From Betaproteobacteria bacterium (lineage in GTDB: Bacteria; Pseudomonadota; Gammaproteobacteria; Burkholderiales; SHXO01): a stretch of 53,231 bases of DNA. The position numbers were made by a program, and so were the translations under genes. The stretch covers positions 1-53,231 of the forward strand of contig SHXO01000009.1 of NCBI GenBank assembly GCA_009693245.1, given 5' to 3'. Below, piece after piece: positions 1-53,231 of the stretch (positions are counted from its first letter, which is position 1; every line of letters starts with the position of its first letter). The notes under the pieces are model-generated. The model was not told the DNA's origin. It worked only from the letters and a program-made list of their open reading frames with translations, and made no database searches.

Positions 1-78
1 GTCTCCCTTCATCGCCGCCAGCGCGACTTGCGCCTTGAACTTCGCGGTCAATTTCCGTCGTGGCCTTCTCTTGCTCAT
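1..78 (-). CDS. IS3-type transposase OrfA, 5' end only (runs off the window)
   Basis: The minus strand encodes 26 residues from an ATG at 78. They begin MSKRRPRRKLTAKFKAQVAL and continue to AAMKGD. This is the typical start of IS3-family OrfA, a short helix-turn-helix protein that binds the insertion sequence ends and is joined to OrfB by frameshifting. GAGGAG lies just upstream of the ATG at a normal ribosome-binding distance. The rest of the element lies outside the window, so the subgroup and completeness cannot be judged. The left inverted repeat of the element should lie at about 100-150, but it cannot be proved without the other end. Confidence 0.8.
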   Translation of the reverse strand, partial: MSKRRPRRKLTAKFKAQVALAAMKGD

Positions 79-186
79 GGTCTTGCTCCTCTTGGTTGGA
101 AGCAAGGCTATCAATTATCCGCGTGTCCGAAAATCCGAAGCCCTCTTTATAGTTGCAAAATTTCCCAATGGGCTAACAGGTAATCA

Positions 187-224
187 ACGGAAGATGTCCG
201 TGTTACAACACGGACATCTTCCGT
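187..224. repeat. Perfect 18-bp inverted repeat with 2-base centre
   Basis: Positions 187-204 and 207-224 are exact reverse complements separated by AC. The arm contains GGAAGATGTCCGTGTT. It lies between the presumed end of the IS3-type element and the TRAP operon. A 2-base loop is too small for a relaxed RNA hairpin, so the site could be a protein-binding palindrome, a cruciform, or a junction of two oppositely oriented fragments. No run of T follows on either side, which argues against a simple terminator. Confidence 0.8.
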
Positions 225-610
225 CTATCACGCACTTCCAACTTGCCATTCGCATTCCAAGACCCTCCACTTTGGGCAAAAAGGCTACTACTTACTCAAC
301 GACTTGCCAAGCGCGCAGCAAGAAACACCAGCAGATGGAGCGCGCTGAGGCTTGTTGGATAGACGGACAGTTTCCGTATTTTCGCGCACTGCTGATGGGA
401 ATCTAAATCGTTCGGGTGGAAATGCCCGAAGAAAAGGCGTAAGAGCGCTTTACGCGAGGCCGAAATTCTCGTCCCCCGCCTTGTCTCCGGAGATCTAAGT
501 GCTATTGATGGTGGGGATGTTGCGATGGTCCATAAGTCCCTGGGTTCGCAATAATGCCAGGACGGCCAGCACTTTTACCGTCAAAATGCCGGGCATGTAT
601 ACACCGCGCT
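225..610. other. No recognisable gene
   Basis: The stretch lies between the palindrome and the 3' end of dctM. Open frames here are short and have no recognisable product. On the minus strand a frame runs from the dctM end to about 495 and would encode MPGILTVKVLAVLALL followed by GLMDHRNIPTINST. This could be a remnant, but it has no identified family. Confidence 0.4.
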
Positions 611-1915
611 TCAGTTCACGAAATCCGGCACGAACCATCTTGGCAGCGCCAGAAACACTTCCGGTGCCATGATGATGAATACCAGCACGAGCAACATCGG
701 AATCAGCATGATGGTCACGTCTTTCATCACGCTCATCAGGCGGACGTTGCCGATGGCGCAGGAAATGAGCAGGCATAGGCCATAGGGCGGTGTCACCAAG
801 CCGAAGGCTAGGGAGACGATGCCGACCAGCGCGAAGTGGATCGGGTGCATGTGCGCGGCTTCGGCGATGGGGGAGAGGATGGTGCCCACGATGATGATGG
901 CGGGGATGGCGTCCAGAAAGCAGCCGACGACCAGGAACACGCCGGCGATGAAGAAGCCGGTGCCGGTGATGCCGAGGTTCATCGCGGAGACGGAGGCGAG
1001 CAAGCTCTTCGGGATCTGGTAGTAGGCCAGTAGCCAACCGAAGGCGGATGCGGCGCCGACACAGAACAACGCGATTGCGGCGAGCTTTCCCGTTTCCAGA
1101 AGGGCGTCGTAGATCTTCCTGCTCGTCAATTCTCGGTAGAGAAAAGTAGATAGGATCAAGGAATAGATCACCGCGATGGCGGCGGATTCGGTGGCGGTGA
1201 ACCAGCCGAATACTTTTCCGCCGATGATGATCACCGGCGTCATCAGTGCCGGTACGGAGAAGAACAAAGCGTTGCGCATTTCAATCCACGTCGAGCGCGG
1301 GTAGGTTGGGTAGTTGCGCAGCTTCGCGTAGACATGCACCGTGGCCATTTGCACGCCACCCAGCATCAAGCCCGGCAAGATGCCAGCGATGAAGAGCCCG
1401 CCGATGGAAACGGTGTGCACGCCTCCCCATACCACCATCAAAATGCTGGGCGGAATGATGACCGCGAGCACCGCCGATACGGCCGTGATGGCGACGGAGA
1501 AGCTGATGTCGTAGCCTTCCTTTACCTGGGCGGGAATAAAGAGCTTGCCTTGGCTGGCGGCGTCCGCGGTGCTGGAGCCTGAAATGCCGGCGAAGAAAAT
1601 GCTAAGCACCACGTTCATCTGCGCCAGGCCGCCGGGCAAATGCCCCACGAGCGCACGCGACAAACGCAGCATGCGATCGGTGATGCCGCCGGCGTTCATC
1701 AGATTTGCGGTCAGCAGAAAGAACGGCACGGCGAGCAGGATGAAGGAGTTGTAGGCCTTGAAGGTCTCGTTGAAGAGCACGATAGGCGAGAGCCGTTCTT
1801 CGATGAAGAGTACCGGCAGACACGCGAGTCCCAGCGCGAAGGCGATAGGCACGCGCAGAACCATCAAGGCGAAGAACACCCCGAAGAGCAACGCGCTGGC
1901 CTCGGCTGGGCTCAT
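611..1915 (-). CDS. dctM: TRAP transporter large permease, DctM family
   Basis: This 434-residue integral membrane protein is the usual size for DctM, the subunit that moves substrate across the inner membrane using the sodium gradient in tripartite ATP-independent periplasmic transporters. It is almost entirely hydrophobic, with many membrane segments. Family features include the N-terminal VPIAFALGLA segment, the motif SGSSTADAASQG (about residues 114-125) and the C-terminal LVTPPYGLCLLISCAIG stretch. Its start overlaps the end of dctQ by 4 bases, so the two are translationally coupled. With dctQ and dctP it forms a complete TRAP system. The substrate cannot be read from the sequence; the neighbouring lactonase-like gene suggests a sugar acid or lactone. 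Confidence 0.93.
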   Translation of the reverse strand: MSPAEASALLFGVFFALMVLRVPIAFALGLACLPVLFIEERLSPIVLFNETFKAYNSFILLAVPFFLLTANLMNAGGITDRMLRLSRALVGHLPGGLAQMNVVLSIFFAGISGSSTADAASQGKLFIPAQVKEGYDISFSVAITAVSAVLAVIIPPSILMVVWGGVHTVSIGGLFIAGILPGLMLGGVQMATVHVYAKLRNYPTYPRSTWIEMRNALFFSVPALMTPVIIIGGKVFGWFTATESAAIAVIYSLILSTFLYRELTSRKIYDALLETGKLAAIALFCVGAASAFGWLLAYYQIPKSLLASVSAMNLGITGTGFFIAGVFLVVGCFLDAIPAIIIVGTILSPIAEAAHMHPIHFALVGIVSLAFGLVTPPYGLCLLISCAIGNVRLMSVMKDVTIMLIPMLLVLVFIIMAPEVFLALPRWFVPDFVN

Positions 1916-2400
1916 GCCGCTTTGCTCATCAGTACCTTCGCTTCATGCACGAATTGCTCACCCAAGAACAAGATCCATATCAAGCCCGCCAGCGGCCACG
2001 ATATGAAGATCATCCACATGGGCAAATCCGCCAGCTCTGAGGTCTGCTCCCAACCCGCGTCCACCCACTGGTAGCCGTAGTAGAGAAAGACGAAGGCGAA
2101 TATCAATACGGCGAACTGGGTGAGCAATTTGACGGCGGCCGTTGCGCGCGGAGGAAGCGTTGGAATGAGATCGACGTCGAAATGCGTGCCTTCGCGCACA
2201 CCCACCATGGCACCGATCATGATCATCCAGATGAAACAAAAGCGCGCCAGCTCCTCGGTCCAGATGTAGCGCGGGATGAATCCCACATAGCGGGAAAAGA
2301 TCTGGAGAAAGACCGGCACGATGAGAATGGCCACCGCCAAGGCGAGAAGCCAGCTCAGTACCCGGTGCAGGGCTGCGAGGGCGGACTTCACAGGGCGCAC
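1912..2400 (-). CDS. dctQ: TRAP transporter small permease, DctQ family
   Basis: The protein has 162 residues and four hydrophobic segments, as expected for the small DctQ membrane subunit that partners DctM. The segment RYIWTEELARFCFIWMIMIG near residue 45 carries the family's W-x-E-E-x-A-R-x motif, and VREGTHFDVDLI follows it. The gene lies between dctP and dctM in the usual P-Q-M order, with a 4-base overlap to dctM and a gap of about 165 bases to dctP that holds a dispersed repeat. Confidence 0.92.
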   Translation of the reverse strand: MRPVKSALAALHRVLSWLLALAVAILIVPVFLQIFSRYVGFIPRYIWTEELARFCFIWMIMIGAMVGVREGTHFDVDLIPTLPPRATAAVKLLTQFAVLIFAFVFLYYGYQWVDAGWEQTSELADLPMWMIFISWPLAGLIWILFLGEQFVHEAKVLMSKAA

Positions 2401-2480
2401 CTAACCGCTCTTAACACGATGAGTCACGAAGGGGGGCGCGAAGAAACACGAGGGAGCGATTGTTCCTAGTTCATGATAGG

Positions 2481-2526
2481 TTTTTCCCTCACCCTCGGTC
2501 CATCTCCCGGAGGGCGAGGGAGGGAA
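2481..2526. repeat. Dispersed CCCTC/CCGGAGGG hairpin repeat, copy A
   Basis: The sequence reads TTCCCTCACCCTCGG, then CTCCCGGAGGGCGAGGGAGGG, and can fold on itself. Related copies occur at 10120-10243, 21208-21358 and 29437-29550. It lies in the dctP-dctQ gap and may act as an mRNA-stabilising or attenuating hairpin. It belongs to a REP-like family. Confidence 0.6.
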
Positions 2527-2567
2527 ATCCTCGCGCTTCGTATTGAAAGAGGTTGAATATCCGCGAG

Positions 2568-3548
2568 TCACTTCAACGCGTCTATCTTCGCCAAAATCGC
2601 CTCCGCCCCAATCTCCTTGGCGTAGGCCGCCTTGACCGGCGCGGCGAGTTCCAACAGCTTGGGCCGTTCGGGGAATTTGTGCAACTTGATCTTGCCTTCC
2701 TTGGCGAGTTGTTGCAGCTTCATGTTGTTTTCGCTGGATTCGATCTGGCGGCCGTAGTCGCCTGCTTCCTTTCCGGCTTTGAGGATCGCGGCCTGCAATT
2801 CCTTCGGTAGCCGCTTGAAGGTTTTCCCGCTGAAGCAGAGGGGCCGGATGGTGAAGGAGTGTTCGGTGAGCGAGATTTCCGGTGCCACTTCGTAGAAGCG
2901 CATCTGGATCATCCCGGCGGCCTCGTTGTCGAGCGCCTTGATCACGCCGGACTGAATGGCGTTGTAGGTCTCGCTATAGGCGATGACCGTGGGCGCCGCG
3001 CCGATGGCGTTGAAGATCTTGGTTTGAATGGGGGCGCCCATCACGCGCATGGGCAATCCCTTCAACTCCTGCATGGTGCGCACTGGCGTGTTGGAGATGA
3101 GGTTGCGCGTGCCGCCACCGGGATAGCCGATGAGAATCACGTCCGCCTTCTTGGCCACTTCGTCGGCGATGGGTTGCAGTATCCCTGCCGCGAGCACTTT
3201 GTTTAGATGGTTCAGATCGCGGAACAAGAAGGGCATGTCTATGAAGGGCGCGGCCTTCGAGTAGGTGGACATGTGCGCTGGCGATACGATGGCGTAATCC
3301 ACCGAGATGCCTTGGTTCATGTAGGCGAAGTACTCTTTTTCCAGGCCCAGTTCGCTGTTCCGGTGCAGCACGAACTCCAAGGGTTTGCCGTAGTACTTCT
3401 TCACCAACTCCTCGAATTTGAGCAGCGCCTTGTTGTAGGCGTGCTCGTCGTTGAATTGCACGGCACCGTGCAAAGTGATGGGTTTCTCGGCGCGAACCGG
3501 CATAGCCAGGGCAGCTAGGAAGACCAAAAAATATTTCAGTGGTTTCAT
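2568..3548 (-). CDS. dctP: TRAP transporter solute-binding protein, DctP family
   Basis: This is a 326-residue periplasmic receptor of a TRAP transporter. A Sec signal peptide (MKPLKYFLVFLAALAMPVRA) is followed by a mature domain that begins with the typical beta strand ITLHGAVQFNDEHAYNKALL. The segment GAPIQTKIFNAIGAAPTVIA matches the conserved ligand-binding region of the family (usually R-x-P-x-x-x-x-x-x-x-x-G-A-x-P). In this copy the arginine that clamps the carboxylate of the ligand appears to be replaced within MRVMGAPI, where an Arg is still present nearby. The gene is first in the transport operon, ahead of dctQ and dctM. It has a normal length and looks functional. Confidence 0.9.
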   Translation of the reverse strand: MKPLKYFLVFLAALAMPVRAEKPITLHGAVQFNDEHAYNKALLKFEELVKKYYGKPLEFVLHRNSELGLEKEYFAYMNQGISVDYAIVSPAHMSTYSKAAPFIDMPFLFRDLNHLNKVLAAGILQPIADEVAKKADVILIGYPGGGTRNLISNTPVRTMQELKGLPMRVMGAPIQTKIFNAIGAAPTVIAYSETYNAIQSGVIKALDNEAAGMIQMRFYEVAPEISLTEHSFTIRPLCFSGKTFKRLPKELQAAILKAGKEAGDYGRQIESSENNMKLQQLAKEGKIKLHKFPERPKLLELAAPVKAAYAKEIGAEAILAKIDALK

Positions 3549-3575
3549 TCAGATCTCAAATGTAAACGCGGCGGA

Positions 3576-3708
3576 ACCACAGAGACACAGAGGCGCGGAG
3601 GAAAAGCGACTTCGTGAGGGGACTTCTGCTCCTACCCCGAAGCTAACCACGATCCTGGCGGCTGTTCATGGAATATGGTTTTTCTCTGTGCCTCTGTGTC
3701 TCTGTGGT
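3576..3708. repeat. Inverted repeat arms ACCACAGAGACACAGAGGC
   Basis: Arms at 3576-3594 and 3690-3708 are exact 19-base reverse complements around about 95 bases. The sequence is low in complexity and belongs to a CACAGAGACACAGAGG repeat seen between genes in many environmental bacteria. It separates dctP from the lactonase-like gene and probably prevents read-through of one into the other, or is selfish repeat DNA. Confidence 0.6.
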
Positions 3709-3720
3709 GAGGTTTCAAGG

Positions 3721-5688
3721 TTAGTCGTTGACCGACACGAAAGCTACCGCATAAGCCTTTAGCTTCACGGTATTTGCTTCCAGCGGTTTGCACCGGGATT
3801 GAAATCCACGCGGGTCGGTCGTCGCCTGTTCGAAGCTGGTTTCATCCAGCATCCCGATGAATTTCGCGCCCGTTCCATGACCGGAAAGGGACACGGTCTG
3901 CTCGTCCGCCGTCAGGTTGATGAGCCAGATCAGGGTTCCCTTCCTCTCCTTGTAGGCGATGCACTCGACTTCCGAGGTGTTGGAAGATGTGCTGGAGACG
4001 ATCTTTCTTCCGGCGGCCCGAGTGAGACCGCTGATGACATGGAAGGAGGGAAACACGCACGTCTCCTTTGCCTGGTCGAAGTAAGGTTGAGCGTGTTCGC
4101 CCTTGCGGTAGATGATGCCCAGAGGCCCGGTGGAAGCCCCGATGGAAACGCTTTGCACCCAGGTGCGCGCCAAGGTGGCGAGGTAGCCCGCGATCCACGC
4201 GGCGCCGAATTGCGCCCGCATGCGCGGATCCACCAGCGGCAAGCACACGCGTTCGTTGTTTGGGTTGGGAGTGTAGGTGGCGCCATGGGGGTTATCGCGG
4301 CAGCCGATGGCGCTCGGCCCGATACGGCACGCTGTCTTGCCGATGAAGGTGCGCGCGGTCTTGATCTGGTGGGGCAGGGCCTCCAGGGTTTCCATTACCG
4401 AGCGGTCATCGGCCGCGTGCACCGTGGGACAGGTGGTGTTGGTGACGAAGTCCAACTGCTTGACCGGTACGCGCTTGCGATTGAGTTCGGTGAAGAAGGA
4501 GAACATGCCTCCGCCCAGCTTCACTCCGGGAAAGGCCGCGCGCGCGGCTTTATAGAGTTCATCGAGTTCGGGGGCAGGCGGGCGCGGACCTCCAGGTAAG
4601 ACGGATTTGAGATCGCCCACGGGCACCACGGCCACGGCGGCGAGCGTGATTCCGGACTGTTGCACTTGTTCCGCCAGCCCCTTCAATTCGCGGGCAAAAC
4701 GATCCAGACTCTCCACGATCACTTCCAGCATCATTTCGGCGCCCGTCTGCTCGCTCAACACTCGATAGCCGTAGAGTTCCTTCAACCCGTGATTCTTGCG
4801 CGGATCGATTTGTCCGATGAGGAGCTTAGGTGCCGCCAGTTTGAGAAGATCCAGACGTCGTACCGTATGACCGATTTCCTCGGCGGGCACGCCGAGCCCA
4901 ACGGGCATGACGGTCTCCTTCGACAGCGCACCCAGTTTCACCTCGATCGCCTGCGCGCCGCTCGTCTTCTTGCCCTTGGGCAAGTTACCCGCAAGCGTGA
5001 CCTTCACGGACTGCTTGACCATCTCTCCTGCGTTCAGTACATAGGGCCAAGGCAAAGCCAGCGGACGCACGTAGGTCTTGAAGGAGGCATCGGTCCAATT
5101 GCGGTGGTCTTCCGTTTCCCAAGTATCGCCTTCGAACCGAACCGTGGCCTTCACGCCCGGAAAAATTTCGTGAGTCATGGCGCGCAGGTTCAAGAACGGC
5201 TGAACCGGATTGATCATTTCCGGGAAGATGGATTTCTCCGTGCTGCCGTCGGTGTGCTCCAACTCCACGGCATGACCCACGGTTCCCGTGAGCGGATGCA
5301 AAACGACGAAGCCCGTACGCGCGGTGAGAAAATCGGTCTTGGGAACAGCCGTGCCTTGAAATTCGAGGCTGCCGTCCGCGCGCCCCTCGATCTGGATGCC
5401 GAAGGCGATTTCCTGTGCCCCGCGCGAGCACACCGCATGATAGGAAACCGAAAATCCGTCCTTGCGCTGGTCGGTCTTGAGGTTGCTCAGCACGGGAACG
5501 TAGGTGCCCCAGTTCTCGTCGCGTACCAGGAAAGCCAGCATCCGCAATACCTCGGTGCCGCCGATTTTGAGGTAGCGTAATTGCCCGTTGTCGAACTCCA
5601 CGCTCATGGGACCGGCGGTGAAGATCTTCCCCGCTACGTCGGGTTGTTCGGTGCCGCACAGAGCGATGGCGCGTGAGACTTTGGTCAT
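3721..5688 (-). CDS. Probable D-apionate lactonase-like protein
   Basis: This 655-residue soluble protein has no signal peptide. The N-terminal part has the pattern VEFDNGQLRYLKIGGTEVLR, then DENWGTYVPVLSNL. This is the opening recalled for the ApnL (D-apionate lactonase) family, which has an N-terminal beta domain, a central TIM barrel and a C-terminal beta domain. The middle (about residues 260-560) has barrel-like features, including FVTNTTCPTVHAADDRSVME and the segment ending CRIGPSAIGCRDNPHG, and the C-terminus is beta-rich. ApnL opens D-apionolactone in apiose breakdown. The adjacent TRAP transporter would fit uptake of such a sugar lactone or acid. The family call comes from remembered sequence features and was not searched. 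No other apiose-pathway gene is present, so the substrate is open. Confidence 0.55.
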   Translation of the reverse strand: MTKVSRAIALCGTEQPDVAGKIFTAGPMSVEFDNGQLRYLKIGGTEVLRMLAFLVRDENWGTYVPVLSNLKTDQRKDGFSVSYHAVCSRGAQEIAFGIQIEGRADGSLEFQGTAVPKTDFLTARTGFVVLHPLTGTVGHAVELEHTDGSTEKSIFPEMINPVQPFLNLRAMTHEIFPGVKATVRFEGDTWETEDHRNWTDASFKTYVRPLALPWPYVLNAGEMVKQSVKVTLAGNLPKGKKTSGAQAIEVKLGALSKETVMPVGLGVPAEEIGHTVRRLDLLKLAAPKLLIGQIDPRKNHGLKELYGYRVLSEQTGAEMMLEVIVESLDRFARELKGLAEQVQQSGITLAAVAVVPVGDLKSVLPGGPRPPAPELDELYKAARAAFPGVKLGGGMFSFFTELNRKRVPVKQLDFVTNTTCPTVHAADDRSVMETLEALPHQIKTARTFIGKTACRIGPSAIGCRDNPHGATYTPNPNNERVCLPLVDPRMRAQFGAAWIAGYLATLARTWVQSVSIGASTGPLGIIYRKGEHAQPYFDQAKETCVFPSFHVISGLTRAAGRKIVSSTSSNTSEVECIAYKERKGTLIWLINLTADEQTVSLSGHGTGAKFIGMLDETSFEQATTDPRGFQSRCKPLEANTVKLKAYAVAFVSVND

Positions 5689-5699
5689 GAAGTTATCCT

Positions 5700-5835
5700 T
5701 CGTAAACTGGGAGGTGAGAGGAGGGAGGCGGGAGGAGAAAGGCCAGCCTTTTGCATTATTCTCGCCTTGCAGCCTCTAGTTGACTGCGGCGAGGAGGGGT
5801 TTACACCTCCCTCCTCCCTCCTCCCTCCTCCCCAA
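5700..5835. other. Purine tract facing pyrimidine tract between genes
   Basis: A GGGAGG/GAGGAGGG purine run at about 5708-5738 is matched by a CCTCC pyrimidine run at about 5807-5833, which makes a long imperfect inverted and mirror repeat. It carries no gene. Such tracts can form hairpins or triplex DNA, or may simply be a degenerate intergenic repeat. Confidence 0.4.
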
Positions 5836-5836
5836 A

Positions 5837-6125
5837 TCACAATACTTTCTCCGTCGCCGGATCGATCAACACCGCGCGATTCATATCGAGGGCGAGTTCA
5901 ACGTTCTCGTTGGGGCGCGACACGTCGTGCGCGAGCAATTCGGCGATGGTCTCGTTGCCGCCCAGGCGGAACGTCGCGTAGGTGCGCGCGCCCGTGGGTT
6001 GCAGCAACTCTATCTTTACATGGACTCGGGCTTAGCCGTCTCGTGGCGCGCCGGCACGGCTGATGTGTTGCGGGCGCACGCCCAGTGTCACGTCCTTGCC
6101 TTGCCAAGCGGATAAGTTCTGGCCG
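5837..6125 (-). pseudogene. Remnant of sugar ABC transporter ATPase C-terminus (MalK/UgpC type)
   Basis: Read on the minus strand from 6125, the frame gives SAWQGKDVTLGVRPQHIS, then an in-frame TAA, then VKIELLQPTGARTYATFRLG, then NRAVLIDPATEKVL and a TGA at 5837. This is the C-terminal regulatory (TOBE-like) region of MalK/UgpC ATPases, where LGVRPQH/E is diagnostic. Another in-frame stop lies further upstream, and the whole nucleotide-binding domain is missing. The fragment is therefore a decayed gene. It shows that a sugar ABC importer once stood beside the lactonase-like gene and the TctC protein. Confidence 0.85.
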
Positions 6126-6178
6126 CGAGGATGCTACACCGGTTCCTCCGCGGCCAGCCGTGCGCTGTCATCTCCGGA

Positions 6179-7168
6179 CTACTCCAACTTCAACCCGACA
6201 TCCTTCACCAACTTGGCGTAACGCGCGACTTCGCCTTGAATGAAAGCCTCGTATTGCGCGACGGGCAGGGGCGCGGGTTCCGCCCCCGTGGCATCCATGT
6301 GCGCCTTGATGGCCGGTAGGTGGAGCATGGCGGCGATTTCGTTGTTAAGGTAATCGACCACTTTCTTGGGCGTAGCCGCGGGCACGAAGAAGCCAGTCCA
6401 GATCAGGTCACTATAGCCGGGGAAACCCGCTTCGGCCATGGTGGGGACGGTTTCCAGAGCGGTATTACGCTGCGCCGAGGTCACCGCCAGGGCGCGCAAT
6501 CTGCCTGTCTTGATATGCGGTTGGGCGGAGGGGATTCCGCTGAAGGCGATGTTGATGCGCCCTCCCAGCATCTCGCTCAAGACTTGCGTGTCGCCCTTGA
6601 AGGGGACGTGTAGCGGTTTGATGCCGGCTACTTGGAAGAATAATTCCGCCGCGAAGTGTGGCAAGCTGCCCATGCCGCTGGAGCCGTAGTTCACCGCTTC
6701 AGGCTGTGCCTTCGCCAGCGCCACCAATTCCTTCAATGAATTCGCCTTGAGTTGCGCGTTGACCAACACTACCAATGCCGAGATATAGGCGCGGTTCAGA
6801 GGCGCGAAGCTCTTGAGCGGATCGTAGCCCGCGTTCTTGTATACGTAAGGGCTGATGGCGTAGCTGTTGTTGGTGAAGAGCCAGGTGGTGCCATCCGCGG
6901 GCGCCTGCGCCACGAAAGCCGTGCCCAGGGCTCCGCCCGCTCCGGGTTTGTTCTCCACGATCACTTGCTGTTTGAGGCGCTCGCTCAGGGCTTGCGCCAT
7001 GACCCGCATACGAGAATCGATGCTAGAGCCGGCCACGAAAGGGATGACGACCCGGATGGGTTTGTTGGGCAGTTCCTGCGACCAACCGCCGTGGCTCGCG
7101 GCAAGCCCAGCGCCCGCGAGCAACTTCAATACGGTTCGGCGGCTTGAATCGGGTAACGAAGAGTTCAT
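6179..7168 (-). CDS. Tripartite tricarboxylate transporter substrate-binding protein (Bug/TctC family)
   Basis: This 329-residue periplasmic protein begins with a twin-arginine-like signal (SSRRTVLKLLAGAGLAASHG) and continues with NKPIRVVIPFVAGSSIDSR, the first strand and loop of Bug proteins. Further family marks are ENKPGAGGALGTAFVAQAPADG (about residues 77-98) and GSLPHFAAELF. Bug proteins bind small carboxylates or related metabolites and are strongly expanded in betaproteobacteria, usually without a dedicated transporter nearby, as here. The start codon lies inside the end of the upstream remnant. It looks intact. Confidence 0.92.
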   Translation of the reverse strand: MNSSLPDSSRRTVLKLLAGAGLAASHGGWSQELPNKPIRVVIPFVAGSSIDSRMRVMAQALSERLKQQVIVENKPGAGGALGTAFVAQAPADGTTWLFTNNSYAISPYVYKNAGYDPLKSFAPLNRAYISALVVLVNAQLKANSLKELVALAKAQPEAVNYGSSGMGSLPHFAAELFFQVAGIKPLHVPFKGDTQVLSEMLGGRINIAFSGIPSAQPHIKTGRLRALAVTSAQRNTALETVPTMAEAGFPGYSDLIWTGFFVPAATPKKVVDYLNNEIAAMLHLPAIKAHMDATGAEPAPLPVAQYEAFIQGEVARYAKLVKDVGLKLE

Positions 7169-7539
7169 CGTAAAAGGATGATGGCAGGCGTCAAAATATC
7201 CTCCACGGGAGTTGGAGGGCCGGCTTTCCAGTTGAATTCGGCGAGGTTCTTATTCTCCCGCCCGCTCACATCTATAAACTGGAGAACAAATATCCCGCCA
7301 CTCAGTTTGGCTCGTAGCCAATAATCTTTTCCTGCCTCGAATTCCAGTTCCACTTCATTGCGCGCAGTGCGATAGTTGTGATACGCACCCACGCCAAGCG
7401 AATGTTTTCCTGGAGCGACGCAATACTTGTCCCATCTGTTGCCCAATATGGACATCGACGCTAGGCCATCTATTTCCATTATTTCAACTTGTGCCTCACC
7501 GTCTGTCAACAAAAAAGATGCTTCAGGAAGCTTGGACTG
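7165..7539 (-). pseudogene. 5'-truncated small beta-domain protein, function unknown
   Basis: The minus-strand frame is open from 7539 to 7165. It encodes LLTDGEAQVEIMEIDGLAS, then YCVAPGKHSLGVGAYHNYRT and AGKDYWLRAKLSGGIFVLQF. The pattern resembles small lipoprotein-like beta domains in which P-G-x-H is followed by an aromatic strand. No ATG lies at the front, only a weak TTG at 7512, and the expected signal/lipobox is missing. The gene has probably lost its 5' end where the adjacent TPR gene now ends. No function is proposed. Confidence 0.45.
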
Positions 7540-8237
7540 TTACCTCTGATGCATGCGGCCTCCGGCGAATTACGCCTCCGGCTAAAGCCAATCTCCTTAG
7601 CGGGGCGATCTGCATCGCCTGCGTCACCCGAGGCGGGCGCGCATTGGGCGCCATAGGGCGTTTTTTCAGTGTGGCTTTTTCCCGCCGGAAAGGTCCCGCG
7701 AATTTCCAATGCACGTTCACGATGTGCAAACGCCTCCGTTCCGCTCCACGTGTTCTCAAGCGTTACAGCGTACTCCTCCAGAAACTCCGCGTACGCGAGA
7801 GGATCGCGGGTATCCGCGCCAATCTTCTGGAATTCCGCGAACGCCTGCTCAAAGTATTCCTTCGCTTTCGGGTAATCTCGGCGGTCTAAATTCAGACGGG
7901 CAAGCTCGTATAGTGACATGTAGGCGGGGCCTGCATTTTGACGGTCGAGATCATATGCCTCGTTCAAGCCGGCTTGCGCCTCGCCCCAATCGCATATCAC
8001 GCCCGACGATCTTCCGTACTCATATTTCAGAACAGCCATGGCACGCGGGCCGGCTTTCGCCAGTTGGGCGTTGAGAATGGCCCGGCTGAAGTACGTTTGT
8101 GCATTCTTCCAATCGCCAGCGTGCATCGCCTGGTAACCAGCCGCCGCATAGTTTCTCGCGGCTCTAAGATTAATGGAGTTACCGCCGCAGCCTTGCAGTA
8201 GGATCAGTGCCAAGCCTACGATTGCCATGTGCTTCAT
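7506..8237 (-). CDS. TPR-repeat lipoprotein
   Basis: From ATG 8237 the protein starts MKHMAIVGLALILLQGCGGN, a lipoprotein signal with lipobox LQGC, so it should be anchored to a membrane facing the periplasm. The next 150 residues contain tetratricopeptide-type helices such as AAAGYQAMHAGDWKNAQTYF and YPKAKEYFEQAFAEFQKIG, which mediate protein-protein contacts. The natural C-terminus probably comes soon after TPYGAQC. The last 45 or so residues are arginine-rich, fit no TPR and seem to derive from a repeat-like insertion, so the 3' end may be altered. An upstream in-frame extension to 8351 exists, but the lipoprotein signal makes 8237 the better start. Confidence 0.7.
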   Translation of the reverse strand: MKHMAIVGLALILLQGCGGNSINLRAARNYAAAGYQAMHAGDWKNAQTYFSRAILNAQLAKAGPRAMAVLKYEYGRSSGVICDWGEAQAGLNEAYDLDRQNAGPAYMSLYELARLNLDRRDYPKAKEYFEQAFAEFQKIGADTRDPLAYAEFLEEYAVTLENTWSGTEAFAHRERALEIRGTFPAGKSHTEKTPYGAQCAPASGDAGDADRPAKEIGFSRRRNSPEAACIRGNSPSFLKHLFC

Positions 8238-8358
8238 CGGTTGTCCCCACAACTGTCCCGCACGGGTGCTTAGTTCGAGAGGGAGATTACTCCAACTTGA
8301 ACCGGATACTTTTGGCGGCCCGCGCGCGGCATCATCCATCGCCCCGAACAAACTCGGC

Positions 8359-8430
8359 TTAAAACGTCAACTGGAACAGCGCTATCTGTGTGCGTCCGGT
8401 GTGGCTGAGTTGTATGCCGCCCAGAGAGTG
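8359..8430 (-). pseudogene. Remnant of outer-membrane beta-barrel C-terminus
   Basis: The minus strand reads ALHSLGGIQLSHTGRTQIAL, then FQLTF and a TAA at 8359-8361. Alternating hydrophobic residues ending in Phe are the C-terminal signature recognised by the BAM machinery in porins and autotransporters. Nothing recognisable remains upstream. This suggests a mostly deleted porin next to the phosphatase gene, although a chance match is possible because the segment is short. Confidence 0.45.
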
Positions 8431-8512
8431 CAGTGCTTCACTGCCACCAGCACAAACACTCCTGAGGCACTACACTAACATCCGTATTTACCATTTCCCG
8501 GAGTTTCGCCCC

Positions 8513-10090
8513 ATGCCGCGTTCCTATCCGAAAGCGCGAACCACCGCGCTTATCGCCGCACTCGCCTTGAGCGCAACATCCTTCGCGCTTGCCGCTGGGC
8601 CCGCCGTGCAAGGCCCGGAGAGTGTCGAAGACTGGTACAAGGCAGGCCAGAAGTTCATTCAAGATGGCTACGCCCTCAAGCGCGCGGACCGGCTCGCCAA
8701 GAACGTGATCCTATTCGTGGGCGACGGCATGGGCGTTTCCACTGTCACAGCCGCGCGTATTCTGGAAGGGCAACTCAATGGCAAGCCCGGCGAGGAGAAC
8801 CGTCTGTTCTTCGAGACCTTTCCCTACGTTGCTCTCAGCAAGACCTATTCTTGGGACCAGCAGACGTCCGATTCCGCCCCCACCATGACGGCCATGGTGA
8901 CGGGCTACAAGGCGCGCGAAGGCATGTTGTCGGTGAATCACACGACGGCGCGTTTCGAAAGCGACGCAAAAACCATCGCCGCGAAATCCTTGCCGACCAT
9001 TCTCGAACAAGCGGCTGCCGCCGGTAAGCACACGGGAGTGGTGTCCACGGCACGTCTCACGCACGCCACGCCGGCGGCCAATTACGCGCACACCGCCGTG
9101 CGCGATTGGGAGAGCGACAAGGAGATTCGCGACTACGAAGCCGAGAATGGATTGCCGGGCGGCACGGTGAGCGCCAAGGACATCGCACGCCAATTAATCG
9201 AACTCCCGGAAAGCGCCAAGCGGAGCTTGAAGGTGGCCATGGGCGGAGGGCGCACCTACTTCTTGCCCAATAGCGTGAAAGATCCGGAGAACGGCGCGCC
9301 AGGGCGGCGCAAGGATGGCCGCGACCTCACCGCCGAATGGGTAGGCACCCGGGGGCCCAAGACAAGCTTTGTGTGGGACAAGGCGCAATTCGATGCCATC
9401 GATCCCGCTCATACAGAGTACCTGCTTGGGCTGTTCGAGAACTCGCACATGCAGTACGAGGCGGACCGCGGCAACGACAAGGCGGGTGAACCATCGCTCG
9501 CCGAAATGACGGAGAAAGCAATCAAGCTGCTCTCCAGGAATCCGAGGGGGTTCTACTTGCAGGTGGAGGCGGGGCGTATCGATCACGCGCACCACGCCGG
9601 CAATGCCAAGCGCGCGCTGCTCGATACGATCGAATTTTCCCGCGCCATCAAGAAAGCCTATGAGATGACCGACCCGGAGGAAACGCTCATCATCGTCACC
9701 GCCGATCACAGCCACACCTTCACGATCGCCGGTTACCCGCATCGCGGGAACAACATCCTCGGTCTGGTGCGCGAGGTGCCCAACAAGGATGGCGAAACGC
9801 CTCAGACCAAGAAAGACCGCCTGGGTTTACCCTACACCACCCTGGGATATGCCAACGGGCCAGGCTGGCGCGACGCGCTCGCCAGCGGTGCCAAGCGCCC
9901 TGACTTGAGCGCCGTGGATACCGCGGGCCCCAGCTTCTTGCAGGAGGCGGCGGTTCCCACCGAGGGCGCTGAAACCCACGGCGGCGAAGATGTCGCCATC
10001 TATGCCACCGGACCCAAGTCGCATCTGGTGCATGGTTCCATGGAACAGAATTGGATCTATCACGTCATGCGCGAGGCTTTTGGGTTTTAA
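8513..10090 (+). CDS. phoA: Alkaline phosphatase (PhoA family)
   Basis: The ATG at 8513 gives 525 residues with a Sec signal (ALIAALALSATSFALAAG). Active-site motifs of the PhoA superfamily are present: VGDGMG (metal Asp), DQQTSDSAPTMTAMVTG with the nucleophilic Ser, QVEAGRIDHAHHAG, VTADHSHTF and THGGEDVAIYATGP near the C-terminus. The enzyme hydrolyses phosphate monoesters in the periplasm. An in-frame extension back to 8390 has no signal sequence and is unlikely. It is a single-gene unit facing away from the TPR gene. No clear pho box was recognised upstream. Confidence 0.93.
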   Translation: MPRSYPKARTTALIAALALSATSFALAAGPAVQGPESVEDWYKAGQKFIQDGYALKRADRLAKNVILFVGDGMGVSTVTAARILEGQLNGKPGEENRLFFETFPYVALSKTYSWDQQTSDSAPTMTAMVTGYKAREGMLSVNHTTARFESDAKTIAAKSLPTILEQAAAAGKHTGVVSTARLTHATPAANYAHTAVRDWESDKEIRDYEAENGLPGGTVSAKDIARQLIELPESAKRSLKVAMGGGRTYFLPNSVKDPENGAPGRRKDGRDLTAEWVGTRGPKTSFVWDKAQFDAIDPAHTEYLLGLFENSHMQYEADRGNDKAGEPSLAEMTEKAIKLLSRNPRGFYLQVEAGRIDHAHHAGNAKRALLDTIEFSRAIKKAYEMTDPEETLIIVTADHSHTFTIAGYPHRGNNILGLVREVPNKDGETPQTKKDRLGLPYTTLGYANGPGWRDALASGAKRPDLSAVDTAGPSFLQEAAVPTEGAETHGGEDVAIYATGPKSHLVHGSMEQNWIYHVMREAFGF

Positions 10091-10119
10091 TGATGTTTTC
10101 TTGGCTCATGACGCGTTAT

Positions 10120-10243
10120 TTTCCCTCATCCCTACCCTTCTCCCGGAGGGAGAAGGGCTTTTTCTCCCTTGCCCTCCGGGATAGGGAACGAGTGTGACGG
10201 AAACGGCGGCCCGGCCTTTCACGTATGTGGAAATGCTCATCAA
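10120..10243. repeat. Dispersed repeat, copy B (hairpin module plus CACGTAT tail)
   Basis: A hairpin core CTTCTCCCGGAGGGAGAAGG is followed by CCCTCCGGGATAGGGAACGAG, GGAAACGGCGGC and then CCTTTCACGTATGTGG and AATGCTCA. The same order, including the CACGTAT-x-TGG-x-AATGCTCA tail, is found at 29437-29550. In both copies the tail runs right up to the 3' end of a minus-strand gene, here pepN. Confidence 0.7.
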
Positions 10244-12879
10244 GCGAGGGCCTTGGTCACCACCTCCATGGTGTCCTTCGACAGACCGTCAAGACCTCTG
10301 ATGGTCTCCAGCGCGGCGCGCGCATGCTGCTGCCGGGTTGTGTCGATCTTTTTCCAACGATCGAACGCTCGCGCCAATCGGGCCGCCACCTGCGGGTTGA
10401 GTTTGTCCAGCACACCGATCTGGGTGGCGGCGAACCAATAACCCGAACCGTCGGCGGCATTGAAGCGTACTTGGTTGCCCTGGCAGAAACTCCCGATCAC
10501 GGCGCGCACCTTGTTGGGATTGCGCAGATCGAAGGCGGAGTGAGCCAGCAGCGCTTTGACGCGACCAAGAGTATCCGGTAGCCGCGAAGTTGCCTGCACC
10601 GCGAACCACTTGTCCAGCACTAAGGCTTCATCCTTCCAACGGTCATGGAACTTTTGCATGACGGCTTCACGTTCGTCGCAAGACGTGTTGGCGAAGGCCG
10701 TGAGCGCGGCCATGGAATCCGTCATGTTATTGGCACCATCGAATTGCGCGAGGCACAGCGCACGCGCGGCAGTGTCATTCAACTCCATCAAGTACGACAG
10801 GCACAAGTTCTTCATGGCTCGCCGCCCGGCGGACTTCGCACCGGCGCTGTAGGCGCCCGGCGTGCGGAAAGCGTGATAAGCCTTCAGCAATTCGCTTGAG
10901 AGCGTGCGCGCCAACCGCGTGCGCAGCATGGTGCGCACGGCGTGGATGGCATCGGGGTCGATCACGCTCATCTGCTCCGCGATGTAGCCTTCCGATGGCA
11001 GCGACAAGGCTTCCGCCGCGAACGCCGGGTCTTGCGCAGCGTTTTCCAGCAAACGCGCCATGGCGTGGAAGTAGGCCTCGGGTAACTCCGGTGCTTGGCC
11101 AGCTTGGTGCGCGCTAATGCCTCGCAGCAGTAAACTCATGGAGAGGCGCTGCCCGGCTTCCCAGCGGTTGAAGGAATCGCTGTCGTGCGCCATGAGATGC
11201 GCCAAGTCTCCGTCGCTGTAATCGTGCTTGAGGACCACGGGCGCGGAAAATTGCCGCAGCAGCGAAGGCACCGGCTTGGCGGGAACGCCTACGAAGCAAA
11301 AAGTTTCCGTGGCATTCCTCATAGAAAGTACACGCGTTCCATTCGCAGCCTCGGGCTCCCCTTCCAAGCGCAACGGGATGTCCTTGCCATCGGGTCCCAC
11401 CAGCCCGACCGCCAAGGGAATGTGGAAAGGTTGTTTATCCGGCTGGCCTGGGCTGGGGCCGCAAGACTGCGTAACGCTCAGCGTGTAGGTCTTCGCGGCC
11501 GAATCGTACACTCCCTTTGCATCCAGAGCGGGTGTGCCGGCATGGTCGTACCAGCGATTGAATTGAGCGAGGTCCACGCCGCTCGCATCTTGCATAGCTT
11601 GCACGAAATCGTCGGTGGTCACCGCCTGTCCGTCGTGGCGCTCAAAATACAAATCCATGCCCGTGCGAAAATTCTTCTTGCCAACAAGGGTGTGGATCAT
11701 GCGCACCACTTCGGCGCCCTTCTCGTAAACGGTGGCCGTGTAGAAGTTGCCGATCTCCATGTAGGATTGCGGCCGCACCGGGTGCGCCATGGGCCCGGCA
11801 TCCTCGGGAAACTGCGCCGCGCGCAGGCCCCGTACTTCCTGGATGCGCTGCACCGCCCGCGAATACATGTCCGCGCCGAACTCCTGGTCGCGAAATACGG
11901 TGAGCCCTTCCTTGAGCGAGAGCTGAAACCAATCGCGGCAGGTGACGCGGTTGCCCGTCCAGTTGTGAAAGTATTCGTGCGCCACCACGCGGTCGATGTT
12001 CATGTAGTCCAAATCCGTGGCGGTATCCGGACGTGCCAGCACGTACTTGGTGTTGAAGATGTTGAGGCCCTTGTTCTCCATGGCGCCCATGTTGAAATCG
12101 CCCACGGCCACGATCATGTAATTATCCAGGTCCATCTCCAAGCCGAAGACGTCCTCATCCCATTTCATGGATTTCTTCAGCGCCTTCATGGCGAAGTTGC
12201 TTTGGTCCAGCTTGCCGTGTTCGACAAAGATGGAGAGCTTCACCTCGCGGCCCGACATCGTGGTGAAACTGTCTTCCAGCCGGTCCAGATCCGCTGCCAC
12301 CATGGCGAACAAGTAGGAAGGCTTGGGGAAGGGATCTTCCCATTTCGCCCAGTGCCGCCCGCCCGCCTCGTCACCGCTCGCCACGGGATTGCCGTTGGAG
12401 AGCAGGAAAGGGTACTTTGCCTTGTCCGCGTGAATGGTCGTGGTGTATTTCGCCATTACGTCGGGCCGGTCGAGAAAATAAGTGATGCGCCTGAACCCCT
12501 CCGCCTCGCATTGAGTGAAGAACCCGTTCTTCGAGGCGTAGAGCCCCATGAGCTGGGTATTCTCATGGGGATGAATCCTGCACACGGTTTCCACCATGCA
12601 CCCATCCGGCAGGTCCGGTAACGTGAGCTGGTTCGAATCGCAGTCGTAATCGCCGGGGCCGAGCGTGCGCCCATCCACGCTGGCCGAAATGAGTTGCAAC
12701 TCATCGCCTTGCAATATCAGGGGTAGTTTCGTGTCTGTAGTCCGGCGCTGAACGGCGAGCCGGGCCTTGACGATGGCGTGATCGCCGAACAGAGCGATGT
12801 CTAGATCCACCGCGGAGATTGCGAACTCAGGGGGCGCGTAGTCCCGCAGGTATATGGTATTGGGCCGGGTGCCAAGCAT
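10240..12879 (-). CDS. pepN: Aminopeptidase N (M1 family)
   Basis: This large cytoplasmic zinc aminopeptidase removes N-terminal residues from peptides. The motif VVAHEYFHNW has the HExxH zinc site with the second Glu in LSLKEGLTVF, and GAMENKGLNIFN is the M1 exopeptidase motif. The size (about 880 residues) matches the bacterial PepN subgroup, and the C-terminal helical domain is present. ATG 12879 gives MLGTRPNTIYLRDYAPPEF, which lines up with the usual PepN start. A GTG at 12921 would add 14 residues; neither has a convincing ribosome-binding site. Confidence 0.95.
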   Translation of the reverse strand: MLGTRPNTIYLRDYAPPEFAISAVDLDIALFGDHAIVKARLAVQRRTTDTKLPLILQGDELQLISASVDGRTLGPGDYDCDSNQLTLPDLPDGCMVETVCRIHPHENTQLMGLYASKNGFFTQCEAEGFRRITYFLDRPDVMAKYTTTIHADKAKYPFLLSNGNPVASGDEAGGRHWAKWEDPFPKPSYLFAMVAADLDRLEDSFTTMSGREVKLSIFVEHGKLDQSNFAMKALKKSMKWDEDVFGLEMDLDNYMIVAVGDFNMGAMENKGLNIFNTKYVLARPDTATDLDYMNIDRVVAHEYFHNWTGNRVTCRDWFQLSLKEGLTVFRDQEFGADMYSRAVQRIQEVRGLRAAQFPEDAGPMAHPVRPQSYMEIGNFYTATVYEKGAEVVRMIHTLVGKKNFRTGMDLYFERHDGQAVTTDDFVQAMQDASGVDLAQFNRWYDHAGTPALDAKGVYDSAAKTYTLSVTQSCGPSPGQPDKQPFHIPLAVGLVGPDGKDIPLRLEGEPEAANGTRVLSMRNATETFCFVGVPAKPVPSLLRQFSAPVVLKHDYSDGDLAHLMAHDSDSFNRWEAGQRLSMSLLLRGISAHQAGQAPELPEAYFHAMARLLENAAQDPAFAAEALSLPSEGYIAEQMSVIDPDAIHAVRTMLRTRLARTLSSELLKAYHAFRTPGAYSAGAKSAGRRAMKNLCLSYLMELNDTAARALCLAQFDGANNMTDSMAALTAFANTSCDEREAVMQKFHDRWKDEALVLDKWFAVQATSRLPDTLGRVKALLAHSAFDLRNPNKVRAVIGSFCQGNQVRFNAADGSGYWFAATQIGVLDKLNPQVAARLARAFDRWKKIDTTRQQHARAALETIRGLDGLSKDTMEVVTKALA

Positions 12880-13023
12880 GGGAGGGAGAGCTAATGGAGT
12901 CGCGGAGTGTAGCGGATTCACACGGTATTGTTGGCGGGACCAGGGTAGCGAGATTGACGCCGCCAGCCTTCGTCATGATCCTCAGCGGGGTTCCTTGAGC
13001 CTACCCTGATTTGGAGAATTTCC

Positions 13024-13221
13024 ATGATGAAAAGATTGACCGCCGTAGTTGCCGGGGCCTTGGAGCTGGCCGCTCTGGCCGCGCAAGCCGGTGTCGCACC
13101 CGCCTTGGGCGGGAACAAGATGTCCGCTTCGGGCGCCAAGATCGCGCCGCCTAGCAAACCCGCGGCGGAAGAGCAGAAGGAAGAAAAAAGTTCCGAGCAG
13201 AAGGAACAACCCAAACAGTAA
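13024..13221 (+). CDS. Small exported lysine/glutamate-rich protein
   Basis: The 65-residue frame starts MMKRLTAVVAGALELAALAA, a plausible signal peptide. The remainder is polar and ends in a charged tail rich in Lys, Glu and Gln (KPAAEEQKEEKSSEQKEQPK). TTGGAGA sits at ribosome-binding distance. No cysteine or known domain is visible. It lies divergently from pepN and ahead of the oxidase genes. It is probably real but unidentified. Confidence 0.5.
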   Translation: MMKRLTAVVAGALELAALAAQAGVAPALGGNKMSASGAKIAPPSKPAAEEQKEEKSSEQKEQPKQ

Positions 13222-13374
13222 AGTAGTATGGGACTTCGTATCTATTTTCTAGGCAAGCATCGCACGAGGCAATCCTTGACCACCCTTCCCGGCGTGGGGC
13301 AACGCATGATCTGGAGGTACGTTTCGATTCGTATTTAGGGCGCTTGTTTCGTCTTTTCTATAGGATAGGCAACC

Positions 13375-13884
13375 ATGCAGCAAACAGCTTGGGCGGTATC
13401 TTTGCTCTTGATGGCGGTCATTGTCGCAATCTTTATGTGGGTTGTATGGAACGCCTCGGCGAAATCCGCCGCTAGCGCTAGCCCCTACCGGTTAAGGGTT
13501 CCTTTGTTCTGGATCGCCCTCGCCGCCGGTGCTGTCATCGCATACCAGACGCTTACGCCATGGCCGCTGGTGGCACACGCCAAATCCGCCGCCGCCCCGG
13601 ATGTTGTGATCAAGGTCACCGGCCACCAGTGGCGCTGGGATCTGTCGCAGGACACGGTCCCCGCGGGGCAGGAAGTCGAGTTTCAGGTGACCAGCGCGGA
13701 TGTCAATCACGGCTTCGCCCTCTATAGGAACAAGACCCAACTCCTCACCCAAACCCAGGTGATGCCGGGATACGTGAATAAGCTGCGCTACACGTTCGCC
13801 GAGCCCGGCGAGTACGAAGTGCTCTGTCTTTAGTATTGCGGGGTGGCGCATCACGGCATGGCCGCCAAGATCATCGTGAAATAG
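13375..13884 (+). pseudogene. CuA-domain oxidase subunit II (NorS-like), interrupted by amber codon in the CuA site
   Basis: The frame encodes two N-terminal membrane helices (about residues 5-25 and 42-60) and a periplasmic cupredoxin domain with VTGHQWRWDL and NHGFALY (His112). The CuA loop should read C-L-E-Y-C-G-V-A-H-H-G-M, but the Glu codon is TAG (13831-13833): EVLCL, stop, then YCGVAHHGM, ending IIVK at the stop 13882-13884. All other CuA ligands (Cys151, Cys155, His159, Met162) are intact, so the change looks like a single GAG-to-TAG substitution. Without read-through the product lacks CuA. The next gene follows 11 bases after the second stop with a strong AGGAGG. The total length of about 169 residues fits small CuA subunits. 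Confidence 0.85.
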
Positions 13885-13895
13885 GAGGAGCGAAC

Positions 13896-15332
13896 ATGAA
13901 TACGGCAACGGCAAACACTTCCGGGGCGAAGCTCGCTTTTCAATCCTACGCGGGCACCGGCGTACTGGTGTTTCTTCTCATGATGCTGGCGGGTGCGGTA
14001 CTGCGCATGGCGCAAGGGACCTGGCTCGGTATTCCCGCTAACGTGTTTTATCAGATCATGACTCTGCACGGTGCGGGGATGGTGGGCACGGCCGGTCTCG
14101 CGGGTGCGGCGGTGATGTGGTATTTCCTGCGCAAGTACGTGAAGCTTTCCACGGGTATTTTCGTGACGATGCTCGTGCTGTCCTTGATTGGCGTGGTGAT
14201 GATCCTCGCGGCCATCTTGATCGGAGGCTTCGCGGCCGGATGGACTTTCTTGTTTCCGCTGCCCGCCAAGAGCAACGGCATGTGGAGTGCGCACGCCGCG
14301 GCTGGATATATCGGCGGATTACTCTTCATCGGCGTGGGTTTCTTGCTCTTCTACCTTGATTGCGCCATCGCCATAATCAAACGCCATGGCTCGCTGGTAA
14401 AGGGGCTTGGCCTGGACCAGCTATTCAGCGGCCGCATCGATACGGAACATCCGCCTACCGTGGTGGCGAGCACCATGGTGGCGATCATCAACATCCTGGG
14501 CATCCTGGCGGGCGCGGTGGTCTTGGTGATTTGCCTCGTCAATTTGTACGTGCCGTCTTTCGCGCTCGATGCGTTGTTGGTCAAGAACATGATCTTCTTC
14601 TTCGGCCACGTGTTCATCAACGCCACTATCTACATGGCGGTCATCGGCGTGTATGAGATCGTTCCCGCCTATACGGGGCGGCCGTGGAAGATTAGCCGTC
14701 CCTTCCTCGCCGCCTGGGCCGCCGTCACGCTGGTGGTACTCGCCGTTTATCCCCATCACACGCTGATGGACTTCGTCATGCCGCCTTGGGCATTGGTTCT
14801 TGGCCAAGTGCTCTCCTACGTGAGCGGTATTCCCGTGTTGCTGGTCACCACATGGGGCTTGCTTGCCAACATTCATCGCTCCGGCGTGAAATGGGATCTG
14901 CCGTTGCGACTGTTGGTGTTTTCGGTGCTGGGTTGGTCCATAGTGGTCATCCCTGCCATCGTGGATGCCACCATCCGCGTGAATCTTGTCATGCACAACA
15001 CCTTGTGGGTGCCGGGGCATTTCCATCTTTACCTGTTGCTGGGACTGCTGCCCATGTTGCTCGGCACCTTGTTCTACGCCACCACGCGCAACAACTGGCA
15101 AGAGAGCCGTGCCGACCAGGCGATGTTCTGGGTATACGGCGTGGCGGGCCTGGTGTTCTGCATGATGTTTCTGGCTGGAGGCGTGCAGAGTACGCCGCGC
15201 CGTTTCGCCGAGCACGCGACTGAGTGGGTGCCCTATGCCAAGACCGGCGCGGCCGCGGCGATTCTGGTGGTGATCTCGGCGCTGCATCTCGGCGCGAAGT
15301 TGCTCAGGCGTTTGCCTCACGCGGTGCTTTGA
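13896..15332 (+). CDS. Heme-copper oxidase subunit I, sNOR (NorY)-like
   Basis: This 478-residue protein has about 12 membrane helices. Metal ligands are complete: His58 (MTLHGAG) and His377 for the low-spin heme, His375 (VPGHFHLY) for the high-spin heme, and His238, His287 and His288 for CuB. In helix VI the family Tyr four residues after the CuB His is missing: the sequence is GHVFIN, with Asn at that place, so the His-Tyr cross-link of A- and B-type oxygen reductases cannot form there. Together with the gene order (CuA subunit, subunit I, SenC, membrane protein), this points to the sNOR group, proposed nitric-oxide reductases of ammonia oxidisers. The start ATG 13896 has AGGAGGAG upstream. 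An oxygen-reductase role is not excluded. Confidence 0.75.
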   Translation: MNTATANTSGAKLAFQSYAGTGVLVFLLMMLAGAVLRMAQGTWLGIPANVFYQIMTLHGAGMVGTAGLAGAAVMWYFLRKYVKLSTGIFVTMLVLSLIGVVMILAAILIGGFAAGWTFLFPLPAKSNGMWSAHAAAGYIGGLLFIGVGFLLFYLDCAIAIIKRHGSLVKGLGLDQLFSGRIDTEHPPTVVASTMVAIINILGILAGAVVLVICLVNLYVPSFALDALLVKNMIFFFGHVFINATIYMAVIGVYEIVPAYTGRPWKISRPFLAAWAAVTLVVLAVYPHHTLMDFVMPPWALVLGQVLSYVSGIPVLLVTTWGLLANIHRSGVKWDLPLRLLVFSVLGWSIVVIPAIVDATIRVNLVMHNTLWVPGHFHLYLLLGLLPMLLGTLFYATTRNNWQESRADQAMFWVYGVAGLVFCMMFLAGGVQSTPRRFAEHATEWVPYAKTGAAAAILVVISALHLGAKLLRRLPHAVL

Positions 15333-15339
15333 TCTCGAC

Positions 15340-15951
15340 GTGCCAGCAAGCACGCTTGCCACCGCTCTAGCTTTCGCCATTGCACTCGCCACGGCTCTCG
15401 GCGTTGGCGCGAGGGTCACGGACGGATTCCAGGCTTTCACGCTGGAGTCCGCCCGCCGCCTGGAAGCATTGCGTGCGCCACGCGCGGTCACTCACTTGGC
15501 GTTCGCGACACCGGAAGGCGAGCGCGTCCAACTTCAACGCTACGCCGGCCAGTGGGTGCTGGTGGATTTCATCTACACGGGTTGCCAGACGCTGTGCACT
15601 TCGCTCGGTTCCGTGTACGCGCAACTACAGCAACGCTTGGGCGGCGAGATTGCCTCTGGGCATGTGCGCTTGCTCTCGGTGAGTTTCGATCCCGCTCGCG
15701 ACGCCGCCGCGCAACTATTGGCGTACCGGGCGCGTCACAGCGTATCGGCCCTAGGATGGGACATGGCGCGTCCTTCCTTGGAGGACCTGCAGGATTGGTT
15801 CGGCTCGTTCGGTGTGGTGGTTATCCCCGATGGGGCTGGCGGCTTTGCGCACAATGCGGCGATCCACGTCGTCAATCCCGAGGGACGCCTGCAAGCGATT
15901 GCCAATGTGGGAGATACCGAGGAGGCGATTCGCCATGTTCGGCCGCGTTAA
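15340..15951 (+). CDS. senC: SCO1/SenC copper chaperone
   Basis: This 203-residue membrane-anchored thioredoxin-fold protein delivers copper to the CuA centre. A hydrophobic N-terminal segment (LATALAFAIALATALGVGA) is followed by DFIYTGCQTLCTSLG, the CxxxC copper motif (Cys82, Cys86), and the third ligand His171 in FAHNAAIHVV. It begins with GTG 7 bases after the subunit I stop, so it is co-transcribed with it. It overlaps the next gene by 17 bases. It looks intact, although its client subunit carries a stop codon. Confidence 0.85.
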   Translation: MPASTLATALAFAIALATALGVGARVTDGFQAFTLESARRLEALRAPRAVTHLAFATPEGERVQLQRYAGQWVLVDFIYTGCQTLCTSLGSVYAQLQQRLGGEIASGHVRLLSVSFDPARDAAAQLLAYRARHSVSALGWDMARPSLEDLQDWFGSFGVVVIPDGAGGFAHNAAIHVVNPEGRLQAIANVGDTEEAIRHVRPR

Positions 15952-16531
15952 TCCACGAACCGCGGGAATGTGCGCCCTGTTCTTGTGGGCGGTGCTTTTT
16001 CTACCGCCCCTGAGAAACTGGTTCGAGGCATCCATGTTTCGCCACATGATCCTGCAATTTCCCCTACTCATCGCCATTGGATGGATCTTGGGAAGGCGAA
16101 TAGCGCATCATCCCGTGACCGGGCGCCTGCAACTTGCAAACCGCTGGGGCGCTACTGGACTGCTCATCGCCACCGCCACCATGACACTGTGGATGTTGCC
16201 CAGCACGCTGGACAGCGCGCGCTTGGACATCTTGTGGGACGCCACCAAGTTTCTGAGCGTACCGCTGCTCGCGGGAAGCGCGACCTCCCTATCGTGGTAT
16301 CGATGCCCTCCCATAGCGCGCGGCGTCATCCATGTTGAGATCGTTGCCACCTTCATGCGCTTTGGCTGGGCCTACCTCGCCACCGATGAGCGCCTTTGCC
16401 TCGCCTATCTACTGGGCGACCAGCAGCGAACTGGAACCGCGCTATGCTCGATCGGCGCGATGTGGGGTGTGGCCGCGATCTGGCGGCCTGTGTTCGGACC
16501 GGCTCGGGGCAAGGAATACTACGTCACGTGA
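15935..16531 (+). CDS. Membrane protein following senC (sNOR-cluster orf1-like)
   Basis: The ATG at 15935, preceded by GAGGAGG, gives 198 residues with several hydrophobic helices (for example MILQFPLLIAIGWILG and GATGLLIATATMTLWMLPS) and His residues in HHPVT and VIHVEI. It starts inside the end of senC, so the two are translationally coupled. Its position matches the unnamed orf1 of norSY-senC-orf1 clusters. A role in assembly of the copper or heme sites is an inference from position only. A longer upstream frame overlaps senC fully and is not used. Confidence 0.65.
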   Translation: MFGRVNPRTAGMCALFLWAVLFLPPLRNWFEASMFRHMILQFPLLIAIGWILGRRIAHHPVTGRLQLANRWGATGLLIATATMTLWMLPSTLDSARLDILWDATKFLSVPLLAGSATSLSWYRCPPIARGVIHVEIVATFMRFGWAYLATDERLCLAYLLGDQQRTGTALCSIGAMWGVAAIWRPVFGPARGKEYYVT

Positions 16532-16625
16532 ATCCTTGGAGGTGTTCGCCGGGCGTACACGCCTGCCCGGAGAGATCAGGGCGTCCAGCTCAGCCGGACG
16601 GGCAAGTAGCTCGTCCAACAAAGAA

Positions 16626-16654
16626 CAACGCCCGCATGAAGCATGCGGGCGTTG
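16626..16654. terminator. Hairpin between convergent genes
   Basis: CAACGCCCGCATG and CATGCGGGCGTTG form a perfect 13-bp stem with a 3-base loop (AAG) between the end of the oxidase operon and the end of the carbonic-anhydrase-like gene. There is no T run on either side, so it would be a rho-assisted or RNA-stabilising hairpin and not a classical terminator. Confidence 0.55.
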
Positions 16655-16673
16655 CGCCGGCGCGCGAGATTTC

Positions 16674-17246
16674 TTAAGAGAGGAACTCGATACTTCCGTC
16701 CAAGGCCATGAGCCCGGTTTCCACGTTTATCGCCGGAAAACGCGCGGCCAATTCCTTGCGGAACTGGGCAAAGGCCTCGCGATGGGTCTTGGTTTCGGTG
16801 TCGCGATTAGCAACCGCGGCCTCGCCATAGGCGATCTTGGCGGCGCCACAATCTCGGTGGTTGATCACGATGACCTTATCGATCTTGTGCAACTGGATCG
16901 AGGCGCCCAAATTATCCCAAAAGGTCTTGTGCCAATCCTTGAATGCTGGGGCCACCACTCCGACGGAGGCACCGGCCATGGTGAATTGGCTGTACTTGCC
17001 GGTGAGTTTGCGCGAGGCGGTGTGCTTGGATACCAGTTCCTGGAAGCGCGGATCGATGCAGGAAAGTACCATCGCTTCGTATTTGCCGGAGGCAGCGAAG
17101 ACGCCCATGGGCGCGAACGCAGCCATGGCCAATCCACCGGCGGCCACATTGAGAAAACGGCGGCGGCCGAAGTTGGTGGTGAGCAATTCCGCACAGGAAG
17201 TGCAACTGGAATGAGAAGTTTCAGGCTGAGAAATACCGCTTTTCAC
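16674..17246 (-). CDS. Exported beta-carbonic-anhydrase-like protein
   Basis: The protein carries the two zinc motifs of beta carbonic anhydrases, C-x-D-x-R in SCIDPR and H-x-x-C in NHRDCGAAK. It would therefore interconvert CO2 and bicarbonate, or serve a related zinc role. FGRRRFLNVAAGGLAMAAFAP is a twin-arginine signal, so the protein is probably exported folded to the periplasm. It is shorter than many cytoplasmic homologues. I chose GTG 17246 because GGAGA precedes it; a further in-frame extension to 17321 has no ribosome-binding site. The region before the RR motif contains a CTSC pair. Confidence 0.75.
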   Translation of the reverse strand: MKSGISQPETSHSSCTSCAELLTTNFGRRRFLNVAAGGLAMAAFAPMGVFAASGKYEAMVLSCIDPRFQELVSKHTASRKLTGKYSQFTMAGASVGVVAPAFKDWHKTFWDNLGASIQLHKIDKVIVINHRDCGAAKIAYGEAAVANRDTETKTHREAFAQFRKELAARFPAINVETGLMALDGSIEFLS

Positions 17247-17339
17247 TAATGTCTCCGATAGAAAATAAAATAAAAGGCGGGTGACTTTTCTACTAAGAGT
17301 CTGCTTTTTTCCGCCATCCACCCTGAATGAATATTATCA

Positions 17340-17704
17340 CTAGCCCCGCCGCCACTCCTGCCAGCGTTCCTTGCCCTCGAATACCGCGATAGAGTCGTGT
17401 ACCTCGCGGTCCGCCACCCGTTCGAAATTGGGTACGAGGAGTGCATCCAAGCGTTCTTTGCCAATACCAAATGGCGGTCCGCGCGGTGTATCGCCAAAAA
17501 AGAAAAAGCCGGCAAGCAAACCACCGGGCTTGACGATCTGGGCCATGCGCTTGCCGTAGCGATCCCACATGCTGGGTGGCAAGGCGCAGAGGAATGTGCG
17601 CTCATAGACCACATCGTAGGGTGCCCCGAAACCGAACTCGAAAAAATCGTCGAGTTGGATGATGCTAGCGTGTTTCCCAGAAATCGGTTTTGGAACTGTC
17701 TTGC
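17340..17704 (-). pseudogene. Thiopurine S-methyltransferase family, N-terminus deleted
   Basis: The minus-strand frame gives IIQLDDFFEFGFGAPYDVVY, then ERTFLCALPPSMWDRYGKRM and PGGLLAGFFFFGDTPRGPPF, and ends WQEWRRG. This is the C-terminal 115 or so residues of bacterial TPMT-like SAM methyltransferases. The N-terminal half with the SAM-binding GxGxG loop is missing. An in-frame stop lies at about 17703, and the neighbouring cupin gene ends at 17709, so the break is a deletion junction. A late internal ATG at 17612 would give only 90 residues, probably inactive. Confidence 0.75.
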
Positions 17705-17708
17705 ACCA

Positions 17709-18074
17709 CTATTCCCCGCCCTCCGGCCCGTAGAACACGACCCACACCATCAAGTCGTCGCTGAACTCCTCGAAGCGATGGGCTACATTGGCAGGGACGA
17801 ATAGCATGTCGTTCGGCCCGAAGCGGGTGCGCGTGTCTGCGTTGACGAACCAGCCTGACCCGCGCGCGACAAAGTACAGCTCGTCTTGTTTGTGCGGCGT
17901 CTGCACATCGGCACCGCGCGGGGCAAATAACTTGACCAGCATGGAGCCGTGGCGAAACACTCCCGCCGAACGCGGCTTGGCTTCCGGGCCGGGTAGCAAA
18001 GCCGAGGCTTCTTCAACAGAGGCTTTGCGCTGATGACTGGGGTGCGCGACAAAGTTTTGTTCGTTACTCGCCAT
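17709..18074 (-). CDS. Cupin-domain protein
   Basis: This 121-residue single-domain cupin starts at ATG 18074 with GAGGA upstream. The first cupin motif appears as TPHKQDELYFVARGSGWFVN and the second as GPNDMLFVPANVAHRFEEFS, supplying His/Glu metal ligands. The function is unknown; stand-alone cupins bind metal and act as small dioxygenases, isomerases or sensors. It sits between the truncated TPMT gene and the chimeric pseudogene. Confidence 0.85.
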   Translation of the reverse strand: MASNEQNFVAHPSHQRKASVEEASALLPGPEAKPRSAGVFRHGSMLVKLFAPRGADVQTPHKQDELYFVARGSGWFVNADTRTRFGPNDMLFVPANVAHRFEEFSDDLMVWVVFYGPEGGE

Positions 18075-18098
18075 GGGAGTGTCCTCTAGTTTCAAACA

Positions 18099-19097
18099 TT
18101 ACGCTGACAGCCGAAAATCCACCGCCGGAGGTCGTCCGGCTATCGTGAGCCGCGAGTGTGCCGGAGCGCTGCGAGCGATGACTTGTCCGCGCCTCATCAC
18201 CAGCAGCCTTTGAGCGCGCAGCCGAATCGCTTCAATGGGATTGCGTGCATCGAGTACGACCAGATCCGCATGGCATCCCGGTGCAATGCCGTAGCCATCC
18301 AGTCCGAGAATACGCGCCGGAGTTTCGGTCACCGCGGCGAAGCACGCGGCCATGGCTTCTTGTCCAGTCATCTGCGCCACATGCAGGCCCATGTGGGCCA
18401 CCTCCAGCATATCGCCCGAGCCAAGGCTGTACCAAGGGTCCATCACGCAGTCGTGACCGAAGGCCACGGCAATGCCGGCGGCGAGCATTTCCGGCACGCG
18501 CGTCATACCGCGCCGCTTCGGATAAGTATCGTGGCGTCCCTGAATGGTGATGTTGATGAGCGGATTGGCCACCACTGACACGCCGGCTTCCTTGATGAGT
18601 GGAAGCAGCTTGGACACATAGTAGTTGTCCATGGAGTGCATGGAGGTCAAGTGCGATCCGGTCACGCGCCCCTGCAACCCTAAGCGCTGCGCATGGTCGG
18701 GTTCCTGGATGTAGTTGTCGAACACGGAAAAGTTCGGCGCCTGAGGCTTGCCCGAAGAACCCATGAGGAAGGAAATCTTCGGGTAACTCTTGGCGGCTTT
18801 GCGTGCGGCGGCTTCCACCGCGAAGGATTCTCCCACGATCAACTGATGTCCCGCCTCGGCATACTGGCGCAGCACCCTTTCGTAATCCGCGTTGGCCACG
18901 CTTTCGGAGAAGACTTATTCGATGTCTCCACGCGACTGCGCGGCGTTCAGCGCTTTGTGAATGCGGCTCACCCACTGCTGCTCCACGGGGACCGTGTAGA
19001 TGGCGGCCACTTTGATCTTGGCTTGCGCGCGCAGCCCGCCGGAAAGTCCCAGGGCGGTAGCGGCTATGAGTAAATTGATAAGTGCTCTCTTGTTCAT
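18099..19097 (-). pseudogene. Chimera: BMP-family solute-binding protein fused to cytosine deaminase C-terminus, with in-frame stop
   Basis: From ATG 19097 the frame starts MNKRALINLLIAATALGLSG, a signal peptide, then KIKVAAIYTVPVEQQWVSRI, the start of BMP/Med-type ABC receptors for nucleosides or purines. At 18915-18917 a TAA interrupts DIE-stop-VFSESVANADYE. The frame continues through SFLMGSSGKPQAPNFSVFDN to about 18700 and then changes, without a frameshift, to the C-terminal half of cytosine deaminase: TGSHLTSMHSMDNYYVSKLL, PLINITIQGRHDTYPKRRGM and FGHDCVMDPWYSLGSGDMLE. The deaminase HxH metal motif is missing, so it cannot be active. An internal deletion most likely removed the rest of an ABC-importer/codA operon. 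Confidence 0.85.
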
Positions 19098-19153
19098 TTT
19101 TCCTACGTTAGACAATTGGACTGCCTCGGTTAGACCGCCTCGCTTAGACCACT

Positions 19154-20398
19154 TCAGTTGGCCACGCCGGCTCGTTCCAGAACCGCGTGCAGTAACACGT
19201 TACATCCCGCTTCGATGTGCTCGGCTTTCGCATCTTCAATTTCGTTGTGACTGATGCCGTCCTTGCACGGAATGAAAATCATACCAGCGGGTGCCAAGCG
19301 TGCCATGAAGATGGCATCGTGGCCAGGTCCCGATATCGTGGGCATGTTGGAGTAACCAAGTTTCTCGGTGGCGCGCCGCACGGCGCCGATGCAAGCCTCG
19401 TGGAAGGGCACGGGTGGGTAGTAGGACACTTCTTTCAACTCGATGGGCAATCCCGTGTCCTTGCCTACTCTGGCCATGAAGGCGCGCAGGTCCGCGTCCA
19501 TGCGGTTGTGGGTGTCTTTTTCTGGATGGCGAAAATCGATGGAAAACTTCACTTGCCCAGGGATGACGTTGCGGCTGTTGGGGAAAACCTGCACGAAGCC
19601 CACGGTGCCGCGCCCGTTGGGGGCATAACGGTTGGCGATGGCCACCACTTCCTGCATGATGCGGGTTGCGGCTTGCAACGCATCCTTGCGGGTTTCCATG
19701 GGCGTGGAACCCGCGTGAGATTCCAAGCCGGTGACGATGCAGTCGTACCAGCGCAGCCCCATCACCGCTTCCACCACGCCGATCACTTTGTCGTTGGCTT
19801 CCAGCACGGGGCCTTGCTCGATGTGCGCCTCGAAGTAGGCGCCGATGGGATGTTGGCCAGGTTCCTCGGTTCCGACGTAACCGATGCGGGCGAGTTCCTC
19901 CTTCACGGTTTTACCGTTCACGTCCTTGGAGTTGTAGGCGTGCTCCAAGGTGAAGTCCTTGCAGAACACGCCCGAGCCCATCATCACCGGCACGAAGCGC
20001 GAGCCTTCTTCATTGGTCCAGAAGATGACTTCCAAAGGCGCTTCGGTTTGCACCTTGGCGTCGTTCAATGCGCGCATCACTTCAAGCCCCGCCAGCACGC
20101 CGTAGTTGCCATCGAACTTGCCCCCCGTCGGTTGCGTGTCGATGTGGCTGCCCATGCAGATGGGCGGCTTACTGTTATCGCGGCCCGGGCGGCGCATGAA
20201 GCAGTTGCCGATCTTATCGATGGTGATTTGCAGCCCCGCTGCCTTGGCCCAAGACACGACGAGATCGCGCCCCTGTTTATCCAAATCGGTGAGGGCCAGG
20301 CGGCATACGCCGCCCTTGGGCGTGGCGCCGATCTTGGCCAGTTCCATGAGCGAATCCCACAGGCGCTGGCCGTTGATGCTCAATGTATCTGTGCGCAT
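19154..20398 (-). CDS. M20-family N-carbamoyl amino acid amidohydrolase (HyuC/AmaB/beta-ureidopropionase type)
   Basis: This 414-residue dinuclear metal hydrolase opens ureido bonds of N-carbamoyl amino acids, beta-ureidopropionate or allantoate. Metal-site motifs are MGSHIDTQPTGGKFDGNYGV, WTNEEGSRF, and the C-terminal GPGHDAIFMARLAPAGMIFI and GISHNEIE. ATG 20398 has AGGAG at the right distance. It lies 8 bases downstream of the cofE stop (20407), so it may be the last gene of that transcript. Its neighbour on the other side is the BMP/CodA chimera, which suggests a former pyrimidine or hydantoin breakdown set. Exact substrate unknown. Confidence 0.9.
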   Translation of the reverse strand: MRTDTLSINGQRLWDSLMELAKIGATPKGGVCRLALTDLDKQGRDLVVSWAKAAGLQITIDKIGNCFMRRPGRDNSKPPICMGSHIDTQPTGGKFDGNYGVLAGLEVMRALNDAKVQTEAPLEVIFWTNEEGSRFVPVMMGSGVFCKDFTLEHAYNSKDVNGKTVKEELARIGYVGTEEPGQHPIGAYFEAHIEQGPVLEANDKVIGVVEAVMGLRWYDCIVTGLESHAGSTPMETRKDALQAATRIMQEVVAIANRYAPNGRGTVGFVQVFPNSRNVIPGQVKFSIDFRHPEKDTHNRMDADLRAFMARVGKDTGLPIELKEVSYYPPVPFHEACIGAVRRATEKLGYSNMPTISGPGHDAIFMARLAPAGMIFIPCKDGISHNEIEDAKAEHIEAGCNVLLHAVLERAGVAN

Positions 20399-20406
20399 AG
20401 GTGCTC

Positions 20407-21198
20407 CTAGCAAAATAAGTCTTCTTGGGCGGGACGTATCAACGCGCTGGCCGGCGCCGGCCGCCCGAATGCCTGGGACGGTACACCGGAGACTATCACC
20501 ATGGGCAAACCTTCGCTGCCCTCTCCCATGACGAGGGTGGCCGCACTGGCGATTTGGTCGGCAATCGCCACTTGCGTGATGCGCAGCGCACGGCCGAAGC
20601 GGTCAGGCTTCCCGCGCTGGTCGGCAAGCGGCATCAGCCCCGCGCAACCGATGCACACGCCGCACACGCCCATGCGCCACGCGCGCCCAAAACTATCGGT
20701 GATGATGATCGCGACGTCAGTGCCCGTGCGCTTCATGATGGCTTCACGCAAGCGCGCCGCGCTGTGGTCCGGGTTTTCCGGCAGCAGCAAGACTCGGTGA
20801 TCGCCCCCTTCTACGTTGGATTGATCGATGGCCGCGTTGGCCACCACAAATCCCAACCTGTGCCGCACGATGAGCACGTCCTTCACACAGCGCACCACGG
20901 CAGTAGCTTCGCGCAACACCACTTCCACGTAACGCGCATCCTTTGCGCACTTCCCCGCCAGTTCCAGGGCTTTCGTACTGGGCTCAACGCTGTCGAGATC
21001 CACATAACGGTTTTCGGATTTCGACACCACCTTCTGGCACACCGCCACCACATCGTGCTGCGCGAGCGCGATGGCGTTGCGCTCCAGGGCCTCGATGAGG
21101 ATGTCCTCGATCAACTGGCCGGGACGAACTTCTCCGATGCCTTGGAGTGCTCTGAGCGTTAGACAGGGTGTTCCTCCATCGGCCTCTTCGTAAATCAT
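20407..21198 (-). CDS. cofE: Coenzyme F420-0:L-glutamate ligase
   Basis: This 263-residue enzyme adds glutamate residues to F420-0 using GTP. The sequence has the CofE features GIGEVRPGQLIEDILIEAL, DVVAVCQKVVSKSENRYVDL, HRLGFVVANAAIDQSNV, ITDSFGRAWRMGVCGVCIG and DRFGRALRITQVAIADQIAS. It carries only the CofE domain, without the FbiB nitroreductase extension of mycobacteria. It lies downstream of two LLM oxidoreductase genes in the cofG-cofH-cofC set, with a 200-base repeat-bearing gap before it. Confidence 0.93.
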   Translation of the reverse strand: MIYEEADGGTPCLTLRALQGIGEVRPGQLIEDILIEALERNAIALAQHDVVAVCQKVVSKSENRYVDLDSVEPSTKALELAGKCAKDARYVEVVLREATAVVRCVKDVLIVRHRLGFVVANAAIDQSNVEGGDHRVLLLPENPDHSAARLREAIMKRTGTDVAIIITDSFGRAWRMGVCGVCIGCAGLMPLADQRGKPDRFGRALRITQVAIADQIASAATLVMGEGSEGLPMVIVSGVPSQAFGRPAPASALIRPAQEDLFC

Positions 21199-21207
21199 GA
21201 CATGCTC

Positions 21208-21358
21208 TTTCCCTCACCCTCAGTCCCTCTCCCTCATCCCCATCCCTTCTCCCGGAGGGAGAAGGGAGCGTCGTGCTTCCCGCCCGAGCGGGAAGAATGC
21301 CGAGTGGGAAGTAAAAAGCCCTTCTCCCTCCGGGAGAATGGTGGGGATGAGGGAAACC
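21208..21358. repeat. Dispersed hairpin repeat, copy C (two inverted units)
   Basis: Two inverted copies of the CCCTTCTCCCGGAGGGAGAAGG core lie about 80 bases apart (the second as AAGCCCTTCTCCCTCCGGGAG) and can pair with one another around GCTTCCCGCCCGAGCGGGAAG. The element occupies the gap between the FGD-like gene and cofE and may form a strong transcript hairpin inside the F420 operon. Confidence 0.65.
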
Positions 21359-21397
21359 ATTTTGAATAAATTCTCCATGCCATCGATTAGGAAATCC

Positions 21398-22405
21398 TCA
21401 AGTACCGAAGCGCTCACGCAGCAAGGGCAGCACGCTTTTCGCGTATAGCCGAAGAAACCGCTCTTGATCGGGCCCAGGGGCGTGGAAGACCAGGTGATTG
21501 AACCCCAGATCGATATAGGGCTCGATGTTCTCTACGTGCTCCTCCGGGTCCGTGGAGACGATCCAGCGCTTGGCGGTGCGTTCCACGGGCATAGCGTCAG
21601 AGAGACGCTCAATTTCCATGGGGTCCTCCACGTTCATTTTTTCTTCCGGCGAGAGCGCCAGCGCGCCCCAATGACGCGTGTCGTGTAGGGCGCGGTGGTG
21701 CTCCGTATCGAAGGACACTTTCATTTCGATCATGCGGTCGATGTCGTCCTGGGCGCGGCCCGACTTCGCCAGCCCTGTCTTCAAGCTGGGCATCAGCGTG
21801 TCTCGGTAAAGTCCCTCCGCCTTGCCGCTGGTGCAGATGAAACCTTGCGCGTGCTCGCCCGCGAATTGGGCAATGACCGGCCCTGCCGCCGCTACGTAGA
21901 TGGGCACGGCCTCCTCCGGGCGGTTATAGATGGTTGCGTTTTCCGTGCGGTAATACTGTCCGCGAAAGGACACGCGTTCTTCTTGCCACAACTGCTTGAT
22001 GAGCGCGATGGATTCGCGAAAGCGCGCCGTGCGCTCCTTCTGCTCTGGCCACACCATGCCGCTCGCCGGCGTTTCGTTGAGCGACTCGCCAGTTCCCACG
22101 CCCAGCACAATACGGCCGGGAAACATATCCCCCAAGGTGCCGAAGGCCTGAGCGACGACGGAAGGGTGATAGCGAAAGGTGGGAGTGAGCACGCTGGTAC
22201 CCATGACGATGCGCGAAGTGCGCGCGCCGAGCGCTCCCAGCCACGATAGGGAAAAGGGCGCGTGGCCACCCGTGTGCCGCCAGGGCTGAAAGTGATCGCT
22301 GATGAACACCGAGTCGAAGCCCAGTTCCTCCGCTAAGCAGGCGTACTCCAATAACTGCTTGGGCGAGAACTGTTCGGCGGAGGCTTTGTATCCGAGTTTG
22401 AGCAT
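21398..22405 (-). CDS. F420-dependent LLM-class oxidoreductase (Fgd-like)
   Basis: This 335-residue TIM-barrel protein of the luciferase-like monooxygenase fold starts LKLGYKASAEQFSPKQLLEY. The segments DSVFISDHFQPWRHTGGHAP and LGALGARTSRIVMGTSVLTP are typical of F420-dependent glucose-6-phosphate or alcohol dehydrogenases (Fgd-like group), as is VGTGESLNE. Enzymes of this group reduce F420 by oxidising a sugar phosphate or alcohol. Its place inside a cof operon makes F420, not FMN, the likely cofactor. It could supply reduced F420 to the partner LLM enzyme encoded just upstream. The substrate is not determined. Confidence 0.85.
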   Translation of the reverse strand: MLKLGYKASAEQFSPKQLLEYACLAEELGFDSVFISDHFQPWRHTGGHAPFSLSWLGALGARTSRIVMGTSVLTPTFRYHPSVVAQAFGTLGDMFPGRIVLGVGTGESLNETPASGMVWPEQKERTARFRESIALIKQLWQEERVSFRGQYYRTENATIYNRPEEAVPIYVAAAGPVIAQFAGEHAQGFICTSGKAEGLYRDTLMPSLKTGLAKSGRAQDDIDRMIEMKVSFDTEHHRALHDTRHWGALALSPEEKMNVEDPMEIERLSDAMPVERTAKRWIVSTDPEEHVENIEPYIDLGFNHLVFHAPGPDQERFLRLYAKSVLPLLRERFGT

Positions 22406-22408
22406 GAT

Positions 22409-23410
22409 TTACCGAAGGGATGGGATCACTTTCGACCCGTAGGTGGCGATGATGTTTTCCTCGTCGCCGTTGTCCAGATAAATGTTGAACTGCGTGATGC
22501 CGGCCGCTTTCAGCGCGTGCAGCTTGGTTACGTGCTGTTCCGCGGTTCCCAGCACGCAGAAGCTCTCCACCACGTCCGGAGTGATGAAGTCCAGATATGG
22601 GTTGTCGCTTTGGCCGTGCTTGGAATAGTCGTAACCGCGCCGCTTCTCGATGTAGGCCGTGAGACTTTCGGGAACGGCGTGCGCATCCTTGCCGTACTTC
22701 TCCACGATGTCCGCCACGTGATTGCCCACCATGGCGGGAAACCACTTGGTGGCCTCGAAACATTGTTGCGCGGATCCAAAGTACGCGGGCGCGGCAGCCA
22801 TGGAGCGATACTTCGACATGTCGCGCCCCGCGGCGCGTCCCGCGGCCAAGGCTTGGTCCGTGAACCATTTACACAGGCCCACATCGGCGATTTGCAGCAC
22901 CAAGCCATCCGCATTTTCACCGGCACACTTCAGCGCTTGCGGGCCGTACGCCGCGATCCACGCGGGCATGTCGTATCCCGCTGCCCAGGCCAATTTCACT
23001 GGATTCTGGCATTCCGGATAACTCACGTCCTCGCCGCGCGCCATGGCCTTCATCGCGCGCACGAACTTGGCGACCCGCTCCAGGGTCGCGGGCTTATTGC
23101 CCATAACCCGCCGCGAGCTGTCGCCGCGCCCAACGGCCACGTCCATGCGCCCGCCGCTTTGCTTGGCGAGCGAGGCGAACAAGGAACCGGCCACCGACCA
23201 ATCGCGCACGTCCGGGTTGGTGACCAGCGGCCCGAAACGCATGGTGCGCGTGTGTTCCATGCACATGGCGATGGCCGGGTAGCACTCGCGCCACAAGATG
23301 TGCGAATCGTAGAACCAGCAATAGCCAAAGCCCGCGTGCTCGGCCATGCGCACGAGATAGCGAGCCCTGTCCGGTTCAACGAAGCCCTTGAAGGTGATGC
23401 CGAACTCCAT
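22409..23410 (-). CDS. F420-dependent LLM-class oxidoreductase
   Basis: This 333-residue LLM-fold protein begins MEFGITFKGFVEPDRARYLV, has HAGFGYCWFYDSHILWRECY and RFGPLVTNPDVRDWSVAGSL, and includes GRMDVAVGRGDSSRRVMG. These features fit the TIGR03842-type F420 LLM group, and it differs clearly from the Fgd-like gene beside it. It starts 7 bases after cofC and ends 3 bases before the Fgd-like start, so the set is one transcript. A role as the F420H2-using partner of the next gene is an inference from position. Confidence 0.85.
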   Translation of the reverse strand: MEFGITFKGFVEPDRARYLVRMAEHAGFGYCWFYDSHILWRECYPAIAMCMEHTRTMRFGPLVTNPDVRDWSVAGSLFASLAKQSGGRMDVAVGRGDSSRRVMGNKPATLERVAKFVRAMKAMARGEDVSYPECQNPVKLAWAAGYDMPAWIAAYGPQALKCAGENADGLVLQIADVGLCKWFTDQALAAGRAAGRDMSKYRSMAAAPAYFGSAQQCFEATKWFPAMVGNHVADIVEKYGKDAHAVPESLTAYIEKRRGYDYSKHGQSDNPYLDFITPDVVESFCVLGTAEQHVTKLHALKAAGITQFNIYLDNGDEENIIATYGSKVIPSLR

Positions 23411-23417
23411 GGACGAA

Positions 23418-24038
23418 CTACTCGCTTCTCTGAGTCCTCGGTCCGCGCCGTTCGGGAATCTCGAACAACTCCAAATCCCCCGGCGTATCCACGTCGCGCG
23501 CGAGAAAAGGCAGATGCAGCCGCTGCGTGCGATAACCGCGTTGCTTGGCGGCGATCTCGTGCATCAGGGCCGAGCCAGGGCCATAGCGGAACGGGCAGGC
23601 ATTGGGGGCGGGCAGCAGCAGCGCGTTGGTGCCTCCGTCCACCGCTTCGGCAATGACCACCGTGCGCCCGATACTGGCGACGAACAAGTCCTGCACCTCG
23701 CTCGCCTCCCACACCGCCACGTCCGCGGCGACGATGAGGGTCGAGGTGAACCCGCGCTCAACCGCCCACAGAGCCGCGGCTTCCACGGCGGCGTTCAATC
23801 CTCGGCGATGGGTTTCGCGCAGCACTTGCGCGCCTTGGCGCAGGCTCGCGAAGGCGATGGATTCGGATTCCGTCACCACCAACCGGGGCATCGTTGGGTG
23901 CTGCTTGGCAAAGAAGGAAAGCGTGTTGGCGAATAGCATCCTGGCCAAGTTCTCGCGCTCCTCCGCGTGCATCGCGGCACTCAGGCGCGTCTTGGCGCTG
24001 GCGGGGTCTTTCATGGGAACGATCAGCAGCGTGCTCAT
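23418..24038 (-). CDS. cofC: CofC-type guanylyltransferase of F420 synthesis
   Basis: The 206-residue protein begins MSTLLIVPMKDPASAKTRLS, the characteristic start of CofC, which activates a three-carbon phosphate (2-phospholactate, phosphoenolpyruvate or 3-phosphoglycerate, depending on lineage) with GTP. VDGGTNALLLPAP and RYGPGSALMH are further family motifs. The ATG overlaps the cofH stop as ATGA. In some proteobacteria the enzyme prefers 3-phosphoglycerate; the substrate here cannot be read from the sequence. The C-terminal RGPRTQRSE tail is unremarkable. Confidence 0.93.
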   Translation of the reverse strand: MSTLLIVPMKDPASAKTRLSAAMHAEERENLARMLFANTLSFFAKQHPTMPRLVVTESESIAFASLRQGAQVLRETHRRGLNAAVEAAALWAVERGFTSTLIVAADVAVWEASEVQDLFVASIGRTVVIAEAVDGGTNALLLPAPNACPFRYGPGSALMHEIAAKQRGYRTQRLHLPFLARDVDTPGDLELFEIPERRGPRTQRSE

Positions 24039-25258
24039 GAGGCCACCTGCGCGCGAGCGCGATGCAGAAACGCGACGGGACTCACTCCAGGCTTGCGCTC
24101 CACCAGCGGGGGAATCTCGGGCGGATCGTGATCGTCGAAGACTTCCAGCGTGCGATAGAGCGTGTCTCGTTGCACGGGAATGCGGCCCGCCGCGCGGATG
24201 ATCTCCACCATTTCCAGCGGCGTGATCTCCTGGCCGTGCTTGGCGCCCGCCGCGCGCGAAATGCTCTCGTTCATCAAGGTGCCGCCCATGTCGTTGGCGC
24301 CGCAGGTGAGAATGGCTTGCGCCGTTTGCGGCCCGAGCTTCACCCATGAGACTTGGATGTTGTCGATGAACCCCGCGAGCATCAAGCGCGCAACCGCGTG
24401 CATGCGCAGATGTTCGTCCAGGGTGGGGCCAGGCCGTGCATCTTCATGCTCCGCGAACAAGCGCGTCTGGTCGTGGATAAAGCCCAAGGGCACGAATTCG
24501 GTGAAACCGCCGGTGTCCTTCTGAATGGAGCGAATCAAATCGATGTGCGCCGCCCAATGTCGCGGGCCGTCGATATGGCCATACATGATGGTGGCGGTGG
24601 AGCGCAGGCCCACGGCGTGGGCATCGCGCACGATGCTTACCCACTCTTCGGCGGAGAGTTTGTTGCGCGTGAGCTGCAGGCGAATCTCCTTGTCGAGAAT
24701 TTCCGCCGCCGTGCCGGGGATAGTGCCCAGACCCAGCGCTTTCAATTCGCTCAGCAAGGCGCGCGGCGTCATGCGCGCCTTCTTCGCGCCATACCATATC
24801 TCGAAAGGCGAGAAGGCGTGAATGTGCATGCGCGGCACCTTGGCCTTCACCGCCTCCACCAAGCGGTGGTAGTAATCCGCGGGAAGATCCGGATGCAACC
24901 CGCCTTGAATGCACACCTCGGTGCCGCCGCGCTGCCACGCTTCTTGCGCGCGGCGCGCCACTTCCTCCAGGGACAACCACTGCGCTTCGGGCGCTTCCCG
25001 GTGCACCCCAAAATTGCAGAAGCGGCACGCCATGTAGCATACGTTGGTGAAGTTGATGTTGCGCACCGTGACGAAGCTCACGTTCTCGCCCACAAGCTGG
25101 CGGCGCACTTGGTCGGCGGTGGCGAGCAAGGCGGCGAGATCGGCGTCTTGCGCCCGGAACAGCACCTCACCTTCCTCCCGGGAGATCTCCTTGCCTTCGA
25201 GCGCGCGCTCCAATATGGCACGCACTTCCGTGGAGGCCTTGTTTAGCGCGTCCGTCAT
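24035..25258 (-). CDS. cofH: FO synthase subunit 2 (radical SAM)
   Basis: This 407-residue radical SAM enzyme couples tyrosine to the flavin precursor in synthesis of FO, the chromophore of F420. The cluster motif is CYMACRFC (Cys74, Cys78, Cys81), with NINFTNVC before it. GGLHPDLPADYYHRLVEAVK, HAFSPFEIWYGAKK and GTIPGTAAEILDKEIR are typical CofH stretches. Start ATG 25258 overlaps the cofG stop (ATGA). A longer frame to 25510 lies over cofG and is not used. Confidence 0.95.
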   Translation of the reverse strand: MTDALNKASTEVRAILERALEGKEISREEGEVLFRAQDADLAALLATADQVRRQLVGENVSFVTVRNINFTNVCYMACRFCNFGVHREAPEAQWLSLEEVARRAQEAWQRGGTEVCIQGGLHPDLPADYYHRLVEAVKAKVPRMHIHAFSPFEIWYGAKKARMTPRALLSELKALGLGTIPGTAAEILDKEIRLQLTRNKLSAEEWVSIVRDAHAVGLRSTATIMYGHIDGPRHWAAHIDLIRSIQKDTGGFTEFVPLGFIHDQTRLFAEHEDARPGPTLDEHLRMHAVARLMLAGFIDNIQVSWVKLGPQTAQAILTCGANDMGGTLMNESISRAAGAKHGQEITPLEMVEIIRAAGRIPVQRDTLYRTLEVFDDHDPPEIPPLVERKPGVSPVAFLHRARAQVAS

Positions 25259-26397
25259 GACAGCACCTGTGCGCTCGCCATGCCGCTCGGGCCGGCCATT
25301 CTCGACAGGAGATGAGCCAGACGCGGGTCGAGAAAACGGCTGCCTTGCCCGGGCTTGAGATAGCGCGGATAGACCGTAAGGCGCTCTTGCAACCCGTATC
25401 CCTTCGCCTGGGTGCGCCGGGCGAGTTCCGCGATCGCGGGCCAGGCGCGCTCGGGGTTGATGTAGTCCAAGGTGAGCGGCGAGATGCCGCCCAAATCGTT
25501 GATGCCGCAATCGAGATAGGACTCGAAGTCATCTTCCAGATTGGGCGGTGCTTGCAGGCTAATTTCTGGCGAGAGCAACAGCCGCGCGACTGCCAAGGTG
25601 CGTTCCATGTCATCAAGGGAAGGTTCTGGATGGTTCGCCATGGGCGTGCCGGGTTTGGCGCGAAAATTCTGCACGATGACTTCCTGGATGTGGCCGTATT
25701 TGCGATGGCACTGGTCGATGGCGGCGAGGCTCTCGATACGCTCCTCCCAGGTCTCGCCGATGCCAATCAAGATTCCCGTGGTGAACGGTACGCCGGCTTT
25801 TCCAGCCGATTCCAAGGTGCGCAGGCGTTGCACAGGCGTCTTGTCGGGGCACGCGTGGTGCACCTGCCCCGCGCCGGTCAAGCGGCGGCTCACGTTCTCG
25901 ATCATCATGCCCATGCTGCCGGACACGGATTTGAGCGCCAACAAATCCTCCACCGTGGCCGTGCCCGCGTTGACGTGCGGAATGAGCGAAGTCTCGCGCA
26001 GAACCAAGGCGCACATATCGCGCAGGTAATAGAGGGTGCGTTCGTAGCCCAGTTTGGCCAGCGCAGCGCGCGCTTCCTGGTAACGCAGCTCTGGCTTTTC
26101 GCCAAGGGAAAACAGCGCTTCCTTGCAGCCCAGCCGTTCGCCCTTGCGCGCGACGTCCAGCACTTCTTCCGGTGTCATGTAACGCGCCCCCGCTTGCCCC
26201 GGCACCTTGTAGAAAGTGCAATAGCCGCAGGTGTTGCGGCAATAGGTGGTTAGCGGAATGAAGACCTTGCGCGAGTAACTCACAGTCTTACCCCAGTGCG
26301 CATCCGCCGCCGCGCGTGCGCGCGAACGCACGTCCTCCAAGCGTTCGGCTTCTAGGCCCGCCACAGCGTTTGCTTCTTGCACCGTAAAGCTGGTCAT
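25255..26397 (-). CDS. cofG: FO synthase subunit 1 (radical SAM)
   Basis: This 380-residue radical SAM partner of CofH has CRNTCGYC (Cys53, Cys57, Cys60) in IPLTTYCRNTCGYCTFYKVP. GILIGIGETWEERIESLAAI and QEVIVQNFRAKPGTPM match CofG. Split cofG/cofH genes are the archaeal and proteobacterial arrangement; actinobacteria use a fused FbiC. It is the first gene of the transcript, preceded by AGAGGAGAC. Confidence 0.95.
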   Translation of the reverse strand: MTSFTVQEANAVAGLEAERLEDVRSRARAAADAHWGKTVSYSRKVFIPLTTYCRNTCGYCTFYKVPGQAGARYMTPEEVLDVARKGERLGCKEALFSLGEKPELRYQEARAALAKLGYERTLYYLRDMCALVLRETSLIPHVNAGTATVEDLLALKSVSGSMGMMIENVSRRLTGAGQVHHACPDKTPVQRLRTLESAGKAGVPFTTGILIGIGETWEERIESLAAIDQCHRKYGHIQEVIVQNFRAKPGTPMANHPEPSLDDMERTLAVARLLLSPEISLQAPPNLEDDFESYLDCGINDLGGISPLTLDYINPERAWPAIAELARRTQAKGYGLQERLTVYPRYLKPGQGSRFLDPRLAHLLSRMAGPSGMASAQVLS

Positions 26398-26435
26398 GTC
26401 TCCTCTAATCTTCCTTGCGTTCCGTCCCCGGCTTA

Positions 26436-26510
26436 ATTCCCTCCCCCGCTTGCGGGGGACCTCTCATTCATTCCCTCCTCCGCCTGCGGGGGAGAGCTAG
26501 GGTGGGGGCA
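26436..26510. repeat. GC-rich hairpin repeat between mmsA and cofG
   Basis: TTCCCTCCCCCGCTTGCGGGGGAC and TTCCCTCCTCCGCCTGCGGGGGAG lie in tandem. Each can form a CCCCCGC/GCGGGGG hairpin. It is a different repeat family from the CCGGAGGG element elsewhere in the window. Confidence 0.55.
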
Positions 26511-26515
26511 GATTC

Positions 26516-28051
26516 TTACTTCAGTTGCGGAAACGCGAACTGCGCTCCCTTCGCAATACTATCCGGCCAGCGCTGCATCACCGCTTTCTGCCGCGTGTAA
26601 AAGCGAACGCCCTCGGGGCCGTAGGCGTGATGATCGCCGAAGAGGCTCTTCTTCCATCCGCCGAAGCTATTGAAGGCCATGGGCACGGGGATGGGCACAT
26701 TCACCCCCACCATGCCCACCGGAATGTGGTGCGCGAATTCGCGGGCCACGCCTCCATCGCGGGTGAAGATGGCCACGCCGTTGCCATATTCATTCTCGTT
26801 GATCAACTTCACCGCACCGGCCAGATCCGGCACGCGCACCACGCACAGCACCGGGCCGAAAATCTCCTCGCGGTAGATGCTCATGTTCGCTTGCACGTTG
26901 TCGAACAAGGTGCCGCCCACGAAGAAACCTTTCTCCAGCCCAGCCACCTTGCAGGCGCGGCCATCCACGGCGAGTTTAGCGCCTTCGGCCACGCCCTTGC
27001 CGATGAGCGTCTCGATGCGCTGCTTGGCAGCACCGGTTACGACCGGGCCCATCTCGACGCCCGGCTGGTGCCCTTCGCCGATCTTCAGCGCTTTCACGCG
27101 CGGTTCCAGCGCGTTCACCAGCTTGTCGGCCGCGTCGCCCACCGCCACGGCCACGGAAATGGCCATGCAACGCTCGCCCGCGGAACCGTATGCCGCACCC
27201 ATCAACGCATCGCAGGCCTGGTCCAGATCGGCGTCAGGCATGACGACCATGTGATTCTTGGCGCCGCCCAGCGCTTGTACGCGCTTGCCGTGAGCCGCGC
27301 CGGTCGCGTAAATGTACTTGGCCACGGGCGTGGAACCCACGAAACTCACGGCCTGAATATCTGGATGGGCGAGAATCGCGTCCACCGCTACTTTATCGCC
27401 TTGCACCACGTTGAATACGCCATCGGGCAGGCCCGCTTCCTTGAGCAGATCGGCCATCATCAGGCTGGGCGAGGGATCGCGCTCCGAGGGCTTCAAAATG
27501 AAAGTGTTGCCGCAGGCAATGGCCACGGGGTACATCCACATGGGCACCATCACCGGGAAATTGAAAGGCGTAATCCCCGCGCAAACGCCCAGTGGCTGGC
27601 GAATGGACCATGCGTCGATGCCGCGGGCCACCTGCTCAGTGATCTCCCCTTTTAGAAGCTGGGGAATCCCGGTGGCGAACTCCACCACTTCGATGCCGCG
27701 CATCACTTCGCCCACGGCATCGGAGAACACCTTGCCGTGCTCGTCGACGATCAACTCCGCCAGCGCATCGCGCTTGTCTTGCAGCAACTGAAGATAGCGA
27801 AACAGGATGCGCGCGCGGCCCAAGGCGGGCGTTTGCGACCAAGCTGAAAAGGCTTCCTTGGCGTTGGCCACCGCCGCCGCCACTTCTGCCTCATTTGCTA
27901 AGTGCAACCGCCCCGCCACGCCGCCGTGGGAGGGATTGAAAATATCCCCATGGCGCCCGGACTGCGATGGCACGCGCTTGCCACCTATGTAATGGGTGAC
28001 GTCGTACAACTTGGTTGTTTGGGCGGGGGGTGGGTTTAGTACGGCGGACAT
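26516..28051 (-). CDS. mmsA: Methylmalonate-semialdehyde dehydrogenase (CoA-acylating)
   Basis: This 511-residue aldehyde dehydrogenase oxidises methylmalonate or malonate semialdehyde to propionyl- or acetyl-CoA in valine, pyrimidine and beta-alanine breakdown. The marks are [40 protein letters not shown], the catalytic Cys in [11 protein letters not shown], and the family-specific [20 protein letters not shown] and [19 protein letters not shown] near the end. It is monocistronic as far as can be seen. Together with the M20 amidohydrolase it could serve reductive pyrimidine breakdown, but they are separated by the F420 operon. Confidence 0.95.
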
Positions 28052-28125
28052 GGCCTAGCCTCGGTCAAATTGCTCTGGGAGGATGGTAGCACTTGACAAT
28101 GGCCGCGGTGTGCAGGCCTGGCGCC

Positions 28126-28380
28126 TTAGTAGTGGTAGCGCAACTGCGCCAGGAGAAGGCCGTCACCTTCGATCTTGTAGACCATGCGGTGTTCGTCGGT
28201 GATTCGCCGTGACCAATATCCAGATAGGGCATGCTTTATGGGCTCAGGCTTGCCAACCCCGGCGAACGGCTCGCGCTGTGTCTCGCGTATCAGCTTGTCG
28301 ATTCTCTCCAGCATACGTTTGTCTTGCTTTTGCCAGTAGAGGTAATCTTCCCATGCCTCATTCGCGAAGATAAGTTTCAC
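28126..28380 (-). CDS. yoeB: YoeB-type mRNA interferase toxin
   Basis: This 84-residue toxin of the Txe/YoeB family cleaves mRNA in the ribosomal A site. It begins MKLIFANEAWEDYLYWQKQD and ends with the catalytic segment SRRITDEHRMVYKIEGDGLL and LAQLRYHY. The catalytic Glu, Arg and His/Tyr of the family are present. The gene overlaps the antitoxin end by 4 bases (ATGA), the standard antitoxin-first order. It has normal length and looks intact. Confidence 0.93.
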   Translation of the reverse strand: MKLIFANEAWEDYLYWQKQDKRMLERIDKLIRETQREPFAGVGKPEPIKHALSGYWSRRITDEHRMVYKIEGDGLLLAQLRYHY

Positions 28381-28628
28381 TTGGCCAGCTTTCGTGCAAC
28401 GCCTTTACCGGAGTTCAACTGGTTGGCGGCCGACAACAGGCGCTTCGCATTAGCCGGGTTCCTCAGTAGATACGCCGTTTCTTCCAAGGCCTTGAAGTCC
28501 TCGAGTGAAAGCATTACGACGGACTGCTCGCCGTTGCGAGTGATGATCAGAGCTTCATGGTTATTGCACACCCTGTCCATCGTGCTGGCGAGGTTTGCGC
28601 GTGCCGCGGAGTAAGTTATGGTGTCCAT
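28377..28628 (-). CDS. yefM: YefM-type antitoxin (Phd/YefM family)
   Basis: This 83-residue antitoxin and repressor begins MDTITYSAARANLASTMDRV and continues with EALIITRNGEQSVVMLSLED, as in YefM. The C-terminal part (NAKRLLSAANQLNSGKG) binds the toxin. I chose ATG 28628 because upstream sequence lacks homology and the operator lies just before it. Transcription comes from the TGTAC-containing site at 28646-28665. Confidence 0.93.
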   Translation of the reverse strand: MDTITYSAARANLASTMDRVCNNHEALIITRNGEQSVVMLSLEDFKALEETAYLLRNPANAKRLLSAANQLNSGKGVARKLAK

Positions 28629-28645
28629 TGGGGAGCACTCTTTTA

Positions 28646-28665
28646 ATGTACGTGTAATTGTACAT
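28646..28665 (-). promoter_or_regulatory. YefM operator-like palindrome
   Basis: ATGTAC and GTACAT form an inverted repeat separated by 8 bases, directly upstream of the antitoxin start. YefM-YoeB complexes are known to bind TGTACA-type palindromes, and a complete TGTACA is present at 28659-28664. This is therefore the expected autoregulatory site. Confidence 0.6.
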
Positions 28666-28712
28666 AACAACGAGCGGTGGTTGAATACGGAAACGCTGAT
28701 TAAGCACGTTCG

Positions 28713-28819
28713 CCCTGATCGTGAGCCTGTCGAACGATCGAAGTGCATTCCTGGCAATACGTTGGCCTGACTAAGCCTTCCGTTCATGGTTCGACAAGCT
28801 CACCACGAACGGAAGGCTT
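28713..28819. repeat. Paired inverted repeats with GTTCGACAAGCTCAC core
   Basis: Two related elements are visible: GATCGT and ACGATC around GAGCCTGTCGA at 28717-28739, and AAGCCTTCCGTTC / GAACGGAAGGCTT at 28773-28785 and 28807-28819 around ATGGTTCGACAAGCTCACCAC. Repeats with this core occur between genes in many proteobacteria. The pair follows the toxin-antitoxin promoter. Confidence 0.65.
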
Positions 28820-29057
28820 GACCGGTGATTCTTTAGCTCGTTCCGTGACGCGCGGAGGATCTTGGTTGTCCCTATGGGATGGGGCCGTCTTTCTTGGCGT
28901 TGGCGCGAACGAGGCGCAGGATCACGTCCACCAACATCGCGGCCACGCTGCGTTAACTCGGTGCGCCTTCTTGAAACCTCTACGGCATAACCAACAGCCT
29001 AGCCTTGATAGGCGCCCCCGCAGGCTGGAAGAAGAGAAGATCCGAGAAACTGATACG
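28820..29057. other. Spacer between repeat and GAF remnant, no gene seen
   Basis: An open frame crosses the stretch in phase with the GAF remnant, but its translation resembles no known protein and no ribosome-binding site was found. Confidence 0.4.
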
Positions 29058-29576
29058 ATGCATTCATCGTCGACGAACGACTCAGGGCTGATGCCGTCCC
29101 CAAAAAAGAAGCGCAAGACCCCAGCTAACCGGCGCATATCCCTTGACCGCCTGGAGGACTTGGGTGTGCGCATGAACAGCTTGCGAACCGAGGGCGAGAT
29201 GCGAGCATTCCTCACCAAAGAAGTGGCAGCAATATTTGGCACACGGCGTGTGTTGCTAGTGCTCGAAACGCCAGGCGGGCCGCTGATCGCGGGCTCGGTT
29301 ATACCGCGTAGCGAGCGCCCACCGGCGCTGCTACAAGCCATCACGCCCTGGCTCGATTCAGCCCGCACGAACCGCTCGTGCAGTCTTCGCCAAGGTCCCG
29401 AGGGCGCCAAGCCGGTAGCCCAACGCAGTTGTCTCCTGGCCCCTTCTCCCGGAGGGAGAAGGGCTTTTCCTCCCTCGCCCTCCGGGAGAGGGAACGAGGG
29501 TGAGGGAAACGGTGGCAATGAACCTGGCCTGTCACGTATTTGGGAATGCTCAATAGACGCCGCCAGAGCCGGTTAA
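29058..29576 (+). pseudogene. N-terminal part of GAF-domain signalling protein, truncated by a repeat
   Basis: From ATG 29058 the frame gives RRISLDRLEDLGVRMNSLRT, EGEMRAFLTKEVAAIFGTRR and VLLVLETPGGPLIAGSVIPR, an N-terminal GAF-type module of the kind found before adenylate/guanylate cyclase or other output domains. Homology stops at RSCLLAP (about 29437), exactly where a dispersed hairpin repeat starts. The rest of the frame is translated repeat. The output domain is lost, so the product is probably non-functional. Confidence 0.65.
29437..29550. repeat. Dispersed repeat, copy E
   Basis: This copy has the same module as at 10120-10243: CCTTCTCCCGGAGGGAGAAG, CCCTCCGGGAGAGGGAACGAG, GGAAACGGTGGC, then CCTGTCACGTATTTGGGAAT and GCTCA. 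It truncates the GAF gene and ends just short of the alpha/beta-hydrolase 3' end. Confidence 0.7.
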
Positions 29577-30427
29577 TCGTTCTCCTCGCCGAAGAAATCG
29601 AGAATCCGCCGCAGCGCCCACTCCGGCTTCTCTTCGGGAATCCAGTGGCCGCAGCCATCGGCCACCCCGCCGGTCACGTTCTCCGCCACGCGCCGCCAAG
29701 ATTCGATCGCGAGCATGCCGCGGCCGCGGCCCTTGTCTCCGCCATAGCAAAGAACCGGCATTGCCAGCTTTCCCTGCGCGAGGAAAGCCTCGTTGTCCTT
29801 CACGTCCCGCGGCGTGGCGCGGTAGTAGTCGAACCCGGCGTGCATCGCTCCCGGCTGGCGGTAGCAGCGGATGTACTCGGCCTGCGCCTCGGGCGAAATC
29901 ACGTCCGGCCGCGCACCCCACATCTTGTAGAAGAAGCCGAGATAGATATGCTCGCGCCCGGCGGTGAGTTCCTCTGGCATGTCCGCTTCCCAGTGAAAAC
30001 CGTGGTGCCAGCGATTGTTGAACATTACCGGCGTGCCATCACCCGGCACCGGCACATCGAGGATCACCATGCGGCGCACGGCGTCGCGGTGCTGCGCCGC
30101 GAGCGCATAGGCCGTGGGGCCGCCCCAGTCATGGCCAACCACGAATAGCCGCTTCTCGCCCAGCACGTCGTGCATCAGCCGCCACACGTCGTTGGCCACG
30201 GTCTTCTTGTCATAGCCGGTTGCTGGTCGTGATGAATCGCCCAGGCCGCGCAGATCGGGCGCCACGACACGGTAGCGCGCGGCCAGCCCGGGAATGATGT
30301 CACGCCACATGTGCGAGGTCTGCGGCCAGCCGTGGAGTAGTACCACCGCGGGCCCCTTGCCCGCGATCAGATAATGCAGTCGCACATCGCCGAGGCCGGC
30401 GTTCTCGTGACGAATGGATTCAGTCAT
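29573..30427 (-). CDS. Alpha/beta hydrolase (epoxide hydrolase/haloacetate dehalogenase type)
   Basis: This 284-residue enzyme has the oxyanion-hole segment VVLLHGWPQTSHMWRDIIP, the DLRGLGDSSRP loop, the nucleophile in VVGHDWGGPTAY (Asp in place of Ser, typical of dehalogenases and epoxide hydrolases) and the catalytic His in DGCGHWIPEEKPE. The start ATG 30427 gives MTESIRHENAGLGDVRLHYL; an in-frame extension to 30520 has no family similarity. It would use an Asp-ester mechanism on epoxides or halogenated acids. The true substrate is unknown. Confidence 0.88.
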   Translation of the reverse strand: MTESIRHENAGLGDVRLHYLIAGKGPAVVLLHGWPQTSHMWRDIIPGLAARYRVVAPDLRGLGDSSRPATGYDKKTVANDVWRLMHDVLGEKRLFVVGHDWGGPTAYALAAQHRDAVRRMVILDVPVPGDGTPVMFNNRWHHGFHWEADMPEELTAGREHIYLGFFYKMWGARPDVISPEAQAEYIRCYRQPGAMHAGFDYYRATPRDVKDNEAFLAQGKLAMPVLCYGGDKGRGRGMLAIESWRRVAENVTGGVADGCGHWIPEEKPEWALRRILDFFGEEND

Positions 30428-30860
30428 GGCATGCAAAGTGAATGTCGAGGCGTAATCATCGCATATCAGCCCTTGCGCGGCTTTTCCGCAGCATAGAGTT
30501 TTAACGGCCTTCCAGTCCACTTGGATGCGGCTGCCTTGAACCTGATTACCCTATTTCCTGCTGAGGTCCCGGCATTGCATCTGCGTGGCCGGGGCATCTT
30601 TGCGGGTATTGGCATCCGCACGAAGATCTGCCCAGCGGTAGTCGCGCGGATCGCGCAAGGGGGCCGCAGTTTTTGCCACGCTGACTAATGTATCGCGGCG
30701 GCCCTCAGCCGCGCACGGCGAAGTATGGCATTAGTTCTTCACCCAGCGTAGCATTGTACAAATGTGGTCTGTCCTATTTCGGATCATAGTCCGCGCTCAC
30801 TGCAAAGAAGGCTTATGTCGGTACAATCTCCGCTCACAGACTTTGTTTTTCCGCAAACCT
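30428..30860. other. Intergenic stretch, no gene recognised
   Basis: This 430-base divergent spacer lies between the alpha/beta hydrolase and the Uma2-like gene. No frame gives a recognisable protein, and no clear promoter or terminator was seen. Confidence 0.4.
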
Positions 30861-31460
30861 ATGGGATACGCCCGCAAAGCCGCCGCCTTCTTGACCGCCG
30901 ACGAGTATCTGGCGCTGGAAACGCGTGCCCGCACCAAGCACGAGTATCTCGAAGGGGTGATCTATGCTTGGCAAGGGCAAGTACCGGAAAGCATGGCTGG
31001 GGGTTCTCGTGCCCACCATCGCATTTCGCTCAACATCGCCACGGCGCTGAACGCGGCGTTGCAGGGCACTCCTCGCGCACCCTACATGGCGGACATGCGG
31101 TTGCGGGTCGCCGCCGCCGCGGGCCGCACCGAGACCGCGTATTTCTATCCGGACGTTTTGTCCATTGCGGGCCGCCGCTCCCAGCGCAAGCAACCGAGAT
31201 TGAAAATCCAAAACTGCTCATCGAAGTGCTGTCACCTAGCACCGAGGAATTCGACCGCACGGAAAAGTTCGCGGTCTACGGCACGATCGCGAACCTCGAG
31301 GAATTGGTGTTCGTCAATTCGCACCCACCATACGGCATCGAGGTCTATCGCCGGGGGGGTGGACGGGTCACTCGTCCTCATCGAATCCGGCGATGCGAAA
31401 TTGCCGTTGGCAAGCGCCGGCGTCACTATGACGCGAGGGGCCGTGTTAGCCGGAGTGTAA
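30861..31460 (+). pseudogene. Uma2-family nuclease-like protein (DUF820) with two frameshifts
   Basis: The first part, MGYARKAAAFLTADEYLALE and TRARTKHEYLEGVIYAW, is a Uma2 N-terminus. The frame then moves at a T run near 31155 (GTTTTG), after which the second frame gives IENPKLLIEVLSPSTEEFDR and IANLEELVFVNSHPPYGIEV. At a G7 run near 31350 it returns to the first frame (VDGSLVLIESGDAKLPLASA). Restoring one base at each run gives a continuous protein of normal length ending AVLAGV. Uma2 proteins have a PD-(D/E)xK nuclease-like fold of unclear role. Because both lesions lie in homopolymers, they may be base-calling errors. Confidence 0.75.
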
Positions 31461-31601
31461 GGTGGCTATGAGCAGATAGCGCGTCATGTGCCGCGCCTCC
31501 CTTCCAGATCATCGGTAATCGGCCGGTGATTCGCAGCTCACCCCTGGCCGGTTCAAATTGCGCGAGAATAATCCCTCGTTAAATCCCACGCTGAGTGCCC
31601 C

Positions 31602-32492
31602 GTGCCCCACACCATCCAACCCATCGATCCCGCCAAGCCCATCTTCGGCGGCGAGGTTTCAGGCATCGACCTGACGCGCCGCCTCACAGACGCCGAGGTA
31701 GCCGCCATTCACGCCGGCATGGACCGCTTTGGCGTGCTGGTGTTTCACGACCAGCACCTGGAGGACGAGCAACAGGTCGCTTTCAGCCGCCAGCTTGGGC
31801 CGCTCGAACAGGCGACTGGGGACATCATGCCAGTGCAGGACCGCCGCTTGAGCATGGAAGTGAACGACATTTCCAACCTCGACAAGCACGGCGAGTTGCT
31901 GCCCCGCGACGACCGGCGCCGCTTGTTCGGTTTGGGCAATATGCTTTGGCACTCGGACAGTTCGTTCAAGGACGTGCCGGCCAAGTATTCTCTGCTCTCG
32001 GCGCGCAAGATTCCGCCAACCGGCGGCAATACCGAGTTCGCCGACATGCGCGCCGCCTACGATGCGCTGGACGATTCTTCGAAGCGGGAAGTGCACGACA
32101 TGATCTGCACGCACAGCCAGATTTTTTCGCGCGGTATTCTGGGCTTTGATGACTTCACCGAGGCCGAGCGCGCGAAGTGGGCGCCAGTACGCCAGCGCCT
32201 GGTGCGGAGGCATCCCACCACCGGGCGCTTGTCGCTGTACCTGTCGGGCCACGCCGGCACGATTGAAGGCTGGCCGGTGCCCGAGGCGCGCTCGTTTTTG
32301 CGTGACCTGATGGAACACGCAACCCAGCGCCAGTTCGTCTACGCGCATGTGTGGCGCCAATGGGACCTGGTAATGTGGGACAACCGGGTGACGATGCACC
32401 GCGCGCGCCGCTACGATCCGCGCGATATGCGCGATATGCGCCGCACGACGATGACCAATGAGGTATCTAGCATGGCACAGGCGCCGGTCTGA
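31602..32492 (+). CDS. TauD/TfdA-family Fe(II)/2-oxoglutarate dioxygenase
   Basis: This 296-residue enzyme begins with GTG and has IQPIDPAKPIFGGEVSGIDL, the family start. Iron ligands are visible: HxD in LWHSDSSF and the distal His in NRVTMHRARRYDPRDMR, with the 2-oxoglutarate-binding Arg following. GNTEFADMRAAYDAL is the typical loop after the HxD. Members oxidise taurine, 2,4-D-type aryloxy acids or other carboxylates; the substrate cannot be told from sequence. It stands alone between the Uma2 remnant and the SMP-30 gene. Confidence 0.9.
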   Translation: MPHTIQPIDPAKPIFGGEVSGIDLTRRLTDAEVAAIHAGMDRFGVLVFHDQHLEDEQQVAFSRQLGPLEQATGDIMPVQDRRLSMEVNDISNLDKHGELLPRDDRRRLFGLGNMLWHSDSSFKDVPAKYSLLSARKIPPTGGNTEFADMRAAYDALDDSSKREVHDMICTHSQIFSRGILGFDDFTEAERAKWAPVRQRLVRRHPTTGRLSLYLSGHAGTIEGWPVPEARSFLRDLMEHATQRQFVYAHVWRQWDLVMWDNRVTMHRARRYDPRDMRDMRRTTMTNEVSSMAQAPV

Positions 32493-32570
32493 GGCGGCGT
32501 ACTACGCAACAGCCACCCTTTCGGGCAGCTTAGGTTTGTGGCTTATCCCCGCTCTTGCGCGCCAGCGGAA

Positions 32571-33491
32571 TCACCGCTGCAAGAAATTCAGCGGCAAGCC
32601 TGGGCAATGCCATTGCATGGCATATAGACGGCCTAGGCCCGACGAGGTGATGTATAGCGTTCTCAGATCCGGGCCGCCGAAGCACACATTGGTGACCATG
32701 AGATCGAACTCTGGTACCGGTATGCGCGCGCGCACCACGCCGTCTGGCGATATGGCCGTCACGCAGCCGGTACCCAAGGTGGCGACGACGACATTGCCTT
32801 CAGAATCCATGGCCAGCGAATCCAGGCGCTCGTAACCGGTGAACTTGTACAGCAGGCGGCCGGGCCAAAAGGCGTGCGGCGCGGGGCCCAATTTGCCGGG
32901 GCTTTCGATATCGAAGGCCCACAAGCGCGCTGCGCCAGTCTCCGCGACGTAGAGCGTGGAATCGTTCGCCGAGAGGCCAATACCGTTGGGTGTGTCGATG
33001 GGATGAACGATCTCGCGAATGGAGCTGCCGTCGGGCCGGGCGTAATAGATTGACCCCCGGTCTATGGAGCGCCCGCGGCGCTTGCCTAGATCCGTGAAAT
33101 AAAAACCACCATTGGCATCGAACACCAGATCGTTGGGCCCCTTCAATGGTTCGCCGTTGCAAGCGGTGTAGAGAGTTGCGACCTTGCCCGATTCGATATC
33201 CACCGCCTGGATGCTGCCGCCCTGGTAATCGGGTGCCAAGGCATCACCAGGACGCAGGATGGGGCCTTGCGTAGTCCATTGAAATCCGCCGTTGTTGCAT
33301 AGGTACATGCGGCCATCCGGGCCCATGGCCGCGCCGTTCGGGCCGCCGCCGCAATGGGCGATTACGCCGATCTCGCCTTCGGGAGTCACCCTGCTGAGTG
33401 TGCGGCGCTCGATCTCGACCAAGATGACCGAACCATCCGCCATCGCAACTGGTCCCTCAGGAAATCTCAAGCCCCGGCAAATTTCCTTCAT
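32571..33491 (-). CDS. SMP-30/gluconolactonase-family protein
   Basis: This 306-residue six-bladed beta-propeller hydrolyses sugar lactones or related esters with a divalent metal. Metal ligands are conserved: Glu in LRFPEGPVAM, Asn in LKGPNDLVFDANGGFYFTDL, Asn in HPIDTPNGIGLS and Asp in YERLDSLAMDSEG. There is no signal peptide, so it is cytoplasmic. It faces the TauD gene convergently and the methyltransferase divergently. Confidence 0.9.
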   Translation of the reverse strand: MKEICRGLRFPEGPVAMADGSVILVEIERRTLSRVTPEGEIGVIAHCGGGPNGAAMGPDGRMYLCNNGGFQWTTQGPILRPGDALAPDYQGGSIQAVDIESGKVATLYTACNGEPLKGPNDLVFDANGGFYFTDLGKRRGRSIDRGSIYYARPDGSSIREIVHPIDTPNGIGLSANDSTLYVAETGAARLWAFDIESPGKLGPAPHAFWPGRLLYKFTGYERLDSLAMDSEGNVVVATLGTGCVTAISPDGVVRARIPVPEFDLMVTNVCFGGPDLRTLYITSSGLGRLYAMQWHCPGLPLNFLQR

Positions 33492-33755
33492 GTCGTTCCT
33501 TTCCTTCCTCGGCGAAGTTGCTCACGTGCCTCGCATTATGCGCGAGCACGGGGGAATGGCGCCGAACCTTGCAAGACGGCACGCCGTAGCCAAATGGTGG
33601 TTCGGGATGGGATTTCTTGGTAGGATTCGCCGCCTTGCGTCCGGCAAGGCACGACATCATCCGAGCGCGGTCGTTATACAGGTAGCCAGACTTCTTTGTC
33701 CAATCACGAGCAAGACGGCGCCAGTCCGGTGCAGGGATACTAGCCTGCGGGCCAG

Positions 33756-34739
33756 TTGCTGCATCTCATTTCAGGCTATTGGGTTGGGCAGGCGATCTAC
33801 GCGGCGGCCGAACTGGGCATCGCCGATTTGCTTGGCAAGAAAGGCCGCCCGGTAGGTGAGCTGGCGCGATTGACGCAATCCCACGAACCCTCGCTTTACC
33901 GGCTGATGCGCGCGCTCGCCAGCGTGGGAATCTTTACCGAGGTTGCCCCAGGAAGTTTCGCGCAAACGCCGATGGGCGCGCTGTTGCGCAGTGACATGCC
34001 GGGCGATCTCGCGGCGTTCTCGCGCTTCCAGGGCGATGCGTGGCACTGGCAAGCCTGGGGGGCCATCGCCGAAAGCGTTCGCTCTGGTATGTCCGCGATG
34101 ACTCTGATGCACGGCACGCCGAACTGCTTCCAGTATCTGGCCGTGCACGAGCGATCGGCGGCGATATTCAATGGCGCCATGGGGGGCTACGCGGCGCATG
34201 TGCACGCCGCCGTGGTGGATGCCTACGATTTCAGTAATGCTGGATTGATTGTGGACGTAGGCGGTGGCCAAGGAACCTTGCTAGCCGCCATCCTCGAGGC
34301 TGCCCCGCATGCGAGCGGCCTGCTCGTGGACCGGGCCGAGGTGCTATCCGGCGCGGATGCCGTGTTGGATCATGTGGCTGGCCGCTGCGCGACGCAAGCG
34401 GGAGATTTTTTCACTGGGGTTCCATCGGGCGGAGATATTTATGTGCTCTCCACCGTTCTGCACGACTGGAACGATGCGGATGCGATCACGATCCTGCGCC
34501 ACATACGCGAGGCCATGCAAGACAATGGCCGCGTACTCGTCGTGGAGCACGTGGTGCCAGCGGGCAATGAGCCTCATCCTTCCAAGTTCATCGATCTTGA
34601 AATGATGCTGGTAACTGGCGGGAAAGAGCGAACGGCGGAAGAGTACGAATTTCTCCTGGCCAGCGCGGGACTCTTTCTTGGGAGGATTATTTCGACGGCG
34701 GTGTCTGCCTCTATTATCGAGGCGGAGCGAACTACTTGA
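33756..34739 (+). CDS. SAM-dependent O-methyltransferase (COMT/ASMT-type)
   Basis: The protein has the fold of plant-type and antibiotic O-methyltransferases: an N-terminal dimerisation domain (SGYWVGQAIYAAAELGIADL, then RLMRALASVGIFTE) and a SAM domain with LIVDVGGGQGTLLAAILEAA, then YVLSTVLHDWNDADAITILR, with the catalytic His in LHDWND. Length 327. The start is TTG 33756 with no good ribosome-binding site; an in-frame TAG lies 15 bases before it, so 15-20 N-terminal residues may be lost. Its stop overlaps the following remnant of an ABC gene. Confidence 0.8.
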   Translation: MLHLISGYWVGQAIYAAAELGIADLLGKKGRPVGELARLTQSHEPSLYRLMRALASVGIFTEVAPGSFAQTPMGALLRSDMPGDLAAFSRFQGDAWHWQAWGAIAESVRSGMSAMTLMHGTPNCFQYLAVHERSAAIFNGAMGGYAAHVHAAVVDAYDFSNAGLIVDVGGGQGTLLAAILEAAPHASGLLVDRAEVLSGADAVLDHVAGRCATQAGDFFTGVPSGGDIYVLSTVLHDWNDADAITILRHIREAMQDNGRVLVVEHVVPAGNEPHPSKFIDLEMMLVTGGKERTAEEYEFLLASAGLFLGRIISTAVSASIIEAERTT

Positions 34740-35052
34740 TCAGCACTGGCTCCACGGTGGCGGTCCAGATCAATGGGCTTGGCAAGACGTACCGGGGCGC
34801 CTCCCGTCCCGCCTTGGATGGTGCCAGCCTAGCGGTCGCGGAATGCGATTTCTTCGCGTTGTTGGGGCCCAATGGAGCTGGCAAGACCAGGGCGAGGGCT
34901 CCGCATTGGAACTGGATTCCCTCGATTCTTTGCAGGCCGCGGTCGCTATCAGCAAGCGCTTCGGCGTACGCATTCGCGATAGCAAGGACGCGCGCCGTGT
35001 CATGCGCAGAGCGACAAGCCTCGCCCAATTCGTTCGCGAGCAGAAGCGCTAA
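34736..35052 (+). pseudogene. Chimera: 5' end of ABC transporter ATPase joined to 3' end of acyl carrier protein
   Basis: The first 50 codons from TTG 34736 encode VAVQINGLGKTYRGASRPAL and FFALLGPNGAGKT, the start of an ABC-2-type ATPase up to the Walker A lysine. From about 34888 a different reading frame encodes LELDSLDSLQAAVAISKRFG and VRIRDSKDARRVMRRATSLA to a TAA at 35050. This is the C-terminal half of an acyl carrier protein with the DSL phosphopantetheine site. The junction is out of frame. A deletion has removed the rest of both genes, which probably belonged to a lipid or polyketide locus together with the methyltransferase. Confidence 0.8.
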
Positions 35053-35074
35053 ATTACTGGCGCTAAATTATCGG

Positions 35075-36304
35075 TCACCGGTGCGCTCCGCTCTCCCGTT
35101 TCGGAACCCCGAACTCCCGGTGGCACACCTCGGCTAAGGCGGCGATTCCCTCGCGGATGATTTGCTCCGATGGGTGCGCGAAACAGATGCGCGCGCGCAC
35201 TTTGCCTTCCGCTTCGCTCGTCATCCACTCGGCGCCAGGGTTGATGGCCACTCCCGCGCGGGAGGCAGTCAGCGCGAGTTGAGTGGTGTTGACTTGCTTG
35301 GGCAACGTGACCCACAAAAAAATTCCGCCGGAAGGATCGTCGAATTGGACTTCCGGGCCAAACTGGGCGCGAAGCGCATCCATCAGCGTTTCGGCTTTGC
35401 GCCTTAATGTTTTCCTCAGTTCGGCGACATGGGTGTCGAAGTGCTCGTTGCAATACTCGGCCAGGATCATCTGCTCCAAGGCGCCGGAACCGCCATCGTT
35501 CTTGATGGCGAGAATGCGGCTCATGATGGGCCAGCTCGCCACGAGGTAGCCGGTGCGAAGGGCGGGCGCGATGGACTTGGAGAACGAACCGATGTGAATC
35601 ACGCGATCGTCGCGAGCCATGGCGTAGAGGGCAGGGGGGCGTTTGCCATCCCACACCAGATCGGAATAGCACTCGTCCTCGAACACTGGAACGCCATGAG
35701 TTTCAGCGAGCGCCAGCAGTTTACGGCGCCGTTCCATGGTCATGATCGTGGCCGTGGGGTTTTGCACGGTGGGAATCGTATAAATGAATTTGGGGCGAAT
35801 GCCGCGCTTCTTAAGGCGGGCCAGCTCGCTCGCGAGCGCATCGGTATCGAGACCTTCCTTGTCCACCGGAACGCCGATGATCTGGGCGCCCAGCCGGTTC
35901 AACCTGGTGAGAGTTCCGCCATAGGTCATCTGCTCCACGATGACCGTGTCTCCCGGATTGAGGAGGACCTGGTTCACCAAGTCGAGGCCTTGCAGCGAAC
36001 CCGACGTGATAAGCACTTCATCCGCGGTGCACTGAATTCCCGCATCCTTGGCGAGTTTGCGCACGATGAATTCACGCAGGGGCCGGTAGCCTAACGCGCC
36101 GCTTTGCAGGCCGTAGGTCGCGAGCGTTTTCCCCTCTCGCTCCAGGACGCGGGTTGCCGCGGAAATCAGATCCGCGACCGGTACGCTCGCCGAATCGTTG
36201 TGCCCGCCAATGAAGTTGTACTTTGGAAAGCCGGCCCATTTCACCGCCGCGGGAGGCAGGTCCGCACGAAGTAGCGCGGAGTAATCGAAGGTATCGAGAC
36301 TCAC
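35075..36304 (-). CDS. PLP-dependent aminotransferase (class I/II, fold type I)
   Basis: This 409-residue enzyme is related to the aminotransferase half of MocR proteins and to 2-aminoadipate aminotransferases, without a DNA-binding domain. It has KYNFIGGHNDSASVPVADLI, LQSGALGYRPLREFIVRKL, DEVLITSGSLQGLDLVNQVL, TIPTVQNPTATIMTMERRRK and the PLP lysine in IHIGSFSKSIAPALRTGYL. I prefer GTG 36304, which starts 12 bases after the SDR stop; the longer frame to 36379 overlaps the SDR gene. Likely co-transcribed with the SDR gene. Substrate unknown. Confidence 0.88.
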   Translation of the reverse strand: MSLDTFDYSALLRADLPPAAVKWAGFPKYNFIGGHNDSASVPVADLISAATRVLEREGKTLATYGLQSGALGYRPLREFIVRKLAKDAGIQCTADEVLITSGSLQGLDLVNQVLLNPGDTVIVEQMTYGGTLTRLNRLGAQIIGVPVDKEGLDTDALASELARLKKRGIRPKFIYTIPTVQNPTATIMTMERRRKLLALAETHGVPVFEDECYSDLVWDGKRPPALYAMARDDRVIHIGSFSKSIAPALRTGYLVASWPIMSRILAIKNDGGSGALEQMILAEYCNEHFDTHVAELRKTLRRKAETLMDALRAQFGPEVQFDDPSGGIFLWVTLPKQVNTTQLALTASRAGVAINPGAEWMTSEAEGKVRARICFAHPSEQIIREGIAALAEVCHREFGVPKRESGAHR

Positions 36305-36315
36305 GATGCGCGCCT

Positions 36316-37065
36316 TCAGTGGAAGAACCGGCCGGCGTCCACCACGATGGTCTGCCCCGTGATGCTGTCGGTTTCGCATAGAGAGACCACTTGGCGCGCT
36401 ACGTCGTCCTTGTCCGCCGCCCGCTTAAGAATGGAACCTTCGCGCGCTCGTTGCCGGTAGGCTGGATCGAGATTGCTGGTGGCGCGCGTGTCCTCCAGGT
36501 AGCCCGGCGCCACGCAATTCACCAGGACAGCGGGCGCCAACCCCACGGCCATGCAGCGCGTGAGATGGATCAGGCCCGCCTTGGAGACGGCGTAGGGAAT
36601 GGAAGAGCCCTGAGGGCCCAATCCCGCGATGGACGAGATGTTGACGATGCGCCCCGTGCCGTTGCGGCGCAGCGCTGGGGCGAGGTGCTTGATGCACAGC
36701 ATGGGGCCGGTGAGGTTCACCGACAAGATCTTCTGCCACTCATCGAACGTCATGGCGTCCAGATCGCTGAAGGGAATCCATTTGTTGTAGGCGGCGTCGT
36801 TGACCAGGATGTCCACCCGCCCGAAGGCGTTCAGCGCGCGCTCTGACAATGCCTGCACTTGCGAGGGGTCGGTCACGTCGCACGCCATGGCCTGCGCGCG
36901 AACCCCGGTGATCCGCAAATCCTTCGCGACTTTTTCGGCATCGGCCTGGCTGCTTGCATAGATCACCGCCACATCGCAGCCCGCACGCGCCAGCGCGTGG
37001 CAGATGCGCTGGCCGAGGCCGCCATTACCGCCGGTCACGAGCGCCACTTTGCCCTTCAGGTCCAT
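36316..37065 (-). CDS. Short-chain dehydrogenase/reductase
   Basis: This 249-residue SDR of the classical type has the cofactor loop LVTGGNGGLGQRICHAL, NDAAYNKW in place of the usual NNAG, NISSIAGLG with the catalytic Ser, and YAVSKAGLIHLTR with Tyr and Lys. The C-terminal GQTIVVDAGRFFH is typical. It resembles FabG-like oxidoreductases of unknown substrate. It is encoded just upstream of the aminotransferase, and the two may act in one pathway. Confidence 0.92.
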   Translation of the reverse strand: MDLKGKVALVTGGNGGLGQRICHALARAGCDVAVIYASSQADAEKVAKDLRITGVRAQAMACDVTDPSQVQALSERALNAFGRVDILVNDAAYNKWIPFSDLDAMTFDEWQKILSVNLTGPMLCIKHLAPALRRNGTGRIVNISSIAGLGPQGSSIPYAVSKAGLIHLTRCMAVGLAPAVLVNCVAPGYLEDTRATSNLDPAYRQRAREGSILKRAADKDDVARQVVSLCETDSITGQTIVVDAGRFFH

Positions 37066-37113
37066 CTTGGTCTCCTCCGAGGATTTTTTCGATTGTACGT
37101 GTGCCCAGCCAGA

Positions 37114-37548
37114 TTACTCTTGCTTCGACAGCGCGTGCATCACCGCGCACCACGCGGCTTCGGCTTGAGGTCCAACCTCGGAGAATACCGCATCGAGTTG
37201 CTTCATTTGGGTTTGAGTGAGGCGCGCCTCCAGCTTCTCTCCCTCGTAGGTCAAGCGCAGTTGCTTGACGCGCCCGTCGTGGGGCGCCGTTCGCATGGCG
37301 ATCTGCTTCATTTGGATGAGCTGGCGCAAGGGGCCGTTCAATGCCTGCTTGGTTACGCCCAATACACCGAGGAGCGCGTTCACACTGGTATCGGGATTGC
37401 GCCCCACGAAGTACAGGATGCGGTGATGCACCCTGCCAAGGCCGCGCTGTTCCAGCACGCGGTCCGGGTGCGCCGTGAAGGCGCGGTAACCGAAGTAGAA
37501 CAATTCGATGGCCTCTCGGAGCTGGGCCTGGAGATTTAGGTCAATCAT
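37114..37548 (-). CDS. MarR-family transcriptional regulator
   Basis: This 144-residue winged-helix dimeric regulator has DTSVNALLGVLGVTKQALNG (helix-turn-helix) and APHDGRVKQLRLTYEGEKL (wing and dimer helix), the MarR pattern. The start codon lies within a GTCAAT-CAT-ATTGAC palindrome, implying autorepression. It is divergent from the aminotransferase gene at 37619 and upstream of the SDR/aminotransferase pair on its own strand. It probably controls both sides. Confidence 0.88.
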   Translation of the reverse strand: MIDLNLQAQLREAIELFYFGYRAFTAHPDRVLEQRGLGRVHHRILYFVGRNPDTSVNALLGVLGVTKQALNGPLRQLIQMKQIAMRTAPHDGRVKQLRLTYEGEKLEARLTQTQMKQLDAVFSEVGPQAEAAWCAVMHALSKQE

Positions 37549-37578
37549 ATTGACTTACCATTTGAGCGCGGGTATCTT
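37540..37578 (+). promoter_or_regulatory. MarR operator overlapping a sigma-70 promoter
   Basis: GTCAAT-CAT-ATTGAC (37540-37554) is an inverted repeat whose centre is the marR start codon. Its right arm overlaps a -35 box TTGACT (37550-37555), with TATCTT (37573-37578) 17 bases downstream as -10, driving the aminotransferase gene. A similar half-site, TATATTGACG, lies just before the GGAGG ribosome-binding site. Binding by the regulator would block the promoter and the regulator's own start. Confidence 0.55.
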
Positions 37579-37618
37579 GCAGATAGGGCAAGTATATTGA
37601 CGTTTACGGAGGGACGCC

Positions 37619-38764
37619 ATGCCAGTACTGTTATCGGAACGCACTCGAAACCTGCATGCCTCGCCCATCCGCGAGATCCTGGCCGTCATCGAGCGGCCGG
37701 GCATGATCTCATTCGCCGGCGGATTGCCAGCGCCGGAAACGTTTCCGGGCATCAATCCCGGCGAGATCCCCGCGAACTATCTGCAATACGGGCCCACGGA
37801 AGGGGAGCCGGCACTGCGCTCCCGTGTGGCCGAAGAGCTCGGAAAATTGGGAATGAAGTGCACGGCGGAGCAAGTGCTGATTCTTTCCGGCTCGCAGCAA
37901 GGCATCGATCTCGCCGGCAAGCTCTTCGTGGACGCCGGTACGCCGGTCGCGGTGGAATCCCCTACCTATCTCGCCGCTCTGCAAGTGTTGCGGTACTTTG
38001 GCGCGCGCTTCGTTTCCTTCGGTCCCGGCGCCATGGAGGCCGGCGCTCTGGAACACTCCCAAGCCCGCTTAGCCTACATCATCCCGACCTTTCAGAATCC
38101 AACGGGATATTGTTATTCGGCACGGCAGCGCGATGCCCTGGCGGCAGCCTGCGATGCCGCCGAAGTGGTGTTGTTAGAGGACGACCCTTACCGCGATTTG
38201 GTCTATGAGGCGTGCGACCGAACACCGGTGTGCGCACGGCTCGAGCGCGCATCGTGGATCTACCAAGGTTCGTTCTCGAAGAGTTTCGCGCCGGGATTGC
38301 GTCTGGGCTTCCTGGCCGCGTCCGCGGATCTCGTGCCCCATCTCACGCGGCTCAAGCAAGCCGCCGATTTGCACAGCAACCGAATCAGCCAATGGCTGGT
38401 GTTGCAAGATTTGAACAATCCCGGGCGCGGGGAGCGCTTGCATGGCTTAGACGCCACTTATCTACGCAAGCGCAATGCTTTCGATCATGCTTTGCGGTGT
38501 TACATGAGTGACTTGGCCACGTGGCAAGCACCGCCCGGCGGATTGTTCTTCTGGCTCGCTCTCAAATACAGGATCGATACTCGCAGCCTACTGTCCCAGG
38601 CGATAGAGCGCGGTGCGGCCTTCATGCCCGGAGAGGCGTTCTATCCCGAGGAGGGTGAAGGCCTGGGTACCATGCGGCTAAATTTCAGCCACGCCTGCGC
38701 GGAGGATGCTCACCGAGGGCTCGGCATCTTAGCCCAGTTACTTCACGAGACCTACCCGGCCTAG
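37619..38764 (+). CDS. PLP-dependent aminotransferase (2-aminoadipate aminotransferase type)
   Basis: This 381-residue fold-type I enzyme has MISFAGGLPAPETFPG, QYGPTEGEPALRSRVAEEL, AEQVLILSGSQQGIDLAGKL, IIPTFQNPTGYCYSARQRDA and the PLP lysine in IYQGSFSKSFAPGLRLGFL. GGAGG stands 6 bases before ATG 37619. It resembles LysN/2-aminoadipate or aromatic aminotransferases. It is under the MarR-type operator just upstream and is paralogous to the enzyme at 35075-36304. Confidence 0.9.
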   Translation: MPVLLSERTRNLHASPIREILAVIERPGMISFAGGLPAPETFPGINPGEIPANYLQYGPTEGEPALRSRVAEELGKLGMKCTAEQVLILSGSQQGIDLAGKLFVDAGTPVAVESPTYLAALQVLRYFGARFVSFGPGAMEAGALEHSQARLAYIIPTFQNPTGYCYSARQRDALAAACDAAEVVLLEDDPYRDLVYEACDRTPVCARLERASWIYQGSFSKSFAPGLRLGFLAASADLVPHLTRLKQAADLHSNRISQWLVLQDLNNPGRGERLHGLDATYLRKRNAFDHALRCYMSDLATWQAPPGGLFFWLALKYRIDTRSLLSQAIERGAAFMPGEAFYPEEGEGLGTMRLNFSHACAEDAHRGLGILAQLLHETYPA

Positions 38765-38790
38765 GCCGGGTAGGTAATGGGAGACATCGC

Positions 38791-39558
38791 ATGAAACCTG
38801 TCGATTTCGGAAAGACCGCGGCGGACTACGGCAAGCACCGCGCTGGATTTCCGCCGGAGTTTTATTGGGAGCTTGCACGCCATGGCATCGGTGTGTCGGG
38901 ACAGCGCGTGGTTGATCTTGGCACTGGCACTGGAACCATCGCGCGCCAGCTTGCTCTGGGCGGATGCGACGTCACCGCCATCGATATTTCAGAGAACATG
39001 CTGGCGCAGGCCAAGCAGCTCGATGACTAAGCAGGCGCCGGTGCCCGTTACTTAAAAGGACAAGCGGAGGATACGGGCTTGGAGGGCGCAAGTTACGATG
39101 TCGTGACCGCGGGACAATGCTGGCATTGGTTCGACCGGTCGCGCGCCGCGGCCGAGGCCCTTCGCATTCTGCGGGCGGGCGGCCGCTTGGTGATCGCGCA
39201 CTTCGATTGGTTACCGCTCGCCGGAAGCGTAGTGCAGCTAACGGAGCAACTCATTTTGAAACACAGTCCGCAATGGCAATTGTCAGGAGGAGTGGGGATT
39301 CATCCGCGTTTCATGCCGGCCCTCTCGGAGATTGGTTTTCAAGGATTGCGCACTTTCAGTTTCGACACCGATGCCCTGTATTCCCATGAAGCGTGGCTTG
39401 GCCGGGTGCGTGCAAGCGCTGGAATAGGCCCCGTGCTGAGTGAGAGCAAGGTTAGAGACTTCGATGATGAACACCGCTTAGCGCTGGCCAGCCGGTTTCC
39501 GGGCGATCCTTTGCATGTGCCGCACCGCGTGTGGGCTGTGATCGCACATCGACCTTAG
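38791..39558 (+). pseudogene. Class I SAM methyltransferase with one in-frame stop
   Basis: The frame reads MKPVDFGKTAADYGKHRAGF, RVVDLGTGTGTIARQLALG, ISENMLAQAKQLDD, then TAA (39028-39030), then AGAGARYLKGQAEDTGLEGA and YDVVTAGQCWHWFDRSRAAA, ending IAHRP. Both parts belong to one ubiE/SmtA-like methyltransferase, and the frame is not shifted. A single substitution would restore a 255-residue protein. If the stop is real, the first part holds the SAM loop but lacks the rest, so activity is unlikely. Confidence 0.8.
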
Positions 39559-39561
39559 GCG

Positions 39562-40143
39562 CTAGGACTTTCCCCAAACCTCGGCCACGCGCGCGTCACG
39601 CCCGCAACTGAAGCGGTAATACTTGTAGCGCACGGGATTCTTCTTGTAGTAATCCTGGTGATATTCCTCCGCTGGGTAGAACTTCGCCGCGGGCGCGATT
39701 TCCGAGTAAATGCGCGCGAACCTGGATTCAAGTGCCTTCTTGCTCGCTTCCGCCGCGCGCTTCTGAGCTTCTCCCTGATAATAAATGCCGCTGCGGTACT
39801 GCGAGCCCACATCGCAAAATTGCTGGTCCTTGACGGTGGGATCGATATGGCGCCAGAAGTATTCCACGAGCTGTTCGTAGCCGACCTTCGATGGATCGAA
39901 GACAACGCGCACCGCTTCCGTGTGGCCGGTGTCCCCGCCGCTTACTTGTTTATAGGTTGGGTTGTCTGTTTGGCCTCCGGTATATCCGGACTCGACGGAG
40001 ATCACCCCGGGCAGCTTCTCGAAATCCGCTTCGATGCACCAGAAGCAGCCTCCCGCGAAGATGGCAGTATCGGTTGGCGCGCCATTCACCGGCGCCGCCA
40101 TGGCCAGCAAACCACCGATAAAACCCATGATCCATCGCTTCAT
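39562..40143 (-). CDS. msrA: Peptide methionine-S-sulfoxide reductase MsrA, exported
   Basis: This 193-residue enzyme repairs methionine S-sulfoxide. Its active-site motif GGCFWC follows AIFAGGCFWCIEADFEKLPG, with SGYTGG and GHTEAVRVVFDP downstream. A signal peptide (MKRWIMGFIGGLLAMAAPVN) directs it to the periplasm. ATG 40143 overlaps the msrB stop (ATGA), so the pair forms an operon for extracytoplasmic oxidative repair. Confidence 0.95.
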   Translation of the reverse strand: MKRWIMGFIGGLLAMAAPVNGAPTDTAIFAGGCFWCIEADFEKLPGVISVESGYTGGQTDNPTYKQVSGGDTGHTEAVRVVFDPSKVGYEQLVEYFWRHIDPTVKDQQFCDVGSQYRSGIYYQGEAQKRAAEASKKALESRFARIYSEIAPAAKFYPAEEYHQDYYKKNPVRYKYYRFSCGRDARVAEVWGKS

Positions 40144-40637
40144 GTTCGTAGCTCCGGTAGTTGCTCTTCCTTGGGCACGAAACGCAGTGCCACGCCGTTG
40201 TTGCAATAACGCAGCCCCGTGGGCTTCGGGCCGTCATCGAACACGTGGCCTTGGTGACCGCCGCAGCGCGCGCAGTGATATTCCGTGCGTACCCAGATGA
40301 TGGTCCTGTCCTTCTTCGTGCCGAGCGCACCCGGCAAAGAATCGAAGAAACTCGGCCAGCCGGTGCCGCTTTCGTACTTCGTGCCGCTGCTGAAAAGCGG
40401 TAGATAGCACGCCGCGCAGACATAGGTGCCGGCGCGCTTTTCCTTGTCTAGAGGACTGGTTCCGGGGCGCTCGGTGTCTTCCTCGAACAGCACGTTGTAG
40501 CTCGTGGGAGGAAGCAGAGTTTTCCACTCCGATTTAGGTTTTTGAAGAGGAGTCACACGGTTTTCCTTGGCGGTGGCGGGCAGCACTGCGCAGAGCCAAA
40601 GCCCTGGAATGCTTACGAGTAATTGGCGTCTATTCAT
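40140..40637 (-). CDS. msrB: Peptide methionine-R-sulfoxide reductase MsrB, exported
   Basis: This 165-residue partner reduces methionine R-sulfoxide. A signal peptide (MNRRQLLVSIPGLWLCAVLP) is followed by the zinc-site pairs CAAC and CARC, GTGWPSFFDSL, GHVFDDGPKPTGLRYCNN with the catalytic Cys, and VALRF. It is first in the msrB-msrA operon. An RR near the start suggests possible Tat export, but Sec is equally likely. Confidence 0.95.
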   Translation of the reverse strand: MNRRQLLVSIPGLWLCAVLPATAKENRVTPLQKPKSEWKTLLPPTSYNVLFEEDTERPGTSPLDKEKRAGTYVCAACYLPLFSSGTKYESGTGWPSFFDSLPGALGTKKDRTIIWVRTEYHCARCGGHQGHVFDDGPKPTGLRYCNNGVALRFVPKEEQLPELRT

Positions 40638-40935
40638 GGCGGATCCTGTTCGTATAAAGCATTGGTCTGCCGGCGCACTCAGTCCTTACATGCGAGCGGC
40701 GCGACATTCCATATACGAGCCCGTCATCCCCGGCGGATGCAGTATCGCCGGGGCGGGGCCAAGCGGGGGGAAGGGAGGGACGCGGAGTTCGTCACGTAGT
40801 AGTTCCGGCGCCGGGGAAAGTGCGCTGGAGTGGGCCGAAGACCACATGAGTCGTAACGAAACTCCGCGCGACGAACGTTACTTACGCGGACTGCGTTTGC
40901 CTATACGACTTTAGTTATACGTGTGCAACGGCGCC
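40638..40935. other. Spacer between msrB and FAD enzyme, no gene seen
   Basis: A stretch of about 300 bases with one open frame but no recognisable protein or family. It contains the msrB upstream region. No terminator with a T run was recognised. Confidence 0.4.
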
Positions 40936-42321
40936 TTACGCCGTGAAGATCTTCCCAGGGTTCATGATGTTGAGCGGATCCAGCGCTTTCTTGATGGCGC
41001 GCATGACGCTGACGGATTCGCCGTGCTCGGCCGCGAGGAATTTCATCTTGCCCAGGCCGATCCCGTGCTCGCCGGTGCAGGTGCCGTCCATGGCCAGGGC
41101 GCGCATGACCAAGCGGTCATTCAATCGCTCGGCTTCGGCCAGTTCCTTGGGATCGTCGCGGTTAATAAGAAAGCCTAGGTGGAAGTTACCGTCGCCCACA
41201 TGACCCACGAGCGGGGCGGTAAGGAAGCTCTCTTTCAGGTCCTTCTTGGTTTCGATGATGCACTCCGCCAAGCGGGAGATGGGAACGCACACGTCCGTCG
41301 CCCAGATCTCGCACCCAGGGCGTAGCGCCTTATTGGCGTAGGTGACGTCGTGGCGAGCTTGCCAAAGATGGGTGCGATCCTCCGCCTTGGTGGCCCACTT
41401 GAATTCGCCGCCGGTGTTCTCCTGTGCGATGGCTTGCACGGTTACGGCTTGTTCCTTGACGCCGGCTTCGGTTCCGTGGAATTCGACGAAGAGCGTGTCC
41501 TTGACTGGGTAATTCAATTTGGAAAAGCGGTTTATCGCATCCATCTGCACATCGTCGAGGAGCTCGATGCGCGCGATGGGCACACCTAGTTGAATCGTTT
41601 GGATGACGGTGCTGATGGCCCCTTCCAGTGAATCGAAGGAACACACCGCTGCCGCCATCGCTTCCGGAATACCGTAGAGTCGCAAAGTGACTTCGGTGAT
41701 GATGCCCAGCGTACCCTCGCTGCCGACGAACAGGCGCGTGAGGTCGTAACCGGCGGCGGACTTGCGCGAGCGGCGCGAGGTGCGGATGATGCGCCCGTCG
41801 GCCAGCACCACGGTGAGTGACAGCACGTTCTCGCGCATGGTGCCGTAGCGCACGGCATTGGTGCCCGAGGCGCGCGTGGCGGCCATGCCTCCAAGGGACG
41901 CATCGGCACCCGGATCGATGGGAAAGAACAATCCCTGGTCGCGGATGTAATCGTTCAACTGCTTGCGCGTGACGCGGGCTTGAACGGTGACGTCGAGATC
42001 TTCGGCATTGACCTTCAGCACTTCGTTCATGTTGGCCATATCGGCCACGATGCCACCATGCTCTGGAATCACGTTGCCTTCGAGCGAGGTTCCGGTGCCG
42101 TAGGCCACCACCGGGGTATGGTGCCGGGCGCAGATGCGCACGATTTCGGAAACTTCCTCGGTCGTATTGGGAAAGGCGACTGCGTCGGGCCGGTGAGGAA
42201 TATGCCACGACTCATCCTTGCTGTGGTGGTCACGCACCCCGGTGCTGGTGGAAAGCCGGCTGCCGAGTAGCGCCCTTAATTCTTCGACGGCGGTTTGAAT
42301 GCGCTCGGCTGGCATGTTCAT
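40936..42321 (-). CDS. FAD-linked oxidase (D-lactate dehydrogenase/glycolate oxidase GlcD type)
   Basis: This 461-residue flavoprotein of the vanillyl-alcohol oxidase family has PDAVAFPNTTEEVSEIVRIC, PVVAYGTGTSLEGNVIPEHG (FAD loop), IDPGADASLGGMAATRASGT, RLFVGSEGTLGIITEVTLRL, the C-terminal VGDGNFHLGFLI and GTCTGEHGIGLGKMKFLAAE, as in D-2-hydroxyacid dehydrogenases. It feeds electrons from D-lactate or glycolate to the respiratory chain. No companion GlcE/GlcF genes are nearby, which favours the single-subunit cytochrome-linked D-lactate type. Confidence 0.92.
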   Translation of the reverse strand: MNMPAERIQTAVEELRALLGSRLSTSTGVRDHHSKDESWHIPHRPDAVAFPNTTEEVSEIVRICARHHTPVVAYGTGTSLEGNVIPEHGGIVADMANMNEVLKVNAEDLDVTVQARVTRKQLNDYIRDQGLFFPIDPGADASLGGMAATRASGTNAVRYGTMRENVLSLTVVLADGRIIRTSRRSRKSAAGYDLTRLFVGSEGTLGIITEVTLRLYGIPEAMAAAVCSFDSLEGAISTVIQTIQLGVPIARIELLDDVQMDAINRFSKLNYPVKDTLFVEFHGTEAGVKEQAVTVQAIAQENTGGEFKWATKAEDRTHLWQARHDVTYANKALRPGCEIWATDVCVPISRLAECIIETKKDLKESFLTAPLVGHVGDGNFHLGFLINRDDPKELAEAERLNDRLVMRALAMDGTCTGEHGIGLGKMKFLAAEHGESVSVMRAIKKALDPLNIMNPGKIFTA

Positions 42322-42493
42322 GCGTTTTCCTTGATTTTTTCCAGTGGCCCCTAGTGTACCAGCCGCGCTACTTGAGCAGCGCTGGGATGCCGGTGAAGAC
42401 TTACCCTCTAAAATCGAGGCGGTTGATCTGGATCAACCGCACGCTCTTCGTTACTCTCTATCTTTTCCGCTCATACAACAACGCCAATCCATT

Positions 42494-43351
42494 ATGAAGA
42501 CAATTTTCGGCATCATGATCCTTCTCGTTTTTTCCACCGGGGGTTTCGCCCAAGAGGCTAAGCCCGGTACGACCTTCAAGGACTGTCCTGTTTGCCCCGA
42601 GATGATTGTAATTCCCCCCGGCGAGTTCGTGATGGGTTCGCCCATCGAGGAGAGCGGCCAGACCGACGAGAAGCCCCAGCACAAAGTGAAGATCGCGAAG
42701 CCTTTCGCGGTGGGCAAGCTGGAGGTGACCTTCGACCAATGGGATGCCTGCACGGCGGAAGGCAAGTGCCCGAAGGCGAGCGATGATGATCTGGGCCGGG
42801 GTGACAGGCCGGCTATCAACATCAATTGGAGCGAGGCGCGAAGCTACGTCCAGTGGCTCTCGCAAAAGACGGGGAAGAAGTACCGCTTGCTTTCGGAATC
42901 GGAGTGGGAGTACTCAGCCCGGGCCGGAACTACGACGGCTTGGTACTGGGGTGTTTCCGAAGGTAGCCAAGGATCATTGCGCACCTGCCAATACGCCAAC
43001 GTGCACGACGAAAGCAGCAGCGCCGCCCATCCCTTGTACGTATGGTCTGCCCATCCCTGCGATGATGGTTATGCGGAGACGGCACCGACCGGAAAGTTCA
43101 AACCCAATGCCTTTGGACTGCACGATATGTCGGGTAACGTGCGCGAGTGGATCGAGGATTGTTTTCATCTGAATTACACCGGCGCGCCCGCGGATGGTTC
43201 GGCTTGGCAGGAAAGCACTTGTGAGAAGCGCATCGTTCGCGGCGGGAGTTGGATCGACGGGTTCCAAACCGTGCGCTCCGCCTACCGGCACACGCTGGAC
43301 CCGGCGCAACGGGCTTATCACGTGGGATTTCGCGTCGCCAGGGATCTGTAG
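42494..43351 (+). CDS. SUMF1/EgtB/PvdO-fold protein, exported
   Basis: ATG 42494 gives 285 residues with a signal peptide (MKTIFGIMILLVFSTGGFAQ) and a C-type-lectin-like SUMF1 domain: EMIVIPPGEFVMGSPIEESG, PININWSEARSYVQWLSQKT-like segments, LLSESEWEYSARAG, GLHDMSGNVREWIED and IVRGGSWIDGFQTVRSAYRH. Formylglycine-generating enzymes need Cys near the C-terminal RGGS motif; here the position reads RSAYR, so this is probably not a sulfatase-activating enzyme. A CPVC motif near the N-terminus is notable. The role is unknown. Confidence 0.85.
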   Translation: MKTIFGIMILLVFSTGGFAQEAKPGTTFKDCPVCPEMIVIPPGEFVMGSPIEESGQTDEKPQHKVKIAKPFAVGKLEVTFDQWDACTAEGKCPKASDDDLGRGDRPAININWSEARSYVQWLSQKTGKKYRLLSESEWEYSARAGTTTAWYWGVSEGSQGSLRTCQYANVHDESSSAAHPLYVWSAHPCDDGYAETAPTGKFKPNAFGLHDMSGNVREWIEDCFHLNYTGAPADGSAWQESTCEKRIVRGGSWIDGFQTVRSAYRHTLDPAQRAYHVGFRVARDL

Positions 43352-43355
43352 ACAT

Positions 43356-43387
43356 AAAAAGGAACCGGGGCGTTAAGCCCCGGCTCC
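43356..43387 (-). terminator. Rho-independent terminator of the first amidohydrolase
   Basis: On the minus strand GGAGCCGGGGC, a 5-base loop and GCCCCGGTTCC form a stem that is followed by TTTTT. It lies between the convergent SUMF1-type gene and the amidohydrolase gene at 43416-44963. Confidence 0.8.
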
Positions 43388-43415
43388 AGTGTGCAACACA
43401 GATCAGTCTTCTAAA

Positions 43416-44963
43416 TTACGCGGCGGACTGATCTTTCTTGGCGATGTAACCGTAGGCAGCGTTGCTGCGGCCGGTGTCCCCACCCATGGCCAAGTATTCG
43501 GCCTTGATGGCTGCCAGCTTGTCTTCGGTGAACGCCGGGCCCTGAGCAAGTTTGATGTCCAGGCCGTAGAGCTGAGCGGAGTTTAGGCCGAGGATCTTCT
43601 GTTTGACTTCGCTGTTCGGACCGCCCAGCTTGATCTTCCAGCCCATCTTCTTCATGACGTCGTCGGGAATTTCCATGCGGCGCATGGCTTCGATCTGCCA
43701 CTGGGGCGAACCGTACCATACGGAATCCGTTCCCCACACCACGCGCTCCGGGCCCATCATATTGACCAACTGGCCGATGAACATGGCGCAGAACTTTGGG
43801 TTGGTGATGGCGGTGGAGGCGAAGGTGGAGCCGATTTCCCCGTAGACGTTGTTCACGCCGAACTTCTCGGGAATGCGGGCCAGATCCGTTGCCCACTCGA
43901 CGTATCCGGTGTCGAGGAACTTCTGCAGATCCGCTTCGGGTTGGTCCGCTAGCCATGGACGCAGCGCCGAGTGGTAGATCACGAAGTTCATGCCGGGCCA
44001 ATCCTTGGCGGCTTTGCCAATGTCCCAAGCGGAAGCGTGTTCCCACGTTCCGGCGAAGGCCTTGGTGTAGTCGCGTGGCATCAAGCCCTTGTGAATACAG
44101 ATGGTGTTGATGCCGGCCTTGATGGCCTTCTCGTAGAAGGGATACATCAGCTTCTCGTCGTCCAGGCGCCAAGCGAACTTGGAGGGGCCGAAGGGGTCGC
44201 CGATGGTGTAGGATTTCCAGCTGCAGGGGTGCAGGGTTTCAATACCGCGATCCACCTCGTCCATCCAGTTGGGATACTTGGGTGTGATGATGGTGTGGCC
44301 CAGCATGCGGGTTTGGCCGGCCATCTTGTTCACGGAGCGGCAGGCGTTTTGGATCGCATCGTTGGATAGCAACCACCAGGACGGATCATCGAAAGGAGCG
44401 CCCGAGAGCAGCGATACTTTCGTGTCGCTGTCCAGGAAGATCTCTTTCAGGTAGTTGTCCATCTTGTAGCGGGCCAAGGTCATCGGCGCGCTGTTGATGT
44501 TGGCGTTCACCTTGGCGCCCACGGCCCACTTGGTCAGACCGAGCAAACCTTCTTGCTTGAAGTCGTCCCGAATGAAGTGGGTTTGGTCGTCGAAGATGAA
44601 CTGGTTGGCCAGCTGCTTCTTGCGGTAATCCGACATTTGCATGTCGTTGGCTTCCGCCTCGGAAACGTCGAAAACATCGCCGCCATGAATTTTGTTCATG
44701 GCCACGAACGCGGTTGCCATCCCGGCGCTGGTGGCCAGGAATTGGCGCCGGTCCATGCCGTAGCGCTTTGCTTGAACATCCGCCATTTCCTTGATCAGGG
44801 CCTCGACCTTGGCCTGCTTCTCGGTCTGCGGCAGCGGGTTGTATTCGCCATTGGAGACGATTTGAGTAGGGATAGGCGAGCGGAACGCGGCCTCGTCGGC
44901 CGGTACCACCGTCTTGTACTCCTCGTCGCTCATATGGACGCCAATATGCCTTTGAATAGCCAT
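43416..44963 (-). CDS. Amidohydrolase-family TIM-barrel protein with internal twin-arginine motif, copy 1
   Basis: This 515-residue protein of the amidohydrolase-2 type has an N-terminal 70-residue extension (VPADEAAFRSPIPTQIVSNG, QAKVEALIKEMADVQAKRYG), then MDRRQFLATSAGMATAFVAM, a twin-arginine signal-like segment at residues 70-90. The barrel carries FDDQTHFIRDD (Gln-Thr-His where His-x-His is usual), ICIHKGLMPRDYTKAFA, NFVIYHSALRPWL and GTDSVWYG (Asp ligand). It is about 92% identical by eye to the copy at 45641-47182. Its own terminator follows. The substrate is unknown; family members decarboxylate or hydrolyse aromatic acids. Export by Tat is uncertain because the RR motif is far from the start. 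Confidence 0.85.
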   Translation of the reverse strand: MAIQRHIGVHMSDEEYKTVVPADEAAFRSPIPTQIVSNGEYNPLPQTEKQAKVEALIKEMADVQAKRYGMDRRQFLATSAGMATAFVAMNKIHGGDVFDVSEAEANDMQMSDYRKKQLANQFIFDDQTHFIRDDFKQEGLLGLTKWAVGAKVNANINSAPMTLARYKMDNYLKEIFLDSDTKVSLLSGAPFDDPSWWLLSNDAIQNACRSVNKMAGQTRMLGHTIITPKYPNWMDEVDRGIETLHPCSWKSYTIGDPFGPSKFAWRLDDEKLMYPFYEKAIKAGINTICIHKGLMPRDYTKAFAGTWEHASAWDIGKAAKDWPGMNFVIYHSALRPWLADQPEADLQKFLDTGYVEWATDLARIPEKFGVNNVYGEIGSTFASTAITNPKFCAMFIGQLVNMMGPERVVWGTDSVWYGSPQWQIEAMRRMEIPDDVMKKMGWKIKLGGPNSEVKQKILGLNSAQLYGLDIKLAQGPAFTEDKLAAIKAEYLAMGGDTGRSNAAYGYIAKKDQSAA

Positions 44964-45062
44964 TCGGTTTCCTCTCGTAGTGTTATTAAGGTAGCGCTAC
45001 ATTCTCGACCTGATCTGGGCTAGCCGGTATCCAGCGCCAGCGCGGACCAGGTCCAGATTCTT

Positions 45063-45314
45063 TTATTTATCGAACTTATAGGCCTTGTCTTCTTCGACTT
45101 TACCCTCGCAGGCCGCCGCCACGTTCTTCTTGGCATTATTGCAGGCAGTCCCGATGGCGACCATGCTGTCGTTCGCGGCGTTCTTCTCGTTACAGAAGTA
45201 GTCCATCTGGGACTTTGCATCAGTGCAATTGCCCGCACGCTCGTCTTTCTTGTCGGCCGCGCTTGCGTTGATGGCGAAGGCTAGACATAGGGAACCAAGG
45301 ACTAGGTATTTCAT
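45063..45314 (-). CDS. Small exported four-cysteine protein
   Basis: The 83-residue protein starts MKYLVLGSLCLAFAINASA, a clear signal peptide. The mature part has four cysteines (in NCTDAK, YFCNEK, TACNNAK and AACEG) and is helical and charged, so two disulfides in the periplasm are likely. AGGAGG precedes the ATG. It lies between the duplicated amidohydrolases. Family not recognised. Confidence 0.7.
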   Translation of the reverse strand: MKYLVLGSLCLAFAINASAADKKDERAGNCTDAKSQMDYFCNEKNAANDSMVAIGTACNNAKKNVAAACEGKVEEDKAYKFDK

Positions 45315-45582
45315 AGACTCCTCCTAATAGTTTTTTCTGACGGCTACCCCCTTCACGGAGGTATTCACTTTGCGCATTATGGCTGAGTCTTTGCCCTACC
45401 TTTCGCGCCCCGCGCTGTTTCGCAAGGGGTTCTCGGCGGGGCTAAGCTGGCCCCTGCCTTACGCCATGCGCAGGTTCTACAGAGACTACACCAATCCGCA
45501 AGCCGATGGGAACTGGGTTCTCGCGAAAATATCTCTCGCGGCCGCTTTTAAGCATGCCGCCTTCGATACTGGCTCTCACAAA

Positions 45583-45614
45583 AAAAGAGCCGGGGTGTTA
45601 GACCCGGCTCTTTT
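45583..45614. terminator. Bidirectional terminator of the second amidohydrolase
   Basis: AAAAGAGCCGGG and CCCGGCTCTTTT form a 12-bp stem with an 8-base loop. On the minus strand the stem is followed by a long T run. It ends transcription of the gene at 45641-47182. Confidence 0.85.
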
Positions 45615-45640
45615 AGGTGAAGCGAACTACACCAAGCGGC

Positions 45641-47182
45641 TTATGCCACCTGGTACTTCTTGGCAATAAAGCCGTAGGCAGCGTTGCTGCGGCCGGTGTC
45701 GCCACCCAAGGCTAGGTACTCCGCCTTGATGGCTGCCAGCTTGTCTTCGGTGAACGCCGGGCCCTGAGCAAGTTTGATGTCCAGGCCGTAGAGCTGAGCG
45801 GAGTTTAGGCCGAAGATCTTCTGTTTGACTTCGCTGTTCGGACCGCCCAGCTTGATTTTCCAGCCCATCTTCTTCATGACGTCGTCGGGAATTTCCAAGC
45901 GGCGCATGGCCTCGATTTGCCACTGGGGCGAACCGTAGAACACCGAGTCCGTGCCCCACACCACGCGCTCCGGGCCCATCATATTGACCAACTGGCCCAG
46001 GAACATGGAGCAGAATTTCGGATTGGTGACGGCGGTGGACGCGAAGGTGGTGCCAATTTCCGCGTACACGTTGTTCACGCCGAACTTCTCGGGAATGCGG
46101 GCGAGATCGGTGGACCACTCGACATAGCCGGTATCCATGAACTTCTGCAGATCGGCGTCGGGCTGGTCCGCGAGCCACGGGCGTAGCGCGCCGTGATAAA
46201 TCACGAAGTTCATGCCCGGCCAGTCTTTCGCGGCCTTGCCAATGTCCCAAGCGGAAGCGTGCTCCCACACCCCGGCGAAGGCCTTGGTGTAGTCGCGCGG
46301 CATCAAGCCCTTGTGGATACACAGAGTGTTGATACCGGACTTGATGGCCTTCTCGTAGAAGGGATACATGACCTTTTCGTCGTCCAGGCGCCAAGCGAAC
46401 TTCGATGGCCCCAAGGGATCGCCCAGGGTGTAGGACTTCCAGCTGCAAGGCTTGAGGGTCTCGATGCCGCGATCCACTTCGTCCATCCAGTTGGGGTACG
46501 TGGGGGTGATGATGGTGTGGCCCAGCATGCGGGTGCTGCCGGCCATCTTGTTCACCGAACGGCAGGCGTTCTGGATGGCGTCGTTGGATAGGAACCACCA
46601 GGACGGGTCATCGAAAGGAGCGCCCGAGAGCAAGGACACCTTGGTGTCGCTGTCCAGGAAAATCTCCTTCAGATAATTTTCCATCTTCAGGCGTGCCAGG
46701 GTCATGGGCGCGCTATTGATGTTGGGGTTCACCTTCGCCCCAACGGCCCACTTGGTCAGGCCCAGGATTCCGTCCTGCTTGAAATCATCGCGCATGAAGT
46801 GGGTTTGATCGTCGAATATGAACTGGTTCGCCAACTGCTTCTTGCGGTAATCCGACATTTGCATGTCGTTGGCTTCCGCCTCGGACACATCGAAGATGTC
46901 GCCATGAATTTTGTTCATGGCCACGAACGCGGTTGCCATCCCGGCGCTGGTGGCCAGGAATTGGCGGCGGTCCATGCCGTGACGCTTTGCCTGAACGTCC
47001 GCCATTTCCTTGATCAGGGCCTCGACCTTGGCCTGTCTCTCGGTTTGCGGCAGCGGGTTGTATTCGCCATTGGAGACGATTTGAGTGGGGATCGGCGAGT
47101 GGAACGCGGTTTCGTCTGCTGGAGTAACTGTTTTATATTCCTCGTCGCTCAAATGAACGCCGATGTGCCTTTGAGTAGCCAT
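45641..47182 (-). CDS. Amidohydrolase-family TIM-barrel protein with internal twin-arginine motif, copy 2
   Basis: This 513-residue paralogue of the preceding gene has about 40 differences by eye. ATG 47182 gives MATQRHIGVHLSDEEYKTVT; a longer frame to 47314 has no similarity and no ribosome-binding site. The N-terminal extension, the MDRRQFLATSAGMATAFVAM segment, the FDDQTHFMRDD strand, the CIHKG and IYHGALRPWL His sites and the GTDSVFYG Asp are all kept. The extension is as conserved as the barrel, so it is translated and under selection. Differences such as Trp/Phe near the Asp site could mean different specificities. Confidence 0.85.
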   Translation of the reverse strand: MATQRHIGVHLSDEEYKTVTPADETAFHSPIPTQIVSNGEYNPLPQTERQAKVEALIKEMADVQAKRHGMDRRQFLATSAGMATAFVAMNKIHGDIFDVSEAEANDMQMSDYRKKQLANQFIFDDQTHFMRDDFKQDGILGLTKWAVGAKVNPNINSAPMTLARLKMENYLKEIFLDSDTKVSLLSGAPFDDPSWWFLSNDAIQNACRSVNKMAGSTRMLGHTIITPTYPNWMDEVDRGIETLKPCSWKSYTLGDPLGPSKFAWRLDDEKVMYPFYEKAIKSGINTLCIHKGLMPRDYTKAFAGVWEHASAWDIGKAAKDWPGMNFVIYHGALRPWLADQPDADLQKFMDTGYVEWSTDLARIPEKFGVNNVYAEIGTTFASTAVTNPKFCSMFLGQLVNMMGPERVVWGTDSVFYGSPQWQIEAMRRLEIPDDVMKKMGWKIKLGGPNSEVKQKIFGLNSAQLYGLDIKLAQGPAFTEDKLAAIKAEYLALGGDTGRSNAAYGFIAKKYQVA

Positions 47183-47800
47183 TTGCTTTCCTCCTAGTTG
47201 TGGATGTGAAGCGTTACTGCCTTGACCCCATCCTTCGCAACCGTTCGGCGGGCTGAGTTGAATCGAATCCAGGACTCTTGAATTTTTGTTGGGACTTGGC
47301 GGATACTGGCCCATTTTTGGTCAGCAGCGTTCGCGCAAGTCGCGAAGGCAGGGCATGGGAATTAAAGTATTTGGTGGTTCAAAAGCTCCTCCGTATTGCC
47401 GACTTTTAGCCGGGCGAAGACCTTTTCGCCTATGTGCGCGGGTTCTTCGCCGGTCGTGCCGCATTGCCTCCCAATCCGTACTTCGTACAAATTGCCGTGG
47501 CGTATAAAGCGGATTATTGGAGCATACACCTAACTGCGCCCCCCCGCTGGAACACCTAATTTTGGCGAAAGCCGCCAAGAAACTGGCTATGTCCTGATCT
47601 GGACAGTGACAAGTTCTCGCCCCTTGTCAGTTCGAAGAGAGTGCGCGGATTCTAGAATTTTGGCGGCGCTTCCAACTGCGTTGCTTGGCCCTATTGCGCA
47701 AAAGCATACACCTAAACTCGTTTGCAATCACGTTGCTCCCTGCAGTCTCCAAGGGCTCCCATTGCGCCATTTGCATCAAACGAGTTGGTTTTCGCCGCGG
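47183..47800 (-). promoter_or_regulatory. Long upstream region of copy 2 with two exact TTAGGTGTATGC repeats
   Basis: This gene-free stretch of about 620 bases lies upstream of the second amidohydrolase. The 12-mer TTAGGTGTATGC (minus strand) occurs at 47523-47534 and 47704-47715, 181 bases apart, once followed by TCCAATAATCC and once by TTTTGCGC. They may be regulator sites or parts of a duplicated promoter region. No open frame here is convincing. Confidence 0.4.
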
Positions 47801-47832
47801 AAAACAAAAACCCCCTAGGATAGCTCGGGGGT
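47801..47832 (-). terminator. Rho-independent terminator of the small exported protein gene
   Basis: On the minus strand ACCCCCGAG and CTAGGGGGT pair (one mismatch) around a 5-base loop, followed by TTTTTGTTTT. It follows the gene at 47875-48126. Confidence 0.75.
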
Positions 47833-47874
47833 AAAGGGGGAGGAGGAGACAGCAGAAGGATTTCAGTGAAACGG

Positions 47875-48126
47875 TTACGCGCGTCCTGGCCTGTACAAGC
47901 GTTCGTAGGATACGACCGGTTCTTTCGCCTTGGGCGAGGAGACTTTGGCGATTGCCGCGCCGGCGCGGCCGCTGACTTCGGAGACAGGCGTTCCCACGTA
48001 GCTGGCGGGCCTGCTAGGGGTCGCGGTGTAGGTGTGGCACACACCGGCGCGTCCGGGGCATTCAGCGGCGAAAACGGAGGAAGAAACCAGGGAAGCGATG
48101 GCGAGGGTGATGAGTTTGGCGTTCAT
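47875..48126 (-). CDS. Small exported protein, unknown function
   Basis: The 83-residue product starts MNAKLITLAIASLVSSSVFA with AECPGRAGVCHTYTATPSRP after the cleavage site, so the mature protein has two Cys near its N-terminus. The rest is Ala/Ser/Pro/Val-rich (VSEVSGRAGAAIAKVSSPKA) and ends SYERLYRPGRA. A terminator follows. An upstream in-frame extension to 48240 lacks a signal peptide. Family unknown. Confidence 0.6.
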   Translation of the reverse strand: MNAKLITLAIASLVSSSVFAAECPGRAGVCHTYTATPSRPASYVGTPVSEVSGRAGAAIAKVSSPKAKEPVVSYERLYRPGRA

Positions 48127-48322
48127 TGAAAGCCCCATTCGGTTGAGTTGAGATCGAACCTTTCGATTCATGAGCACGTTGCCCATGTGCGAAAGATTAC
48201 GTACTACCGAAGGGAGAATCGCGGCAGTATTGCCATCCACGCCGTGAATAATTCACGGCGCGGCGGCGGGGACTGGGGCTTCGGGACCGGGGGCTGGGTG
48301 GGGCGGGCTACGATGGGATAGG

Positions 48323-48973
48323 TCACCAGGCCTTGGGGGGCTTCTTGGCGATGATCATGTTGTTGCCCTCGTCCGTGATGTATCCGCCCGCGCGCAGATC
48401 CTTCAAGATGCGGCTAATCATCTCGCGCGAGCATCCCACCCGGCTGGCGATGTCTTGTTGCGTGAGACGGGCCTTGATGATGCGTTTGCCACCCTCCTCG
48501 GTGGAGAGGTCCATCAATAATTGCGCGACACGGCCGTAGACATCCATGAGCCCCAGATTACCCACGGTGCGCGTCAAGTCGCGAATGCGCTGCATGCAAC
48601 TGCGCAAAATCTCGAAGGCGGCATCGGGATTCTCGGCGAGAAATCGGCGAAACTGCCCCACATTGATGACGGAGAACTTGGAGGGCTCCACCGTCATGAC
48701 CGATGCCGAGCGCGGTTGGTCATCGAGCACCACGTCGCCGAAGTATTCACCGGGCCCCATTTCGCGCAGCAAGAGTTCCTTGCCCGCTTCATCTGAGAGG
48801 TAGACCTTTACCCGGCCCGATAACACGACGTACATACTGTCGCTTTCATCGCCTTCGCTCACGATGACCGTGTTCTTGGGATAAGCGCGCGTGGCACCTA
48901 ACCCGACGAGTGTTTTCAGGTGCTGTTCGGGCAAACTCCACGGATGGGCGCTCGCGGGCGTAAGGTCCGTCAT
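48323..48973 (-). CDS. Crp/Fnr-family transcriptional regulator
   Basis: This 216-residue protein has a cyclic-nucleotide-type sensor domain (VIVSEGDESDSMYVVLSGRV, GPGEYFGDVVLDDQPRSASV) and a C-terminal winged helix (LTQQDIASRVGCSREMISRI). No Fnr-type cysteine cluster is present, so it is not an oxygen-sensing Fnr. ATG 48973 is preferred over a TTG two codons earlier. It starts 2 bases after the enolase-superfamily stop, making it the last gene of that operon and perhaps its regulator. Confidence 0.88.
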   Translation of the reverse strand: MTDLTPASAHPWSLPEQHLKTLVGLGATRAYPKNTVIVSEGDESDSMYVVLSGRVKVYLSDEAGKELLLREMGPGEYFGDVVLDDQPRSASVMTVEPSKFSVINVGQFRRFLAENPDAAFEILRSCMQRIRDLTRTVGNLGLMDVYGRVAQLLMDLSTEEGGKRIIKARLTQQDIASRVGCSREMISRILKDLRAGGYITDEGNNMIIAKKPPKAW

Positions 48974-48975
48974 GT

Positions 48976-50070
48976 TCAAGGGGCCTGGTAACGCTTGACC
49001 GCTTCTTCGTTCCAGGTGACGCCGGACCCTGGCCTATCCGGGATCAAGGCGTTGCCGTCCTTGATCTGGATGGGCTCGTTGAGGATGGGATTGGCCCAGT
49101 CCATGTACTCTAAGTAGTGCGCCGTCGGCGTCACCGCCAGCAAGTGCGCGCTGTATTCGGGAAAGAGGTGGCTGGACATTTCCACTCCGTGGGCTTGAGC
49201 GATGGCCGCGGCCCGCATCCAGCCAGTGACGCCGCCTATGCGTTGCACGTCAGGCATCACATAATCCAGGGACTTCGCTTGCAGCGCTTGCACAAGCTCG
49301 AAGGTGTTGAGCAAGTTCTCACCCGTTTGAATGGGCGTCTTCACTTCCGCGCAGATTTTGGCGTAACCCTCGTAGTCGTCGTGCCGCGTGGGTTCCTCGA
49401 TCCAATACAAGCCCTCATCGTCAAGTGCGCGGCCGCGCGCGATGGCTTGCGCCACGGTGAGGCGTTGGTTGAAATCGCACATGAGCGTGATGCCGTCTCC
49501 CACGCGTTTTTTCACCGCGCGCGCGGCGGCGACGTCCTGCGAAAAATCGTCGCGTCCCACGCGCAGCTTGATGGCTTTGAAGTTTCCTTCGGCGACCAAT
49601 TTCTCCGCGTCACTGGCGGCGGATTCGGGCGGCTGAATCCACAGGCCGCAACTGTTGTAGGCGCGGATGGGTTTGATTTGCCCGCCTAGTAGCACGGCTA
49701 GTGGAACGCCCCGGGCTTGCGCCAGCACGTCCCACAATGCCTGATCGATGCCGGAGAGCGCGATGCCGATCAAGCCTGGCGTATCGAGCAGTTTCAAGCG
49801 CCCGCGCACCTTCGCATCGGAATCGATGGGTGCCACGGCGTCGCCCTTGATCAATTCGCCCAAGCCGCGCAGCGTTTCCACCATGGGTTTCAACATGGAG
49901 ATGGTGTAGGTGAAGACGTAGGCGCGACCCGTGATGCCGGCATCCGTTTCCACGTCGATCAGTACCAAGGATGCATGGGGAATCGCGCCGGAGGCCGAGG
50001 TTGGGGGGCGCTTGAATGGAGGGGTGACCGCGCGCGCGATGATGTTTCGAACAACAGGAGTATTTGCCAT
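48976..50070 (-). CDS. Mandelate racemase/muconate-lactonizing-type enolase-superfamily enzyme
   Basis: This 364-residue barrel enzyme has an N-terminal capping domain (SGIDQALWDVLAQARGVPLA), then IKLRVGRDDF (the lysine at the base position), metal ligands Asp in MCDFNQRL, Glu in WIEEPT and Glu in TGENLLN, then YVMPDVQRIGGVTGW and the catalytic His in MSSHLFPEYSAHLLA. These mark the mandelate racemase group, which removes the alpha proton of sugar or other hydroxy acids. It lies 15 bases downstream of panE in the same operon. Confidence 0.9.
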   Translation of the reverse strand: MANTPVVRNIIARAVTPPFKRPPTSASGAIPHASLVLIDVETDAGITGRAYVFTYTISMLKPMVETLRGLGELIKGDAVAPIDSDAKVRGRLKLLDTPGLIGIALSGIDQALWDVLAQARGVPLAVLLGGQIKPIRAYNSCGLWIQPPESAASDAEKLVAEGNFKAIKLRVGRDDFSQDVAAARAVKKRVGDGITLMCDFNQRLTVAQAIARGRALDDEGLYWIEEPTRHDDYEGYAKICAEVKTPIQTGENLLNTFELVQALQAKSLDYVMPDVQRIGGVTGWMRAAAIAQAHGVEMSSHLFPEYSAHLLAVTPTAHYLEYMDWANPILNEPIQIKDGNALIPDRPGSGVTWNEEAVKRYQAP

Positions 50071-50085
50071 GATGAATTCATATGG

Positions 50086-51021
50086 TTAGTTTCGTGCGTC
50101 CGCAGGTCGGCCGTTAGCGTAGAGCTTCAGCGCGGTGTAGACAAAATTCGTGGCCGGTGTTGGGACACCCAAGGCCTTACCCATCTCCACCACACCACCG
50201 GCCAGCCACGGTAATTCGAGGCGGTTACCGCGTTCCAGATCGCCCAGCATCGAGGCGACCATGGGGCGCGGCAGGCCGTCCATGCGGGTGGTCAGTCTGG
50301 CGAGGGTGCCGTCGTCCAGCTTCACCCCCTTGGCGCGGCCCACGGCTTGCACTTCGCCCATCAATTGCACCAGCAAGGCGCGCGTATCTGGATCTTCGCG
50401 AATGGCCCCGACGGGAAGCCGCGTGAGGGCGGTCATGGAACTCATCGCCGCCAGGAATATGTATTTTTCCCAGATGGCGGTGTCGATATTCTCCGGAACG
50501 CGGGTTTCGATCTTCGCCTTTTCGCAGGCCTTGATGAAGGCTTCCAGGCGCGGTGTGCGGCGGCCGTCCAGTTCGCCAGGGATTAGGACGGCCATGGTGC
50601 CGTTGTGCCGGATCACGCCCGGCTTCTCGATCAATGCGGCGATGTTGGATACCCCGCCCCACACGCGTTCCTTGCCGTAGGCCGCGATTAGCTTGTCCTT
50701 GGCGATGACACCGTTCTGGAACGACACCGCGACAGAATTGGGCCCCATCAACGGCGCGATGGCGGCGACGGCTTCATCGGTGGCCCACAGCTTTACGCCG
50801 ATGATCACCACGTCCGCCGGCCCGGCTTGGCTGGGATCGTCCGTCACCTTGGCGGGCTTCACCACGAAATCTCCGTTGGCGCTCAGCACTTGCAGGCCAT
50901 TTTGCCGAATGGCCTTGAGATGTTCGCCGCGCGCGATGAAGGTAACGTCCTCGCCGCTGGCGGCCAGCCTCCCGCCGAAATATCCGCCCACTCCGCCCGT
51001 GCCCATTACCGCTATTTTCAT
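50086..51021 (-). CDS. panE: 2-dehydropantoate 2-reductase-family protein
   Basis: This 311-residue reductase has the NADPH-binding MKIAVMGTGGVGGYFGGRLA, EDVTFIARGEHLKAIRQNGL, VVIIGVKLWATDEAVAAIAP, FQNGVIAKDKLIAAYGKERV, the catalytic Lys in WEKYIFLAAMSSMTAL and a C-terminal dimerisation helix. It reduces ketopantoate in pantothenate synthesis, or a related 2-keto acid; the operon context (enolase-superfamily gene) makes a catabolic substrate possible. ATG 51021 is the usual PanE start; an ATG at 51030 would add three residues. Confidence 0.88.
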   Translation of the reverse strand: MKIAVMGTGGVGGYFGGRLAASGEDVTFIARGEHLKAIRQNGLQVLSANGDFVVKPAKVTDDPSQAGPADVVIIGVKLWATDEAVAAIAPLMGPNSVAVSFQNGVIAKDKLIAAYGKERVWGGVSNIAALIEKPGVIRHNGTMAVLIPGELDGRRTPRLEAFIKACEKAKIETRVPENIDTAIWEKYIFLAAMSSMTALTRLPVGAIREDPDTRALLVQLMGEVQAVGRAKGVKLDDGTLARLTTRMDGLPRPMVASMLGDLERGNRLELPWLAGGVVEMGKALGVPTPATNFVYTALKLYANGRPADARN

Positions 51022-51091
51022 TGCTGCCATTTGACCTGTGACATGACCCGCTAATGGTAACCTTTCGGACGCCTTGTCATGACGCAGCCAG

Positions 51092-52267
51092 ATGAATAGT
51101 TCCGAGCGCCCTTCACGATTGGCCAGCCGCATGGCCGAGATCGAACCCTTCCACGTGGTGGCCCTCGTCACGCGCGCGCAAGCATTGCAGGCGCAAGGCC
51201 GCGGCATCGTCGGCATGGTGGTGGGCGAGCCGGACTTTCCAACGCCTGCCCCCATCGTGGAGGCTGGCATGCGCGCGCTGCGCGAGAACAAGATCCGTTA
51301 CACGGGAGCCATGGGCTCCAGCGCGCTGCGCGAGGCGATTTCGGATTGGTACGCGACACGCTACCAGGCGAAGGTGCCGCCCGGCCGTATCGGCGTCACC
51401 ACCGGTTCCTCGGCGGCTCTGCTACTGACCATGGGCGTATTGTTGAGCCCCGGCGACGAAGTGTTGATGACGGATCCAGGGTATCCGTGCAACCGCCATT
51501 TCGTGCGAGCCATGGAAGGCCGCGCGGTGTGCATCCCCGTGGGCCCCGGCACGGCCTATCAACTGACCGCCGAACTGGTGGAACAGCATTGGACACCGCG
51601 TACCGTGGCGGTGATGGTGGCCTCGCCTTCCAATCCCACGGGCACCATGATTCCCCAGGATGAAATGCGCCGCATTCACGCGGTGGTGGCCGCGCGTGGC
51701 GGGCGTTTGATCGTGGACGAAATTTATCATGGCCTCACCTACGGCGAGGACGCTCATTCGGTGCTGGAATTCGCGGACGATGTGTTCGTCATCAACAGTT
51801 TCTCGAAATACTTTTGCATGACGGGCTGGCGCTTGGGTTGGCTGGTGGCGCCCGTGCCGTATTTGGAGGCGCTGGAAAAACTGGCGCAGAATTTATTCAT
51901 CTCCAGCCCAGACATCGCGCAACAGGCCGCGCTGGCGGCCTTCCACCCCGATACGCTCAAGGAGGCGGAAAGAAACCGCGCGGCCTTTCAATCCCAGCGC
52001 GATTTTCTGTTGCCCGCCGTGCGTGCCCTGGGGTTCGAGGTGCCGGTGACCCCGCGGGGCGCCTTCTACCTCTACGCCAACGCCGCTAGGCATACGCAGG
52101 ATAGCTACCGATTCTGTCTCGATTTGCTCGAACGCACCGGTGTGGCGATCGCCCCAGGAGTGGATTTCGGACACCACCGTGCCGCCGAGCATGTGCGTTT
52201 CTCCTATCCCAAGCCCATCGCGGTGCTGGAGGAAGGCGTGCGGCGCATCGAAGCATATTTGAAGTGA
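51092..52267 (+). CDS. PLP-dependent aminotransferase (class I)
   Basis: This 391-residue aspartate-aminotransferase-type enzyme has GMVVGEPDFPTPAPIVEAGM, RYTGAMGSSALREAISDWYA, ASPSNPTGTMIPQDEMRRIH, the PLP lysine in INSFSKYFCMTGWRLGWLVA, and the C-terminal Arg for the substrate carboxylate in VRFSYPKPIAVLEEG. It is divergent from panE across a 70-base gap. Substrate unknown. Confidence 0.92.
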   Translation: MNSSERPSRLASRMAEIEPFHVVALVTRAQALQAQGRGIVGMVVGEPDFPTPAPIVEAGMRALRENKIRYTGAMGSSALREAISDWYATRYQAKVPPGRIGVTTGSSAALLLTMGVLLSPGDEVLMTDPGYPCNRHFVRAMEGRAVCIPVGPGTAYQLTAELVEQHWTPRTVAVMVASPSNPTGTMIPQDEMRRIHAVVAARGGRLIVDEIYHGLTYGEDAHSVLEFADDVFVINSFSKYFCMTGWRLGWLVAPVPYLEALEKLAQNLFISSPDIAQQAALAAFHPDTLKEAERNRAAFQSQRDFLLPAVRALGFEVPVTPRGAFYLYANAARHTQDSYRFCLDLLERTGVAIAPGVDFGHHRAAEHVRFSYPKPIAVLEEGVRRIEAYLK

Positions 52268-52328
52268 GGGCCGCGAACTTGCCGGTAAGCACAGAGGTCC
52301 TATCGAAGCCTGCCACATGGAGCCCTTC

Positions 52329-53180
52329 ATGAAAACAATTCTCCTCCTCACGCTCTTCTTGAGCGTGGGCCTCATCCGCGCTCAAGAAGAGACCTTCAGC
52401 GAAATCACCCCGAACGAAACCTCGGCGGATCCGCAAAAGCTGATCGACCTCGTCAACCGCGGTGACGTGCGTGCCATGAATAACCTTGGGCTTTTGTGGG
52501 CGAAGGGCGTGGGTCTTCCGAAGCCAAACTTCGAGGAGGCCATGCGCTGGTGGAAGGAGGCGGCCAAGCGCGGCTATCCCCTGGCCATGAACAACATCGG
52601 TTTGCTCTACGCCAATGGCCATGGCGTGGAGAAAAATCCCAAGAAAGCCTACGATTGGTGGATGCGAGCCGCGGAACTCGGGAACGGCTGGGCCATGAAC
52701 AACATTGGCGACTTGTATGAAAGTGGCCAGGGCGTGGAGCAAAGCTATGTGCTGGCACTGGAGTGGTACCAGCGCGGCGCGGATGCTGGTGAAGGTTTGG
52801 CCATGTTCAACGCGGGTTCCTTGCACGAGCGTGGCAAGGGCGCCGCGCAAGATTTCAAGGCGGCCATGAAGTGGTACAGCCTGGCGGCGGATCGTGGCAT
52901 CGCCTATGCCATGAACCGCATCGGCCACCTAATGGAAGAAGGCAAGGGCTTGCCGCCCAGTATTCCTGAAGCCCACGCGTGGTACGCGACCGCCGCCGGC
53001 TACTATATTTCCGCGGACACGGAGGACATCGCGTTGAACGCCAAGGACATGCAATCCCTGGAAGCTCGTTTGAGCGAAAGCGACAAGGAGCGCGCCCGCG
53101 AAATGGCCGCCAACCTCAAGGAGCGTATCGAGCAGAAGCGCAAGCCGCGTAAGTTGAAGACCGGGGAGGAAGCGACGTGA
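52329..53180 (+). CDS. Exported Sel1-like repeat protein
   Basis: ATG 52329 gives 283 residues with a signal peptide (MKTILLLTLFLSVGLIRA). Six or so Sel1 repeats follow, with the pattern A-M-x-x-x-G-x-L-Y-x-x-G-x-G-V and A-x-x-W-x-x-x-A-A-x-x-G, for example AMNNIGLLYANGHGVEKNPK and AMNNIGDLYESGQGVEQSYV. Sel1 repeats form a superhelix for protein contacts in the periplasm. The C-terminus is charged. The window ends 51 bases later in a GTGAGACGTGAGA direct repeat. Confidence 0.88.
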   Translation: MKTILLLTLFLSVGLIRAQEETFSEITPNETSADPQKLIDLVNRGDVRAMNNLGLLWAKGVGLPKPNFEEAMRWWKEAAKRGYPLAMNNIGLLYANGHGVEKNPKKAYDWWMRAAELGNGWAMNNIGDLYESGQGVEQSYVLALEWYQRGADAGEGLAMFNAGSLHERGKGAAQDFKAAMKWYSLAADRGIAYAMNRIGHLMEEGKGLPPSIPEAHAWYATAAGYYISADTEDIALNAKDMQSLEARLSESDKERAREMAANLKERIEQKRKPRKLKTGEEAT

Positions 53181-53231
53181 GAGGTGAGACGTGAGACGTG
53201 AGAACAGAGGAGCCCGCGTGCGTTTCTTCAC

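Follow-up and report, generated by a model that had tools for sequence, protein, structure and literature searches.

The norS reading frame and its operon

The window, by which we mean the whole stretch of DNA analysed (53,231 nucleotides), lies on contig 9 of a 130-contig draft assembly (3.00 Mb, 97% complete). At positions 13375-13884 of the forward strand it carries norS, which encodes subunit II, the CuA-domain subunit, of a heme-copper enzyme of the sNOR type and whose product matches Pfam COX2. The gene comprises 169 codons and is open apart from the TAG that ends it (13882-13884) and one internal TAG at codon 153 (13831-13833), so that the initial annotation was right to describe an amber codon with the frame intact on either side. 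The ligand codons and the downstream stop are preserved, as had also been claimed: His112, Cys151, Cys155, His159 and Met162, which we take to be the CuA ligands, are all encoded in the norS frame, the last three of them in the 16 codons that follow the internal stop (13834-13881, forward strand). The Pfam COX2 match (residues 95-163) crosses the stop. Under translation table 11, NorS would lack a complete CuA site, since the stop, located between Cys151 and Cys155, precedes the second cysteine.

The Glu between the CuA cysteines binds copper through its backbone carbonyl, a ligand position at which several residues would be tolerated. A stop can be reached from the other 168 codons of norS by 60 different single-step changes; if all routes are taken as equal, a random one-step nonsense change strikes the CuA-site Glu about once in 61 cases and falls within the CuA loop (codons 151-162) in about five of 61. 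Given these 60 alternative routes, the coincidence of the stop with the CuA Glu is only mild.

Downstream on the same strand, norY (13896-15332) encodes the heme-copper subunit I and contains no stop, and senC (15340-15951) is an open frame with a SCO1/SenC copper chaperone domain, in agreement with the earlier claim that both genes are intact. NorY has all seven histidines that are conserved at 95% in 78 relatives, and it departs from the consensus at two of the 94 positions conserved at that level (median for the other rows 1, maximum 9). One of the two departures is Val at codon 350, a position occupied by Gly in 78 of 78 relatives. The hydrophobic open frame after senC (15935-16531, forward strand) is called orf1 by its position. 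A longer open frame in the same place (15812-16531) had no match in either Pfam or NCBIfam, and two short pieces of the frame could be aligned to the closest relative.

The order of CuA subunit, subunit I, SenC and orf1, the last assigned by position alone, matches that of sNOR and justifies the label NorS-like given to the gene at the outset. Passages describing the norSY-senC-orf1 (sNOR) operon of ammonia-oxidising bacteria present the role of the enzyme as disputed, either as a NO reductase or as a high-affinity B-type oxidase (PMC4940428, PMC3772326, PMC6967387). The window shares with the operon of ammonia oxidisers the order of its first three genes and differs from it in that its CuA subunit is interrupted and its orf1 is named by position. 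Elsewhere in the assembly the search turned up a single further COX1-family subunit, so that no second NorB-type enzyme was found that might stand in for sNOR.

Comparison with related loci

A NorY scan of named genomes returned 109 loci, of which 80 were kept. The CuA motif was seen once in 79 of these (the remaining locus starts inside norY; another, L047, contains just the 3' end of norS), and the position of codon 153 is Glu in all 79 readable loci (GAA in 40, GAG in 39), with TAG in none. The placement of the amber codon at the CuA-site Glu, as first proposed, is thereby borne out. Glu was also present in 7 of 7 loci with the same gene order, a set that overlaps partly with the 79. The closest relative, a betaproteobacterial MAG chromosome whose NorY and NorS are 77% and 62% identical to those of the window, has GAA at this codon. 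In a first search of the NorS protein against 60 relatives, an internal stop was seen only in the window's own copy among the matches listed. Among the 29 NorS positions with at least 90% conservation, the stop is the only one at which the window protein departs; the other 28 are retained. Together with the near-normal norY, this argues that the norS lesion is single and young, or else not real.

No norY match was found at E 1e-40 in the three congeners, two of which are just 68% and 78% complete. The best solved relatives of the window NorS are the Thermus CuA domains and subunit II of ba3 oxidase (6ptt, 2lln, 2cua, 1ehk), which are uninterrupted, unlike the window protein. In the alignment row of 2lln, a Thermus CuA domain, the interrupted position is Gln; Glu is thus the residue of the family considered here and is not universal in CuA. 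An interrupted NorS was named in no title among those listed from the open-licence literature.

Other interrupted genes in the assembly

We searched the window and 60 stretches of 20 kb (1,253,231 bases, 42% of the assembly), a non-random sample drawn from the starts of the largest contigs, for in-frame stops flanked on either side by coding signal. The scan flagged 131 sites, most of which, judged by eye, are neighbouring genes. A first codon-score scan had lacked specificity, passing 436 of 2502 sites, and a Viterbi scan of the sample reported zero nonsense sites; the latter was blind to them because leaving and re-entering a gene cost less than crossing a stop.

From the flagged sites we chose 31 suspect proteins for Pfam, and three more went to NCBIfam only, where the stop was not spanned. 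In 20 of the 31, one domain match spans the stop, which is TAG in 14, TAA in 4 and TGA in 2. The genes with TAG encode NorS, a Baeyer-Villiger-type monooxygenase, PabB, an outer membrane protein, LplT (below the Pfam cut-off, above that of NCBIfam), a T2SSE-family ATPase, a met-zincin, an RNA-specificity metallo-hydrolase, a 23S IVP protein, UbiD, a class II aldolase, a HDOD protein whose stop lies just 4 residues within its domain match, a GGDEF protein and a DUF4184 protein. Those with TAA encode an acyl-CoA ligase, a BMP remnant, an AAA_22 ATPase and a methyltransferase, and those with TGA encode MscL and an aldehyde dehydrogenase. Two of these genes share the window with norS. The methyltransferase gene (38659-39555, forward strand) has an in-frame TAA at 39028 within its domain, and a remnant of a BMP-type substrate-binding protein (18102-19199, reverse strand, TAA at 18915) is fused in frame to the C-terminal half of a cytosine deaminase. 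In the other 11 suspects the stop was not spanned (L164 1961-4195; L165 18356-19999; L162 10691-10981; a DegQ-like protein, L264 16303-17424; the end of HsdM, L161; a cyclase, L242; a porin, L246; L273; L262; L265; L264 4157-4618). UbiD, HsdM, LplT and MscL are named from family matches, and the labels DegQ-like, ExeA-type and iron-sulphur loop are ones that we presume to apply.

Codon scores pointed to 94 frameshift-like points, of which 15 were taken for coordinates and 11, in nine genes, were submitted to Pfam. Adjoining parts of one profile were found in two frames in five of the nine: an IlvD/Edd-type dehydratase (whose upstream profile part is weak, 18.9 bits), an S41 protease, a Uma2-family protein, a short-chain dehydrogenase and an altronate dehydratase. 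The Uma2-family gene is in the window (30735-31468, forward strand), with its frameshift near 31192. For two suspects (L163, L174) the downstream piece alone matched Pfam, and a third (L162) had no match. Several genes are damaged more than once. HsdM shows successive profile parts across alternating frames, in LplT codon scores place a frame switch in addition to its TAG, and the met-zincin gene has two TAGs, one within a domain and one between two domains. No stops were seen in rpoC, prfA or mutM.

The same stop scan of 400 kb of the congener G002, trained on 83 homology-supported open reading frames, flagged 18 raw sites before any Pfam step. GC content is 0.596 in the sample of the present genome versus 0.684 in those 400 kb of its congener. 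An earlier frameshift filter on the Viterbi scan ran against a reading as decay, with one site in this genome and 9 in G002; the G002 model was trained on the longest open reading frames, largely antisense, and because a badly trained filter gave the higher count we make no claim on relative frameshift rates. In the 42% of the assembly covered by this non-random sample, the many interrupted genes, some with several lesions, correspond to what is expected of a decaying, pseudogene-rich genome. That stops and frameshifts occur side by side with fused remnants and multiply damaged genes suggests real decay, and substitution errors alone would account for it less well.

mutY and the mutation spectrum

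Among the broken genes is mutY (stretch L200, contig 56, 9000-12500), which has a frameshift and, further on, an in-frame TAG, and which is thus predicted to be inactive. Eleven of 12 relatives have an uninterrupted mutY, among them all three congeners, and in the remaining one (G009, 68% complete) the match was only partial. The mutM gene is intact in the present genome. Loss of mutY is expected to produce G:C>T:A changes, and the norS TAG is reachable from GAG by such a change. In PDB alignments the residues at two other interruptions are Glu and Ser, both of which fit G:C>T:A, and the PabB site has Ser in one relative and Arg in the best hit.

No excess of G:C>T:A was found in rpoC on this branch, where it accounts for 4 of 41 private changes; the two congeners compared had 4 of 47 and 5 of 22. 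We used this three-congener tally; G003 had no rpoC, G013 was excluded as truncated, and when all genomes were tallied, most had between 0 and 12 private changes and two, apparently misaligned, had 68 and 99. A model in which all changes are G:C>T:A predicts TAG at about 0.37 of stops, and the observed 14 of 20 exceeds this share (P 0.003). Codon usage predicts a share of 0.47 to 0.51, against which 14 of 20 is slightly high (P 0.03 to 0.07), an excess that is unexplained. A pure G:C>T:A mutator as the sole cause is thus unsupported by rpoC and by the mix of stops, and we regard a mutator effect of the mutY loss as at best a contributing idea.

The published accounts of decaying genomes that served as comparators concern Sodalis symbionts of lice (PMC11137140) and symbionts of vesicomyid clams (PMC5310779). 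Both share with the present genome many inactivations, a lower GC content and the loss of mutY. The Sodalis set has lost MutY or MutM and never both (PMC11137140), which parallels the broken mutY and whole mutM here. A point of difference is the 3.00 Mb size of the present genome.

Alternative explanations for the norS stop

The initial annotation had left open a fresh null, a sequencing error and read-through. A recent null fits best, because the assembly has many interrupted genes with all three kinds of stop as well as frameshifts. If instead the consensus or the assembly were wrong at 13831, the organism would have a sense codon there and an intact norS. We consider this unlikely, yet it is the reading to which the draft state of the assembly lends itself, as the draft is in 130 contigs and has 2500 N within the initial 453 kb of the sample. 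The good conservation of norS outside the stop and the absence of a stop from norY would suit it as well. The same is true of the many lesions that are single in otherwise intact genes, some of which are expected to be kept (UbiD, the IlvD/Edd-type dehydratase); these count against a null and would also suit an error-rich consensus. On the other hand, nonsense and frameshift lesions are both present, one window site is a fusion of two gene remnants, and rpoC, prfA and mutM are clean. Genes with two or more lesions (mutY, HsdM, LplT and the met-zincin) are badly explained by isolated base errors and favour decay. A further point against a null is that sNOR would be lost with no backup from another NorB-type enzyme found in the assembly.

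Read-through, in which a suppressor tRNA or leaky termination would let the TAG be decoded and a full CuA subunit be made, found little support and seems to us very improbable. It would account for the conservation of the sequence beyond the stop, and the high share of TAG among the Pfam-spanned stops, compared with the roughly half given by codon usage, points the same way, as does the stop in mutY, outside the 20 and likewise TAG. A backbone ligand would moreover accept several residues. Against it, none of the 33 tRNAs found has a CTA anticodon, which is weak evidence since tRNAs for Tyr, Asn and Ile-GAT were not found either and the set is therefore incomplete. Further, prfA, encoding release factor 1, is intact, and TAG terminates 82 of 265 homology-supported open reading frames (TGA 101, TAA 82), some of these perhaps cut by lesions. 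Frames that end in TAG do not have another stop in the next 10 codons more often (20 of 82) than frames with other terminators (53 of 183). Hence TAG is neither avoided nor backed up, and release factor 1 is not lost, as would be the case in a recoded organism. The absence of TAG from this codon in all 79 readable related loci also speaks against decoding. The residues expected at interrupted sites differ (Glu, Ser), unlike the pattern of one reassigned codon, and with the intact prfA and TAG as a common terminator they make reassignment of TAG unlikely. There is comparably little to favour a leakiness of UAG throughout this presumably betaproteobacterial lineage, owing to an overlooked suppressor tRNA or to weak release factor 1 activity, under which in-frame TAGs would build up in working genes and sNOR, UbiD, the T2SSE-family ATPase and others would be made by partial read-through. 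The codon before the stop and the stop itself read CTT TAG, which resembles a slip site of the prfB type. A programmed frameshift here is nevertheless hardly credible, and as a route to CuA it is excluded: the +1 frame reads SIAGWRITAWPPRSS and then ends, and the -1 frame likewise has no CuA motif.

A probable recent null in a decaying genome

Judging from the reading frames and their relatives, norS is probably a recent, real null, that is, a pseudogene in a decaying genome. We propose that a single nonsense change converted the Glu codon between the CuA cysteines to TAG in the living lineage. Release factor 1 would terminate there and yield a NorS of 152 residues that lacks the second Cys, the second His and the Met of CuA. 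With the CuA site gone, NorY would receive no electrons from cytochrome c, and the sNOR complex would thus be dead despite intact norY and senC. The norS lesion would then be one of many inactivations under relaxed selection, in a lineage also short of the repair gene mutY, whose loss may have contributed.

As a biochemical or coding novelty, the norS stop is ordinary. If it is real, sNOR has been caught in the middle of its loss, with its partner genes still whole, mutY broken and no other NorB-type enzyme found. A survey of gene presence based on norY only would count sNOR as present, and the lineage would offer a useful early stage of genome decay.
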